DNA from: an uncultured Bacilli bacterium
GTDB lineage: Bacteria; Bacillota_I; Bacilli_A; RFN20; CAG-449
Assembly: GCA_944332225.1 (NCBI GenBank)
Contig: CALVJO010000008.1
Coordinates: 1-49,461, forward strand
Direction of reading: 5' to 3'
DNA length: 49,461 bases
The translations under genes and the position numbers were made by a program. Under the pieces are notes generated by a model, which saw only the letters and a program-made list of their open reading frames with translations, searched no databases and was not told the DNA's origin. How positions within the stretch are numbered: the first letter of the stretch is position 1; the number at the start of each line of letters is the position of its first letter. Below are positions 1-49,461 of the stretch, in pieces.

Positions 1-99
1 CATCCCAAGGCCGCCAAGATAGCTGGATGTAATAAATTGCTTAGAACAATTTATGCCATGCTATCAAACGGAACGTTATATTCCGAAAACCAACAATAA
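1..99 (+). CDS. IS110-family transposase, C-terminal fragment (truncated by window edge)
   Basis: The window opens inside a reading frame whose last 32 residues begin HPKAAKIAGCNKLLRTIYAM and end at a TAA at 97-99. The pattern of a basic, Ala-rich stretch followed by KLLRxIYAxLxNG is typical of the extreme C-terminus of IS110-family (DEDD/serine, Pfam Transposase_20) transposases. The catalytic residues lie upstream, outside the window, so activity cannot be judged. The next gene, greA, is convergent, so this element sits at the 3' end of the alaS operon. The family assignment rests on a short tail and is inferred; the frame and stop are directly visible. Confidence 0.6.
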   Translation, partial: HPKAAKIAGCNKLLRTIYAMLSNGTLYSENQQ

Positions 100-107
100 T
101 ATTTTAT

Positions 108-169
108 AGTTTTTATATTAAAAACTAAAGTCTTAATGGTCATTTGACCTTTTTTCCATTCGGAAAAAA
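108..169. terminator. A/T-rich inverted repeats between transposase tail and greA
   Basis: Two perfect inverted repeats occupy this gap. The first is AGTTTTT/AAAAACT (108-114 and 120-126). The second is TTTTTTCC/GGAAAAAA (150-157 and 162-169, 4-nt loop). A short GGTC/GACC stem (138-141 and 146-149) followed by six T lies between them. They separate two convergent genes, so a bidirectional terminator is the natural reading, but the stems are A/U-rich and weak. Part of this stretch may instead belong to the end of the IS110 element. Confidence 0.3.
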
Positions 170-221
170 TTAATCCTTAATTATTTTAATTTTATATTTG
201 ACTAATGTTATCAAATTTTAA

Positions 222-689
222 TTACTTAGAAATCTTAATGATTTTGCATTCGTAAGGTTCCATTGCCTTAACGTGAACAACTTCACCTTCTTTATGACCG
301 ATTATTGCAAGAGCGAGATCGCATTCATTAGATATTTTTCCATTGACTGGATCAGCTTCTGCTGGACCAACGATTTTATAAGTTTCTTCTTCATCAAGAT
401 CAAGCATCTTGATAACGACAGTCGAACCTAAACCTACGGTTGATGAATCATTTGATTTAATCTCAGAAGCGTGGAGAAGCATATTTTGTAAATATGCGAT
501 TCTAGCTTCTACTTTTGATTGTTTATCTCTAGCTGCGTCATAATCAGAGTTTTCTGATAAGTCACCTTGCTCTTTTGCGTCTTTAATCTCTTGAGTTACT
601 TGAGGACGAACTACATCGATTAAGTTTCTTAATTCTTCTCTAAAGGCCTCAATACCTTCTTTTGTTAATTTGATTTCTTCGTTTGCCAT
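222..689 (-). CDS. greA: Transcription elongation factor GreA
   Basis: A 155-residue protein, the normal GreA length. GreA binds the RNA polymerase secondary channel and stimulates cleavage of backtracked RNA 3' ends. The N-terminal coiled coil (about residues 1-75) carries the acidic tip motif QGDLSENSDYDAARD, which delivers Mg2+ to the polymerase active site. The C-terminal FKBP-like domain (about 80-155) follows. The start ATG (complement of 687-689) is preceded by a GGAG ribosome site. It is the last gene of the alaS-ruvX-DUF1292-greA unit, 2 nt after DUF1292, so it is probably co-transcribed from the alaS promoter and T-box. Confidence 0.96.
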   Translation of the reverse strand: MANEEIKLTKEGIEAFREELRNLIDVVRPQVTQEIKDAKEQGDLSENSDYDAARDKQSKVEARIAYLQNMLLHASEIKSNDSSTVGLGSTVVIKMLDLDEEETYKIVGPAEADPVNGKISNECDLALAIIGHKEGEVVHVKAMEPYECKIIKISK

Positions 690-691
690 AA

Positions 692-949
692 TTAATCTCC
701 TTGTTCATGCTCTTGAACAAAACTATCAAGAACTTCTTCTAGCTCATCATATTCTTCATCATCTTCAATATCAAGAATTTCATCGTTTTCCCCGACATAT
801 CCAGCGATAATCGTGTCAGGATCACTTTCCGAATAGAAGAAGACGTATTCTTTATTTCTTTCTTTTGAAAAGTAAGAGAAATAGATATCTAGGATAGTTT
901 GATTTCCATTTTCATCAGTGAAGTAAACTTTATTATTTTCTTTTTTCAT
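692..949 (-). CDS. DUF1292 family protein (YrzB-like)
   Basis: An 85-residue acidic protein starting MKKENNKVYFTDENGNQ and ending in a very acidic tail (EDDEEYDELEEVLDSF). The pattern of a short beta-rich N-terminus followed by EYVFFYSESDPDTI matches the DUF1292/YrzB family of Firmicutes. In Bacilli this gene sits directly after the ruvX homologue (yrrK-yrzB), as here, with only 1 nt between them. The ribosome site (GGAG) lies inside the end of ruvX, suggesting translational coupling. The molecular function of the family is not established. Confidence 0.85.
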   Translation of the reverse strand: MKKENNKVYFTDENGNQTILDIYFSYFSKERNKEYVFFYSESDPDTIIAGYVGENDEILDIEDDEEYDELEEVLDSFVQEHEQGD

Positions 950-950
950 G

Positions 951-1370
951 TTATCTCCTGCTCATAAGATATGTATCAAGTATAACAACTGCGGCCATTT
1001 TATCAATAACTTTCTTCCGTTTCTTTCTCGATAAATCAGCCTGTAGAAGATAGTTAGTTGCTTCAACTGTAGAGAGTCTTTCATCAATCAAAGCTACCTT
1101 ACATTTTGGAAGAGCTTTTTCAATCATCTCTTTAAATTTACGTGACATCATAGAATGTTCTGATTCAGTTCCGTTCATGTTTAGAGGAAGACCTAAAGCG
1201 ATCTCTTCGATACCTTCTTTGTTTACATAATATATAACTCTTTCAAGAGCTTTTTCAAAATCGCAGTCATCGAATCTAAAAGTTTCTACGCCGCTGGCTA
1301 CGATATTTAAATAATCAGAAATTGCGATTCCTAAAGTTTTGGTTCCTAAATCTAAGCCTAAAATTTTCAT
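951..1370 (-). CDS. ruvX: Putative pre-16S rRNA nuclease / Holliday junction resolvase-like (YqgF, RuvX)
   Basis: 139 residues, the usual length. The RNase H-like fold is shown by the N-terminal MKILGLDLGTKTLGIAISD (first catalytic Asp), the central ALGLPLNMNG segment, and the C-terminal VALIDERLSTVEA and DKMAAVVILDTYL segments. In E. coli YqgF trims the 5' end of 16S rRNA; the older resolvase annotation is less supported. The ATG overlaps the TGA stop of alaS (ATGA at 1367-1370), so the pair is translationally coupled. The alaS-ruvX-DUF1292 order is conserved in Bacilli. Confidence 0.92.
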   Translation of the reverse strand: MKILGLDLGTKTLGIAISDYLNIVASGVETFRFDDCDFEKALERVIYYVNKEGIEEIALGLPLNMNGTESEHSMMSRKFKEMIEKALPKCKVALIDERLSTVEATNYLLQADLSRKKRKKVIDKMAAVVILDTYLMSRR

Positions 1371-3991
1371 CTGCTCAATTCCTCTTTCATAATTTTTAAA
1401 CTTTGATCAAGCTTAGAGATATCCTTTCCTCCCCCCTGCGCGGAGTCTTTTCTTCCTCCCCCGCGTCCATCGGTCATCATAGCTATCTTTTTAACTATAT
1501 CTCCAGCATTATATTTATTAACTAACTTAGATGAGACTCCAGAGACAAACATTATTCTAGAATCAACTACGTTAGCTAATAAGATAACATAATCATCATA
1601 GATTGTTTTTAAAGAATCAAATATTGACATGAAAGCTTTAGAATCTAAAGAAGAGAATTTATGAACTAATAAATGCGCGTCATTTAAAGCGATGAATTCA
1701 TTCTTTAATTCTTTTCCTTGATAGGAAGCAAGCTTGTCATTTAATGAAGATATTGTTTTCTTTAATGAACTATTTTCTGTTGTTAACTCATCAATTTTGT
1801 TTTCAAGCAAAGTAGGTCCGTTAGCTTTTAGACTTATAGTTAAAGAATTAACGATCTCTTGATACTTTTTAAGTTCAAGATAAGCATCGAATCCAGTTTT
1901 TCCTTCAATTCTTCTAATTCCTGAAGCGATAGCCTCTTCTTTAGTGATAATGAATAATCCAATATCCTTAGTTGAAGAGACGTGTGTACCTCCGCAGAAC
2001 TCAGAAGAGACATCTCCAAAAGATACCACTCTAATGATATCTCCATATTTTTCAGAGAAGAGATGCATAGCTTTTAGCTTCTCGGCTTCCTCCTTTTTAT
2101 AGTAAGAGACTTGGCACTTTAAATCTTGATTGATATACTGATTGACTAAAGATTCAATTTTTCTTAAATCATCATTTGAAATCTTATTAGGATAATTAAA
2201 ATCGAATCTTAAATAATCTTGACAGTTATAAGAACCTTCCTGATGGACATCATCTCCTAAAACCACCTGAAGAGCTTTTTGTAAAAGGTGAGTGCAAGAG
2301 TGATTTTGCATGGTTTTATTTCTTCTATTTTCATCGATTTGTAAAGTGAATTCATCACCTACATTAATCGTTCCATATTCAATCTCTACATGATGAAGAT
2401 TTTGCTTATTGACAGCTTTAATTACTTTAGTAATCTTACCTTGAGTTTTATCGTTAACAATGATTCCAACATCACCTTCTTGACCCCCTGAAGTTGCATA
2501 GAAGTTAGTAGTATCGAAGATGATATCTCCTTCCTCATCTAAGGAAGTTACTTTTTGACCATCTTTAAATAAACCAATTACTTTAGCTTTTAAAGGTTTA
2601 CTTTCATAAACGAAAGTGGAAGGTTCTTTAAATTCCATTAAATCAGCATTTTGAGCTGACATAGATTGTAAATCGCCTCGCGCGTTACGTGATTGAGATT
2701 TTTGATTTTCCATAGCTTGATCAAATTCTTCTTTATCGATGGAAAGAGAATGATCAGAAACTATTTCATTAGATAATTCAAATGGGAAACCAAAGGTATC
2801 ATATAATTTAAATACTTCTTTACCAGAGATAGTCGTCTTATTCTCTTTTTTAGCTTTATCAATTAAGGATAAAATTAATTCTTGTCCACCTTTTAAAGTT
2901 TTTGAAAACTTTTCTTCCTCAAATTTAATCATCTTACTAACTTTATCCTCATGCTCTTTAAGATATGGATAATAAGAATTCATCACTGAGCAAACAAGAG
3001 GGACTAAAGTATAAAGATAAGGTTTATCAATTCCTAGTTTTCTAAGATAGAGAGAGGCTCGACGAAGCAATCTTCTTAAAACGTAACCTCTTCCTTCATT
3101 AGAGAAAGTAGCCCCATCAGCAAGAGCAAAGGTGCAGGCCCTAATATGGTCTGCGACCACGCGATAGGCCATCAAATATTCTCCTTCATATGGATGAGGA
3201 GATATTTTTTGGATTTCTTTAATATATGGATAGAATAAATCAGTTTCAAAATTAGTTTCAGTATTTTGGAAGATGCAGGCTAAACGTTCTAAACCCGCGC
3301 CGGTATCGATATTTTTATGAGGTAACTCAGAATATTCTTCTCTTTTCTTACCTTTTTCGGCATTGAATTGAGAAAAGACAATATTCCATAATTCGATGTA
3401 ACGATCATTATCGAGATCATCATAAAGGAGCTTAACTCCTAGATGGTCAGGATCATATTTCTCACCTCGATCATAATACATTTCAGTATTAGGTCCGCAT
3501 GGTCCTTCACCGATCTCCCAGAAGTTGTGCTCGGAAGGAATTAAATGATCTTTATCGATTCCAAGCTTAATCCAAAGATTATAGGTATCCTTATCTGAAG
3601 GATGATATGTGATAAATAATTTATCAGTTGGAATGCCAAAGTATTTTTCTGAAGTTAATAATTCATAAGCCCATGGTAAAACATCATTTCTAAAATAATC
3701 ACCGATAGAAAAATTTCCTAACATTTCAAAAAAAGTATGGTGTCTAGCAGTTCTACCAACATTATCGATATCATTAGTTCTAATCGACTTTTGAGCATTA
3801 GTAATTCTTTTGTGAGGTGGAATTTCTGATCCATCAAAATATTTTTTTAAAGCTGCGACTCCTGAATTAATCCAAAGTAAAGTTGGATCATTATTAGGAA
3901 TCAATGAAGCGCTGGGTTCAATATAATGGCCTTTTGATTTAAAGAAATCCAACCACATTTGTCTAATTTGATCACCTGTTAAATAACGCAT
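1367..3991 (-). CDS. alaS: Alanyl-tRNA synthetase
   Basis: 874 residues, full length for AlaRS. I use the ATG at 3989-3991 (MRYLTGDQIRQMW) because it has GGAGG just upstream; an in-frame ATG at 4016-4018 would add nine hydrophobic residues and lies in the T-box terminator stem. The N-terminal class II catalytic core carries RTNDIDNVGRTARHHTFFEM. The editing domain contains HSCTHLLQKAL and CGGTHVSSTKDIG, the Zn/His-Cys motif. The C-terminal glycine-rich DGRGGGRKDSAQGGG completes the C-Ala domain. It attaches alanine to tRNA-Ala and clears Ser/Gly mischarging. It heads the operon and is regulated by the T-box at 4008-4203. Confidence 0.97.
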   Translation of the reverse strand: MRYLTGDQIRQMWLDFFKSKGHYIEPSASLIPNNDPTLLWINSGVAALKKYFDGSEIPPHKRITNAQKSIRTNDIDNVGRTARHHTFFEMLGNFSIGDYFRNDVLPWAYELLTSEKYFGIPTDKLFITYHPSDKDTYNLWIKLGIDKDHLIPSEHNFWEIGEGPCGPNTEMYYDRGEKYDPDHLGVKLLYDDLDNDRYIELWNIVFSQFNAEKGKKREEYSELPHKNIDTGAGLERLACIFQNTETNFETDLFYPYIKEIQKISPHPYEGEYLMAYRVVADHIRACTFALADGATFSNEGRGYVLRRLLRRASLYLRKLGIDKPYLYTLVPLVCSVMNSYYPYLKEHEDKVSKMIKFEEEKFSKTLKGGQELILSLIDKAKKENKTTISGKEVFKLYDTFGFPFELSNEIVSDHSLSIDKEEFDQAMENQKSQSRNARGDLQSMSAQNADLMEFKEPSTFVYESKPLKAKVIGLFKDGQKVTSLDEEGDIIFDTTNFYATSGGQEGDVGIIVNDKTQGKITKVIKAVNKQNLHHVEIEYGTINVGDEFTLQIDENRRNKTMQNHSCTHLLQKALQVVLGDDVHQEGSYNCQDYLRFDFNYPNKISNDDLRKIESLVNQYINQDLKCQVSYYKKEEAEKLKAMHLFSEKYGDIIRVVSFGDVSSEFCGGTHVSSTKDIGLFIITKEEAIASGIRRIEGKTGFDAYLELKKYQEIVNSLTISLKANGPTLLENKIDELTTENSSLKKTISSLNDKLASYQGKELKNEFIALNDAHLLVHKFSSLDSKAFMSIFDSLKTIYDDYVILLANVVDSRIMFVSGVSSKLVNKYNAGDIVKKIAMMTDGRGGGRKDSAQGGGKDISKLDQSLKIMKEELSR

Positions 3992-4007
3992 AAATCCTCC
4001 AAAGCAT

Positions 4008-4203
4008 AAAAAAAGCATCTTTCAGGAACGGCCTAGCCGCGTTACCATCCTGATTCATCTACGATGCACCTTAATTTTAAGAGATAACGGTTCTTATCCG
4101 CGAGTTTCCTCGAGTCTCAGAAGTGGCACGGAAGTTTTTTCTTAGGCATTTCCACCTTCTAGCCCTCTCTTGAAGATAATTCTTCCTTAGTTTCGTCACA
4201 GAC
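4008..4203 (-). promoter_or_regulatory. T-box leader (alanine) with terminator upstream of alaS
   Basis: Read on the minus strand, the leader contains the T-box core AGGATGGTAACGCGG (complement of about 4035-4050). This is followed by a terminator: GCATC (4063-4067) pairs with GATGC (4015-4019) and TCAGGA (4048-4053) with TCCTGA (4022-4027), then seven U (4008-4014). Upstream lie the K-turn-like TGACGAAACTAAG, the AGAGAGGG and the GGTGGAAATGCC stem I elements. The sequence GTGCCACTTC places a GCC codon (complement of 4125-4127) where a specifier for alanine is expected. Uncharged tRNA-Ala should favour antitermination. The specifier position is inferred from the motif order. Confidence 0.9.
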
Positions 4204-4209
4204 AAGTTT

Positions 4210-4251
4210 ATTATAAGAATAATTATAAAAATTTCTATAATTTTAATTGAA
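4210..4251 (-). promoter_or_regulatory. Candidate promoter(s) of the alaS operon
   Basis: Two perfect TATAAT -10 boxes occur on the minus strand (complement of 4210-4215 and 4222-4227). The downstream one would start RNA a few bases before the T-box stem I. The upstream one has TTCAAT at an 18-bp spacing (complement of 4246-4251). Neither has a strong -35, so which one is used is uncertain. Confidence 0.4.
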
Positions 4252-4359
4252 GTCGAATATTTAATACTTAATTTACTCAAAGAAGATTTGTATAAGAAAA
4301 TTATGCCTTGTACTAGTCAATAAAAAGTACCTACTTTATTAATAGCAGTTCATTGAAAC

Positions 4360-4385
4360 AAAAAATAGTCTTCGCAGGCTATTTT
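4360..4385 (-). terminator. Intrinsic terminator, probably the original pnp terminator
   Basis: On the minus strand, arm AAAATAG (4379-4385) pairs with CTATTTT (4362-4368). Inside, CT/AG closes a GCGA tetraloop after one mismatch, and a run of U follows (complement of 4360-4365). No minus-strand gene now ends directly upstream; the IS30 element intervenes. The same 5' arm recurs beside pnp at 6107-6119, so this hairpin most likely served pnp before the insertion. Confidence 0.65.
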
Positions 4386-4387
4386 AA
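4375..4387 (+). repeat. 13-bp direct repeat, left copy (target-site duplication of IS30 element)
   Basis: CAGGCTATTTTAA is identical to 6107-6119 and brackets the IS30 element. It equals one arm of the terminator at 4360-4385. Confidence 0.7.
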
Positions 4388-4395
4388 CCTTAATT

Positions 4396-4414
4396 AAATT
4401 ATTAACTTCAAAAA
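4396..4414 (+). repeat. IS30 outer inverted repeat, left
   Basis: AAATTATTAACTTCAAAAA matches the reverse complement of 6052-6070 at 18 of 19 positions. Confidence 0.7.
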
Positions 4415-4483
4415 TGTAGAGGAGTTAAAAAATTAACTGCAAAAACTAAAATAGCAAATAATAAGAAAAATAGTTATATTGAA

Positions 4484-4499
4484 ATTACCTTCGTTGCTC
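4484..4499 (+). repeat. IS30 inner inverted repeat, left
   Basis: ATTACCTTCGTTGCTC matches the reverse complement of 5851-5866 at 15 of 16 positions. It lies 23 bp before the transposase ATG. Confidence 0.7.
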
Positions 4500-4522
4500 T
4501 GATAGAGGAAGGAGAATAAACA

Positions 4523-5842
4523 ATGGAAATTAAGAGCAAAAAGGAAAAATATAAACAGCTTAGAGTAGAAGATAGAAATCTAATCTTTTCTTTTATTGCG
4601 AAAGGATTAAATTTAACTCAATGTGCAACTTCGTTGGGGTTAGACATATCTACCTTAAAAAGAGAAATAGATAGGAATAAAATTCTTGTCGAAAATGGAA
4701 AATATAGGAATAGATGTGGTTGGAAACATCAATGCAACGAAATGCACGTATGTGGAAACACTAGATGTACACATTTATGCAAAGATTGTAGAAGAGGATT
4801 CCGATGCAACGAGAAATGTAGAATGTTTACTCCAGAGCCAAAATGCAAAAAGCTAAAGAAGCTATGTGGGGTATGTAATGGATGTGATGAAAAAGATAAG
4901 TGCAGCCTAAACAAATATATTTATGATCCTCAAAAAGCTGATAAAAGGTATCAAAATAAATTAACTGAAGCGCATAAAGGAGTCAGATTAAGTGACAAGG
5001 AATTGAAAGAATTTACTGAATTTTTAAAACCATTAATATTAAAGGGATTGTCATTAGAAGTTATAAAATCACAATATCCAACTCAATTTAATTATTCAGT
5101 ACAAACAGTTTATAATTGGATAAATTCAGGCTTATTACCTGGTATTTTGAACTTAGACTTACCTAGAAAAGTTCGTTATGCTAAGAGATCCAAGAAGAAA
5201 AAGGATGTAATAGAAAGAGAATATCTATCCAAAAGAACATACCAAGATTTCATCGCATATACGACAGAGAATCCTTATGACGAGGTGGTAGAAATGGATA
5301 CCGTCGAAGGAACAGGCAAGAATTCGTTTTTATTAACATTACTGTTCAGAAGAAGTAATTTCATGATGGCTTTTATATTAAGAGACCATACATCTCAAGC
5401 TGTTATAGAAGTGTTTGACAAAATAAAAAAGTATTTAGGCAATGATTTATTTAGTCGAACTTTTAAAGTTATCTTAACCGATAGGGGAAGCGAATTTACA
5501 AAACCTCTAGAAATTGAAGTTGACAAAAAGACAAATCAAGTTCTAACTCATGTGTTTTATTGTGATGCTAGACAAAGCCAACAAAAAGGTAAAATAGAAA
5601 AAAATCATGTGGAATTGAGAAAGTTATTTCCTAAAGGAAGCATAGGTTCTAATTTTAATAACCTTACCCAAGAATATCTCAATAAATGCATGAGTATGAT
5701 TAATTCTTACCCTAGGCCTAGCTTAAACTTTAAGTGTCCACATGATATCTTTGCCTCTTATTCAGATGAAAGAGTCTTAAAAATGGTACAAGCCCAAAAA
5801 ATACCATTCGATCAAATCAATTTGAAGATAGTTAGAGGCTAA
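4523..5842 (+). CDS. IS30-family transposase with cysteine-rich insertion
   Basis: 439 residues, apparently intact. A helix-turn-helix near residues 28-50 (LTQCATSLGLDISTLKREI) is followed by 13 cysteines between about residues 65 and 130 in C-x2-C and C-x3-C spacings, likely a zinc-binding insert seen in some Firmicute IS30 transposases. The DDE catalytic core is visible as EMDTVEG (first Asp), ILTDRGSEF (second Asp) and QKGKIEKNH (Glu). The ATG has a good AAGGAG site. It mobilises the surrounding element by DDE transposition. Its codon usage lacks the CGCG contexts common in neighbouring genes, consistent with acquisition. Confidence 0.92.
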   Translation: MEIKSKKEKYKQLRVEDRNLIFSFIAKGLNLTQCATSLGLDISTLKREIDRNKILVENGKYRNRCGWKHQCNEMHVCGNTRCTHLCKDCRRGFRCNEKCRMFTPEPKCKKLKKLCGVCNGCDEKDKCSLNKYIYDPQKADKRYQNKLTEAHKGVRLSDKELKEFTEFLKPLILKGLSLEVIKSQYPTQFNYSVQTVYNWINSGLLPGILNLDLPRKVRYAKRSKKKKDVIEREYLSKRTYQDFIAYTTENPYDEVVEMDTVEGTGKNSFLLTLLFRRSNFMMAFILRDHTSQAVIEVFDKIKKYLGNDLFSRTFKVILTDRGSEFTKPLEIEVDKKTNQVLTHVFYCDARQSQQKGKIEKNHVELRKLFPKGSIGSNFNNLTQEYLNKCMSMINSYPRPSLNFKCPHDIFASYSDERVLKMVQAQKIPFDQINLKIVRG

Positions 5843-5850
5843 AATTTTTT

Positions 5851-5866
5851 GAGCAACGGAGGTAAT
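5851..5866 (+). repeat. IS30 inner inverted repeat, right
   Basis: GAGCAACGGAGGTAAT, partner of 4484-4499, begins 9 bp after the transposase stop codon. Confidence 0.7.
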
Positions 5867-6051
5867 AAACTCACATTATTTTAACGATTTATTTTTTGCA
5901 TTTAATTTTTGAATTCATCAATGAATCGTATTTTTGTCGTGCCTTAATTACCTTGTTTGCCATTAAATTATAGTTAAAAAATTAAATTTACCATAGTTTA
6001 TATGATCAAAAGTTTATTAATTTTCCTCTTATTTATACATTTTTTTGTGTT

Positions 6052-6070
6052 TTTTTGAAGTTATTAATTT
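6052..6070 (+). repeat. IS30 outer inverted repeat, right
   Basis: TTTTTGAAGTTATTAATTT, partner of 4396-4414 with one mismatch. Confidence 0.7.
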
Positions 6071-6106
6071 TTTTAATTGTTTTTGAACTTTGATTTTGAA
6101 TCAAGC

Positions 6107-6119
6107 CAGGCTATTTTAA
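6107..6119 (+). repeat. 13-bp direct repeat, right copy (target-site duplication of IS30 element)
   Basis: CAGGCTATTTTAA, identical to 4375-4387. On the minus strand it reads as an orphan 5' arm of a terminator 20 bp after the pnp stop. Confidence 0.7.
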
Positions 6120-6139
6120 TTGTTAAATTTAAATGTTAG

Positions 6140-8278
6140 CTATTCGTGATGCTCGGCTTCAACTTTAGGCTCAAATTCTTTATGAGATAAGTTGATTCTA
6201 CCCTTCTCATCGATTTCAGTTACGATAACTTTAAGCTTTTGACCGACTTTTACAACATCTTTAGGATGATTTACTCTTGTTGGTAAGATCTTAGAAACAT
6301 GAACTAAACCATCAACATCATTGAATAGATTTACAAAGCAACCGTATGATTCAATTCTAACAACAGTTCCTTCGAATATTTCTCCAACATGGGCTACTCT
6401 AGCGATATCAAGAATCATCTTCTTAGCTTTTTCAATTGATTCACGATTGACGTGATAGATTGTCACCTTTCCGTCATCTTGAATATCAATCTTTACATCA
6501 TCGCATTTAGCTATTATATCGTTAATAACTTTTCCTTGTGAACCGATGACTTCACGTATCTTATCTGGATCGATTGTGAAGGTGGTCATCTTAGGCGCGT
6601 ACTTAGATACTTCTTTTCTAGGTTCTGGAATAGCATTTAAGACAACACCCATAATCTCTTCTCTAGCTTTATGAGCTTGAGTTAAAGCTTGACGGATGAT
6701 TTCTTCGGTGATTCCTTTGATCTTAATATCCATTTGTAATGCGGTGATACCATCTTTAGTACCAGCAACTTTAAAGTCCATATCGCCTAAATGATCTTCA
6801 AGACCTTGAATATCAGTTAAGATGGTATAAGGATATCCTTCTTCAACTGGGCCAGAAGTAATTAATCCCATAGCGATACCAACAACTGGTTTTCTAATTG
6901 GGACACCGGCAGCCATTAAAGCCATGCAAGATGCGCATATTGAAGCTTGAGAAGATGAACCGTTAGATTCAACAACTTCAGCAACAACTCTAATGGTGTA
7001 TGGGAATTCATCTTGAGAAGGGATAACGTAAGAAAGAGCTCTTTCTCCTAATGCACCGTGACCGATTTCTCTTCTTCCAGGAGTGCCCATTCTGCCAACT
7101 TCGCCAACTGAATAAGGTGGGAAATTATAATGATGCATGAAACGTTTAGTTTCTTCATCAGATAAATTATCAATAATTTGCTCATCTGACTGCGCGCCTA
7201 AGGTACAAACAGAAATAACTTGAGTTTGTCCTCTTGTAAACATCGCGGATCCATGAGTTCTAGGAAGGAGATCAACTTGAGCGTCTAGAGGTCTAATCTC
7301 ATCAATCTTTCTTCCATCTGGTCTAACTTTATCATAAGTGATAAGTCTTCTAACTTCATCTCTTACGAAGCCTTCCATGATATCTTTAACTTGCTTTAAA
7401 GTTAATTTCTTTTCTTTTTCATCCTTATATTCTTTATTTTCATAAAGGTCTAGGACTTCTTTTTCAATCGCATCGATTGCATCTTGTCTCTCCAATTTAT
7501 CGACGATAGATACTGATTTAGTAATTCTATCTTTAGAAAGAGAAGTAACCGCGTCGATTAATTCTTGAGGAACTGAATAGAGAACAATCTCTCTCTTTTC
7601 TTTTCCGATTTCTTTAACTATCTCTTCTTGGAAAGCGCATAGTTCTTTAATTGCTTCATGTCCAAACATGATGGCTCTGAGCATCTCTTCTTCAGATAAT
7701 TCGTTTGCTCCAGCTTCAACCATGTTGACTGCTTTTTTAGTTCCCGCGACAGCGAGATTTAAATCTGATTTTTCTTTTTCTTCAGCGTTTGGATTAATAA
7801 CATATTCTCCGTTAACTCTACCGACATATACTCCAGCGATAGGTCCATCAAATGGAATATCAGAGATAGATAGAGCTAAAGAGGCTCCAAACATTGCAGC
7901 CATCTCAGGTGTTGCGTTTGGATCAACTGACATGACTGTATTAACAATTTGAACTTCGTTTCTAAAACCTTCTGGGAACATTGGTCTGATTGGTCGATCA
8001 ATCATTCTCGCGGTTAAAGTCGCGTGTTCACCTGGTCTTCCTTCTCTTCTTAGAAAAGATCCAGGAATTTTGCCGACAGCGTATAGCTTTTCTTCATAAC
8101 CGACTGTTAAAGGGAAAAAGTCGGTATCTTTAGCTTCATCTGCGCAGCAGGCGGTAGATAAAACCACGGTATCATCCAAGCGGATTAAACAAGCTCCATC
8201 AGCTTGCTTAGCAATCTCGCCAGTTTCAACGATCAGTTTCTTACCATAGAAGTCTTTGGAAAATACTTTCTTTGACAT
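6140..8278 (-). CDS. pnp: Polyribonucleotide nucleotidyltransferase (PNPase)
   Basis: 712 residues, standard PNPase length. It degrades RNA 3' to 5' by phosphorolysis. Two RNase PH domains are seen: the first contains [20 protein letters not shown], the second [12 protein letters not shown] and [21 protein letters not shown] domain ([19 protein letters not shown], about residues 560-610) and an S1 domain ([19 protein letters not shown], about 630-700) follow. A GGAG site lies 10 nt before the ATG. It ends in TAG with no intact terminator directly after it; the terminator seems displaced by the IS30 element. The usual rpsO-pnp adjacency is broken by genes at 8443-10859. Confidence 0.97.
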
Positions 8279-8404
8279 TTAAAACTTACTCCTTAAAATA
8301 TTTACTTGTTTATTTTACAACCGATATAAAATAAATATCTATAAAAATAAGTTAATAAAGGAAAAAGATTGATGGTTTAATTAGTAAAATCAAAATTAAA
8401 AATA

Positions 8405-8433
8405 TTCAAACTCTAATCTAAATGGTATAAAAT
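8405..8433 (+). promoter_or_regulatory. Candidate promoter of the mreB-like gene
   Basis: TTCAAA (8405-8410), 17 bp, then TAAAAT (8428-8433). The overlapping TATAAA (8426-8431) is an alternative -10. The ATG is only 9-11 nt after the -10, so the 5' UTR would be about 2-5 nt with no ribosome site. Confidence 0.5.
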
Positions 8434-8442
8434 TAAAACAGT

Positions 8443-9414
8443 ATGAAAAAAGTCATAGGAATTGATTTAGGAACATCTAATACATTTATATATCTTCCAT
8501 CTAAGGGAGTGGTTTTTTCTGAACCTACCGTTATAGCTTTAAAAAATAAAGATAAATCGGTGATGGAAATCGGATATTTAGCTTCGAAGATGATTGGAAG
8601 AGTCTCTGATGATATCGAAGTTATTAAACCGATTAAAAATGGGGTTATTGCTAGAATTAATCCAACTATAAAATTCTTAAACGAAGCATTTAAAAGATCA
8701 TCAATTAGAAGCATTAAAGGATACACAGTTATCTTTTCGACTAAATCAGATATCACCCCAGTTGAAAAAAATGCTTATTTAGATGTTTGCCGTTCTTTTG
8801 ATGTTGCTGATTGCATCTTTGTTAATCAAGCTCAGCTAGCCTCATTAGGCTCAGGAATATCTTCTAAAGATTTAAAAGGAACTCTTCATATCAATCTAGG
8901 TGGAGGTTCAACTTCCATAGTTGCGATTTCATCAAAAGACATTCTCGTCTCTCGTCCATCTTATTTTTCAGGTAATTTATTAGATGAGGCAATCATGCGT
9001 TATTTAAGAAAAGAAAGACATCTTATAATCGGAGAGAAAGCTTCTGAATATATAAAGATGAAGATTGGTTCAGTTGAATATTCTCCTGAGAATAGACTTC
9101 TTGAGGTTCCTGGACGCGATATAGTCACGTCTTTACCGCATAATGTAACTATCTCCACTAATGAAGTTAAAAATATTATTTTACCTTTAGTCGAGCAACT
9201 TCTTGATCATATTAACGATGTTTTGATTGTGACCCCTCCAGAGATCGCTTCCGATATTCAAGAAAACGGAGGGATCATCTCAGGTGGAACTGCCTTATTA
9301 ACTGGAATTAGAGAATATATTGAAAAGAAATTAAATTTATCAATTAGAATTGCTCCTGATCCAATCGCCGCGGTGGCTAATGGGATGAGAATATATATTA
9401 ATGAAAATTTCTAG
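8443..9414 (+). CDS. mreB: MreB-like actin homologue (rod shape-determining protein family)
   Basis: 323 residues, slightly short of typical MreB (about 335-345). The actin-type nucleotide motifs are present: GIDLGTSNTFIYL at the N-terminus (phosphate 1), LHINLGGGSTSIVAIS (phosphate 2, where the usual Asp before the glycines is replaced by Asn-Leu) and GGIISGGTALLTGI (adenosine). The connect region contains QAQLASLGSG. MreB-type filaments organise cell-wall synthesis or cell shape under the membrane. No mreC/mreD follow; instead a GNAT gene abuts (TAGATG). Which paralogue this is (MreB, Mbl or MreBH) cannot be told from sequence alone. Confidence 0.85.
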   Translation: MKKVIGIDLGTSNTFIYLPSKGVVFSEPTVIALKNKDKSVMEIGYLASKMIGRVSDDIEVIKPIKNGVIARINPTIKFLNEAFKRSSIRSIKGYTVIFSTKSDITPVEKNAYLDVCRSFDVADCIFVNQAQLASLGSGISSKDLKGTLHINLGGGSTSIVAISSKDILVSRPSYFSGNLLDEAIMRYLRKERHLIIGEKASEYIKMKIGSVEYSPENRLLEVPGRDIVTSLPHNVTISTNEVKNIILPLVEQLLDHINDVLIVTPPEIASDIQENGGIISGGTALLTGIREYIEKKLNLSIRIAPDPIAAVANGMRIYINENF

Positions 9415-9878
9415 ATGATAGACTATTTAATAAGAGAATTTAATGAGGATGATATTGATGATATCATCTCTCTTTATTTAGATACAGTAACAAATGTAAA
9501 TATTAAAGATTATTCTTCACAAGAAATTCAAGCTTGGATTAATCAAGGAAACATCTCAAAAGAAGATTTTTTAAGTAAATTTAAATCTAGCAAATGCTTT
9601 ATAGCATTTAACGATAGTCATCTTCTTGGATTTATAAATATTTTTGATGAAGGTTATCTAGACTGTCTTTATGTAAATAAAGATTATATTAATAAAGAAA
9701 TTGGAACTAGATTAGTATTTCACGCGATTAACTATTTAAAAGAACATTCTTTAACGAAACTTATTTATAGTTTTGGTTCTATTACAAGCAAAAACTTTTT
9801 TCTAAAACTTGGCTTTGTTTAAAAAGAGAAAATGTAGTTATTAAAAACGGAATCAGCTTAAAAAAATTATCTATTTGA
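9415..9878 (+). pseudogene. GNAT-family N-acetyltransferase, frameshifted near the C-terminus
   Basis: The frame starting at 9415 encodes 135 residues (IREFNEDDIDDIISLY at the start; YLDCLYVNKDYINKEIGTRL, a GNAT acetyl-CoA-binding motif A; FFLKLGFV at the end) and stops at TAA 9820-9822. The -1 frame continues with LKRENVVIKNGISLKKLSI and stops at TGA 9876-9878, exactly the kind of tail GNAT proteins have after the FFxKLGF motif. Adding one T to the TTT at 9818-9820 would restore one 154-residue protein. The gene abuts mreB (TAGATG) with no separate ribosome site. Either a recent inactivating deletion or a sequencing error; the substrate is unknown. Confidence 0.65.
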
Positions 9879-9896
9879 AAAAGAAATATAGTTTAT

Positions 9897-10193
9897 TTAA
9901 TCTTTTTTTCGCTTGCTTATATATAAACGAATAAAGAACATTATAAGAATAGCTAGAACTAAAATACCTAAATAAATTCCAAGTTCAGAGTAATAAAATA
10001 TATAGTCATGCTCGACTGAAAACATTAATGAATCAAAGCATAGAAAGGAAAAACCTTCTAGCATAGCAATCGTAGCAGTTAGATAATAATAAGGGCTAAA
10101 CTTGGGATTCTTGTGAAATTTATATAATAAGATTGATCCAACAATCAATATAACAAGGGTTACACCTAAGACAATTTTGCTAGCTAAATCCAT
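9897..10193 (-). CDS. Small membrane protein of unknown function
   Basis: 98 residues with three likely transmembrane helices (about residues 5-25, 36-58 and 68-90) and a basic C-terminus (RLYISKRKKD), which favours a cytoplasmic tail. I do not recognise a family. The ATG has an excellent AGGAGG site 6 nt upstream. It follows the SHOCT-tailed membrane protein by 9 nt and is probably co-transcribed and perhaps co-functional with it. Confidence 0.75.
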   Translation of the reverse strand: MDLASKIVLGVTLVILIVGSILLYKFHKNPKFSPYYYLTATIAMLEGFSFLCFDSLMFSVEHDYIFYYSELGIYLGILVLAILIMFFIRLYISKRKKD

Positions 10194-10202
10194 AAATTCC
10201 TC

Positions 10203-10859
10203 CTACTTTTTATAGTTTTTAATTATTCTAGCTCTTTGAAGTTCGAATTCTTCTTTTTTTAATAAACCAGATTGATATAGACGTTCTAAGTTTTTAATTT
10301 TTAAAGTCATCTGATCTTGTTTTATCTTTTCAAGTTCAGTTTTTTTCTTTTCGTCTATTAAATAAGGTTCATCGATATTCTTAGCTTTGTCAATCACTTC
10401 TTGTGATTTTGAAAAACCTTCTTCGGCTAGCAATATATCGGTAGAACAAGCATTTAATTTAATTAATATTCTTGCATCTTGTTCTGAAATTGGTAGATAT
10501 CGATTATGCTTTAATAATCTTTTTAAGATATAACCTTCAATATCAATAGAAATAATGATTTGGAATAATACAACTAAAAATATTCCAATATAACGAGTAG
10601 TTTCTCCCCTGAAGAAAGTTAAAAAAGTATAAATTTGATCACCGAAAGATGATTGAAATAAGGATTGAAAGAATTCTCCGATTGCTTCCATTCCTGGAAT
10701 AGGTAAAAAATAATAATAAACCAACAATAAAAGAATGCCTGAGAAGACTCTTAATCTTAAAATCAAATAAAATGGACCAAAGATGAGATACATGAAAGAA
10801 TATGACGCATAACGCGAGATGATTTTTCCATCTTGAGAAGATAATTTTACTTGCTTCAT
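10203..10859 (-). CDS. Membrane protein with C-terminal SHOCT-like motif
   Basis: 218 residues. The first half has two or three hydrophobic segments (about residues 20-55 and 90-112); the segment YASYSFMYLIFGPFYLILRL resembles DUF2628-type membrane proteins. The second half is a charged helix-rich cytoplasmic region, and residues 190-215 (LERLYQSGLLKKEEFELQRARII) match a SHOCT-like motif, thought to mediate oligomerisation. No enzymatic motif is seen. There is no Shine-Dalgarno sequence: a TATAAT box ends 6 nt before the ATG. Lies between rpsO and pnp, normally neighbours. Function unknown. Confidence 0.75.
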   Translation of the reverse strand: MKQVKLSSQDGKIISRYASYSFMYLIFGPFYLILRLRVFSGILLLLVYYYFLPIPGMEAIGEFFQSLFQSSFGDQIYTFLTFFRGETTRYIGIFLVVLFQIIISIDIEGYILKRLLKHNRYLPISEQDARILIKLNACSTDILLAEEGFSKSQEVIDKAKNIDEPYLIDEKKKTELEKIKQDQMTLKIKNLERLYQSGLLKKEEFELQRARIIKNYKK

Positions 10860-10865
10860 ATAATT

Positions 10866-10871
10866 ATTATA
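10866..10871 (-). promoter_or_regulatory. -10 box predicting a leaderless transcript
   Basis: TATAAT on the minus strand is followed by AATTAT and then the ATG (complement of 10857-10859). A start 7 nt after the box would fall on the A of the ATG. The upstream rpsO terminator means this gene needs its own promoter. Confidence 0.6.
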
Positions 10872-10894
10872 GATACAAAAAAGATAAATAAAAT

Positions 10895-10916
10895 AAAAAC
10901 TGCCAATAGGCAGTTT
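10895..10916 (-). terminator. Intrinsic terminator of rpsO
   Basis: AAACTGCC (complement of 10909-10916) pairs with GGCAGTTT (complement of 10897-10904) across a 4-nt loop, followed by U. It begins 1 nt after the rpsO stop codon. Confidence 0.88.
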
Positions 10917-10917
10917 C

Positions 10918-11187
10918 TTAACGTCTAATTCCTAAATCTTGAATTAAAGCCTTGTAGCCATCGTAATCTTCTCTTGCTAAGTAGTCAAGAAGACCTCTTC
11001 TCTTACCAATTAAGATTGAAAGTCCACGTTTTGTTTGCGCGTCACCGTGATGTGATTTAAGGTGAGCAGTTAACGCGGAGATTCTCTTAGTTAAGATGGC
11101 AATTTGGACTTTAGTAGATCCTGAATCGTTTTCGTTAGCTCCGTAACGTTTAACGAGTTCAGCTTTTTGTTCTTTAGTTAAAGCCAT
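10918..11187 (-). CDS. rpsO: 30S ribosomal protein S15
   Basis: 89 residues from MALTKEQKAELVKRYG, the standard S15 size. I choose the ATG at 11185-11187, which has AGGAGG 4 nt upstream; a longer frame starting at 11229 would add an uncharacteristic 14 residues. S15 binds the central domain of 16S rRNA early in 30S assembly; the conserved LxxHLKSHxxDxxxKRGL and GxRRxLLDYL segments are present. It is a single-gene unit with its own promoter, a structured leader and a terminator. S15 is often autoregulated through its leader. Confidence 0.97.
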   Translation of the reverse strand: MALTKEQKAELVKRYGANENDSGSTKVQIAILTKRISALTAHLKSHHGDAQTKRGLSILIGKRRGLLDYLAREDYDGYKALIQDLGIRR

Positions 11188-11210
11188 ATTTCCTCCTATA
11201 TAAATCTTAG

Positions 11211-11255
11211 CTTGTTCTGAAATGAGCATCGGAGATTTGTCTCTTTAAGAACAAG
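11211..11255 (-). promoter_or_regulatory. Structured rpsO leader, candidate S15 autoregulatory RNA
   Basis: On the minus strand, CTTGTTCT (complement of 11248-11255) pairs perfectly with AGAACAAG (complement of 11211-11218). Inside is a second small stem, GAGA/TCTC with a CAAA loop. It lies between the promoter and the rpsO ribosome site, where S15-binding leaders occur in Bacillus and Geobacillus. Function is inferred from position and structure. Confidence 0.5.
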
Positions 11256-11265
11256 TCGCTTTATA

Positions 11266-11294
11266 AAGATACTCTATTTTTATGTTACCTGCAA
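11266..11294 (-). promoter_or_regulatory. rpsO promoter
   Basis: TTGCAG (complement of 11289-11294), 17 bp, then TATCTT (complement of 11266-11271). Transcription would start just before the leader hairpin. Confidence 0.55.
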
Positions 11295-11310
11295 TAAAAT
11301 TGATTCAAAG

Positions 11311-11419
11311 TGCAAAATTTCAATAAATCATCAAACACATCTTTTTTAAAATATTAATTATATTTACATTGCAAAATTTCTAATTTTTAAAAATAAATAG
11401 CTAAAATAATATGCAAAAT
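11311..11419 (+). repeat. Three TGCAAAAT repeats in the rpsO / amide hydrolase divergent gap
   Basis: TGCAAAATTTC occurs at 11311-11321 and 11370-11380, and TGCAAAAT at 11412-11419, in a roughly 330-bp gene-free stretch (11188-11516) between divergent promoters. The rest of the gap is AT-rich, with a small hairpin GCCTA/TAGGC at 11430-11445. A regulator-binding role is possible but unproven. Confidence 0.4.
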
Positions 11420-11460
11420 GTATAAAAATGCCTATAAATTTAGGCGACTTAATCTTTTTC

Positions 11461-11489
11461 TTGTAACATGATACGACTTTTCATAAAAT
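11461..11489 (+). promoter_or_regulatory. Promoter of the amide hydrolase gene
   Basis: TTGTAA (11461-11466), 17 bp, TAAAAT (11484-11489). It is followed by a GGGAGG ribosome site before the ATG at 11517. Confidence 0.55.
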
Positions 11490-11516
11490 AACATCGTTTG
11501 TTTTTGGGAGGTTATT

Positions 11517-12761
11517 ATGCAAGAAAACGAAACAAATAAGATGAGTAAACTCCATAAGGGGTTATTAATTGCTGGATGCTCAATTTTAACTTTAATCGCC
11601 GCGGCAGGTATTACCGTTGCTAGCTTATGGGGTAATGAGATTTCATCTTTATTAACAATTGAAAAGAAAACTGATGCAGATGATTCGATAGTAGCTGGAC
11701 CAGTTTATGAAATGGAAATTAAAGGTGGATACTACTTTGATAAATATTTAGAGCAAGGTGGAGCTTCTAATGATAATGAATTAATTAATTTTATCGTTGA
11801 TAACATAACAAAAGGTATCATTCCAATTGATTTAGATGCTCCTACAATCGGTTGTTCCGCATTTACTTCAATCACCGAATCAGGAGATCATTTATTCGGA
11901 CGTAACTATGATTTTGATCGAGAAAAAACAACATCACTCATCGTTCACACCAATCCAGGAAATGGAAGACACGCATCTATTTCAACAGTTGATTTAAGAT
12001 TCTTAGGTATCACAGGAGGAGCTGAATTAGATAATTTAATGACTAATTTCTTAACTTTAGCGGCTCCTTATGCACCTCTTGATGGAATGAATGATGCAGG
12101 TGTCGCCTGCGGAATCTTCATGTCATATCAAGGTAATGCTGAAAATAATACCGTTGTAGCGACTGATCAAGATACCGAAAAACCAGATTTAACATCTACA
12201 ACTATGTTAAGAATGGTTCTAGATTATGCAGATTCAGTTGAAGAAGCTGTTGAATTAATTTCTAATTATGATTTACATGATTCGGCAACTACCTCATTCC
12301 ATTACATGATTGCCGACAAAACAGGAAAATCAGCAATCTTAGAATGGGTAAATGGTGATTCTCATACTGATTTAGACGGATCTAAAAGAGAATTAAAAGT
12401 TTATTATAACGATGATGATGCGCTTTTAGGTGAGATGGAAGAAAAAGATAATTTCCAATATATCACAAACTTCTTAGTCACCCCAGATTACTATCTATCT
12501 GATTCTGAGAAGCAAGGATTAGATCGTTATAATTTAATTGAAAGCATGATCAACCAAGATGGATCGAACACTCAAGGCATCATCGAAGATGAAGATTACG
12601 CTTTATCTATCTTAGAAGAAGTCGGAAGAAGAAAATTTAACAATAATAATGCTGGTATCACCGTTTGGTCCGCTTTATATAATTTAAGCGATTTATCAGT
12701 TACATGGGTTGGAAATGAACAATTCTCTAATCCTGATGCCGTATTTACCTATCATCTTTAA
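11517..12761 (+). CDS. Membrane-anchored choloylglycine-hydrolase-like (Ntn) amide hydrolase
   Basis: 414 residues. One transmembrane helix (about residues 14-38) precedes an extracellular domain. The motif IGCSAF places a likely nucleophile at Cys113, followed by HLFGRNYDFD (about residues 125-134), the Arg/Asp signature of linear amide C-N hydrolases (choloylglycine hydrolase / penicillin V acylase / acid-ceramidase-like). In this fold the Cys normally becomes N-terminal, so cleavage after Gly112 would be expected. The substrate could be bile salts, N-acyl amino acids or quorum signals; sequence does not decide. It has its own promoter and ends just before a terminator-like hairpin that overlaps the comEA ribosome site. 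Confidence 0.8.
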   Translation: MQENETNKMSKLHKGLLIAGCSILTLIAAAGITVASLWGNEISSLLTIEKKTDADDSIVAGPVYEMEIKGGYYFDKYLEQGGASNDNELINFIVDNITKGIIPIDLDAPTIGCSAFTSITESGDHLFGRNYDFDREKTTSLIVHTNPGNGRHASISTVDLRFLGITGGAELDNLMTNFLTLAAPYAPLDGMNDAGVACGIFMSYQGNAENNTVVATDQDTEKPDLTSTTMLRMVLDYADSVEEAVELISNYDLHDSATTSFHYMIADKTGKSAILEWVNGDSHTDLDGSKRELKVYYNDDDALLGEMEEKDNFQYITNFLVTPDYYLSDSEKQGLDRYNLIESMINQDGSNTQGIIEDEDYALSILEEVGRRKFNNNNAGITVWSALYNLSDLSVTWVGNEQFSNPDAVFTYHL

Positions 12762-12781
12762 TCAAAATAAAAATTAATTTT

Positions 12782-12828
12782 AAAAAAATCCTCCTTGAAC
12801 GTCTATAGATAAGTAAAGGAGGTTTTTT
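12782..12828 (+). terminator. Terminator-like hairpin that contains the comEA ribosome-binding site
   Basis: CCTCCTT (12790-12796) pairs with AAGGAGG (12816-12822). The stem extends into A-run 82-88 and T-run 12823-12828 after one mismatch, with a 19-nt loop. The 3' arm is the comEA Shine-Dalgarno, and the six T that follow end 1 nt before the comEA ATG. It can act as terminator of the hydrolase gene and can hide the comEA ribosome site. Confidence 0.75.
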
Positions 12829-12829
12829 C

Positions 12830-13363
12830 ATGGTAAAAACAATTATCATTGTCATCATCGGAATGTTTATCTGCTTGGTAGGATTCCAAGCTATTGATCC
12901 AAACATTCCCCAAAATGACCCTATCTCGCAGAGCGTTAATGATGAAAACATGCTCTCTCTAACTATTGAAGGCGAAGTTGTCATGCCTGGAAAATACAAA
13001 GTTGATAACGATGCGATTTTAGAAGATTTAATAACCGCGGCAGGAGGATTATTAGAATCCGCGGATGAAGACGCGATTAATCTTTCAGCAAGACTTGATG
13101 GTCATGATTCTTATTATATTCCCGCGAAGTCAGAATACTCTAATAACTGTGAAATCACCAGCGAAGTTCAAAAGGTCAATATTAATGAAGCAACTTTAGA
13201 TCAATTGATGACTATCTCTGGAATCAAAGAAACTCTAGCTTCTAGAATAATTGAATATCGGGAGCAAAATGGTCCATTTTTATTGATTGAAGATTTAATG
13301 AATGTATCAGGAATCGGAAAAGTGACTTATCAATCGATTAGAGATTATGTGACTTTAAAATAG
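12830..13363 (+). CDS. comEA: Competence protein ComEA (DNA receptor)
   Basis: 177 residues. An N-terminal membrane anchor (about residues 3-20) is followed by an SLBB-like domain (LTIEGEVVMPGKYKVDNDA, about 42-105) and a C-terminal helix-hairpin-helix DNA-binding domain (KVNINEATLDQLMTISGI and LMNVSGIGKVTYQSI, about 113-177). ComEA binds incoming double-stranded DNA at the membrane and passes it to ComEC. Directly followed by comEC (TAGATG). The ribosome site AAAGGAGG is strong but lies inside a hairpin. Slightly short for Bacillus ComEA (about 205), with a shorter linker. Confidence 0.9.
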   Translation: MVKTIIIVIIGMFICLVGFQAIDPNIPQNDPISQSVNDENMLSLTIEGEVVMPGKYKVDNDAILEDLITAAGGLLESADEDAINLSARLDGHDSYYIPAKSEYSNNCEITSEVQKVNINEATLDQLMTISGIKETLASRIIEYREQNGPFLLIEDLMNVSGIGKVTYQSIRDYVTLK

Positions 13364-15325
13364 ATGATATTATTTTCACTCACTCTCGTCTTTCTTTTAT
13401 TAGGGATTAAATACTATATTTGTTTAATCCCTATTCTTTTTTTGATAATTTATCAAATCATCAAAAGGCAATATAAGAATTTAATCTATATCGGTTCAGC
13501 CTTAATATTAGGGTTATTAGTTTTATTTTTTCCAAAATCGAATGACCCTCCTAGCTATGGAATAGTCACATCATATAAAGAAAATTATCTGATTGTATGG
13601 TCTAATTTTCAAAAGTATTATCTAGAAGTAGATGAGCATAATTTAGAATTATTTGATATCATCTCATTTAATTCAAATGTTAAAGATATTTCCTTTCAGG
13701 CTCTAGAAGGTGAATTCTCTTTTAAAGATTATTTAGAAAGTATCAATGTATTTAAAGAGATTGAAATTGAAGGATTCTCTTTCGTATTCAAAAATCCTCT
13801 TAGAATCAATCATCTTAAAAATTATTTATTTAATGATTTAAATGACTATTCTAAATACCTTGCTTCATCTCTTTTATTCAATATCAATATTGATTCAAAT
13901 ATAAGAGAGGTGCTTAACTATTTTAATATCTCGTTTTTGTTTATTGTCTCATCTCTTCACATTTATCTATTTTATCAGATTGAGACGATAATATTGAAGG
14001 TATTAAAAGTAAAGAAGGCTGAAAAAATAGCTTATTATTCTTTATTTATCTTTCTTTATTTTGCCCAGTTTAAACTATCCTTAATAAAAGTAATTTTACT
14101 ATTAGGAAATAAAGTTTTACTAGCTAATAAATTTTCTAGAAAACAAATTTTAATGGGGTTGATGGATATCAATTTGCTATTAAAGCCAAAAATGGTGTTT
14201 TCAAGCACGTTTTACTATGTTTTCATCATGTCTTTTCTAGTGATATATATATTTCCTTCTCTTAACACCATCAAAAAAACTTATCAAAAACTGTTATTCC
14301 CATTATTTTTAAATTTAATATATTTACCATTAACGATTTTTAATGAAGGAAAGTATAGTCTTTTCACCCCGTTAATCAGTCTATTTTCCTCATTTGTTTC
14401 TGAATTCATTTTTATTTTAATAATCTTATCTTTAATATTAACTCCCCTTAAGGTTCTATTAAATTTTATTAGCTATCTATATTTTCAAAGTCTATTTTTC
14501 ATTAATAAATTTAATATTATCGTCTATATTGATTCGTGGTTATTTTTAATAATATTAACTATATTAATAATCTTATTTTTATATTTCAGCGAATTAAAAT
14601 ATCGAAAATATCAAGCTAGCGTATCTTTGATGATTGTTTCTAGTTTAATAATCTTTTCTTTGCCTCTTGATAGTTATCTCTCTTCATATGTTTGTTTTAT
14701 CAATGTAGGACAAGGTGATTGCTGCTTAATTCATCATAATAAATACAATATATTAATTGATACAGGAGGCAGCATTTATAAAGATATTGGAAATGATATA
14801 TTGATTCCATTTTTTAAAAGAAAGCATATTAATAAGTTAGACTTAGTCTTCATTTCCCATGAAGATTATGATCATAATGGAGCCTTAGAATCTTTAGAAG
14901 ATAACTTTCAAATCGATGAAATTATTGTCGGCTCAACATTTTATAGTAAAGATATCGGACCCCTAAGTTTTAAAAATCTCAATGTTTACAATGTAGGAAC
15001 TAACGATAACGATCAGTCTTCAGCAATATATTTATCGTTTTTAAATCATAATTTTTTATTTTTAGGAGATTGTTCCAAAGAAATTGAAGAGCAGATATGT
15101 TTTGATAATCAAAATTTAGATGTTGATATAGTTAAGATAGGTCATCATGGCTCAAATACCTCCACGAGCGTCACATTGTTAGAAACCTTTGATATTGATG
15201 AAGCAGTTATCTCCGTAGGATTTAATTATTATGGTCATCCGACAAAGGAAGTTCTTTCATTATTAGAATCATATGATATCAAGATTAGAAGAACTGATTT
15301 AGAAGGTTCAATTTACTACTATTAA
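13364..15325 (+). CDS. comEC: ComEC/Rec2 DNA-uptake channel
   Basis: 653 residues with many hydrophobic helices from about residue 1 to 440 (competence domain). This is followed by a metallo-beta-lactamase-like domain: INVGQGDCCLI, LIDTGG, FISHEDYDHNGALESL (HxDxDH), FLGDC and IGHHGSNTSTS. ComEC carries single-stranded DNA across the membrane; the beta-lactamase-like domain may degrade the second strand. Starts immediately after the comEA stop with no ribosome site, so translation is probably coupled. Somewhat shorter than B. subtilis ComEC (776), mainly in the N-terminal part. Confidence 0.93.
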   Translation: MILFSLTLVFLLLGIKYYICLIPILFLIIYQIIKRQYKNLIYIGSALILGLLVLFFPKSNDPPSYGIVTSYKENYLIVWSNFQKYYLEVDEHNLELFDIISFNSNVKDISFQALEGEFSFKDYLESINVFKEIEIEGFSFVFKNPLRINHLKNYLFNDLNDYSKYLASSLLFNINIDSNIREVLNYFNISFLFIVSSLHIYLFYQIETIILKVLKVKKAEKIAYYSLFIFLYFAQFKLSLIKVILLLGNKVLLANKFSRKQILMGLMDINLLLKPKMVFSSTFYYVFIMSFLVIYIFPSLNTIKKTYQKLLFPLFLNLIYLPLTIFNEGKYSLFTPLISLFSSFVSEFIFILIILSLILTPLKVLLNFISYLYFQSLFFINKFNIIVYIDSWLFLIILTILIILFLYFSELKYRKYQASVSLMIVSSLIIFSLPLDSYLSSYVCFINVGQGDCCLIHHNKYNILIDTGGSIYKDIGNDILIPFFKRKHINKLDLVFISHEDYDHNGALESLEDNFQIDEIIVGSTFYSKDIGPLSFKNLNVYNVGTNDNDQSSAIYLSFLNHNFLFLGDCSKEIEEQICFDNQNLDVDIVKIGHHGSNTSTSVTLLETFDIDEAVISVGFNYYGHPTKEVLSLLESYDIKIRRTDLEGSIYYY

Positions 15326-15350
15326 TTCTTTTGAAATTTAATTTTGAAAG

Positions 15351-15356
15351 TATAAT
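15351..15356 (+). promoter_or_regulatory. -10 box predicting a leaderless holA transcript
   Basis: A perfect TATAAT lies 6 nt before the holA ATG at 15363, inside the 37-bp comEC-holA gap. TTGAAA sits upstream at 15331 (14 bp, short). No ribosome site is visible. Confidence 0.55.
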
Positions 15357-15362
15357 TAAGAT

Positions 15363-16325
15363 ATGAACTACCTGTATTATGGAAATCAAGAAGTAATTGT
15401 TAGAAATGAGATTAGAAGATTAATTAAAATCCTCTATGAAAAAGATGAAAGAAAAGAATTAGTCTATCGTTTTTCTCTTAAGCAAAATACCTTAGATGAA
15501 TTGGTCTCTTTAGCAACTTCTTATTCTTTTTTTGATAAGACAAAATTAATTATCGTCGAAGATTGCGAGAATCTATTCAATGCTAAAGAAAATGATGATA
15601 TCAAAAAAATTAGCCGTTTGGTTTGTAATGTATCTTTACCATCGAATCTGCTATTCGTCATCTTTAATGAAAAAATAAATAAGTATAATATAATTTATAA
15701 AACCATAAAGGATGAAGGCGAAATCCATTATGTTGAATCATTAGATACTTATGGACAAAAAAATTATGTTAAGGGATATCTATTAAATCGAGACGCGAAA
15801 ATCGATAACGATGCCTTAGATGAATTAATAGTTAGATGCGATAATGATATGAATAAATTGTTATCAGAAGCCCAAAAATTATCGATATATCATAAGAAAA
15901 TTACCTTACAAGATGTAAAATCTCTAGTTAAGATGCCTTTAGAAACTAATGTTTTTAATTTGTTTAATTCCTTGCTCGATAATCATATCAGTCAAGGATT
16001 ACAGATATTTAGAGATTTAATTATTTCTAAAGAAGATCCAGTCAGGTTAGTTTCAATTCTTTCAACTCAAATTAGATTTTTGATGATGATTTCTTATTTA
16101 AATAAACAAAATTACACCTTAAATCAGATAGTTGAAAGATTAAATGTAACCCCATATAGAGTTAAGATAAATTTAAAATACTGTGAGATATATTCTTATG
16201 ATTACTTTTTAAGATTACAAGAGGCATTGTTTGACCTAGATTTTAAAATCAAATCTGGTTCTATAGATCCTATTTACGGTTTTGAAATGTTTATTTGTAA
16301 TTTTAGCTTAATTAAGAAAGCATAA
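15363..16325 (+). CDS. holA: DNA polymerase III delta subunit
   Basis: 320 residues, typical for Firmicute HolA. The N-terminal MNYLYYGNQEVIVRNEIRRL is the family's usual opening, and the AAA+-like middle (FDKTKLIIVEDCENLF, NLLFVIFNEKINK) and C-terminal helical domain (LVSILSTQIRFLMMISYL) follow. It is the wrench of the clamp loader that opens the beta clamp. comEC-holA and convergent rpsT is a conserved Bacilli order. It has no Shine-Dalgarno; see the -10 box at 15351-15356. It ends within the rpsT terminator A-run. Confidence 0.93.
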   Translation: MNYLYYGNQEVIVRNEIRRLIKILYEKDERKELVYRFSLKQNTLDELVSLATSYSFFDKTKLIIVEDCENLFNAKENDDIKKISRLVCNVSLPSNLLFVIFNEKINKYNIIYKTIKDEGEIHYVESLDTYGQKNYVKGYLLNRDAKIDNDALDELIVRCDNDMNKLLSEAQKLSIYHKKITLQDVKSLVKMPLETNVFNLFNSLLDNHISQGLQIFRDLIISKEDPVRLVSILSTQIRFLMMISYLNKQNYTLNQIVERLNVTPYRVKINLKYCEIYSYDYFLRLQEALFDLDFKIKSGSIDPIYGFEMFICNFSLIKKA

Positions 16326-16345
16326 AAAAACCGATTTATAATCGG
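16324..16345 (-). terminator. Intrinsic terminator of rpsT
   Basis: CCGATT (complement of 16340-16345) pairs with AATCGG (complement of 16331-16336) over a 3-nt loop, followed by seven U (complement of 16324-16330). It overlaps the holA stop codon. Confidence 0.88.
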
Positions 16346-16363
16346 CTTAGTCACAAATTATTA

Positions 16364-16624
16364 TTAAAGCGAGTTAACGCTATAGGCTAATCTAGCTTTT
16401 TGTCTAGCTGCTGCGTTTTTGTGAATGATATGTCTTGATACAGCTTTATCGATCTTAGAATAGGCGACAACTAATAATTGAGTGGCTTTTTCTTTATCGT
16501 TAGCTTTGCATGCAGCATCAACAGCTTTGATAGCAGTTCTCATTGATGATTTGAATGAAGCGTTGGCTTGTCTTGCTTTTTCATTAGTTTTAATTCTTTT
16601 GATTTGTGATTTAATATTGGCCAT
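16364..16624 (-). CDS. rpsT: 30S ribosomal protein S20
   Basis: 86 residues, very basic and helical: [21 protein letters not shown] and [19 protein letters not shown] are the family's N- and C-terminal signatures. S20 binds the 5' domain and helix 44 of 16S rRNA during 30S assembly. It is a single-gene unit with a clear promoter, a GAGGTGAG ribosome site and a terminator. Confidence 0.97.
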
Positions 16625-16653
16625 TAGGTCTCACCTCTTTCGTTACCTTTAGA

Positions 16654-16682
16654 ATATTAGCACACAAAAAAATCTATATCAA
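16654..16682 (-). promoter_or_regulatory. rpsT promoter
   Basis: TTGATA (complement of 16677-16682), 17 bp, TAATAT (complement of 16654-16659), giving a 5' UTR of about 23 nt. Confidence 0.65.
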
Positions 16683-16726
16683 TAAATAAATTAAGGAATT
16701 ATCGAGCCTTACTCATAATAAGGAGC

Positions 16727-16753
16727 ATAGAAAATCTAATATTTATTTTCTAT
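16727..16753. repeat. 9-bp inverted repeat between rpsT and pstS promoters
   Basis: ATAGAAAAT (16727-16735) and ATTTTCTAT (16745-16753) form a perfect stem with a 9-nt loop. It lies between divergent promoters, upstream of the Pho-box-like repeats. Role unknown. Confidence 0.4.
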
Positions 16754-16799
16754 AAATGTAAGCGTTACCAAAATAAATAGCATAAAATGAATCTCGATT

Positions 16800-16848
16800 T
16801 TTACAAGTTCTTTACATTTATTTACAACTTTAAGGTTTTTGTTATATC
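16800..16848 (+). promoter_or_regulatory. Pho-box-like triple repeat and pstS promoter
   Basis: TTTACA occurs at 16800-16805, 16811-16816 and 16821-16826, a 10-11-bp period that matches the direct repeats bound by PhoP/PhoB (B. subtilis consensus TTAACA with 11-bp spacing). The third copy can serve as -35, 16 bp before TATATC (16843-16848). The operon downstream encodes the matching response regulator and kinase, so autoregulation under phosphate starvation is the likely meaning (inference). Confidence 0.7.
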
Positions 16849-16890
16849 GATTTTAGATAATGATGTTTTCGTCAATAAAAGGAGATTATT

Positions 16891-17841
16891 ATGACAAGAA
16901 CCAATTTATTAAAAGTATGTGCTTGCTTAGGATTAGCCACGACTTTAGTCGCCTGCGGAGGCACAACTTCCTCTAACCAAAGCTCATTTGATTCTTCAAG
17001 AAATATCACATTATACACAAGAGATACAACTTCAGGAACCAGAGACGGATTCTTCACTGGAATCGGCTTAGGAGACGCTAAAGAAGATAATGCACCTTTA
17101 AAAGACGGGGTAGTCACAGTTGATTCAAACGGAACAATGATGAACCGCGTCGCAGCTGATGTTTACGGCTTAGGATACATCTCATTATCTACTTTATCAG
17201 AAAATGACTCAATTAAAGGATTAGATTACGATGGAGTTGAACCAACAGAAGCAAATGTTCTCTCCGGTGATTATGAATTAACCAGAAACTTTAATTATAT
17301 TAAATGCGCGTCATATTCTGATTCAACTAAAGAAGAATTAGTTAATGCCTTCATCGCCTATATGTCAACTCAAGAAGGAAAGGCAGTCATCCAATCTGAA
17401 GGTGGAATTGTTGAAATTAAAACTACCGATCCAACATGGGCATCTATCGCTTCTCAATATCCTGCAGTCAGCAAAGATAATTCATCAGTAACCTTAAATT
17501 TTGGAGGTTCTACTTCTGTATCTAATACCGCGAAAGCCTTAGCTGAATCATTCGAACAATTAGCAGGAGGAGTAAAATTCAGCCATAATTATTTAGGATC
17601 TGGAGATGCTTATACTAAGACTCAAGGTTCTAATGCCGGCGAATTTGATTTAGCTTTTGCTTCAAGAGAATTCAATTTAACTTCTTCAGAGCCAGCTGCT
17701 GAAGGAACTTATGGAACTTTAGCAATTGACGCAATCGTTGCAGTTTGCAATATCGCTAATCCATATGAAGCTACTGATGCTGCTACTTTAGTATCTATGT
17801 ATACAGGCGAAGTCACAACTTGGGCTGAAGTAATTGATTAA
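16891..17841 (+). CDS. pstS: Phosphate-binding lipoprotein PstS, apparently circularly permuted
   Basis: 316 residues with a lipoprotein signal (LVAC, Cys22) and AAAGGAG before the ATG. Motif order is unusual. The canonical second half comes first: TSGTRDGFF (residues 47-55), VDSNGTMMNRVA, GLGYISLSTL, DGVEPTEANVLSGDYELTR, then a terminal-helix-like STQEGKAVIQSEGG (159-172). A linker (about 173-199) leads to the canonical first half: VTLNFGGSTSVSNTAKALAES (200-220), FDLAFASRE (252-260), IAIDAIVAVCNIANP and TGEVTTWAEV (306-315) at the C-terminus. All phosphate-binding motifs are present and the total length is normal. It captures phosphate for PstCAB. Identity is secure from motifs and operon; the permutation is my reading. 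Confidence 0.9.
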   Translation: MTRTNLLKVCACLGLATTLVACGGTTSSNQSSFDSSRNITLYTRDTTSGTRDGFFTGIGLGDAKEDNAPLKDGVVTVDSNGTMMNRVAADVYGLGYISLSTLSENDSIKGLDYDGVEPTEANVLSGDYELTRNFNYIKCASYSDSTKEELVNAFIAYMSTQEGKAVIQSEGGIVEIKTTDPTWASIASQYPAVSKDNSSVTLNFGGSTSVSNTAKALAESFEQLAGGVKFSHNYLGSGDAYTKTQGSNAGEFDLAFASREFNLTSSEPAAEGTYGTLAIDAIVAVCNIANPYEATDAATLVSMYTGEVTTWAEVID

Positions 17842-17860
17842 TTAGAAAATAATTTTAAGG

Positions 17861-18811
17861 ATGAATAACAAAGATATAACTGTTGCCAAATCAAATAGAG
17901 TAAGAAAAGGTTTTGATATATTTTGGTATCGATTATTTCAAATAATCACTATTTTATGCGCCTCAGTTATCATCTTTGTTATTATTTTTATTTTAATAAG
18001 GGGTTTAACTCCCTTTTTTCAATCTTATGATATCGATGGTCAATCTTATAGAGTAAATTTAGGTGAATTTTTAATTGGAACCACCTGGTTTACGTCTCCT
18101 AATCATTATGGGGTTGGCTATATTATAATCAATACCATCTACTGCGTTATTCTCTCATTATTAATCGCGGTTCCAATGGCGATTTTTTCTAGTTTATTTA
18201 TTACTAGAATCGCCCCTAAACCGATATCTAAATTTTTATCGATAGTAGTTGAGCTTCTAGCCTCAATCCCTTCGATAATATATGGATTATTTGGCATGGG
18301 TTACATAACCGCATTTTCTAAATGGGTCGCTGAATTATTTAACGTTCAAACCGCGGGAGGACTATCAACTTTATCGGTTGTTTTAGTTTTAGCCTTTATG
18401 ATTTATCCAACAATCACAATGCTTTCGGTCACCTCAATAAACGCGGTTGATAAAAATATAATCAATGGTTCTTTAGCTCTTGGAGCTAGCAAGACTCAAA
18501 CCAACTTCAAAGTTGTTTTAACCTCGGCAAAAAATGGAATATTCGCAGGAATAATTTTAGGAGTAGGACGCGCGATGGGAGAAGCAACCGCGATCAGTAT
18601 GGTTTCAGGAAACGCAAATTCTGGCCCTACCTTTAGTTTATTTGATATCACAAACACTTTAACAACTGCGATATTAAGAGGATTTAACGATACGGTTGGT
18701 TTAGATTATGATATTCGTTTCTCAGTTGGAGTTGTTTTAATTTTATTAATTGTTGGAGTTAATATTATTTTAAACGCAGTTAAGAAGAGAATAGGAGAAA
18801 AATCGAGATGA
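17861..18811 (+). CDS. pstC: Phosphate ABC transporter permease PstC
   Basis: 316 residues with six likely membrane helices. The inner-membrane permease EAA-type loop is visible as [19 protein letters not shown], and SMVSGNANSGPT is typical of PstC. It pairs with PstA to form the phosphate channel. The AAGG directly touching the ATG is poorly spaced, so translation may depend on coupling with pstS 19 nt upstream. It ends TGA, overlapping the pstA ATG by 4 nt. Confidence 0.95.
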   Translation: MNNKDITVAKSNRVRKGFDIFWYRLFQIITILCASVIIFVIIFILIRGLTPFFQSYDIDGQSYRVNLGEFLIGTTWFTSPNHYGVGYIIINTIYCVILSLLIAVPMAIFSSLFITRIAPKPISKFLSIVVELLASIPSIIYGLFGMGYITAFSKWVAELFNVQTAGGLSTLSVVLVLAFMIYPTITMLSVTSINAVDKNIINGSLALGASKTQTNFKVVLTSAKNGIFAGIILGVGRAMGEATAISMVSGNANSGPTFSLFDITNTLTTAILRGFNDTVGLDYDIRFSVGVVLILLIVGVNIILNAVKKRIGEKSR

Positions 18812-20013
18812 GCAAGAGAAAGTTTTTTGATGGCTTATTAAATGGGATCACCTATTTATTTTCATCGCTTGGTATAGTTATTCTTGCCTTGATTTTTGTC
18901 TTTATTTTCTCTACTGGAGGATCAACTTTATCTTTTGATTTACTAAGTGAAGATTACTATTCAACCAATTATGTAGTTAGATATTCTTCACCTTATGAAG
19001 GAGGAAATTATGTCTATTCACCTTCTGACAATGAATATTTTTCTTCTAAATGGGGAATCGCTTTAGAAGATACAACTTCAATTGAAGGAACCGACGCGAT
19101 ATCTATTTCATATATCGATAGAGAATCGCCTTTAATCGACGGTTTAGTTAACGTATCTAATTCTAATTACCATCATTTAGAAATAGGAACATATATCTCT
19201 ACATTATTAGTTAATACCGAAGACGGTAGAGTTTTATCTTCCTCAGTTAGAAATGGCGCGGAAAAAATGTGCGAAACATTAAATCAAGCTCAAACCATAA
19301 CGAACATGAATCTTTCTAGAGGCGGAGGAGGAATTAAAGGATCATTAATTTCTACTTTATATTTAATCTTATTCACTTTGATTCTTTTATTACCTTTAGG
19401 TATCGCCGCGGCTATATATCTATCGATATGTGCAAAAGATAATAAAATAACTAGGGCCTTAAAGACCTTGATTGATATGTCTAGCGGAGTTCCTTCTATC
19501 ATATTTGGTTTAGTTGGATTATTAATATTTGTTCCGATGCTAAATGGAATCATCGGCTCAGATGGTCATTCTTTAATCGCTGGAGCCTTGACTATGACTA
19601 TCATGCTTTTACCAACAGTCATCTCGACGACTAAAGAAACTATCGATGTGATTCCTAAGAAGATAATTAATGGTTCCTTAGCTTTAGGAGCAAGTCAAAC
19701 TCAAACCACCTTTAAAATAATTTTACCTAATGCGATTCCAGGAATATTAACTTCAACTTTATTAGCTATAGGAAGAATAATCGGGGAATCCGCTGCTTTA
19801 ATCTTTGTCATGGGAACTCAAATTCAAGATAATATTATTTTAAATCAAGGATCGACTACATTAGCTACGCATATATATAACTTGATGGGTTTAGAAAATC
19901 CAAACACATCATTAGCCGCGGCTATTGCAATCATAATATTAATTGCTGTTTTGGTTTTAAATATATTAGTTAAATTAGTTGGTTTATACTTTAAAAAGAA
20001 AGGATTGAAGTAA
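18808..20013 (+). CDS. pstA: Phosphate ABC transporter permease PstA with a large extracellular insertion
   Basis: 401 residues, about 100 longer than usual. TM1 (about residues 10-33) is followed by a roughly 140-residue polar stretch rich in Ser/Tyr/Asn (34-175), then the usual five remaining helices. The coupling loop [19 protein letters not shown] matches that of PstC. The insertion lies between TM1 and TM2, expected outside the membrane, where it could contact PstS. Joined to pstC by an ATGA overlap. Family identity is clear; the role of the insert is unknown. Confidence 0.93.
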
Positions 20014-20015
20014 TT

Positions 20016-20765
20016 ATGGATTCGATATTCTCTGTTAAAAATGTCAATCTCTACTATGGAGATAAGCACGTCTTAAAAGATGTCAATCTGGAAATTTATA
20101 AAAAGCAGGTAACCGCGTTTATCGGACCGTCAGGCTGCGGAAAATCTACCTTATTAAGATGCCTAGATAGAATGAATGACTTAATCGATGATTGTAAGGT
20201 CGAAGGAGAAATTCTTTATAAAGGTAAAGATGTAAAGAATTATGATGCGATGGATTTACGTTCCTCTGTTGGAATGGTATTTCAAACTCCAAATCCTTTT
20301 CCGATGTCAATATTTGATAATGTGGCTTACGGACCTAGATGCCACGGGATAAAAAATAAAAAAGTCTTAAAAGAAATTGTTGAAGAAGCTTTGAAGAAAG
20401 CTGCCTTATATGATGAAGTAAAAGATAATTTAAAAGAATCAGGATTAGCCTTATCAGGAGGGCAACAACAAAGATTATGCATAGCTAGATGCATCGCGAT
20501 GAAACCTGAAGTAATCTTGATGGATGAACCAACTTCAGCTTTGGATCCGATAGCTACCTTAAAAATTGAAGAATTAATTAATGACCTTAAAAAAGAATAT
20601 ACCATAGTTATCGTGACTCATAATATGCAGCAAGCGACTAGAGTTTCAGACTATACAGCTTTTTTCATGCTAGGAGAAATTGTTGAATATAATAAAACCG
20701 GGGAACTATTTAAAAGTCCTAAGAATAAAAAGACAGAAGATTATATTACGGGGAGATTTGGATGA
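20016..20765 (+). CDS. pstB: Phosphate ABC transporter ATPase PstB
   Basis: 249 residues. Walker [10 protein letters not shown] (about residues 35-43), Q-loop [14 protein letters not shown] signature LSGGQQQR, Walker [14 protein letters not shown] and H-loop VTHNMQQA are all present, and the phosphate-family [11 protein letters not shown] sequence is diagnostic. It powers the PstCA channel. It starts 2 nt after pstA and overlaps phoU by 4 nt. Confidence 0.97.
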
Positions 20766-21409
20766 TGAACAGCTTAGAAAAGGAATTAGAGTATTTAACT
20801 GAAACTTTAATTAGGATGGGAAACAATGTGATTGCTAATCTAAAAATCGCGTTTGATTGCTATCTTAATTACGATGAAAAGAAAGTCTATGAGATTAATG
20901 ATGATTTAATCGATCAGCAAGAAAGATTACTAGAAGAAGAATGCTTAGATATCTTAATTAAAGAGAGAGCCTATGCTTCTGATTTAAGAATGGTCACCGG
21001 AATCTTAAAATTGATTTCTGATTTAGAAAGATTAGGTGATCACGCGGAAGATATTTTAGAGTTTGCTTTAAGATTAAAAGACGCGGAGAAGCATCATTTA
21101 GATAAGATAGATTATATGGCAAACGTATCTTTAGAGATGGTTAATAACGCGATTACTTCCTTTGTTAAGCGAGACAAAAATTTAGCTAATAAAGTTATAG
21201 ATACTGATGCCTTAGTTGATAAGAAATACTATGAGCTCATCGACTTAATAATTGAATTATTAAAGGAAGAAAAAATATCATCTCCTTTTGCTACATATAC
21301 CATTCTTATTGTAAAATATATCGAGAGAGTTGCTGATCACGCGGTTAACATTGCCGAATGGGTGGTCTATATTCTTTCAGGATTCCATAAGGATAGAAAG
21401 ATATTTTAA
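20762..21409 (+). CDS. phoU: PhoU phosphate signalling regulator
   Basis: 215 residues, two tandem three-helix bundles, each with the metal-binding E/DxxxD pattern seen in [16 protein letters not shown] and [18 protein letters not shown]. PhoU connects the Pst transporter with the PhoR kinase, switching it off when phosphate is ample. Two adjacent ATG codons (20762 and 20765) are both possible starts. Its ATG overlaps the pstB TGA. Confidence 0.95.
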
Positions 21410-21410
21410 G

Positions 21411-22079
21411 ATGGATTATCTAATTTATTCAGTTGAAGACGACAAAAATATAGCAAGAATTCTTGAAGTAGCCTTGAAAAGAGAAGGCTATGAATTTTGC
21501 CATTTTTTAGATGGTAATTCTTTTCTATCAGCCTTTTATAAAAGAACTCCAAATATGGTGCTTCTAGATATGATGCTTCCAGATATTCAAGGCAGCGAGA
21601 TTTTAAAAACTATCAGAAAAGAAGAAAGATTTGATGATGTTGAAATCATTATTCTTTCGGCTAATAGAATGGTGATGGATAAAGTTGATGGCTTAGATCT
21701 CGGCGCGGATGATTATATTGAAAAACCTTTTGATATTCTTGAATTGATATCTAGAATCAATGCAAAAGTCCGTCGTCATATAAAAAATAACACAGTCACC
21801 TATAAAAATATTGAAATAGATTTTGACCGTCATTCAGTTAGAAAAGATGGGGTATTGATAGAGTTAACCGGTAAAGAATATTTAATTTTGTCTATGCTCT
21901 TTAAACGAGGAGAGAAGGTTTTAACTAGAGAAGAAATCTATCAAGCCCTGTGGGGTCAATCCGCGGTGGAATCGAGAACTGTTGACATGCATATAAAATC
22001 ATTAAGGAGGAAGTTATCCGATTCTAAAGGACAATTTATTAAAACTGTCTATGGAGTTGGATATCGCTTAGAAATATGA
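21411..22079 (+). CDS. phoP: Phosphate response regulator (OmpR/PhoB-type)
   Basis: 222 residues from MDYLIYSVEDDKNIARI; the ATG at 21411 is chosen because residues upstream in the open frame belong to phoU and the receiver fold starts here. Receiver domain residues: acidic pair at 9-11, phospho-acceptor Asp53 (MVLLDMMLP), and Lys in ADDYIEKPF. The winged-helix domain (about 125-222) includes LTGKEYLILSML and RTVDMHIKSLRRKL. It likely binds the TTTACA repeats at 16800-16826. It overlaps the kinase gene by ATGA. PhoB and PhoP are equivalent names; assignment rests on operon context. Confidence 0.93.
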   Translation: MDYLIYSVEDDKNIARILEVALKREGYEFCHFLDGNSFLSAFYKRTPNMVLLDMMLPDIQGSEILKTIRKEERFDDVEIIILSANRMVMDKVDGLDLGADDYIEKPFDILELISRINAKVRRHIKNNTVTYKNIEIDFDRHSVRKDGVLIELTGKEYLILSMLFKRGEKVLTREEIYQALWGQSAVESRTVDMHIKSLRRKLSDSKGQFIKTVYGVGYRLEI

Positions 22080-23728
22080 GAAAAAGATTGATAATTACTG
22101 AAAGCGTAGTTATCTTTTTTTCCCTCATTTTAATGTTGGTCTTTTTAGGATTTTTTGTTTCTCGCGAGTCTAATATTAATAATGAAAAGAATCTAAATAA
22201 TTATGTTTCAATAGCTTCTAATATCTTTGATGGAAGTAATTTTGAAGAGACAAAGAATGCTTTTTCATTAGAAGATAATATTAGAATTACTATTATCGAT
22301 AATCAGGGTAATGTCATTGAAGATAATTTTTCTTCGGAAAATGATAATCATCTCTCTCGTCCGGAAATTCAAGATTTAGGAACAGTTTACTATCGTTACT
22401 CAGATTCTTTAAAGATGGATATGGCCTATTTAGCCGCGATTGATAACGATTATTATATTAGAATTGCTATCCCTCGTTATGATTTAGATAATCTGATTAA
22501 CACTCTTCTTATTTATGGGTCGATAGGATTAGTTATAATCACCATCATCGATATCTTCTGCGCGTATTTTTTAACTAAGAATCTATATAAGCCTCTCGTC
22601 TCTGAACTTAATAAAACCTCGCTTTTAATCGGTGATAATAAGGAGCTTAAAGGTGACGATATTGAATTGATTCACGATGAAATAGTCTCATTAAATTCAT
22701 CTTTAAGAGAGAAGATCGCTCTTTTAAAATTAGAAAAAGATAAAATAGATTTTATCTTAAATCACATTAACCAAGGCTTAATAATAGTAGATGAAAACGG
22801 GAAAATAATAATGTTCAATAATGTGGCTGGAAAGATATTAAATATCGATCAAGACCATGCCTTAAATCAATCTTATCTATATTTAACGAGAGACGAATCT
22901 TTTATTAATAATCTTGAAATTTGCTTAAAAGAAGGAATCCAGCAGTCATTTGATTATGCTTCAGAAGGAAAGACTTATCTAATTGATATAGAAAGAATCT
23001 CATCAAAATATAGCTTTGCTTCATCAGCTAATCTTATAAGCGTCATGTTAATCGATATCACCTCAAAAAAAGAAATCGATACCATCAAAGGAGAGTTTTT
23101 CCAAAATGCTTCCCATGAATTAAAGACTCCTTTAACTTCGATAATCGGTTCTTTACAATTAATCAAACATAATATAGTAACTAAGAAAAAGGAAGTTTTA
23201 GAGCTCATCACTTCGTCTTTAGAAGAGGCTAATAAGATGAATCAGTTAATAGTTGAGATGCTAGATTTATCTAGGATTGAATTAAAAGAAGAAAAGAAAA
23301 TTGAACACTTGAACGTAAAAGACTTCGTTAATGATGTTATCACTTCATTAGTTTTAGATATTAATGAAAAGCATCTTAAAGTAATTCTTGCTTTAGACGA
23401 TTGTTTCATCAACATCAATCGAGGAGATCTTGATAAACTGATATCTAATTTAATCACTAATGCGGTTAAATATAATGTTAAAAACGGAACCTTAAGTCTA
23501 ACTTTGAATCAAACCTTCTTTAAAGTTGAAGACACAGGAATCGGAATCGAAGAAAAAGAATTAAATAATATCTTCAAACGATTCTATCGGGTGGAAGGAA
23601 ATAATATTCAAGGCTCAGGATTAGGCTTATCGATAGTTAAGCATATCGTCCAAAATTATAATTTTAAAATAGAAGTAGAATCAACCTTAGGAAGAGGTTC
23701 CACTTTCACAGTTTTCTTTAAAGACTAG
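22076..23728 (+). CDS. phoR: Phosphate sensor histidine kinase PhoR
   Basis: 550 residues. TM1 (about 7-29), an extracellular region (30-138), TM2 (about 141-166), a linker/HAMP-like region (167-215), a PAS domain (about 222-330), HisKA with phospho-acceptor His347 in FFQNASHELKTPLTS, and HATPase_c with NLITNAVKYN (N box), VEDTGIGIEEKEL (G1) and GSGLGLSIVKHI (G2). This is the domain order of Firmicute PhoR. It phosphorylates the regulator encoded upstream. Last gene of the phosphate operon; no clear terminator before the fmt promoter. Confidence 0.93.
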   Translation: MRKRLIITESVVIFFSLILMLVFLGFFVSRESNINNEKNLNNYVSIASNIFDGSNFEETKNAFSLEDNIRITIIDNQGNVIEDNFSSENDNHLSRPEIQDLGTVYYRYSDSLKMDMAYLAAIDNDYYIRIAIPRYDLDNLINTLLIYGSIGLVIITIIDIFCAYFLTKNLYKPLVSELNKTSLLIGDNKELKGDDIELIHDEIVSLNSSLREKIALLKLEKDKIDFILNHINQGLIIVDENGKIIMFNNVAGKILNIDQDHALNQSYLYLTRDESFINNLEICLKEGIQQSFDYASEGKTYLIDIERISSKYSFASSANLISVMLIDITSKKEIDTIKGEFFQNASHELKTPLTSIIGSLQLIKHNIVTKKKEVLELITSSLEEANKMNQLIVEMLDLSRIELKEEKKIEHLNVKDFVNDVITSLVLDINEKHLKVILALDDCFININRGDLDKLISNLITNAVKYNVKNGTLSLTLNQTFFKVEDTGIGIEEKELNNIFKRFYRVEGNNIQGSGLGLSIVKHIVQNYNFKIEVESTLGRGSTFTVFFKD

Positions 23729-23737
23729 TTTCCTCTT

Positions 23738-23767
23738 CTTTACATTGTAAAGAAATACCTTTATATT
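23738..23767 (+). promoter_or_regulatory. fmt promoter with a 15-bp dyad
   Basis: TTTACA (23739-23744), 17 bp, TATATT (23762-23767). The -35 is embedded in the palindrome CTTTACATTGTAAAG (23738-23752), which could be an operator and contains one TTTACA like the pst Pho box. Confidence 0.55.
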
Positions 23768-23784
23768 TTTTTTGGTGATAAAGT

Positions 23785-24717
23785 ATGAAAGAAACTAGAA
23801 TTTTATTCATGGGCACTCCTGAGATTGCTAAGGAGATCTTAAAGTGTCTTTTAGATAATAATTATAATGTGGTCGCGACGGTGACTCAGGAAGATAAAGA
23901 AGTTGGAAGGAAAAGGATTTTGACCTATCCTCCAGTTAAACAATTTGCCTTGCAACATAATATAAAAGTGTTTCAACCTCATAAGATAAGATTAGATTAT
24001 GAATTTGTAAAAGATTTAGATGTCGATTTGATCATCACCTGCGCGTATGGTCAAATCTTGCCTCAAGGACTATTAGATATTCCTAGAATAGCCTGCATCA
24101 ATATTCATACTTCATTGCTTCCAAAGTATCGAGGAGCCTCCCCGATTCAAGAAGCCTTGAAGCAAGGAGATAAGGAAACAGGAGTCACCATCATGGAAAT
24201 GATTGATAAGATGGACGCAGGAGATATCTATCTTCAAAAAAAGATAGCAATCGATCAAGATGATAACTATACCACCTTATTAGAGAAGATGACTTCTCTT
24301 GCTCAAGAAGCAATTTTGGAAGCATTACCAAAAATAATAGAAGATCCTAGTAAAAAAACTAAACAAGATGAAAGCAAAGTCTCATTCTGTAAAAAGATAT
24401 TAAAAGAAGATGAGCATTTATCCTTAGAATTATCTAAAGAAGAGTTTATAAATCATATTAGAATGCTTGCTATGAATATTGGAGGCTACCTTTATCTTAG
24501 AGACGAAGTATTTAAGATATATAAAGCAAAGATAGTCTCTTCTGAGATAATTGGTAAAGTTGGAGAAATTATAAAAGCAGATAAAAATGGCTTATATCTT
24601 CAACTAAAAGACGGAATTATAAGCTTAGAAATCGTTCAAAAGCAAGGAAAGAATATCTTATCCTTCCGCGATTATTTAAATGGAGATAAGCATATCTTAA
24701 ATGAGATTTTAAAATAG
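23785..24717 (+). CDS. fmt: Methionyl-tRNA formyltransferase
   Basis: 310 residues, standard length. The catalytic region INIHTSLLPKYRGASPIQ (His, and Asn in NIHTS) and DKMDAGDIYLQKKI are typical; the N-terminal RILFMGTPEIAKEILK is the family opening, and the C-terminal OB-like tRNA-binding domain follows. It formylates Met-tRNA-fMet for initiation. Ribosome site weak (GGTGA). First gene of a run through the U32 gene, with short spacing. Confidence 0.96.
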   Translation: MKETRILFMGTPEIAKEILKCLLDNNYNVVATVTQEDKEVGRKRILTYPPVKQFALQHNIKVFQPHKIRLDYEFVKDLDVDLIITCAYGQILPQGLLDIPRIACINIHTSLLPKYRGASPIQEALKQGDKETGVTIMEMIDKMDAGDIYLQKKIAIDQDDNYTTLLEKMTSLAQEAILEALPKIIEDPSKKTKQDESKVSFCKKILKEDEHLSLELSKEEFINHIRMLAMNIGGYLYLRDEVFKIYKAKIVSSEIIGKVGEIIKADKNGLYLQLKDGIISLEIVQKQGKNILSFRDYLNGDKHILNEILK

Positions 24718-24730
24718 AAAGAGAGAGATT

Positions 24731-26098
24731 ATGGATTTTAAAGAAAACGCAAAAAAGTATTATCAAGATTGTTTAGATAATTTAATGAGTCTAATAAAAA
24801 TTAATTCAGTTTACGATGAAAGTTCTTCAAGTGAAGCTTCCCCGTTTGGTAAGGGAGTTCAAAATTGTTTCACATTCCTAAAAGATTTAGCTATCAAAGA
24901 TGGTTTTAAAGTCGATGAATGCGATGGTTACTGCTTAGAGATATCTTATGGAAACGGACCTTTAATCTCAGTTTTTGCCCATACTGATGTAGTTCCTGCA
25001 ACTGGAAAATGGAAATATGATCCTTTCACACCTACTTTAGAAGGCAAAGTTCTCTTTGGAAGAGGAACTTCTGATGATAAAGGACCATTGATGGCTTCTT
25101 ACTATGCTTTTAAGATGCTGAAAGATTTATCTTTAATCAAGAATTATAGAGTCACTTTGGTTATAGGTGGAAACGAAGAATCAGGTTCCCGTTGCTTAGA
25201 GCATTACTATAATGTTTTAAATAAACCTTATCCTATCTATGGCTTCACTCCTGATGGAGATTTTCCTCTCATCTATGGAGAAAAAGGAATTATGAACTAT
25301 CAGTTTGATATCGATCTTAACCTTCCTTTCGTTGAGTATATCGAAGGAGGTATCGCTTTTAATTCGGTTATTGATAAAGCTAACTGCCTAATTGTCCCTT
25401 CTTATTTAGATGCTTCGTTTGAAGGTGAGGTCAAACAATATTGTTTAGATAATCATTTAAAATATGAATTGAAAGATAATCTTCTTACTTTCTTTGGCAA
25501 ATCTTTTCACGGCTCTAAACCTCAAGAAGGAATTAATGCAGGATTACACTTAATCTCCTTTTTAGGCCATCATTTTAAAAATGAAACTTTAATTAATGTT
25601 GCTAATTACTATTTAGATGGATTAGGAAAAGGAATTAATTTTGATTATTCATCTCCTTTATTAAAAGAAAATACCTTTAATGTTGGTTTAGTTTCATATA
25701 AGGATGATGTTCTTTCATTGACTGTTAATTTTAGATATGGGGAAACTTGCCCTTTAGATAATTTAGAAAGTAGGGTAGATCCTTTAAATATAGGAAAGGT
25801 AACAATTTTATCTAATTCACATTATTTACTATTTGATCCAAATTCTCCATTTATCAAAACTTTAGAAAATGTTTATGTTTCGACTACCGGTGATCGAGAG
25901 ACCAAGAGCATGACCATAGGAGGAGGAACCTATGCAAAAGAGACCAAAAACACCGTCGCTTTTGGCTCCCATTTCCCAACAAAAATCGATAATATTCATG
26001 AACCTAATGAAAAGATCGATTTAGAAGATTTATTCTCTTCGATTGCTATATACGCGAAGGGAATATATGAATTAGCTAAACTAGCTTTAGGAGAGTAA
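24731..26098 (+). CDS. pepV: Dipeptidase PepV (M20 family)
   Basis: 455 residues. M20 metal ligands are visible in VFAHTDVVPATGKW (His, Asp), LFGRGTSDDKGPL (Asp), GGNEESGSRCL (catalytic Glu and ligand Glu) and FTPDGDFPLIYGEKG (Asp); a late His is in FGSHFPTKIDNIHEPNE. The FTPDGDFPLIYGEKG segment is characteristic of PepV-type dipeptidases of Firmicutes. It hydrolyses dipeptides in the cytoplasm. GAGAGAG precedes the ATG. Confidence 0.9.
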   Translation: MDFKENAKKYYQDCLDNLMSLIKINSVYDESSSSEASPFGKGVQNCFTFLKDLAIKDGFKVDECDGYCLEISYGNGPLISVFAHTDVVPATGKWKYDPFTPTLEGKVLFGRGTSDDKGPLMASYYAFKMLKDLSLIKNYRVTLVIGGNEESGSRCLEHYYNVLNKPYPIYGFTPDGDFPLIYGEKGIMNYQFDIDLNLPFVEYIEGGIAFNSVIDKANCLIVPSYLDASFEGEVKQYCLDNHLKYELKDNLLTFFGKSFHGSKPQEGINAGLHLISFLGHHFKNETLINVANYYLDGLGKGINFDYSSPLLKENTFNVGLVSYKDDVLSLTVNFRYGETCPLDNLESRVDPLNIGKVTILSNSHYLLFDPNSPFIKTLENVYVSTTGDRETKSMTIGGGTYAKETKNTVAFGSHFPTKIDNIHEPNEKIDLEDLFSSIAIYAKGIYELAKLALGE

Positions 26099-26099
26099 G

Positions 26100-26729
26100 A
26101 TGCGTTTAAAACATAGACCTTGGGGAGATACATTTATTGAAGAGCATCCTGAATTAATAATCACTAAAGACAGAGTTGAAAACTCTAACTTTAATGAATT
26201 TATTTCTAGGGATCCTTTAGAATTAGAAATCGGAATCGGAAGAGGTGATTTCATTCTTCAAAAATCATTAAATAATCCAGCTATCAATTATTTAGGGGTC
26301 GAAAAAGCTTTCATGGCCGCGGCTATCTCTGGGAAGAAAGTCATCGATTATAAGCTTAATAATCTATTAATCGTATCGATGGATATAAATTATCTATTCG
26401 ATAAATTAAAAAATGAATCTTTGAACAATATTTATCTTAATTTCTCTGATCCATGGCCAAAGAAAAGACAGCATAAAAGACGGTTAACTTATCCAACGAT
26501 ATTAGAACAATACTATTCTTTATTAAAAATGGGAGGCAGAATCTATTTTAAAACCGACAATGATGATTTGTTTGCCGATTCAATAAATTATTTTAATTCT
26601 TCAAAATTTAAAGTAGAAAGTATTGATTATGATTATAATTTGCAAGACGGAGATTGCCTTACCGAATATGAGCAAAAATTTAGACTTCAAGGAGTAAAAA
26701 TTAAACGTCTTGTTGCTATCAAGGAGTAA
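26100..26729 (+). CDS. trmB: tRNA (guanine-N7-)-methyltransferase
   Basis: 209 residues. The SAM-binding motif LELEIGIGRGDFIL, NYLGVEKAF, and the catalytic NFSDPWPKKRQHKRRLTYP are diagnostic of TrmB, which makes m7G46 in tRNAs. Starts 1 nt after pepV with GGAGAG upstream. Confidence 0.96.
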   Translation: MRLKHRPWGDTFIEEHPELIITKDRVENSNFNEFISRDPLELEIGIGRGDFILQKSLNNPAINYLGVEKAFMAAAISGKKVIDYKLNNLLIVSMDINYLFDKLKNESLNNIYLNFSDPWPKKRQHKRRLTYPTILEQYYSLLKMGGRIYFKTDNDDLFADSINYFNSSKFKVESIDYDYNLQDGDCLTEYEQKFRLQGVKIKRLVAIKE

Positions 26730-26732
26730 AAT

Positions 26733-27353
26733 ATGAACTATCAAGCCAGCTTCTTTTACAATTTTAAAACCTTAGGTGATATCTTATTTATCATCATCGA
26801 TAATTCTAAATTGATGACTTCGTTTAAAAAAGATAAAGACGTAGTCTATATCTATTCTAATGATGAATTAATTGGAATTAATATCTTTAATATTTCTTTG
26901 GTGATGAAGATTAAATCGAAAGGATTGATTCATTTTCCAAATAAAATCTTTATCGATATCGTTAATTCATTATTAAAAGATGATGTGAAAATATCTTATC
27001 CAGTTTCCTCAAATTATGTGATAGGAAGAATTCTTTCCGTTGAAGACCATCCTGAATCAAGTCATCTAAAATTATTAAAAGTAGATTGTAAAGATGAAAT
27101 TTTATCTATTGTCTGCGGAGCCTATAACTGCGAGGTCAATCGTCTAGGCGTGGTATGTAAAGTTGGAGCTACCTTACGTAATGGAGAAAAATTATCCGTT
27201 CAAAACATGTTAGGAGAAAAATCTTACGGGATGATGTGCTCTGAAAAAGACTTAAATTTAGAAGAGACTTTACCTCCTCATCATCTTCTCTATCTCGATG
27301 AGAAGGAAGCCTCAGTCGGTCAAGATTTTTATTATTTTAATAAGGGGGAATAA
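26733..27353 (+). CDS. ytpR: tRNA-binding domain protein YtpR
   Basis: 206 residues. An N-terminal DUF4479-like domain (about 1-90) is followed by an EMAP/Trbp111-like OB-fold tRNA-binding domain (VIGRILSVEDHPESSHLKLLKVD through MLGEKSYGMMCSEKDL, about 96-200). The fold is that of the N-terminal domain of PheT, but no synthetase domain is present. It presumably binds structured tRNA; the biological role is not established. Overlaps nothing and sits 3 nt after trmB. Confidence 0.9.
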   Translation: MNYQASFFYNFKTLGDILFIIIDNSKLMTSFKKDKDVVYIYSNDELIGINIFNISLVMKIKSKGLIHFPNKIFIDIVNSLLKDDVKISYPVSSNYVIGRILSVEDHPESSHLKLLKVDCKDEILSIVCGAYNCEVNRLGVVCKVGATLRNGEKLSVQNMLGEKSYGMMCSEKDLNLEETLPPHHLLYLDEKEASVGQDFYYFNKGE

Positions 27354-27357
27354 TTAT

Positions 27358-28455
27358 ATGAATGAAGAGATTATTTTAAAAGAGCAAGGTAAAATTAAAC
27401 GTCTAACTAATAAAACTTTCTCTTTTGATAAAAGATTAGGAGAAGGTTTCTTCGCGGCTAATTACTTTTTAAAAACTAATAAGATCGTTAAAGAGAATAT
27501 TCCTAATCAGATAGTTACAATGCAATTTTTCCAACGTCAAGATGATGTGATGCTCTGTGGGATCGATGAGGCTATCGCTTTAGTTCAAGAATTTGCGACT
27601 CATCCTGAAGAATTAGAAATCTTAGCTTTGAATGATGGAGATATCATAAACGCGAATGAACCAGTTTTAAAGATAACTGGTAAATATGAAAATTTTGGTT
27701 TCCTTGAATCGATGATTGATGGTATCTTAGCTAGACGCAGCTCAGTTAGCACGAATTGCTACTATGTAAAAAAAGTATTAAATGGAAAGAACTGCTTCTC
27801 TATGGCGGATCGACAAGATGATTATCTAACTCAGATAGGTGATGGATACGCGACCTATGTCGCGGGCATCAAAGCAGTTTCTACAGACGCGCAGGGATAT
27901 CTTTGGAATGGTAAAGGTCAAGGGACTATGCCTCATGCTTTAATTCAATTATGCAAGGGAGATATTTGTTTAGCCGCGGATTATTATTTAAAATCTTACC
28001 CTAATGAATTAATCACCGCGTTAGTGGATTACCATAACGATGTTATCACTGATGCTTTAAAGGTGGCTAGACACTTAAAACATAAATTAAAAGCGGTTAG
28101 AATCGATACTTCTAAATCATTGATTGACCATTATTTTGATAATAAAGATACTTCTTCTTTTGATCCTCACGGAGTTTGTAAAGAATTAGTCTTCGCTTTA
28201 AGAGAAGCCTTAGATAAAGAAGGATTTAATTATGTTAAAATAGTCGTTTCTTCATCATTTGACTATCATAAAATTAAAGATTTTGAAGACCATAAAACAC
28301 CTGTTGATACTTATGGAGTCGGGACTAGCTTATGTAAAGTTAATGTCGGTTTCACCGGAGATTTAGTTAAGCTTAACGGTAAAGACCAAGCTAAAGAAGG
28401 AAGAAGAGATATCTTTTCTTCTAGACTAGAAAAAGTAGTTTTGCATGCTAGATAA
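27358..28455 (+). CDS. pncB: Nicotinate phosphoribosyltransferase
   Basis: 365 residues from MNEEIILKEQGKIKRL; this start has GGGGGAA upstream, whereas a longer open frame would run back into ytpR. Motifs: YFLKTNKIVKENIPNQIVTMQFFQRQDDVML at the N-terminus, GDGYATYVAGIKAVSTDAQ, and VRIDTSKSLIDHYF near the phosphate site. It resembles the short Clostridium-type enzyme. It converts nicotinate and PRPP to nicotinate mononucleotide for NAD salvage. Its stop overlaps the start of the U32 gene by 11 nt. Confidence 0.9.
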   Translation: MNEEIILKEQGKIKRLTNKTFSFDKRLGEGFFAANYFLKTNKIVKENIPNQIVTMQFFQRQDDVMLCGIDEAIALVQEFATHPEELEILALNDGDIINANEPVLKITGKYENFGFLESMIDGILARRSSVSTNCYYVKKVLNGKNCFSMADRQDDYLTQIGDGYATYVAGIKAVSTDAQGYLWNGKGQGTMPHALIQLCKGDICLAADYYLKSYPNELITALVDYHNDVITDALKVARHLKHKLKAVRIDTSKSLIDHYFDNKDTSSFDPHGVCKELVFALREALDKEGFNYVKIVVSSSFDYHKIKDFEDHKTPVDTYGVGTSLCKVNVGFTGDLVKLNGKDQAKEGRRDIFSSRLEKVVLHAR

Positions 28456-30667
28456 ATCTTTTAAAAGCGAACTTCTTTCCCCATGCGGATCTTTTGATCA
28501 CTTCTTGATGGCTTTACAAGGGGGAGGAGATGCCTTTTATCTTGGAGGTAAAAATTTCTCCGCGAGAATGTCATCGCCTAACTTCACTCTTGAAGAGATT
28601 AAAAAGACAGTTATAATCGCTCATTTATTTAAGAAAAAAGTCTATGTAACTTTAAATGTTATCATCTTTCAAGATGAATTTTTAGATGCTTATAATTATT
28701 GTAAAGAACTATATAAAATCGGAATAGATGGATTGATTATTCAAGATTTAGGACTAGCTTACTATCTTCATCAAAGAATTAAAGATCTTCCCTTGCACGC
28801 GTCGACTCAACTTTCTTGTAAATCAGTTTCCGAAGCCGAAAGCTTATTAAAATTAGGCTTTAAGAGAGTGGTTTTAGCTAGGGAGACACCTCTTGAAACT
28901 GTAAGAGAAATTAAAAAGCTTGGACTTGAAGTTGAAGTCTTTATTCATGGAGCCTTATGCGTATCTTACTCTGGACAATGTTATTTTTCATCTTTCCTAG
29001 GTCCTCGTTCGGGCAATCGAGGAAAGTGCGCGCAGGTATGTAGAAAAGAATTCTCTCTTTTAGACCAAAATAAAAAAGAGCTAGATAAAAAATATTTTAT
29101 TTCACCGAAAGATTTAAATACCTTAGAATATTTAGAACAATTAGTTAAAGAAGGAGTTGATTGTCTTAAAATTGAAGGGAGATTAAAGTCTAAAGAGTAT
29201 GTTTACTTTGTGACTAAAACCTATCGAAAATATTTAGACGATCTTTCTTTAAAAGTCTCTAATGACGATGAAAATCTATTAACTTTAACTTTCTCTAGAG
29301 ATTTCACTAAAGGATATTTATTTAATGAAAGTAAATTTTCTTTACTAAATCAAGAATCATCATCTAATAAAGGTCTTAGAATCGGAAAAGTCATTCAGAC
29401 TAAAAATGATAGTCTATTCATTAAATTAGAAAATGATATTAATTTGCATGATGGAATAAAAATTAAAAATGATCATGCTGAAACGGGATTTATCTTAACT
29501 GAGTTCTATCTTGATAATAAGCTAGTTAAATCGGCTTTTAAAAATCAGATAATTAAAATTAAAAGAATTAATGATGCTTATAAATATAAAGACTCTATAG
29601 TTTACAAAACTACTTCATCTAAATTATCTAAAATAATGGATGAAGAAACTAAAAATCACTTTAAAGCTCCGATTAAGGGAACCTTATCATTAATCGATGA
29701 TAAATTAATCTTAGAAATAGAACAGTTTGATATCAAACTTAACCTTCCTTTTGAAGAAGCTAAAAACAATGAAACTGATAAAATTAGAATCTATGAGCAA
29801 TTAAAGAAATCTAAAGACTTATTCTATTATTTAGATATCGATGTCAATCTTTCTAATAAAGTATTTATCAAGATTTCTGATTTAAATAATATCCGTAATC
29901 AATGCTTAGAGATGATTGAAAGAAAACTAAATCAAGAAAGAGAATTAATTGAAGAAGATTATATAGTTTCTAAAGTCAATAAAGCTAATCAAGACACATC
30001 TTATAAAGTTCTTTCCTTGAATCCTCTTTATTCTAATTTTGAATTTAAGACTTGTCTAGAAGGAAAAAATCTTCATCTAAGAATCGTTGATGATAAAGAA
30101 CGTTATTCTAAAGGTGATATCGTTAATTCCTTAAAAGCTGATGGCTTCTTTATCGCTTCTCAATATTTTAATGTGGTAAATTCCTACGCGTTAGATGCTT
30201 TATATTATTTAAATTACGATGAAGTTATCCTCTCTTTAGAACTAGATAAAAGAAGTATTAAATCTTTGGTTGATGATTATTATTCTCGTCACCAATCTTA
30301 TCCAAAAATCGGCTATTTAATCTATGGTAAAGTTGAGCTGATGGTGATGAAATCTTGTATCTTAGGAACATATTTTAAGATTAACAAAGATCACTGTAAT
30401 ATCTGCAAGAATCAACAATACTATTTAAAAGAAGGAAAAGATGAATTTATTATTCGAGGTGACGCCTCTTGCTATAGCCATATTTTAAACTCTCATAGTT
30501 TAAATTTATTAAGGGCTATCGATGATTTTAAAGATAATCATTTTACAAGCTTATATCTTCAAGTCTATGATCAAGAAGACTATAAAGTAGTTGATGCTTT
30601 CTTAAAAGAAAACGAGATCATTGAAAATAAGATTACTTACGGGCATTATTATTCTCGTCCTGAGTAA
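28445..30667 (+). CDS. Peptidase U32 family protein (RlhA/TrhP-type RNA hydroxylase)
   Basis: 740 residues. The U32 domain (about 8-310) begins LLSPCGSFDHFLMALQGGGDAFYLGG; HASTQLS, IHGALCVSYSGQCYFSS and RGKCAQVCRKEF contribute four Cys, consistent with an iron-sulfur cluster. The C-terminal half matches the extended (DUF3656-like) version found in RlhA. In E. coli, RlhA and TrhP of this family hydroxylate 23S rRNA C2501 and tRNA uridine-34 using prephenate; many databases still call them proteases. Which RNA is the substrate here is not decided. It starts 11 nt inside pncB. Confidence 0.88.
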   Translation: MLDKSFKSELLSPCGSFDHFLMALQGGGDAFYLGGKNFSARMSSPNFTLEEIKKTVIIAHLFKKKVYVTLNVIIFQDEFLDAYNYCKELYKIGIDGLIIQDLGLAYYLHQRIKDLPLHASTQLSCKSVSEAESLLKLGFKRVVLARETPLETVREIKKLGLEVEVFIHGALCVSYSGQCYFSSFLGPRSGNRGKCAQVCRKEFSLLDQNKKELDKKYFISPKDLNTLEYLEQLVKEGVDCLKIEGRLKSKEYVYFVTKTYRKYLDDLSLKVSNDDENLLTLTFSRDFTKGYLFNESKFSLLNQESSSNKGLRIGKVIQTKNDSLFIKLENDINLHDGIKIKNDHAETGFILTEFYLDNKLVKSAFKNQIIKIKRINDAYKYKDSIVYKTTSSKLSKIMDEETKNHFKAPIKGTLSLIDDKLILEIEQFDIKLNLPFEEAKNNETDKIRIYEQLKKSKDLFYYLDIDVNLSNKVFIKISDLNNIRNQCLEMIERKLNQERELIEEDYIVSKVNKANQDTSYKVLSLNPLYSNFEFKTCLEGKNLHLRIVDDKERYSKGDIVNSLKADGFFIASQYFNVVNSYALDALYYLNYDEVILSLELDKRSIKSLVDDYYSRHQSYPKIGYLIYGKVELMVMKSCILGTYFKINKDHCNICKNQQYYLKEGKDEFIIRGDASCYSHILNSHSLNLLRAIDDFKDNHFTSLYLQVYDQEDYKVVDAFLKENEIIENKITYGHYYSRPE

Positions 30668-30670
30668 ATA

Positions 30671-30701
30671 AAAAGCTACGCGAAGGCGTAGCTATTTTTT
30701 T
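30671..30701. terminator. Bidirectional intrinsic terminator
   Basis: GCTACGC (30675-30681) and GCGTAGC (30686-30692) form a perfect 7-bp GC-rich stem with a GAAG loop, A's before and T's after. It serves the U32 gene on the plus strand and ackA on the minus strand. Confidence 0.92.
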
Positions 30702-30716
30702 ATTTTGTTTACTAAA

Positions 30717-31904
30717 TTAAAGATTTAATAATCTTACGATATCTCTAGCGATCATCACTTCTTCATCAGTTGGGATGACGCAGACTTTGATCTTAGAATC
30801 TTTGCTAGAAATTAACATCTCGGCTCCGTGGATAGCTTTATTATTGAGATCTTCATCAATTTTAACACCTAAAGCTTCCTCAAGATTTTTACAAACATTA
30901 GATCTTACAAGAGGAGAATTTTCACCTACTCCGGCAGAGAAGATAATTAAATCGCATCCTCCTAATCTAACATAGTATTGTCCGATGTAGTCAGCGATTC
31001 TTCTAGCGTACATCTTGTAAGCTAAGATGCAACGTTCATTTCCTTCTTTGATCCCAGCTTCGATATCTCTAGTGTCAGGGCTGATTCCAGAGATTCCTAA
31101 TAAGCCTGATTGCTTATTAAATTCTTGATAGACTTCTTCGCAGGTACGGTTAGTCATCGTGCAGATATGATTCATAACTGAAGCATCGATATCACCAGTT
31201 CTAGTTCCCATCATGATTCCAGCAAGAGGAGTAAGACCCATGCTAGTTGCCACGCATTTACCATCTTTAATCGCGGATAAAGAAGCTCCTGATCCGATAT
31301 GGCAGGTGATCATCTTATTACCATTAGTGTATTTTTTACCTACTTCAGAAAGATATTTATGCGATGTTCCGTGGGCTCCATATCTACGAATCATATATTT
31401 TTCATAGTATTCGTATTTGCAGGCGTACATATAATCTTCAGGTTCCATAGTTTGATGGAAGGCGGTATCGAAGACTGCAATATTTCTAACTTGAGGTAAG
31501 ATAGCCTTGAAGGCGCGGTAGCCAATCAAGTGAGCTTTATTATGAAGAGGGGCTAAAGGAATTAATGATTCGATTAATCCTTCGGACTTTTCATCAAGGA
31601 TGACTGAATCATTGAAGTAAGGTCCACCTTGAACGATACGGTGACCGATTCCTTGAATATCTGAAAGATGCTCAATACATTTATGTTCCATTAGAGCATC
31701 GAGCAATAGTTGAACGGCGACTTGATGGTCTTTAATTGGGGTTTCGTGCTCGAATTTTTGATCGTTCATTTTGAAAACGAAATTACCCATTTCAAGCCCG
31801 ATTCGTTCAGCGATTCCAGAACAGATTACTTTTTCTTGAGGCATCTCGTATAATTTAAATTTAAGAGAGGATGACCCAGCGTTAACAGCAAGAACTTTTG
31901 ACAT
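30717..31904 (-). CDS. ackA: Acetate kinase
   Basis: 395 residues from MSKVLAVNAGSSSLKFKLYE. The ATG at 31902-31904 is chosen because AAGGAG is just upstream; a longer frame adds basic non-homologous residues. ASKHA fold motifs: VLAVNAGSSSLK, IRRYGAHGTSHKYLS, ITCHIGSGASLSAI and FSAGVGENSPLVR. It makes ATP and acetate from acetyl phosphate. No pta is adjacent in this window. It is divergent from glgB. Confidence 0.97.
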   Translation of the reverse strand: MSKVLAVNAGSSSLKFKLYEMPQEKVICSGIAERIGLEMGNFVFKMNDQKFEHETPIKDHQVAVQLLLDALMEHKCIEHLSDIQGIGHRIVQGGPYFNDSVILDEKSEGLIESLIPLAPLHNKAHLIGYRAFKAILPQVRNIAVFDTAFHQTMEPEDYMYACKYEYYEKYMIRRYGAHGTSHKYLSEVGKKYTNGNKMITCHIGSGASLSAIKDGKCVATSMGLTPLAGIMMGTRTGDIDASVMNHICTMTNRTCEEVYQEFNKQSGLLGISGISPDTRDIEAGIKEGNERCILAYKMYARRIADYIGQYYVRLGGCDLIIFSAGVGENSPLVRSNVCKNLEEALGVKIDEDLNNKAIHGAEMLISSKDSKIKVCVIPTDEEVMIARDIVRLLNL

Positions 31905-31929
31905 ATTTAAATAACTCCTTATCCTTATA

Positions 31930-31958
31930 ATTTTAGTCTTTCTTTTTTGCTTTTGCAA
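31930..31958 (-). promoter_or_regulatory. ackA promoter
   Basis: TTGCAA (31953-31958), 17 bp, TAAAAT (complement of 31930-31935), a near-consensus promoter with a short UTR holding AAGGAG. Confidence 0.65.
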
Positions 31959-32004
31959 TTGCCATTTTTCTATACTTTATCTATGAAAACAATCTAGCCA
32001 AAAT

Positions 32005-32050
32005 TCGATAAATAATTATCGATACATACCCATAAATATTCATAAATATT
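32005..32050 (+). promoter_or_regulatory. Candidate operator for glgB-glgP
   Basis: A perfect 18-nt inverted repeat, TCGATAAATAATTATCGA (32005-32022), is followed by a tandem duplication of CATAAATATT (32031-32040 and 32041-32050) that abuts the -35. Placement and 10-bp periodicity suggest a regulator-binding site; no direct evidence. Confidence 0.4.
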
Positions 32051-32077
32051 TGCTATTTTTATTTCCTAGTGTATAAT
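32051..32077 (+). promoter_or_regulatory. glgB promoter
   Basis: TTGCTA (32051-32056), 15 bp, TATAAT (32072-32077). The -10 is perfect; the spacer is short. Confidence 0.5.
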
Positions 32078-32113
32078 TTACTTAGAAAAATTAGTGAGGA
32101 GAATTTTAGTTTT

Positions 32114-33958
32114 ATGGCATACGGATTACTCTATGACTTCTTGATGGGTCAAACAGTTAAGGCCTATCAATACTTTGGTCCTCATTTTGAAACAATTGAT
32201 GGAATCGAGGGAGTTACTTTTAGAGTTTACGCTCCTTTGGCAAAAGAGATTTCTTTGATTGGCGAGTTCAATGATTGGAATTTATTTGCTAACAAGATGA
32301 ATAAGATTGATGATTCTGGCGTTTTTGAGACCTTTGTTCCAGGAGCAAAGAATTATCAATCATATAAATTTCATATCAAAACTTGCGATGATAGATATGT
32401 TGACAAAATGGACCCATTTGGAACCTTCTCAGAGATGAGACCTGGCTCCTGCTCAAGACTTTTCAATGTCAATAATTTTGCTTGGCACGATGATGAGTTC
32501 TTAAAGAATAGAGATAGAAACTTTGATAAACCAGTTTCTATTTATGAAATTCATGTTGGAAGCTGGCTAGGAAGAGGAGAAAATGGACGTTATCTATCTT
32601 ATGAGGAAGTTTGCGATAAATTAATCGATTATGTTAAAGCTCAAGGCTATACCCATGTTGAATTGATGCCGGTCACTCAATATCCTTTCGATGGATCTTG
32701 GGGATATCAGGCTACTGGATTCTTTTCCGTCGATTCTCGATATGGAAATCCATTTCAACTAATGAGCTTTGTCGATCGTCTTCATCAAGCGGGAATTGGG
32801 GTGATTCTCGACTTTGTTGTCGTTCATTTTGCAACCGACCCTTACGGATTAGAAAGATTTGATGGATCTTGTTTATATGAGTATTCTGGAGAAAATGAAT
32901 TCTCTCAATGGGGATCGAAAATGTTTGATCTCGGCAAAGATCCAGTCAGATCATTTTTAATGTCCGCGGTTAATTACTTTATCGATTATTTCCATTTTGA
33001 TGGAATTAGATTTGATGCGATTTCTAATATCGTCTACTGGAACGGTGATTCCTCTAGAGGAGAGAATTCTGGAGCTGTCGAATTCATCAAGAGAATGACT
33101 GGAAAATTACATATTGAACATAATTCAGTCATGTTAATCGCTGAGGATTCAACTGCCTATCAAGGAGTTACTAAACCATTAGAATATGGAGGTTTAGGTT
33201 TTGACTATAAATGGGATTTAGGTTGGATGAATGATACTTTAAAATATTTTTCTAAGGATCCTATCTACCGTAAGTATCATCATAACTTATTAACTTTCTC
33301 AATGGCCTATTTCTATTCAGAGAACTTCTTGCTTCCACTTTCTCACGATGAAGTTGTTCACGGAAAAGGAACTATAATTAATAAGATTCACGGTAATTAC
33401 GAGCAAAAGTTTGCTCAGCTCCGTAATTTATATACTTATATGTGGGCTCATCCAGGGAAAATATTAAACTTCATGGGTAATGAGTTAGCTTCCTTTGATG
33501 AATGGGATGAAAGAAAGTCTCTACCATGGAATTTAAAAACTTATCCTTCTCATGATTCAATCTCAAGATTGGTGAGAGATCTTAATTTAATCTATCGTTC
33601 GGAGAAAGCGATGTACTTTGAAGAATATAATCCTCAACATTTTTCTTGGCTCATGCCAGATAATTCCGATCAATCAATCTATGCCTTTAGAAGAACAGTA
33701 GGAGACGAGACATTAGTCTTCATATTCAATATGACTCCAAATTACTATGAATATATTAATATCGGCGTTTCCTTTAAAGGAAAATATGTAGAAATCTTTA
33801 ACTCTGATAAAGATGTCTATGGAGGCTTAAATCAATATAATGGTTTACCTCTCGAAACTATGGATATGTCGTGGAACAATCAACCATATACCATATCCAT
33901 CAAACTTGCATCATTTGGCGCCTTGATTCTCAAGCACGTCAAGGATAAAGATGAATAA
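32114..33958 (+). CDS. glgB: 1,4-alpha-glucan branching enzyme
   Basis: 614 residues from MAYGLLYDFLMGQ. I start at ATG 32114 with GAGGAG upstream; the open frame reaches a GTG at 32069, but that overlaps the promoter. An N-terminal CBM48 (VTFRVYAPLAKEISLIGEFNDW, about 40-120) precedes the GH13 barrel: DFVVVHF (region I), GIRFDAISNIVYW with the nucleophile Asp, LIAEDST with the acid Glu, and LPLSHDEVVHGKG (region IV). It introduces alpha-1,6 branches in glycogen. glgP follows by 22 nt; no glgC/glgA in the window. Confidence 0.95.
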   Translation: MAYGLLYDFLMGQTVKAYQYFGPHFETIDGIEGVTFRVYAPLAKEISLIGEFNDWNLFANKMNKIDDSGVFETFVPGAKNYQSYKFHIKTCDDRYVDKMDPFGTFSEMRPGSCSRLFNVNNFAWHDDEFLKNRDRNFDKPVSIYEIHVGSWLGRGENGRYLSYEEVCDKLIDYVKAQGYTHVELMPVTQYPFDGSWGYQATGFFSVDSRYGNPFQLMSFVDRLHQAGIGVILDFVVVHFATDPYGLERFDGSCLYEYSGENEFSQWGSKMFDLGKDPVRSFLMSAVNYFIDYFHFDGIRFDAISNIVYWNGDSSRGENSGAVEFIKRMTGKLHIEHNSVMLIAEDSTAYQGVTKPLEYGGLGFDYKWDLGWMNDTLKYFSKDPIYRKYHHNLLTFSMAYFYSENFLLPLSHDEVVHGKGTIINKIHGNYEQKFAQLRNLYTYMWAHPGKILNFMGNELASFDEWDERKSLPWNLKTYPSHDSISRLVRDLNLIYRSEKAMYFEEYNPQHFSWLMPDNSDQSIYAFRRTVGDETLVFIFNMTPNYYEYINIGVSFKGKYVEIFNSDKDVYGGLNQYNGLPLETMDMSWNNQPYTISIKLASFGALILKHVKDKDE

Positions 33959-33980
33959 TTGCTAGAAACAGGAGGTTAAA

Positions 33981-36401
33981 ATGTTTAAAAGCAAAGCAGA
34001 ATTTAAGAAAGACTTTACCAAGAGAGTCTTAGAACGTTATGGTGCCGAAGTCAAAGACTGCACGAACGGAGAGCTATTAGAAGTTCTTGGAGGAATGGTA
34101 AGAGATTACGCCTTTACTCAATTAAAGGATACCAAAGAATACGTAAGAGAGCATGAGAGCAAAGAGTTAGTTTATTTCTCAATGGAATTCTTAATGGGTC
34201 GATTATTGACTAATAATTTAATTAATCTCGGTTTCTATAAAGTATGTAAAGAAGGCTTAAAAGATTTAGGTGTTGATATTAACGCTTTAGAGGATGAAGA
34301 AGCTGATGCTGGATTAGGTAACGGAGGATTAGGCAGATTAGCCGCCTGCTTCCTTGATTCAATCGCTTCATTAGGCTATCCAGGACACGGCCAATGCATC
34401 CGTTATCAATATGGATTCTTCAAACAAAAAATCTGGGATAACAATCAAGTCGAAGTCCCAGATCAATGGTTACATAAAAATTATATTTGGGAAGTTAGAA
34501 AACCAGATGAATCAGTCGATGTTCAATTTTATGGTAATGCTGAATACTATACCGATGAAAACGGTCATTATCATATGAGAACCGCGAATTCTACTTATGT
34601 TAAGGCAGTTCCTTATGATGTTCCAGTCATCGGATATAAAAATGGAGTTGTCAACACTTTAAGATTATGGGCTTCTGAACCAAATGAGGACCATTTACCA
34701 TGGAATCAAAACTTCAATGATTATAAATTCTTCTGCGAAGAGATCTCTCAATCTCTCTATCCTGATGATTCAAATGAGCACGGAAAGATCTTAAGATTAA
34801 GACAACAATATTTCTTAGTCTCCGCGGGAATGCAATCGATAATCAAAGAGCATAAAAAACAATATGGAACTTTAAAGAACTTTGCTCAAAAGCATGTTTT
34901 CCAACTTAATGATACTCATCCGATTCTCTCCATCCCTGAATGCATGAGAATCTTAATGGACCAAGAAGGCTTTGGATGGGAAGAAGCTTGGGATCAAGTT
35001 ACCCATTGCATGGCTTATACCAACCATACCATCATGCAAGAGGCTTTAGAAAAATGGCCAGTTGGCTATGTCAGCAACTTGCTTCCTAGAATCTATATGA
35101 TCATTGAGGAGATCGATAGAAGATTTGTTAATTCTCTACGTTCTCAAGGATATTCTGAAGACTTCATCTATCGGGTTAGAATCATTAAAGATGGCATGAT
35201 TCACATGACTAATTTAGGTATTCACGCGGTGTTCTCAGTTAACGGAGTTGCAAAACTTCACACAGATATCTGTAAAAACGATACTTTTAAAGATTTATAC
35301 TCCTTATATCCTGAAAAATTCAATAACAAGACTAACGGAGTAACTCATCGTCGTTGGCTCTTAGCCTCTAATCCTGAATTAGCTAAATTAATCAGCGAAT
35401 TATTAGGTTCAGATGATTGGGTTAATAATCCAGAAGACTTACAAAAATTAATGGTATACATCGATGATGATAAAGTCTTAAAACAAATCAATAAGATTAA
35501 AAAAGCTAACAAAACTAAATTAGCTAAATATATCAAAGAACATAATAATATCGATGTTGATGTCAATTCTATCTTTGATACTCAAATTAAGAGATTGCAC
35601 GCATATAAACGTCAATTGATGAACTGCTTTAGAATCATGTATTACTATAAGCGATTAAAGACAGATCCAACATTTAATAAGATGACTCCTCACACCTTCA
35701 TCTTTGGAGCAAAGGCTGCACCTAGCTATACCTTTGCTAAGAAGGTTATCGAGTTAATTAACTGTATAGCTAGAACTGTTAATGATGATCCTGAAGTAAA
35801 TAAATACTTAAAGGTTGTCTTTATTGAAAACTATGATGTTTCAACAGCTGAAGTAATTATTCCTGGATCTGATGTTTCTGAACAAATCTCAACCGCGGGT
35901 AAAGAAGCATCTGGAACTTCTAATATGAAATTCATGATGAACGGAGCGATTACTCTAGGAACCCTCGATGGGGCGAACGTTGAGATTCATTCCTTAGTCG
36001 GTGATGAAAATTCTGTTATCTTTGGCTTAAAGACTGAAGAATTAGATAAGATTAGAAAATCAGGATCTTATAAAGCATGGAACATCTATAACAATAACTA
36101 TTGGGCAAAGGTGGTCATGGATTCGCTTATGAATAGAACATGGCATCCAAATCAAGAAGAGTTTAGAATTATCTTTGATGAGATTATGTGGAGAAACGAT
36201 GAATACTTCAATTTGCTTGATTTAGATAGCTATATTGAAGCCAGCGATGAGATTTCTCGCCGTTATAAAGATAAGAGAGCCTGGGCCAGATCTTGTCTCA
36301 TCAATATCGCAAAGTCAGGTTACTTCTCTTCAGATCGTACCATCCAACAATATGTTGATGATATCTGGGCTTTAGATAAGATTAAATATCCTACAAAGTA
36401 A
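33981..36401 (+). CDS. glgP: Glycogen/starch phosphorylase
   Basis: 806 residues, standard. MEFLMGRLLTNNLINLG and DAGLGNGGLGRLAACFLDS at the N-terminus, RLHAYKRQLMN in the middle, and EASGTSNMKFMMNGAITLGTLDGAN with the pyridoxal-phosphate Lys are all family signatures. It releases glucose-1-phosphate from glycogen ends. AGGAGG lies 5 nt before the ATG. The glgB-glgP pair suggests a regulated glycogen store; the terminator follows at 36414. Confidence 0.97.
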   Translation: MFKSKAEFKKDFTKRVLERYGAEVKDCTNGELLEVLGGMVRDYAFTQLKDTKEYVREHESKELVYFSMEFLMGRLLTNNLINLGFYKVCKEGLKDLGVDINALEDEEADAGLGNGGLGRLAACFLDSIASLGYPGHGQCIRYQYGFFKQKIWDNNQVEVPDQWLHKNYIWEVRKPDESVDVQFYGNAEYYTDENGHYHMRTANSTYVKAVPYDVPVIGYKNGVVNTLRLWASEPNEDHLPWNQNFNDYKFFCEEISQSLYPDDSNEHGKILRLRQQYFLVSAGMQSIIKEHKKQYGTLKNFAQKHVFQLNDTHPILSIPECMRILMDQEGFGWEEAWDQVTHCMAYTNHTIMQEALEKWPVGYVSNLLPRIYMIIEEIDRRFVNSLRSQGYSEDFIYRVRIIKDGMIHMTNLGIHAVFSVNGVAKLHTDICKNDTFKDLYSLYPEKFNNKTNGVTHRRWLLASNPELAKLISELLGSDDWVNNPEDLQKLMVYIDDDKVLKQINKIKKANKTKLAKYIKEHNNIDVDVNSIFDTQIKRLHAYKRQLMNCFRIMYYYKRLKTDPTFNKMTPHTFIFGAKAAPSYTFAKKVIELINCIARTVNDDPEVNKYLKVVFIENYDVSTAEVIIPGSDVSEQISTAGKEASGTSNMKFMMNGAITLGTLDGANVEIHSLVGDENSVIFGLKTEELDKIRKSGSYKAWNIYNNNYWAKVVMDSLMNRTWHPNQEEFRIIFDEIMWRNDEYFNLLDLDSYIEASDEISRRYKDKRAWARSCLINIAKSGYFSSDRTIQQYVDDIWALDKIKYPTK

Positions 36402-36413
36402 AAAGATTAAATT

Positions 36414-36436
36414 AAAAGGTCCAATCGGACCTTTTT
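36414..36436. terminator. Bidirectional intrinsic terminator
   Basis: AAAAGGTCC (36414-36422) and GGACCTTTT (36427-36435) form a perfect stem with an AATC loop, flanked by A's and T's. It ends glgP on the plus strand and overlaps the stop codon of the DUF523 gene on the minus strand. Confidence 0.92.
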
Positions 36437-36887
36437 AAATGCTCTTTTTTAAAATTAGGATCAATTCATCAATTTCATCTTCAGAAAATACTTTGATATT
36501 ATTCTCTTTTAATAATTTAGAAGTGATTCCCATACCTTCAATTTTTTTAGAAGTAAAGGTTCCATCATATATCTGATGGACTCCGCATGAAGGAGATCTT
36601 TCTTTTAATAAGGCGTATCTAACATGGTTTTCCTTGGCAATAGCTAATGTCATATAGGCTCCATCATAAAAGTTATTCGTAACATCCTTATTTTTAGAAT
36701 TAATCACTCTTCCATTTTTGATTTCTGAAGGTAGACGAGGAGTTTTTAAACCTCCAAAAGTTTCAGGGCAAATTAAGATGATGTCGCATAAAGACTTCAA
36801 TTCTTCACTTTTTTTAAGATAGTTATTGCCTCCATCATATTTACAATTCTCACCAAGAAGGCAAGCTGATACTAAAATTGTTTCCAT
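36435..36887 (-). CDS. DUF523 family protein
   Basis: 150 residues. METILVSACLLGENCKYDGGNN, LCPETFGGLKTPRLPSEI and LLKERSPSCGVHQIYDG (three conserved Cys-containing segments) define the family. It resembles the N-terminal DUF523 part of E. coli YbbK-type/DUF1722 proteins. The conserved Cys suggest metal or thiol chemistry, but no function is established. Single-gene unit; no obvious ribosome site directly before the ATG. Confidence 0.88.
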   Translation of the reverse strand: METILVSACLLGENCKYDGGNNYLKKSEELKSLCDIILICPETFGGLKTPRLPSEIKNGRVINSKNKDVTNNFYDGAYMTLAIAKENHVRYALLKERSPSCGVHQIYDGTFTSKKIEGMGITSKLLKENNIKVFSEDEIDELILILKKSI

Positions 36888-36973
36888 ACAGTTGCTATTT
36901 TTCCATTTTTCGCTTGGTTAGTAAAGATATTTTGTTTATTAACCTTTTATCTTTAAAAAATATGGTGATGTTT

Positions 36974-36979
36974 TATAAT
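36974..36979 (+). promoter_or_regulatory. -10 box predicting a leaderless transcript
   Basis: TATAAT is followed by TTTATCG (7 nt) and the ATG at 36987; there is no Shine-Dalgarno sequence. Confidence 0.6.
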
Positions 36980-36986
36980 TTTATCG

Positions 36987-37622
36987 ATGAAAAGACTTGT
37001 AACTTTAAACATTCACAATTACCCAATTCCAGTTGAAATTAATTATTCTAATATCAAAACTAAACGGTTTTATTTAGCCTATGGAATGATCTGCGCGAGG
37101 ATGAGAGATACTGATTCTCTTCTCTCTCTTCAAGAACGATTAGAAAGAATTTTTAAAGTTAACACCATTGAAAAAATTAATAGAACCCCGTTGCATGTTT
37201 CCGATTTTGTCTATGTTTTGGGAAATATTGAAAAATGCTCTTATTCAAAAAAAGGTACTTTTTCTTATTCTACTTGCTATATAAATTACCTAGGTAAGAA
37301 AACAAATTTAAAAGATTTCTTTTTAAATTATTTAGCTAAGAGGATGGAGGAATTGGAGAATATGATGTCTTTACCTCATCATAATATTAGAATTAAAGAC
37401 ATGTATTCTTGCTATGGATTAAATTACGTTAATAGAAAAGAGATTGTAATCGGTCAAAAACTAGTTCATTTCTCAAAAGAAATCATCGATTCAGTGTTGA
37501 TTCATGAATTATGTCATGACTTTTATCAAAATCATTCTAAAGAGTTTTATAATATTTATTCTAAATATTGCCCAAACTTTAGAATCTTACAAAAGAAGTT
37601 AACTTATGGAGAGATCAGATGA
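36987..37622 (+). CDS. YgjP-like metallopeptidase domain protein (M48-related)
   Basis: 211 residues. The zinc motif HELCHDFYQNHSKEFYNI (about 171-188) gives HExxH plus the downstream H/E of the YgjP/DUF45 family, and the N-terminal beta-rich half is typical. Presumed metal-dependent hydrolase; the substrate is unknown. The stop TGA overlaps the trmH-like ATG. Transcription seems to start at the ATG itself. Confidence 0.85.
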   Translation: MKRLVTLNIHNYPIPVEINYSNIKTKRFYLAYGMICARMRDTDSLLSLQERLERIFKVNTIEKINRTPLHVSDFVYVLGNIEKCSYSKKGTFSYSTCYINYLGKKTNLKDFFLNYLAKRMEELENMMSLPHHNIRIKDMYSCYGLNYVNRKEIVIGQKLVHFSKEIIDSVLIHELCHDFYQNHSKEFYNIYSKYCPNFRILQKKLTYGEIR

Positions 37623-38335
37623 AGATAACTAGCTTAACTAATTCATATATTAAAGAACTTTACGCTTTAAAAGATAATAATGAAAAGAAACTTAAAAAGC
37701 TCTTTTTAACTAATGATATTGATATTATTAATCTTGCCTTTGAAAAAGGATTTTTAAAACAGGTGTTATATTATAAAAAACCATTAACTTTAGATATAGA
37801 TCAATTAGAAGTAAATGAAGCAATCATCAAAAAACTTTCATTTAATAAGTCTTATGGAGATTATATAGGAGTTTGCACCTATCCTAAATTTACTTTTGAA
37901 AATAAAAGAAGATATCTTTATTTAGATAACGTGCAAGATCCAGGAAATGTCGGAACTTTAATTAGAACTTGTCTAGCTTTCTCATATGATGGAATCATCC
38001 TTTCTCCTGATTCAGCTTCTATCTATAATGATAAGGTGATTCAAGCCTCAAAAGGGGGAATATTCTATTTACCTATCTATTCTGATATCTCTTTAAAGGA
38101 GATGAAAGATAAAGGCTATTTAATAATTGGAACCGGATTAAGAAACTCAATCAATTTAAAAGAAGTGAAATTTGATTCAAAATTTTGTCTAGTATTAGGA
38201 AACGAAGGACAGGGCATGAAAAAAGAAAATATCGATTTAGCTTCGATTATGGTTAAAATTGAGATGAATAATATTGAATCGCTTAACGTAGCTATTTCAG
38301 GAGGGATACTTTTATATGAATTTAAAGATTGCTAG
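37619..38335 (+). CDS. TrmH/SpoU-family RNA 2'-O-methyltransferase
   Basis: 238 residues. SPOUT knot motifs: LYLDNVQDPGNVGTLIRTCLAF (motif 1), LVLGNEGQGMKKENI (motif 2) and VKIEMNNIESLNVAISGGILLYEF (motif 3). An N-terminal substrate-binding L30e-like part precedes (about 1-95). It 2'-O-methylates rRNA or tRNA; the exact site is not resolvable. Overlaps ygjP-like (4 nt) and the LRR gene (20 nt). Confidence 0.92.
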   Translation: MKITSLTNSYIKELYALKDNNEKKLKKLFLTNDIDIINLAFEKGFLKQVLYYKKPLTLDIDQLEVNEAIIKKLSFNKSYGDYIGVCTYPKFTFENKRRYLYLDNVQDPGNVGTLIRTCLAFSYDGIILSPDSASIYNDKVIQASKGGIFYLPIYSDISLKEMKDKGYLIIGTGLRNSINLKEVKFDSKFCLVLGNEGQGMKKENIDLASIMVKIEMNNIESLNVAISGGILLYEFKDC

Positions 38336-39524
38336 TATTAGTTTATTAATAATTCCATTATCTTTATTATTTAGCTGCCAAGGAAACACCAATAACACGA
38401 TTAATTATTCTTTTGATGATTCTACTATAGAAGCGATGATAGTTGATTCTCCTTTATATAATTATCAAGACTTAGTTATTCCAAGCGAAGTTAATTATAA
38501 CAATCAAGTTTATCAGGTGACTTCAATAGCTATAAACGCCTTTAAAAATAATGATTATATTAAAACATTAACTATCCCTGATACCATCGTCTCCATCGGT
38601 TACGATGCTTTTAGAGATTGTTCTTCTTTAGAGATAGTTAACATGTCTAATCAAATTGACTATCTTCCTGATCATCTATTTTCCTATTGCACCTCTTTAA
38701 CTGAGTTTAAGGGAGGAGAAAATATTAAAACCTTGTATAAAGGCGTATTTGAAGGAACGAAAGTTAAAAGTTTCACTTTTTCTTCTTTAAGTGAGATCGA
38801 TGTTGATTGCTTTTGGAATAATCAAGCTTTAGAATCGATAACTATCTTAGGAGACTTAGATACTTTACCAGGTTCTTGCTTTGAACGATGCACGTCTTTA
38901 AAAAGCGTTAATCTATCTTCTTCTGTATCCTATATTGAAAACTACGCGTTTAAAAATTGTATTTCTTTAGAAACTTTTGATTTTGAAAATATTCGTCATA
39001 TAGAAAATAATGCCTTTGAATCCTGCGCGTTTACTACCTTAGAGTTAAATGATACTGTTTTAGAAAATCAAGCCTTCGTTTCTAATTTAAATTTAGAATC
39101 AGTTTCACTAAATGGCTCCCTTTCAAATCATTCTAAAGATCTAGGCTATGGAGTATTTAAAGATTGTTCTAAATTAACTACTTTAAATATTAATAATATT
39201 GAATCTATCGGTTCTAACTGCTTTAAAAATTGTTCTTTAGAAACTGTTTCTTTTGATAAAGGATTAAAAGAAATCAAATCTGAAGCTTTCCTTAATAACA
39301 AATTAAAACTAATATCATTTGAGGAAAACTCTTCTTTAGAATCAATATCTAGAAAAGCATTTTATAATAATCAACTAGAAGGAAAGCTTGAATTACCAGC
39401 ATCACTTAATGCAATTTATAACTTTGCTTTCAAAAAGAATAATATTGATGAAATAAAGATATCTAAAGATTGTTTAATCCAAGATATCATAGATGAAGAA
39501 TGCTTAATATCTTATTATGAATAG
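38316..39524 (+). CDS. Leucine-rich repeat lipoprotein (BspA-type LRR_5)
   Basis: 402 residues. A lipoprotein signal ends LLFSC (Cys21). About 12 LRR_5 repeats follow, each with the AFxxCxSLexixxP-like pattern (for example IAINAFKNNDYIKTLTIPDTI, YDAFRDCSSLEIVNMSN, NYAFKNCISLETFDFEN). Family members are surface adhesins in Bacteroides, Treponema and many gut Firmicutes. No LPxTG. The start lies 20 nt inside the trmH-like gene. Confidence 0.9.
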   Translation: MNLKIASISLLIIPLSLLFSCQGNTNNTINYSFDDSTIEAMIVDSPLYNYQDLVIPSEVNYNNQVYQVTSIAINAFKNNDYIKTLTIPDTIVSIGYDAFRDCSSLEIVNMSNQIDYLPDHLFSYCTSLTEFKGGENIKTLYKGVFEGTKVKSFTFSSLSEIDVDCFWNNQALESITILGDLDTLPGSCFERCTSLKSVNLSSSVSYIENYAFKNCISLETFDFENIRHIENNAFESCAFTTLELNDTVLENQAFVSNLNLESVSLNGSLSNHSKDLGYGVFKDCSKLTTLNINNIESIGSNCFKNCSLETVSFDKGLKEIKSEAFLNNKLKLISFEENSSLESISRKAFYNNQLEGKLELPASLNAIYNFAFKKNNIDEIKISKDCLIQDIIDEECLISYYE

Positions 39525-39527
39525 CTT

Positions 39528-39551
39528 AAAAAGCAGAAATAAAAGCTTTTT
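39528..39551 (+). terminator. Intrinsic terminator after the LRR lipoprotein
   Basis: AAAAAGC (39528-39534) and GCTTTTT (39545-39551), 10-nt loop, 3 nt after the stop codon. Mostly A-U stem, so strength is uncertain. Confidence 0.5.
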
Positions 39552-39553
39552 GC

Positions 39554-39581
39554 TTGAATAAACTAATAAATTTTCGATAAT
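39554..39581 (+). promoter_or_regulatory. ileS promoter
   Basis: TTGAAT (39554-39559), 16 bp, GATAAT (39576-39581), just upstream of the T-box leader. Confidence 0.55.
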
Positions 39582-39587
39582 TTAGTA

Positions 39588-39795
39588 AAGGCGATGAAAA
39601 AGACAGACGCCTCCTAACTAGCATAGAGAATCATTGGTTGGTGGAAAATGATCTAGGTAAAGAGAAACGGATCACTTTGGAGCCGTCAAATTGAAAATAG
39701 TAAATTTGACCGTCACCTGCGTTAAAGGATAATTGAGGTGCTCTTTTGAGAACTAAGGTGGTACCGCGCGTAAGCGTCCTTAGGAGGACGTTTTT
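39588..39795 (+). promoter_or_regulatory. T-box leader (isoleucine) upstream of ileS
   Basis: The T-box AAGGTGGTACCGCG is at 39755-39768. The terminator CGTCCT/AGGACG with TAGG loop and five T is at 39775-39795. Stem I elements GGCGATGAAAAAGACAGACGCC and GGTTGGTGGAAAATGATC precede, and GGATCACTTTGG presents an ATC (Ile) codon at 39671-39673, the likely specifier. Uncharged tRNA-Ile should allow ileS transcription. Confidence 0.93.
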
Positions 39796-39816
39796 ATTTT
39801 ATTAGAAAGGATTATT

Positions 39817-42555
39817 ATGGAAATCAATAAAACTTTATTAATGGGTAAAACTAATTTCGAGATGCGAGGCAATCTAGCTTCTAAAGAACCTAAGATGCTT
39901 CAAGTGTGGAATGAAGAACACCTATATGAACAAATACTTAAGAAAAATGAAAAACAACCTTGTTTCATGCTTCACGATGGACCTCCATATGCGAACGGAG
40001 ACATGCATTGCGGGCACATGTTAAATAGAGTCTTAAAAGATATAATTATTCGTTTTAAGAGCATGGATGGATATTACGCGCCATTTTATCCAGGATGGGA
40101 TACTCATGGTCTTCCAATTGAAAATGCAGTCACCAAAAAAGGAGTAAACAGAAAGACAACTCCTATTGGAGAATTTAGAGAAAAATGTCATGACTTTGCT
40201 TTACAGCAAGTATCTAGACAAAGAGAACAAGTTAAAAGATTAGGAATTTTAGCTGATTTTGATAAACGTTATCTTACTTTAGATAAGGAATTTGAAAAAT
40301 CTCAAATTGAAGTCTTTGCTTCCATGGCTTTACAAGGATTAATCTTCAAAGGATTAAAACCAGTTTACTATTCTCCGTCTTCGGAATCGGCTCTTGCTGA
40401 AGCTGAGATTGAATATCATGATGTCAAGGCTAAAACTATCTACGTTAAATTTAAAGTTGTCGATGGAAAGAACATTCTTTCTACAGATGATAATTTTGTG
40501 ATTTGGACCACAACTCCTTGGACTATTCCTGCTAACTTAGCTATCTGTTTGCATCCAGATTTTGAATATGGATTATATAAAACTAATAAAGGTAACTTCG
40601 TCTTTTTAAATGAATTAGTTGAAAAGATGATTAAAGATTTAAACTTAGAATATGCAACTTTAATCAAGACCTTTAAAGGAAGAGATGTTGAATATTTAAA
40701 GGTTAAACATCCTCTTTATGATAGAGAATCTTTAGTTATTAACGGAACTTATGTCACCAAAGATGCTGGAACTGGAACTGTTCATATCGCTCCGGGGCAC
40801 GGTGAAGATGACTTTAATGTTTGTAAAAAATATCATATTGAACCATATTGCCCAGTTGATGAGCACGGAAGAATGGATGATACAGTTGGAGATCGCTTAA
40901 AAGGTCTTTTCTATGAAGATTGTAATGAAGAAGTGATCAAGATGCTTGAAGAGAATGGATGTCTTTTAGGCTTAGACGAGATCACCCATAGCTATCCTCA
41001 TGACTGGAGAACTAAAAAACCTGTTATCTTTAGAGCTACTCCTCAATGGTTCTGCTCCATCGATAAAATTAGAGATAAATTATTAGATGAGATCGATAAA
41101 GTGAACTGGGTTCCTTCTTGGGGAAAGATCAGAATGCATAATATGATTAAAGATCGTCAGGATTGGTGCATCTCTCGTCAAAGAGCCTGGGGAGTACCTC
41201 TTCCAATCATCTATGATAAAGATGGTAATGCTTTGCTTGAAAAAGAGATTTTTGACCATATCGCTGATTTAGTCGGTAAATATGGTTCTCAAATTTTTGT
41301 AACCTCGCAAGTTGAAGATTTATTACCTGAAGGATATCTTGAAAAGCATAAAGATTTAGCCCCATTCTCTAAAGAAAAAGATATTATGGATGTCTGGTTT
41401 GATTCTGGCTCTTCATTTAATGCTGTTTTAATTAATCGAGGAAATAAATATCCTGCTGATTTATATTTAGAAGGTGCGGATCAATATCGAGGATGGTTTA
41501 ATTCCTCACTTATCATTGCAACTGCCTGCACCTCAAAGGCACCATATAAAACAGTTCTTTCTCATGGCTTTGTCATGGATGGAAATGGAAATAAGATGTC
41601 TAAATCTTTAGGAAATGGAATTGATCCAAATAAGATCATCCTTTCTTCCGGCGCGGATATTCTCCGTCTTTGGGTGGCTACTGTTGATTATCAAGCAGAT
41701 GTTAGAATCTCATCTCAAATCTTATCAAGCGTTCAAGAAACCTATCGTAAGATCCGTAATACTTTTAAATTCTTATTAGCTAATTTGTCTGATGGAGATA
41801 CTGTCTTTGATTATGATAAAAATCGAGTTACTTCATTCTCTTTATTAGGTCAATATATGTTAGCTTCCTTAGAGAAGACTAAGAATGAAGCATTAAATGA
41901 TTATAATAACTATGATTTTGCCTCAGCAATTCAAACTATTTTGACTTTCTTAGTTAATGATGTTTCAGCTTTCTATGCCTCAATCAGCAAAGATAGCCTC
42001 TACTGCGATGAGAAAAACTCTCCAACAAGGAAAGAATATCAAACGGTTTTCTATACAATCATCAAGACTCTTTCGATTCTTTTAGCCCCAGTTCTTTGCT
42101 TTACTATGGATGAAGTTTATCAAAACTTACCATCTAAAAAATATTCTCATATCGCTTTAGAAGATATGGTTAAAGAATCTCATGAATATGATAATGCGAT
42201 CTTAGATGAATTCTCCAAGCTTAAAGACTTTAGAAATGTAGTCAATCAAAAGCTAGAAGAAGCTAGAAACAACGGATTAATCGGCTCATCATTAGAAGCG
42301 ATGGTTAATTTAAAAGTTAATCAAGAAACTTATGACCTTTTAAATAAATTTACTTTAGAGAAATTACAAGAGATCTTAATTGTTTCTAAAGTTAACCTTG
42401 AGTTAAATGAAAATAACGATAATTTAATTGTAGTCAGCAAGGTTAAAGGGGAAAAGTGCCCAAGATGCTGGTCATATCACGAAACATTCGTCGAATTTAA
42501 TGAGATGAAATTATGCAAAAGATGCTATAAGGTAGTTAAAGATGTCGCTTTCTAA
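39817..42555 (+). CDS. ileS: Isoleucyl-tRNA synthetase
   Basis: 912 residues. Class I motifs PPYANGDMHCGHML (HIGH-type) and GNKMSKSLGNGIDPNKI (KMSKS); the CP1 editing domain holds WTTTPWTIPANLA and GTGTVHIAPGHGEDDF. The C-terminal zinc motif CPRCWSYHETF and CKRCYKVV (four Cys) is of the bacterial IleRS1 type. AGAAAGGA precedes the ATG. Overlaps lspA by 14 nt, as part of ileS-lspA-rluD. Confidence 0.97.
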   Translation: MEINKTLLMGKTNFEMRGNLASKEPKMLQVWNEEHLYEQILKKNEKQPCFMLHDGPPYANGDMHCGHMLNRVLKDIIIRFKSMDGYYAPFYPGWDTHGLPIENAVTKKGVNRKTTPIGEFREKCHDFALQQVSRQREQVKRLGILADFDKRYLTLDKEFEKSQIEVFASMALQGLIFKGLKPVYYSPSSESALAEAEIEYHDVKAKTIYVKFKVVDGKNILSTDDNFVIWTTTPWTIPANLAICLHPDFEYGLYKTNKGNFVFLNELVEKMIKDLNLEYATLIKTFKGRDVEYLKVKHPLYDRESLVINGTYVTKDAGTGTVHIAPGHGEDDFNVCKKYHIEPYCPVDEHGRMDDTVGDRLKGLFYEDCNEEVIKMLEENGCLLGLDEITHSYPHDWRTKKPVIFRATPQWFCSIDKIRDKLLDEIDKVNWVPSWGKIRMHNMIKDRQDWCISRQRAWGVPLPIIYDKDGNALLEKEIFDHIADLVGKYGSQIFVTSQVEDLLPEGYLEKHKDLAPFSKEKDIMDVWFDSGSSFNAVLINRGNKYPADLYLEGADQYRGWFNSSLIIATACTSKAPYKTVLSHGFVMDGNGNKMSKSLGNGIDPNKIILSSGADILRLWVATVDYQADVRISSQILSSVQETYRKIRNTFKFLLANLSDGDTVFDYDKNRVTSFSLLGQYMLASLEKTKNEALNDYNNYDFASAIQTILTFLVNDVSAFYASISKDSLYCDEKNSPTRKEYQTVFYTIIKTLSILLAPVLCFTMDEVYQNLPSKKYSHIALEDMVKESHEYDNAILDEFSKLKDFRNVVNQKLEEARNNGLIGSSLEAMVNLKVNQETYDLLNKFTLEKLQEILIVSKVNLELNENNDNLIVVSKVKGEKCPRCWSYHETFVEFNEMKLCKRCYKVVKDVAF

Positions 42556-43162
42556 AGAAAACAAACGCTTAATTATTCAAATTGGAATTGCTGCGATTAC
42601 GATCATCGTTCTTTTAGTGATCGATATCGTCACCAAGCTCAGCGTCCTTAATTACTTTAATCGGGTAGAAGGGGCTAATATCGTGGTCATCGATAACTTC
42701 TTTTGGATTCATCTTGTTTACAATCGAGGAGCCTTAGGAGGAATCTTTGGAGGAATTGATAATTCGATGATCATTCTTTCTATTTTCTCGGTGATTGGAA
42801 CGATAATCGGCTTTTTCTTCCTGGTTTGGAAATTTAAAAAGCTACCTATTCTTTATCGGATAGCTTTATATATATTTATTCCTGGATGCATGGGTAATTT
42901 AATTGATAGGGTTGGTTTATATAACACCCCTGGAGTCGTTGATTTCTTACGTTTTAGATTGTTTGGTTTCTATGATTTCCCGGTGTTTAATTTTGCTGAC
43001 ATGTGTCTAACCGTTTCAATTATCATGTTTATAATTGCTATCATCTTCACTAAAGATAAAGAAACTTTAAGCGAGGAAGTAAATAATAAAATTGAAGAAG
43101 CTAAGATTTTAGAATCTAATACTTCTTCTAAAAGCGAAAGTGATGACGGGAGTGAGGAGTAA
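42542..43162 (+). CDS. lspA: Lipoprotein signal peptidase (signal peptidase II)
   Basis: 206 residues, about 40 longer than usual. Four membrane helices and the active-site segments GCMGNLIDRVGLY (Asp) and FPVFNFADMCLTV (Asp) are present; YNRGALGGIF is the usual substrate-loop motif. The extra C-terminus (about 166-206) is Glu/Ser/Asp-rich and likely disordered. It cleaves the signal peptides of lipoproteins such as the PstS and LRR proteins in this window. The start lies inside the 3' end of ileS. Confidence 0.95.
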   Translation: MSLSKENKRLIIQIGIAAITIIVLLVIDIVTKLSVLNYFNRVEGANIVVIDNFFWIHLVYNRGALGGIFGGIDNSMIILSIFSVIGTIIGFFFLVWKFKKLPILYRIALYIFIPGCMGNLIDRVGLYNTPGVVDFLRFRLFGFYDFPVFNFADMCLTVSIIMFIIAIIFTKDKETLSEEVNNKIEEAKILESNTSSKSESDDGSEE

Positions 43163-43164
43163 GC

Positions 43165-44079
43165 ATGAAGATTTATCAAATAGATTTAGAAAATGAAAAT
43201 CTTAGAATTGATGCCTTTTTAGCTAAGGAAAATCCTACTTTATCTCGATCATATTTTCAAAAATTAATTGAAGAAGGGAAAGTTCTGGTAAATTCAAAAA
43301 AAGTAAAATCTTCCTATAAATTGATGATTGACGATAATGTTACCGTCGAAGAATCTTTTAAAGAAGCTAGTCATTTAGAAAAAGAGAATATACCTTTAAA
43401 TATTGTCTATGAAGATTCTTCTCTTATCGTTATTAATAAACCTCGCGGTATGGTAGTTCATCCTTCTTCCGGGCATGAAACAGGTACTTTAGCAAACGCT
43501 TTAGTTTACCATTTTGATAAATTATCATCAATCAATGGTGATTTTCGTCCTGGGATAGTCCACAGAATCGATAAAGATACTTCAGGTTTGCTCGTTGTAG
43601 CTAAAACTGATGAAGCTCATATCTTTTTATCCTCTCAGCTTCAAGATAAAACTATGTATCGAGAATATCACGCGATCTGCGAAGGAAGAATTCCTCATGA
43701 GGAGATGAAGATAATAGCTCCAATAGGTAAAGATAAAAGAGATCGTTTAAAGATGGATGTCGATATCTATAACGGAAAAGATGCGACGACTAATGTTAAG
43801 GTTTTAGAACGATTTAATAATTATACCTATGTTTCATGCTTATTAGAAACAGGGAGAACTCATCAGATTAGAGTCCATTTAAAATATATAAATTTCCCTA
43901 TTGTCGGGGATACTTTATATGGTAAAAAGAAAATTACTTTAACTTCTTTAGGGCAGATGCTCTGCGCGGTTAAATTATCCTTTATTCATCCTCTTACTAA
44001 AGAGAGAATGACTTTTGAAGTCGACGAGGATGATGAGTTTAAAAGAGTCTTAAACTATATAAGAGAAAATAAGCTTTAA
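43165..44079 (+). CDS. rluD: RluA-family 23S rRNA pseudouridine synthase (RluD-like)
   Basis: 304 residues. S4 domain (about 12-75: LRIDAFLAKENPTLSRSYFQKLI) followed by the catalytic domain with VVHPSSGH, IVHRIDKDTSGLLVVAKT (catalytic Asp) and LLETGRTHQIRVHL. Starts 2 nt after lspA. RluD-type positions (1911/1915/1917) are assumed from family. Its stop overlaps the convergent rnhC stop, and no terminator is seen between them. Confidence 0.92.
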   Translation: MKIYQIDLENENLRIDAFLAKENPTLSRSYFQKLIEEGKVLVNSKKVKSSYKLMIDDNVTVEESFKEASHLEKENIPLNIVYEDSSLIVINKPRGMVVHPSSGHETGTLANALVYHFDKLSSINGDFRPGIVHRIDKDTSGLLVVAKTDEAHIFLSSQLQDKTMYREYHAICEGRIPHEEMKIIAPIGKDKRDRLKMDVDIYNGKDATTNVKVLERFNNYTYVSCLLETGRTHQIRVHLKYINFPIVGDTLYGKKKITLTSLGQMLCAVKLSFIHPLTKERMTFEVDEDDEFKRVLNYIRENKL

Positions 44080-44975
44080 TCTTTATTAAAGATATCTTTA
44101 TAGTTTCTAAAATTACTTTTACAAACTTTTAAGCATTCTTCTTGAGAATGAGATTTTATAAATTCTAAAAAGGCATCATCAACTTTCTTGCTCGCTCCAA
44201 GAGGGAAGACAAAATCATATTTATTATTTAATTCTTCCATCTTATGTAAGAAAGTGTATCTAGCTAGAAGCGAGGCTAAAGCAACTGAAGGATAATATGT
44301 CTCTCCTTTAGTATGGAAAGTGATGTTCTTTAAGACTTCTTTTTCTTTATTTAGGTATTGAAAGTAGGTTTTTTCTAAACAAAATTGATCGATATAGGCA
44401 TTTTGATATTTAACTTTTTTAGATAGATTCAATAAGGCTTTATTATGCAAGATTGCTTTGATTTGATTAAGATTAAATCCTTTAGACAATAATTCATTTA
44501 ATTTTAAATTATCAACAACTAATAAAGAGTAAGTAACTTTATTAATTATAGTTGGAACAAAAGATAAAATAGCCTCATCCGTCATCTTTTTAGAGTCTTT
44601 GATTCTATCTATAAATTCTAAAAAACTATCATCAAAATAAGACGCGCAGACGACTATTGGTCCAAAGAAGTCTCCAAATCCTACTTCATCTGATCCAATT
44701 TGAGGGTTTAAATCAATATAATGGTCAGCTTCTTTATCTTGCTTTACATTTTCTTCATCTAAAACAAAATTAAATTTAGAAGCTTCAATAGAGGCTTCTT
44801 CACCAGAAAAGACCACCTTAAAACCTTTCTTTGATTGATAGATGGATATTGAACATTTTTGCTTTCTAGCAAAAAAGATGATATAAGGATTCAAGTTATC
44901 ATCTTGATAGTTTTGATATTCATCAACGAGTTTAGAAATTAACGTATTATCAATTTCAAATGATAGGATAGCCAT
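44076..44975 (-). CDS. rnhC: Ribonuclease HIII
   Basis: 299 residues. An N-terminal TBP-like domain (about 1-85) precedes the RNase HII/III fold with IGSDEVGFGDFFGPIVV (catalytic Asp and Glu). Further acidic residues in DSKKMTDEAIL and AYIDQFCL fit the family. It removes RNA from RNA-DNA hybrids. A TATAAT box lies 6 nt before the ATG and no ribosome site is present. Divergent from mutS2. Confidence 0.94.
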   Translation of the reverse strand: MAILSFEIDNTLISKLVDEYQNYQDDNLNPYIIFFARKQKCSISIYQSKKGFKVVFSGEEASIEASKFNFVLDEENVKQDKEADHYIDLNPQIGSDEVGFGDFFGPIVVCASYFDDSFLEFIDRIKDSKKMTDEAILSFVPTIINKVTYSLLVVDNLKLNELLSKGFNLNQIKAILHNKALLNLSKKVKYQNAYIDQFCLEKTYFQYLNKEKEVLKNITFHTKGETYYPSVALASLLARYTFLHKMEELNNKYDFVFPLGASKKVDDAFLEFIKSHSQEECLKVCKSNFRNYKDIFNKD

Positions 44976-44981
44976 AAGTTA

Positions 44982-44987
44982 ATTATA
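44982..44987 (-). promoter_or_regulatory. -10 box predicting a leaderless rnhC transcript
   Basis: TATAAT on the minus strand is followed by TAACTT and the ATG (complement of 44973-44975). Confidence 0.6.
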
Positions 44988-45082
44988 TCAATAAGGTTAA
45001 TTTTATTAAGTTAAAAATACAAATTATCACATTTAAAATTAAAAGTTAGAAAGTAGTTATTTTATCTAAAAAAATAAAGAAT

Positions 45083-45088
45083 TATAAT
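45083..45088 (+). promoter_or_regulatory. -10 box predicting a leaderless mutS2 transcript
   Basis: TATAAT is followed by TTGAATT (7 nt) and the ATG at 45096; no Shine-Dalgarno sequence in the preceding 20 nt. Confidence 0.6.
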
Positions 45089-45095
45089 TTGAATT

Positions 45096-47399
45096 ATGAA
45101 ATCAATATACGAAACCTTTGAATTTGATTACATTAAAGATGAATTAAAAAAATACGTTCATCATTCATTAGCTAAAAAATATGTAGAATCTTTAGTCATG
45201 TTTGATTCATACGATCAGGTTGAAGATGAATTAAATTATGTTAAAGAAGCATTTTATTATTCCTATAAATACTCATCCTTAACGGTATTTTCTTTAGAAG
45301 ATTTGATGAATGAATTAATCAATATCCATAAAGGAGGAAGAGGAACCATTCATTTCTTTATCTCTCTTTCTTACTCTCTTGATAACATAAAATTAATTAA
45401 GGAAGAATTTAAAGAAGAAATTAATTATCCTCTTTTAGCTTCTTTAGTTAATTCATTAAATCTTTTACCATCGCTTAAAAGCTCTCTAGAAAGAGTGTTT
45501 TCTAAAGATGGAGAGATAGTTTCTTCCGCTTCACCTAACCTATTAAGAATTAGAAACAGAATTTCTTCTTTAGAAAACTCGATATCTTCCTTAATTCATT
45601 CTTTAATCGATAAATATCGAAATTATTTAACTGATTATCAACCTTCCTTAAAAGGTAATGTTTATACCTTGATGGTTAAATCCTCTTTTAAAAATAGAAT
45701 TTCAGGAATCGTGATCTCTCAATCTGACTCCGGGAACACTTTTTTCATCGAACCTCAAGAATTAATTAATGTTTATAATGAAATCTCATCTTTAAAGGAA
45801 GAGGAAAAAGCTGAGATAGATAAGATTCTATTAGATTTATCTAAAAAGGTCTTACTTTCCGAAAATGAAGTTAGAATCAATAATTTTTCTTTAGCTAGAA
45901 TTGATTTTCTATTTGCTAAAGCATCTTTAGGAATAGCTTATAAAGGGAATATTGTAACCCTTAATAAACAAGGAATCATCTCTCTTAGTCGCTGCGCGCA
46001 TCCGTTGATTGATGCAAAGAAAGTGGTTAGAAACTCATTTTATTTAACATCTCAAAAGATGATGATTATAACTGGACCTAACGCAGGAGGAAAGACGGTT
46101 TGCTTAAAATTAATTGGCTTGATGGTTATCATGAATCAATGCGGATTAATTTTACCTATCGAGAAGGAAGGAACCTTACCTTACTTTAAAAATATCTATG
46201 CCTTAATTGGCGATGAACAATCTTTAATTGATAATCTATCCACCTTCTCATCCCATATCGTTGGATTAGAAAATATTGTAAGTAAGGTTGATGATGCTTC
46301 TTTAGTGATCATTGATGAATTAGGAACTGGTACTTCACCTCTTGAAGGTGAAGCTTTAGCAGTCTCTATCATCAATTATCTATTAAACAAGAAATGTTAT
46401 TCATTTATTTCATCTCACTATGACGGAGTTAAGAATCTTGCCTTGATGAATGATAAAATCTTATGCGCGTCGATGGTCTTCGATGAAGAAAGATTGATGC
46501 CAACTTATCATTTAATATTAAATGTAGCCTCTCCTTCCTATGGAATAGATGTAGCAAGGCGTCTAGGCTTAGAAGAAGATATAATTATTAAAGCTAAAGA
46601 ATATTTAGAAGAGAAAAAATCGTCATCTAAAGATATTTTACTTGATGAATTAAATCAAAAATTAGCTATCGTAGATGATTTAAAAAATACTTTAGAAAGC
46701 GAAAAGAAAAATTTAGAATCAATTAATCAAGATTTAAAAAATCAGATTGAAAGAACTAAAAAAGAAAGAATCAATATCTTGAAGCAAGCTGAAGATGAAA
46801 AGCAAGAATTAATCTTGAAGGCTAAAGAAGAGATCGATCAGCTTTATGATCAATTTAAGAAAAATCAAAACTTAAAGATGCATGAAGTCATCTCTTTAAA
46901 AAAGAAGATTGATGATCAAGTCATCGATTATGAGGATGAAAATATCTCAGATGATAAGATTTCTTTAAACGATTATGTTGAATTATTAGATACGAAAGTC
47001 AGGGGTAAAGTCATCTCTTTAAAAAAAGATCGAGTCACTGTTTTGACCGACTCTAATATGACAATTGAAACCAAGGCTAATAAAGTTAAAAAAGTTCAAA
47101 AGGTTAAAGAAAAGAAAGCAACCAGAAACGTAGATTTCATCGCGAATTTAAAGAAAGTGCCTACTGAATTAAATCTCATCGGATTAACTGTAAAAGAGGC
47201 TTTACCAATTTTAGAAAAATATCTTGATGATGCTTTAAGCGTCCATTATAAGCAAGTAAGAATTATTACTGGGTCAGGGACAGGTAAGCTTCGTGAAGGC
47301 GTTCATCAGTATTTAAGAAAATCTTCTTATGTCGATTCATTTAGACTAGGAGGAGAAAATGAAGGTTACGTTGGGGCAACTGTCGTATATTTAAAATAG
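45096..47399 (+). CDS. mutS2: MutS2, with degenerate Smr domain
   Basis: 767 residues. The MutS-like core and ATPase carry Walker A TGPNAGGKTVCL and Walker B LVIIDELGTGTSP. The long coiled-coil (about 515-605) precedes the C-terminal Smr domain (about 692-767). There the usual LDLRG motif reads LNLIG and the HGKGTG motif reads TGSGTG, so the residues tied to nuclease activity are missing. MutS2 acts in ribosome rescue by splitting collided ribosomes and in suppression of recombination. Followed by uvrC after 1 nt. Confidence 0.95.
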   Translation: MKSIYETFEFDYIKDELKKYVHHSLAKKYVESLVMFDSYDQVEDELNYVKEAFYYSYKYSSLTVFSLEDLMNELINIHKGGRGTIHFFISLSYSLDNIKLIKEEFKEEINYPLLASLVNSLNLLPSLKSSLERVFSKDGEIVSSASPNLLRIRNRISSLENSISSLIHSLIDKYRNYLTDYQPSLKGNVYTLMVKSSFKNRISGIVISQSDSGNTFFIEPQELINVYNEISSLKEEEKAEIDKILLDLSKKVLLSENEVRINNFSLARIDFLFAKASLGIAYKGNIVTLNKQGIISLSRCAHPLIDAKKVVRNSFYLTSQKMMIITGPNAGGKTVCLKLIGLMVIMNQCGLILPIEKEGTLPYFKNIYALIGDEQSLIDNLSTFSSHIVGLENIVSKVDDASLVIIDELGTGTSPLEGEALAVSIINYLLNKKCYSFISSHYDGVKNLALMNDKILCASMVFDEERLMPTYHLILNVASPSYGIDVARRLGLEEDIIIKAKEYLEEKKSSSKDILLDELNQKLAIVDDLKNTLESEKKNLESINQDLKNQIERTKKERINILKQAEDEKQELILKAKEEIDQLYDQFKKNQNLKMHEVISLKKKIDDQVIDYEDENISDDKISLNDYVELLDTKVRGKVISLKKDRVTVLTDSNMTIETKANKVKKVQKVKEKKATRNVDFIANLKKVPTELNLIGLTVKEALPILEKYLDDALSVHYKQVRIITGSGTGKLREGVHQYLRKSSYVDSFRLGGENEGYVGATVVYLK

Positions 47400-47400
47400 T

Positions 47401-49176
47401 ATGAATGAAGTATTAAAAGTAAAAATTGAACTTTTAAAGGATGTTCCTGGAGTTTATATCATGAAAGATATAGATTCTAAGGTTATCTATGTTGGAAAGG
47501 CTAAATCTCTAATTAAGAGGGTTAAACAATATTTTTATCGTCCCCAAGTTGGAAAAGTCGCGCGCATGGTTAGAGAGATCACTGATTTTGAAACCATTCA
47601 AATTAATTCAGAGAAAGAAGCCTTACTTTTAGAGTTAAATTTAATTCGAAAATATTATCCAAAATATAATATCCTCTTAAAAGATGGAAAAGGATATCCT
47701 TTTATCGCTTTATCAAAAGATAAATATCCTTCTCTTAAGATTGTTTATAAGAAAGATAAGCCAAAAGATTATTACTATTTTGGCCCTTATCCTTTAACTA
47801 ATGCCTGTTATAAGGTGATTGATTTACTTAATAAAATATTCCCTTTAAGAAAGTGTAATGTCATCCCTTCTTCACCGTGTTTATACTATCATCTAAATCA
47901 ATGTTTAGGTCCTTGTATCAATAAAGATTTAGCCTTGCAATACGATGAGATGAGAAAAGATATAATCTCTTTCATGCTAAAAAAAGATAAGAAGATAGAA
48001 AATAAATTAAAGCTAGAGATGAATGAAGCTTCTAAAGAATTAAATTTTGAAAAGGCTCAAGATCTTTTTGAAACAATTAAGTCGATTGAATATGTTCAAG
48101 AACAGCAGTCAATCATCTTTTCTAATAATAAGAACTTTGATGTGATTGCTACTTCATCTCGAGAAGGTTATTTCTCTTTATGTGTGATGACTTATCGAGG
48201 AGGCACTTTATTAGGTAAGAAGGTTTTCGTCGATGAGGAGGAAGATGATATAATCTCCCAGATTCAATCATTAGTGTTCCAATATTATCAAAATAACGAT
48301 CAGCCGAGAACTATAATAGTTGGGAACCCTTCTTTACAAGATTCATTACAAGAGGTAATAGATTCTAAGATCATCGTTCCTTCTAGAGGTGAAAAAAAGG
48401 AATTATTATTGACTGGATTAGAAAACGCAAAAAACGGACTAGACGCGCATTTTTTATCATCTAGATTGAATGATAATGTTTTAGAATTATTAGAAAGATT
48501 AGGAAATATTTTAAAGATTAAAACCCCTTTAAGAATTGAATTATTTGATAATTCTCATCTTCAAGGCGCGGAGCCTGTAGGAGCTATGGTGGTATTTATT
48601 AACGGAGTTAAGGCTCCTTCGATGTATCGAAAGTTTAATATCTCGTTTTCTGATGGTAAAGACGATTTAAAATCGATGTATGAAGTTATTTTAAGAAGAT
48701 ATTCTCGCTTAGTTAAAGAAGGACAATCATTGCCAGATTTAATTATAGTCGATGGAGGAAGAACTCAAATGGAGGTTGCTAAAAAAGCTTTAGAAGACGC
48801 GAACGTTGAAATTCCTATATGCGGGTTAAGCAAGGATAATAACCATCATACTTCAATGTTAATTGATCAAGATTATAATCCTCATAAATTTGAAAAAGAT
48901 GATAAGTTATTTTTATTGTTAGTTAGAATGCAAGATGAGGTTCATAGATACGCGATTACTTTCCATCGTTTTAAAAGAAATAAAGCTCTAACTAAATCAT
49001 TTTTTGATGATATTCCTGGAATTGGAGATAAACGTAAAGAATATCTAATAAAAGCCTATAAATCTTTAGAAGATATTAAGAACGCATCTGACGCTGAATT
49101 AGAGCAAATATTGCCTAAAAATGTAATAAAAGCCCTAAAGGATAAATTAAATCTAGAAATTGAAAAAAAATCTTGA
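47401..49176 (+). CDS. uvrC: UvrABC system protein C (excinuclease)
   Basis: 591 residues. GIY-YIG domain (GVYIMKDIDSKVIYVGKAKSL), UVR segment (LKLEMNEASKELNFEKAQDLFE), RNase H-like domain (RIELFDNSHLQGAEPVGAMVV, LIIVDGGRTQMEVA with Asp) with late His in DEVHRYAITFHR, and a helix-hairpin-helix tail (IPGIGDKRKEYLIKAYKSLEDI). It cuts DNA on both sides of lesions. Ends with TGA, which overlaps the tRNA promoter. Confidence 0.96.
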   Translation: MNEVLKVKIELLKDVPGVYIMKDIDSKVIYVGKAKSLIKRVKQYFYRPQVGKVARMVREITDFETIQINSEKEALLLELNLIRKYYPKYNILLKDGKGYPFIALSKDKYPSLKIVYKKDKPKDYYYFGPYPLTNACYKVIDLLNKIFPLRKCNVIPSSPCLYYHLNQCLGPCINKDLALQYDEMRKDIISFMLKKDKKIENKLKLEMNEASKELNFEKAQDLFETIKSIEYVQEQQSIIFSNNKNFDVIATSSREGYFSLCVMTYRGGTLLGKKVFVDEEEDDIISQIQSLVFQYYQNNDQPRTIIVGNPSLQDSLQEVIDSKIIVPSRGEKKELLLTGLENAKNGLDAHFLSSRLNDNVLELLERLGNILKIKTPLRIELFDNSHLQGAEPVGAMVVFINGVKAPSMYRKFNISFSDGKDDLKSMYEVILRRYSRLVKEGQSLPDLIIVDGGRTQMEVAKKALEDANVEIPICGLSKDNNHHTSMLIDQDYNPHKFEKDDKLFLLLVRMQDEVHRYAITFHRFKRNKALTKSFFDDIPGIGDKRKEYLIKAYKSLEDIKNASDAELEQILPKNVIKALKDKLNLEIEKKS

Positions 49177-49200
49177 TTTTAATTATGTATTTGATAATAT
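49173..49200 (+). promoter_or_regulatory. tRNA-Arg promoter
   Basis: TTGATT (49173-49178), 16 bp, TAATAT (49195-49200), 10 bp before the mature 5' end of the tRNA. The -35 overlaps the uvrC stop codon. Confidence 0.55.
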
Positions 49201-49210
49201 AAATAGCGCT

Positions 49211-49286
49211 GGCCCGATAGCTCAGTGGATAGAGCAACTGCCTTCTAAGCCGTAGGCCGGGGGTTCGAATCCCTCTCGGGTCACCA
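49211..49286 (+). tRNA. tRNA-Arg (UCU anticodon)
   Basis: 76 nt with encoded CCA. Acceptor stem GGCCCGA/TCGGGTC (one G-U), D-arm with AGCTCAGTGGATAGAGC, anticodon loop CTTCTAA with TCT at 49244-49246, and T-arm GGGGGTTCGAATCCCTC. The anticodon stem ACTGC/GCCGT has one U-C mismatch at its middle pair. It reads AGA/AGG codons, the common Arg codons in this AT-rich sequence. Confidence 0.95.
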
Positions 49287-49300
49287 TATTTGTACGACAT

Positions 49301-49345
49301 GTCTGATACAAACTTAGAACTTCTAAGGGTGTGCAGACTTTTTTT
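49301..49345 (+). terminator. Intrinsic terminator of tRNA-Arg
   Basis: GTCTG (49301-49305) pairs with CAGAC (49334-49338), with inner ACA/TGT and CTTAG/CTAAG stems, followed by seven T. Confidence 0.8.
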
Positions 49346-49378
49346 AATTAGAATCTAGAAAATAAGCTTGGTTTCAAG

Positions 49379-49399
49379 TATAATTCTTATCTTTGGAGG
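49379..49399 (+). promoter_or_regulatory. Possible -10 and ribosome-site-like GGAGG at the window end
   Basis: TATAAT (49379-49384) is followed by GGAGG at 49395-49399, then AT-rich sequence and the terminator below. No gene is seen before the window ends. Confidence 0.35.
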
Positions 49400-49420
49400 T
49401 TGAGAAATATTAATAATTAA

Positions 49421-49446
49421 AAAAACCTCATAATTATGAGGTTTTT
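49421..49446. terminator. Bidirectional intrinsic terminator at window end
   Basis: CCTCATAATTATGAGG (49426-49441) is a perfect palindrome flanked by five A and five T. It may end a convergent gene beyond the window or act as an attenuator for the promoter-like element at 49379. Confidence 0.8.
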
Positions 49447-49461
49447 AGGGCCTTCAAAAAA

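Follow-up and report, generated by a model that had tools for sequence, protein, structure and literature searches.

The window, by which we mean the whole stretch of 49,461 nucleotides analysed here, is one contig of a 1.33-Mb assembly in 48 contigs. Two genes on its minus strand, pnp (6140-8278) upstream and alaS (approximately 1367-3991) downstream, are separated by a 1719-bp insertion element of the IS30 family lying on the plus strand (4388-6106), the sole gene of which encodes an intact transposase of 439 amino acids (4523-5842) and is opposed in orientation to both neighbours. The T-box leader of alaS (4021-4208, minus strand) has been left undisturbed; it scores 59 bits (E 8e-12) where the curated cut-off is 93, and is a weaker match than a second T-box leader at 39585-39784 (Rfam RF00230, 105 bits), which stands immediately before an isoleucyl-tRNA synthetase-like gene. 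The element described here is the only full copy in the assembly, which contains in addition one incomplete copy, a left end lying at the border of a different contig (L039, G000 contig 38, 1-150) and 93-95% identical to 4388-4469. What cuts this left end short is a different repeat, a multi-copy sequence where the assembly breaks: its first 77 bases are found again within contig 16 and at the edges of contigs 41 and 44.

The limits of the element are marked by two exact copies of the 13-bp sequence CAGGCTATTTTAA (4375-4387 and 6107-6119), which adjoin without gap a pair of terminal inverted repeats (4388-4415 on the plus strand and 6079-6106 on the minus strand) identical at 18 of 28 positions (shuffle p=0.0003). 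A search of the window tolerating up to one mismatch retrieved CAGGCTATTTTAA at these two places only, the expectation in shuffled sequence being 0.22 matches, and for two given flanks an exact agreement over 13 bases would arise by chance with a probability of about 8e-8. When every possible left and right end was scanned blindly, 4388/6106 with the 13-bp duplication ranked first. The left terminal repeat resembles the end of the relative L054, and the same anatomy, inverted repeats flanking one transposase gene and matching at up to 28 of 28 positions in relatives, was found at 81 independent sites. The other candidate for the ends is an inner inverted repeat of 16 bp (4484-4499/5851-5866), which closely brackets the transposase gene and would make the true element 4484-5866 and the 13-bp repeat an accident. 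These positions, however, carry no short direct repeat, and the relatives refute the proposal: at the 81 sites the ends, with their adjoining duplications of 12-16 bp (rarely longer), fall outside the inner repeat, which therefore is not the end of the element. An earlier note on this DNA had proposed both the 13-bp duplication and ends lying beyond 4484/5866, and both proposals stand; we regard the ends 4388/6106 and the target duplication as practically certain, and the shorter element as having virtually no chance of being correct.

The IS30-type assignment made in the same note is likewise confirmed by the match of the transposase to NCBIfam NF033563 at 106.4 bits (cut-off 80); among Pfam models, HTH_38 is found above its cut-off and rve below. 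The duplication of 13 bp departs from the 2-4 bp that are typical, though not universal, in the family, whose members transpose by copy-out paste-in by way of a circle. Between the HTH and the DDE core the protein has a Cys-rich stretch with CxxC-type spacing (window 4711-4905, residues ~64-128), in which C108, C118, C121 and C127 are invariant in our transposase alignment (A1); it is possibly a zinc-binding domain special to the clade described below. Extra copies of the terminal-repeat motif, of the AACTTCAAAAA type, occur at 6052-6076 and 4433-4446, about 30-45 bp inside each end, and probably represent tandem transposase-binding sites.

Relatives of the element were gathered within the order and the class, as well as in a public genome collection, and each was scanned for adjoining inverted and direct repeats. 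At a site score cut-off of 29.5 (the best score obtained with shuffled flanks was 28.8), 81 non-redundant sites from Bacilli and Clostridia passed. The set required duplications of at least 10 bp and hence describes their length when visible, not the frequency with which they are visible: 12-16 bp are duplicated in 79 of the 81 sites, mostly 13 or 14 (47 sites with 13 bp, 23 with 14, five with 15, three with 12, and one each with 16, 21 and 31 bp). Identical elements inserted at several sites of one genome (the sets L133/L134/L206, L162/L198/L212 and L216/L217; Konateibacter, Anaerocolumna and Clostridium sp. KNHs205) have the same ends and length with different duplicated sequences. The ends follow a consensus close to S-S-T-N-A-A-T-T-G, and in the transposase tree the window's clade forms a branch with 100/100 support, apart from both canonical IS30 and IS1630-like elements, inside which duplications of 13 bp and of 14 bp or more group by subclade. 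Across sites there is no base consensus at the target save for one biased column outside the duplication, which, given the number of columns, is probably due to chance; 61 of the sites are intergenic, eight lie within open reading frames and 12 are unclear. We hold with very high confidence that the length of the duplication is nearly fixed in this clade. The element at hand is a member of this large and distinct group, inserted 3' of pnp; its strand cuts would lie 13 bp apart, and the site duplication would be 13 bp long because of that spacing.

The position of the insertion deserves separate consideration. A hairpin expected to serve pnp is whole at the left junction (4362-4385, minus strand, with a T6 tail at 4365-4360 on that strand). 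Joining the two flanks yields AAAATAG-c-CT-gcga-AG-a-CTATTTT plus six T some 20 nt past the pnp stop, just as the earlier note had described for a deletion of the element, and the pnp-alaS gap of an element-free allele should contain TTAAAATAGCCTGCGAAGACTATTTTTTG. By itself the hairpin is weak (-4.7 kcal/mol, z -0.9), and it is not called when the sequence as it now stands is scanned for terminators in a simple way. Almost all family members have a hairpin and a T run 3' of the pnp stop, usually stronger than that of the window, and therefore a terminator is expected after the window's pnp too, in line with the view of the note that the insertion struck a terminator hairpin just past pnp. The pnp 3' hairpins of G001, G002, G003, G004, G005, G008, G011, G012 and G017 are conserved in position and unrelated in sequence; the gap sequence of the window was not found among the pnp 3' ends of the relatives, all of which are too distant. 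That the terminator had been split, as the note put it, is contradicted by the left junction: because the duplicated 13 bp include one arm, both arms are still together at 4362-4385 on the alaS side, and the pnp side retains a lone arm (6107-6119). Its further claim, that pnp was left without a nearby terminator, agrees with a hairpin now separated from pnp by the full length of the element and with a terminator scan that found no replacement inside it. The duplication has kept the hairpin intact on the alaS side and taken it away from the 3' end of pnp.

The earlier note had gone on to explain this position by recognition and duplication of inverted repeats in the manner of IS1630, the target being here a terminator. 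At the site in the window there is indeed a hairpin, which with a score of 20.5 ranks in about the top tenth among 77 sites, and L107, L234, L092 and L118 are also inserted into hairpins. Across the clade, however, the hairpin score at the centre of the duplication averages 10.45 against 9.90 in control windows (p=0.25), so that the other copies, which the note had suggested checking for hairpin arms as flanks, show no excess at the centre over their flanks; the same measure gave 27.5 against 10.0 (p=6e-8) in a positive control of IS1630-like copies, 12 from the mycoplasma genome G301 and one from G388. The test therefore has power, and the clade behaves differently. Our by-eye impression that many target sites are hairpins was mostly removed when the positional profile was set against the sites' own flanks. 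L054, at 53% identity the nearest relative, inserted where there is no hairpin (score 10.7), and L058-L061 are likewise outside strong hairpins; only a single arm is duplicated in the window, and the duplication length of the clade is nearly fixed whereas that of IS1630 and ISMfau-2 varies from 16 to 29 bp (PMC3317919, PMC11062135). A small excess of hairpins near the sites may leave room for some preference: the mean best score is 13.9 against 13.2 in their own flanks (p=0.037), and strong hairpins within 10 nt on either side number 11 against 6.9 expected of 77 sites (p=0.04), other cut-offs not being significant. Altogether, we are confident that the clade lacks hairpin targeting of the IS1630 type, and consider the recognition proposed in the note improbable. 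For the site in the window, chance or a weak preference for gene 3' ends is a simpler explanation; the hairpin would probably have been hit because it lies in AT-rich intergenic DNA, a common and harmless target, with no recognition of the hairpin as such. As to the mycoplasma copies themselves, nearly all of the twelve in G301 (L300-L311) lie in terminator-like hairpins placed between A and T runs, with the whole hairpin (11-24 bp) duplicated, and they are a clean case of terminator-targeting transposition.

Although rejected as the end of the element, the inner inverted repeat proved to be a feature in its own right. Its 5' arm (4484-4499, plus strand) precedes the Shine-Dalgarno sequence, and its 3' arm (5851-5866, plus strand), 8 nt past the stop codon, can pair with it at all 16 positions, 15 of them Watson-Crick and one a sense-strand G.U. 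In 109 non-redundant elements (<90% identity) the 75 nt preceding the start codon were set against the 80 nt that follow the stop, and an inner repeat with an ungapped score of at least 10 was present in 64 of them, as compared with 2.0% of mismatched-element pairs; by this ungapped measure about 40% of the elements score below 10. The arm sequences of all 64 differ from each other. A held-out sample from Clostridia gave 14 of 19, for a total of 78/128, and none was seen in 25 canonical IS30 elements, whose mean score of 7.5 is near the null of 6.7. The two untranslated regions, separately aligned, covary: in a group of 18 elements none of 200 row permutations reached the observed value, and in a group of 11 the p value was 0.025. 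The arms have a G+C content of 50% against 26% upstream. We have hardly any doubt that the inner repeat is genuine and conserved among the elements of this clade.

Its location relative to the transposase gene is also regular. A -10-like hexamer, TATATT (4475-4480, plus strand), stands 3 nt before the 5' arm in the window and marks a putative promoter; in 46 of 74 elements such a hexamer ends 3-8 nt before the arm, against 13.5% further upstream (p=4e-22), the -35 boxes beside these hexamers being weak. Therefore, the 5' arm would begin at the predicted transcription start. From its end to the Shine-Dalgarno sequence there is a median of 6 nt, with overlap in only one of 72 elements, and the 3' arm begins at a median of 13.5 nt after the stop codon, within the approximately 265 nt of noncoding DNA that follow the gene in clade elements. 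In this downstream region (5867-6050 in the window) 42% of elements have a run of five T lying 40-80 nt beyond the 3' arm, as compared with 12-18% for adjacent stretches; this run is perhaps the end of the transcript or part of the subterminal repeats.

An arrangement of this kind may be read at the level of RNA or at that of DNA. Mismatches within the arms favour the former, as 19 of them would be wobble pairs in the sense strand and 5 in the antisense strand (p=0.007), when mismatched controls gave 392:371. The same bias speaks against the arms being DNA sites, whether an operator or a place where the transposase binds, serving autorepression by looping or the assembly of a transposition complex; so do the strong divergence of the arm sequences between the window and L054, close kin with near-identical terminal repeats, and the placement of the arms just outside the Shine-Dalgarno sequence and just after the stop, as expected of a feature of the mRNA. 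Repressors, on the other hand, often bind at the transcription start point, where the 5' arm is predicted to lie, and terminal repeats likewise keep left-right identity while varying between elements. There is also a mild excess of -10 sequences on the minus strand near the 3' arm (20% versus 10%), and the comparison of sense and antisense duplex energies reached p=0.09; on account of these two results a role as DNA sites keeps some likelihood, though we find it rather unlikely. Less likely still is that the 3' arm works in trans, a small RNA made from one copy's 3' end pairing with the transposase mRNA of any copy at its 5' end and silencing it. It would produce the same covariation and could be housed in the ~265 nt of 3' noncoding DNA, and small RNAs encoded close to the ends are employed by other insertion sequences, ISPpu9 included (PMC8450116). 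Many genomes, however, carry a single copy, and the short and regular distance of this arm from the stop is that of a feature acting in cis. Action of the inner repeat as RNA, to judge from its sequence and position, is hence what we consider probable.

According to this RNA reading, the transposase mRNA would open with the 5' arm and carry the 3' arm just after its stop codon, the two pairing in the sense transcript as a helix of 10-20 bp that joins the 5' end to the stop region and leaves the Shine-Dalgarno sequence accessible. Such a helix would most likely control the life or the use of the transposase mRNA: it could protect the 5' end against exonucleases, serve as a substrate for RNase III, or couple translation to the finished transcript. 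Whether the repeat affects transposase expression, in either direction, is to our mind an even bet, and we would give similarly balanced odds to the broader proposition that a large IS30-type clade of Bacillota relies on a covarying closed-loop helix between the mRNA 5' end and the region past the stop, evolving element by element and placed just outside the positions of the ribosome at start and stop, for the general control of transposition at the post-transcriptional level. To the whole explanation of the locus, namely insertion by a clade member with a cut spacing of 13 bp, no recognition of the hairpin, and an inner repeat that forms a helix between the 5' and 3' regions of the mRNA, we assign a probability of about 0.6.

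Transposases must be kept scarce. To our knowledge, the known RNA controls of transposase in bacteria (antisense RNAs, structured 5' ends, frameshifts) act mostly near the start of the message. If our reading is true, pairing of the 5' end with the 3' UTR across many transposons would constitute a different layout of control and a rare natural case of end-to-end pairing of a bacterial mRNA. In the open-access literature searched we found no description of an inverted repeat linking the 5' end and the 3' UTR in transposons, and its novelty is provisional. Independently of the RNA, a nearly fixed duplication of 13-15 bp, against the 2-4 bp of canonical elements and the hairpin-long ones of IS1630-like elements, lets one ask what in the transposase sets the spacing of the strand cuts.

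With canonical IS30 of the E. coli type the element shares an IS30-family transposase with a DDE core and imperfect terminal inverted repeats. It differs from it in the size of the protein (439 aa with a Cys-rich stretch, against ~315-350 aa), in its duplication of 13 bp, when most canonical elements duplicate 2-4 bp and IS30 itself 2 bp (PMC9333248), and in the possession of ~265 nt of 3' noncoding DNA and of the inner repeat. IS1630 of Mycoplasma fermentans, ISMfau-2 and ISMhom-1 have in common with the window's clade their membership of the IS30 family and their long duplications, and IS1630 has imperfect ends of ~27 bp (PMC3317919, PMC11062135, PMC7648426). What IS1630-like elements duplicate, nonetheless, is an entire inverted repeat, the length of which varies (11-24 bp in G301), and the window's clade duplicates a nearly fixed length without aiming at hairpins; neither variable duplications, nor inverted-repeat targets, nor a grouping with IS1630-like elements in the tree were found for it.

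As for the inner repeat, the closest parallel is the icaR mRNA of S. aureus, in which a UCCCCUG motif of the 3' UTR pairs with the Shine-Dalgarno sequence (PMC3868564), with consequences for translation and for decay by RNase III. In both cases the 3' UTR is complementary to the message's own 5' UTR; unlike that of icaR, the predicted pairing in the clade covers 10-20 bp at the predicted 5' end, beside the Shine-Dalgarno sequence rather than over it, and it resides in a transposon and is conserved through covariation. Control through the 5' UTR of the transposase mRNA at a post-transcriptional level would also liken the clade to other insertion sequences, as the transposases of IS10, IS30 and IS200 are controlled by antisense RNAs, and ISPpu9 encodes the small RNAs Asr9 and Ssr9 up- and downstream of its transposase gene (PMC8450116). 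Those systems employ antisense or separate small RNAs, whereas the predicted partner of the 5' arm in the present clade is carried by the same transcript, right past the stop codon.

Follow-up and report, generated by a model that had tools for sequence, protein, structure and literature searches.

A circularly permuted PstS lipoprotein heading a pst operon in Bacilli, and changes of register among its relatives

The pst operon of the window

The window, that is, the whole stretch of 49,461 nucleotides analysed here (contig CALVJO010000008.1 of an uncultured Bacilli bacterium), carries a complete pstSCAB-phoU operon that is headed by pstS and extends into the genes of a response regulator and a sensor histidine kinase. 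For its description, the PstS chain is divided into three segments: NH, from GSTSV to TTW; CHa, from I..YTRD..SGTRD to R.FNY; and CHb, the C-terminal helices. Three circular orders, or registers, are distinguished: P0 (NH-CHa-CHb, canonical), P1 (CHa-CHb-NH, that of the window PstS) and P2 (CHb-NH-CHa). The features of the locus are as follows.

16880..16884, +: ribosome-binding site AGGAG of pstS (sequence)
16891..17841, +: pstS, circularly permuted, predicted phosphate-binding lipoprotein, 316 aa and TAA (sequence, profile and PDB matches, homologue alignment, model)
16891..16956, +: signal peptide and lipobox LVAC (Cys22), the sole lipobox (Cys22 invariant in 24 homologues)
16996..17316, +: CHa, canonical third quarter (TRDTTSGTRD to TRNFNYI), residues 36-142 (alignment; two-piece match to canonical PstS)
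17317..17481, +: CHb, canonical C-terminal helices and linker, residues 143-197 (alignment)
17419..17487, +: junction linker from canonical C-terminus to canonical N-terminus, residues ~177-199, WxxI..YP motif (alignment; vestige in register-reverted relatives)
17482..17838, +: NH, canonical N-terminal half (GGSTSV, GSGDA, SRE, TGEVTTWAEV), residues 198-316 (profile and PDB matches, alignment)
17861..18811, +: pstC, permease (ORF; Pfam BPD_transp_1; conserved next gene in relatives)
18808..20013, +: pstA, permease with long extracellular loop (ORF; Pfam BPD_transp_1 at residues 196-391)
18913..19335, +: PstA TM1-TM2 loop, about residues 36-176, approximate (sequence; no Pfam match)
20016..20765, +: pstB, ATPase (ORF; conserved order in relatives)
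20762..21409, +: phoU (ORF; conserved order)
21408..22079, +: PhoB/PhoP-type response regulator, start approximate (ORF; conserved order)
22076..23728, +: PhoR-type sensor histidine kinase (ORF; conserved order)

Positions 16891-17841 hold one intact frame whose translation gives a 316-residue lipoprotein closed by a TAA stop, with the start of pstC 20 bases beyond. A preliminary description of this DNA had claimed a swapped order of motifs within one continuous frame, and the translation bears this out: in place of the canonical order, which has the GSTSV half first, the protein runs CHa-CHb-NH, so that SGTRD (residues 48-52), SNG, GYISL and the C-terminal helices precede GGSTSV (205-210), SRE (258-260) and TTW, the last within TGEVTTWAEV (306-315). 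The DSNGTM, GLGYISL and STQEGKAVIQ motifs are likewise present where they had been placed, and the lipobox said to stand alone ahead of everything, LVAC with Cys22, has no second counterpart in the protein. Residues R44, S48, G49, T50, G206, S207, S209, G236, S237, S258 and R259 are invariant in an alignment of 24 sequences, and these columns (R..SGT, G.S, GSG and SR) presumably represent the phosphate site known from PstS structures.

Homology and fold of the permuted protein

The NCBIfam profile TIGR02136 splits on the window PstS, with residues 36-171 matching profile positions 161-291 and the later half matching positions 26-161. Rotated in silico to the canonical order, the sequence gives an unbroken match of 115.5 bits (profile positions 40-291 of 295), compared to 105.1 bits as encoded; both scores lie below the curated cut-off of 206.6 bits and mark the protein as a divergent member of the family. 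The canonical PDB chains 1twy, 4q8r and 4gd5 also align in two swapped pieces, with E values of 1e-16 to 1e-18 that exclude chance, and both halves are homologous to PstS by profile and PDB chain matches alike. The protein further matches PstS type II profiles. Profile-based annotation renders a permuted PstS as two weak partial matches.

Using a family profile, the chain of PDB entry 4H1X is colinear with the window PstS throughout (residues 34-313 on 6-263; E 1.6e-40). Structure prediction, proposed earlier as a check, yielded an AlphaFold model built from 24 homologues with a mean pLDDT of 91.5, the top PDB fold match of which is again 4H1X (TMt 0.86), whereas canonical 4q8r reaches a TMt of only 0.35 when compared in sequence order. 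The proposal of a circular permutation of one PstS fold is thus backed by a confident model, by colinearity with a solved structure and by the conserved permuted family described below.

The window gene very probably encodes a circularly permuted but functional PstS lipoprotein of a Pst ABC importer, belonging to an old, widespread permuted clade of Bacilli in which the register has most likely changed by duplication-type events. The cut would fall within the surface loop that separates TTW..V from I..YTRD; about 20-35 linker residues would bridge the former C- and N-termini, and the new start would have acquired its own signal peptide with lipobox. The product is expected to keep the two-lobed fold of type II binding proteins and to pass phosphate to PstCAB, with only the attachment point of the lipid anchor being different. 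Phosphate binding is suggested by the invariant motifs and the operon context, and the window's Pst system is presumed to transport phosphate.

Distribution of the permuted order

The motif order was sought in related genomes, as had been suggested, and was found in congeners and in many families of the class Bacilli. Two congeneric genomes encode proteins of about 64% identity with the same order across residues 1-316, and 68 of the 279 genomes of the host's order gave a match, about 46 of these being near full-length and colinear and hence permuted. Sampling within the class Bacilli yielded more than 100 distinct permuted PstS sequences from many of its families, the named hosts including Acholeplasma laidlawii, A. 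oculi, Paracholeplasma vituli and Tenericutes bacterium MO-XQ; these were recovered by an alignment-based scan, while a scan of named genomes with the single window sequence gave no match. The loci examined comprise 154 ORFs of CH-NH order, 22 of NH-CH order, nine double tandems and one triple tandem, counts by half order that include some overlapping loci, and represent 152 distinct sequence units. The lipobox is kept in all registers, standing ahead of the first domain in 104 of 107 P1 proteins and in both P2 proteins, and the pstSCAB-phoU context is nearly universal. The permutation is old and common to many Bacilli rather than peculiar to the window. Textbook example of a binding protein though it is, PstS is usually permuted in a large group of bacteria.

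Several loci bear unusual arrangements. Two adjacent permuted pstS genes occur in one genome (L154:4496-6514:-), two very similar pst operons lie on the MO-XQ chromosome (L090 and L107), and one genome (G448) has separate pst operons for a canonical pstS and for a permuted one (L172 and L173). Proteins of about 420 aa encoded at L195:5610-6869:- and L196:5058-6332:+ combine apparent membrane helices with a weak, PstS-like domain of canonical order behind them, and are possibly membrane-anchored relatives.

Changes of register within the window's clade

With the profile divided into three segments, the clade of the window (clade A) proved to contain all three registers together with in-frame tandem fusions. 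P1 is its majority register; P0 was regained twice, in four genomes (L187, L188, L190 and L191) and in L189, and P2 was reached twice (L194 and L203), with L189, L194 and L203 representing one genome each. A PstS tree built on NH and CHa, in which the order itself is not used, requires at least five register changes when tandems are counted as P1. Approximately unbiased (AU) tests reject a single clade of all P0 proteins (p 1.8e-92), a union of the two regained-P0 groups (p 2.3e-6) and a union of the two P2 proteins (p 0.016). A tree of PstC, PstA and PstB, which is independent of PstS, likewise nests L187-L191, L194 and L203 in the window's clade and implies six changes. The PstS sequences are compatible with one common origin of the permuted order (p-AU 0.57), which the transporter genes reject (p-AU 0.00095); clade C, which includes 4H1X, may or may not share one permutation with clades A and B.

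The regained-P0 proteins bear 25-29 extra C-terminal residues, whereas other canonical PstS proteins end 0-5 residues past the helix. Compared with the junction linker of P1 relatives, the tail of L189 gives a matching score of 53, against 45 for the best of 200 shuffles; the tails of L190 and L191 match this linker more weakly, and those of L187 and L188 are not significant on their own (z about 2), being linked to it only by their similarity to L190 and L191. By their sequence, these tails indicate a putative vestige of the junction linker and a reversal from P1 to P0, most firmly for L189. It is likely that PstS of the Acholeplasma-like Bacilli shifts repeatedly and reversibly among three registers by way of extant tandem fusions, in a pst operon that is otherwise conserved. 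If so, this reversible series is a live natural case of permutation by duplication, with the linker vestiges giving its direction.

Tandem fusions and the route of rearrangement

If permutation proceeds by duplication, tandem intermediates in fused form are to be expected (PMC3320104). Fusions of the type (CHa-CHb-NH)x2 and x3 occur in single ORFs, nine with two units and one with three, at no fewer than four places on the tree; their copies are 81-98% identical in DNA, and one of them (L164) sits in a contig of 1.88 Mb. The triple fusion (L042:4132-6861:+) encodes a PstS of 910 aa, its three permuted units complete and in frame, and lies before pstC in a genome of the Acholeplasmataceae. A P2 genome (G445) and a tandem genome (G398) share the same genus code, and no remnants of a trimmed tandem were found next to the P2 gene L203. 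For a tandem protein, AlphaFold gave a model with a pLDDT of 52.5, too low to show how its halves pair.

Since every register is a sub-stretch of (CHa-CHb-NH)n, tandems can yield any order. A change of register would most likely begin with whole units fused in tandem within one frame, which are then trimmed at either end, and the same route could later have produced the relatives with the regained canonical order or the third order. Duplication and deletion had been proposed for the window gene itself, and the tandem fusions and three registers of its relatives speak indirectly for such a route. All observed tandems, however, duplicate the already permuted unit, and none represents the intermediate of the first change from P0 to P1; the window's own ancestor may have arisen in this way. 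With three orders and with fusions of two and of three units all serving one type of transporter, the need for working tandem intermediates can be tested with natural proteins.

Alternative explanations

The same order might have been reached by fission and fusion, with separate half-genes fused in the opposite order, and the coincidence of the cut points with loop boundaries is in keeping with this. Scans of the loci with half profiles revealed no separate complete half-genes, the sole fragments being partial genes such as L006/L011 in G015 (on two contigs), L205 and L206, and the tandem fusions expected of duplication are present instead, which makes fission and fusion improbable. Far less credible is an assembly chimera of two neighbouring pstS genes. 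Nothing was found in its favour beyond the fact that the window genome is a draft of 48 contigs; this genome has one pstS locus, and the same order recurs in congeners, in dozens of independent genomes and in a solved structure. The chimera was rejected on this independent conservation. The divergent profile score, along with the PhoU and two-component system of the operon, could also suit a phosphate sensor or decoy that is no longer a transporter subunit. This too is very improbable for a protein that is the sole PstS-family match in its genome, retains all binding motifs and is followed directly by pstCAB.

A further possibility is an adaptive permutation that evolved in concert with the long loop of PstA or with the geometry of the anchor, the enlarged loop having been proposed previously as a matching change. 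Loop lengths were taken from a simple hydropathy scan, with one outlier (L095). The TM1-TM2 loop of PstA measures 149 aa in the congeners L037 and L038 and is long (about 125-160 aa) throughout clades A and B with PstS in any register, so that permuted PstS and long loop do co-occur in the window's clade and in clade B. In canonical operons and the permuted operons of clade C (4H1X type), however, the loop is short (13-40 aa; 13-34 aa for clade-C permuted operons), and within the window's clade it remains long beside register-reverted (146-159 aa) and third-register PstS alike (145-161 aa overall). The long loop is thus a trait of the clade and not a match to the permutation, and the proposed correspondence is not supported as a general rule; an adaptive origin of this kind is unlikely, marginally more so than fission and fusion. 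The window PstA loop itself, an extracellular stretch of about 150 aa between the first two membrane helices, has no Pfam match, and the PstA proteins of L187, L188 and L190-L193 extend to about 550-590 aa compared to the usual 400 in the clade. As for the lipid anchor, its suggested displacement relative to the binding cleft follows geometrically from the permutation; with a lipobox in every register, there are three anchor points beside the same type of transporter, and the position looks tolerated rather than required. Whether it matters for delivery to the permease is testable with natural PstS proteins.

Comparison with known systems

The structure of a permuted PstS has already been solved. 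PDB entry 4H1X, SP_2084 of Streptococcus pneumoniae, deposited and released in 2012 as phosphate-binding protein PstS 2, is a phosphate binder of the pst type that shares the circular order, cut point and fold of the window PstS and is colinear with it. It differs in its sequence, at about 30% identity, and in belonging to a separate permuted clade with a short PstA loop in its pst operons. Going by locus numbers, SP_2084 presumably lies in the operon adjoining pnpRS. The operon adjoining pnpRS was named pst1 by Zheng et al., as opposed to the PstS 2 of the PDB entry. Deletion of both pneumococcal Pst systems approximately halved the rate of phosphate uptake in an unencapsulated strain (PMC4913102), and on this basis whichever system holds SP_2084 is probably a working one. 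S. pneumoniae also possesses a canonical PstS (4exl), the chain of which begins with the NH half. No paper linking PstS with circular permutation was found in the literature searched, within which the solved pneumococcal protein has apparently gone unremarked since 2012.

Canonical PstS proteins (TIGR02136 type; 4q8r, 4gd5, 1twy and 4exl) have homologous halves, the same motifs and a pst operon in common with the window PstS, but their halves stand in the opposite order, with no junction linker. Among published proteins, the closest analogue is a permuted sugar-binding lipoprotein, Tp0684 or TpMglB-2 of Treponema pallidum (PMC4990184), a naturally permuted, membrane-tethered substrate-binding protein of an ABC system that still binds its ligand and for which the authors likewise ask if permutation relates to tethering (PMC4990184). 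With its type I sugar-binding fold, other ligand and other cut point, it is a precedent and not a relative.

Several circular orders with duplicated intermediates are also known from DNA methyltransferases and from saposin and swaposin (PMC3320104). PstS differs from these in its fold and in register changes that run both ways within one conserved operon and leave a putative vestige of the linker on the reverted proteins. New here are all three registers, together with two- and three-copy tandem fusions, inside a single clade, and these relatives of the window PstS, shuffled through all three orders, provide an unusually clear record of circular rearrangement.
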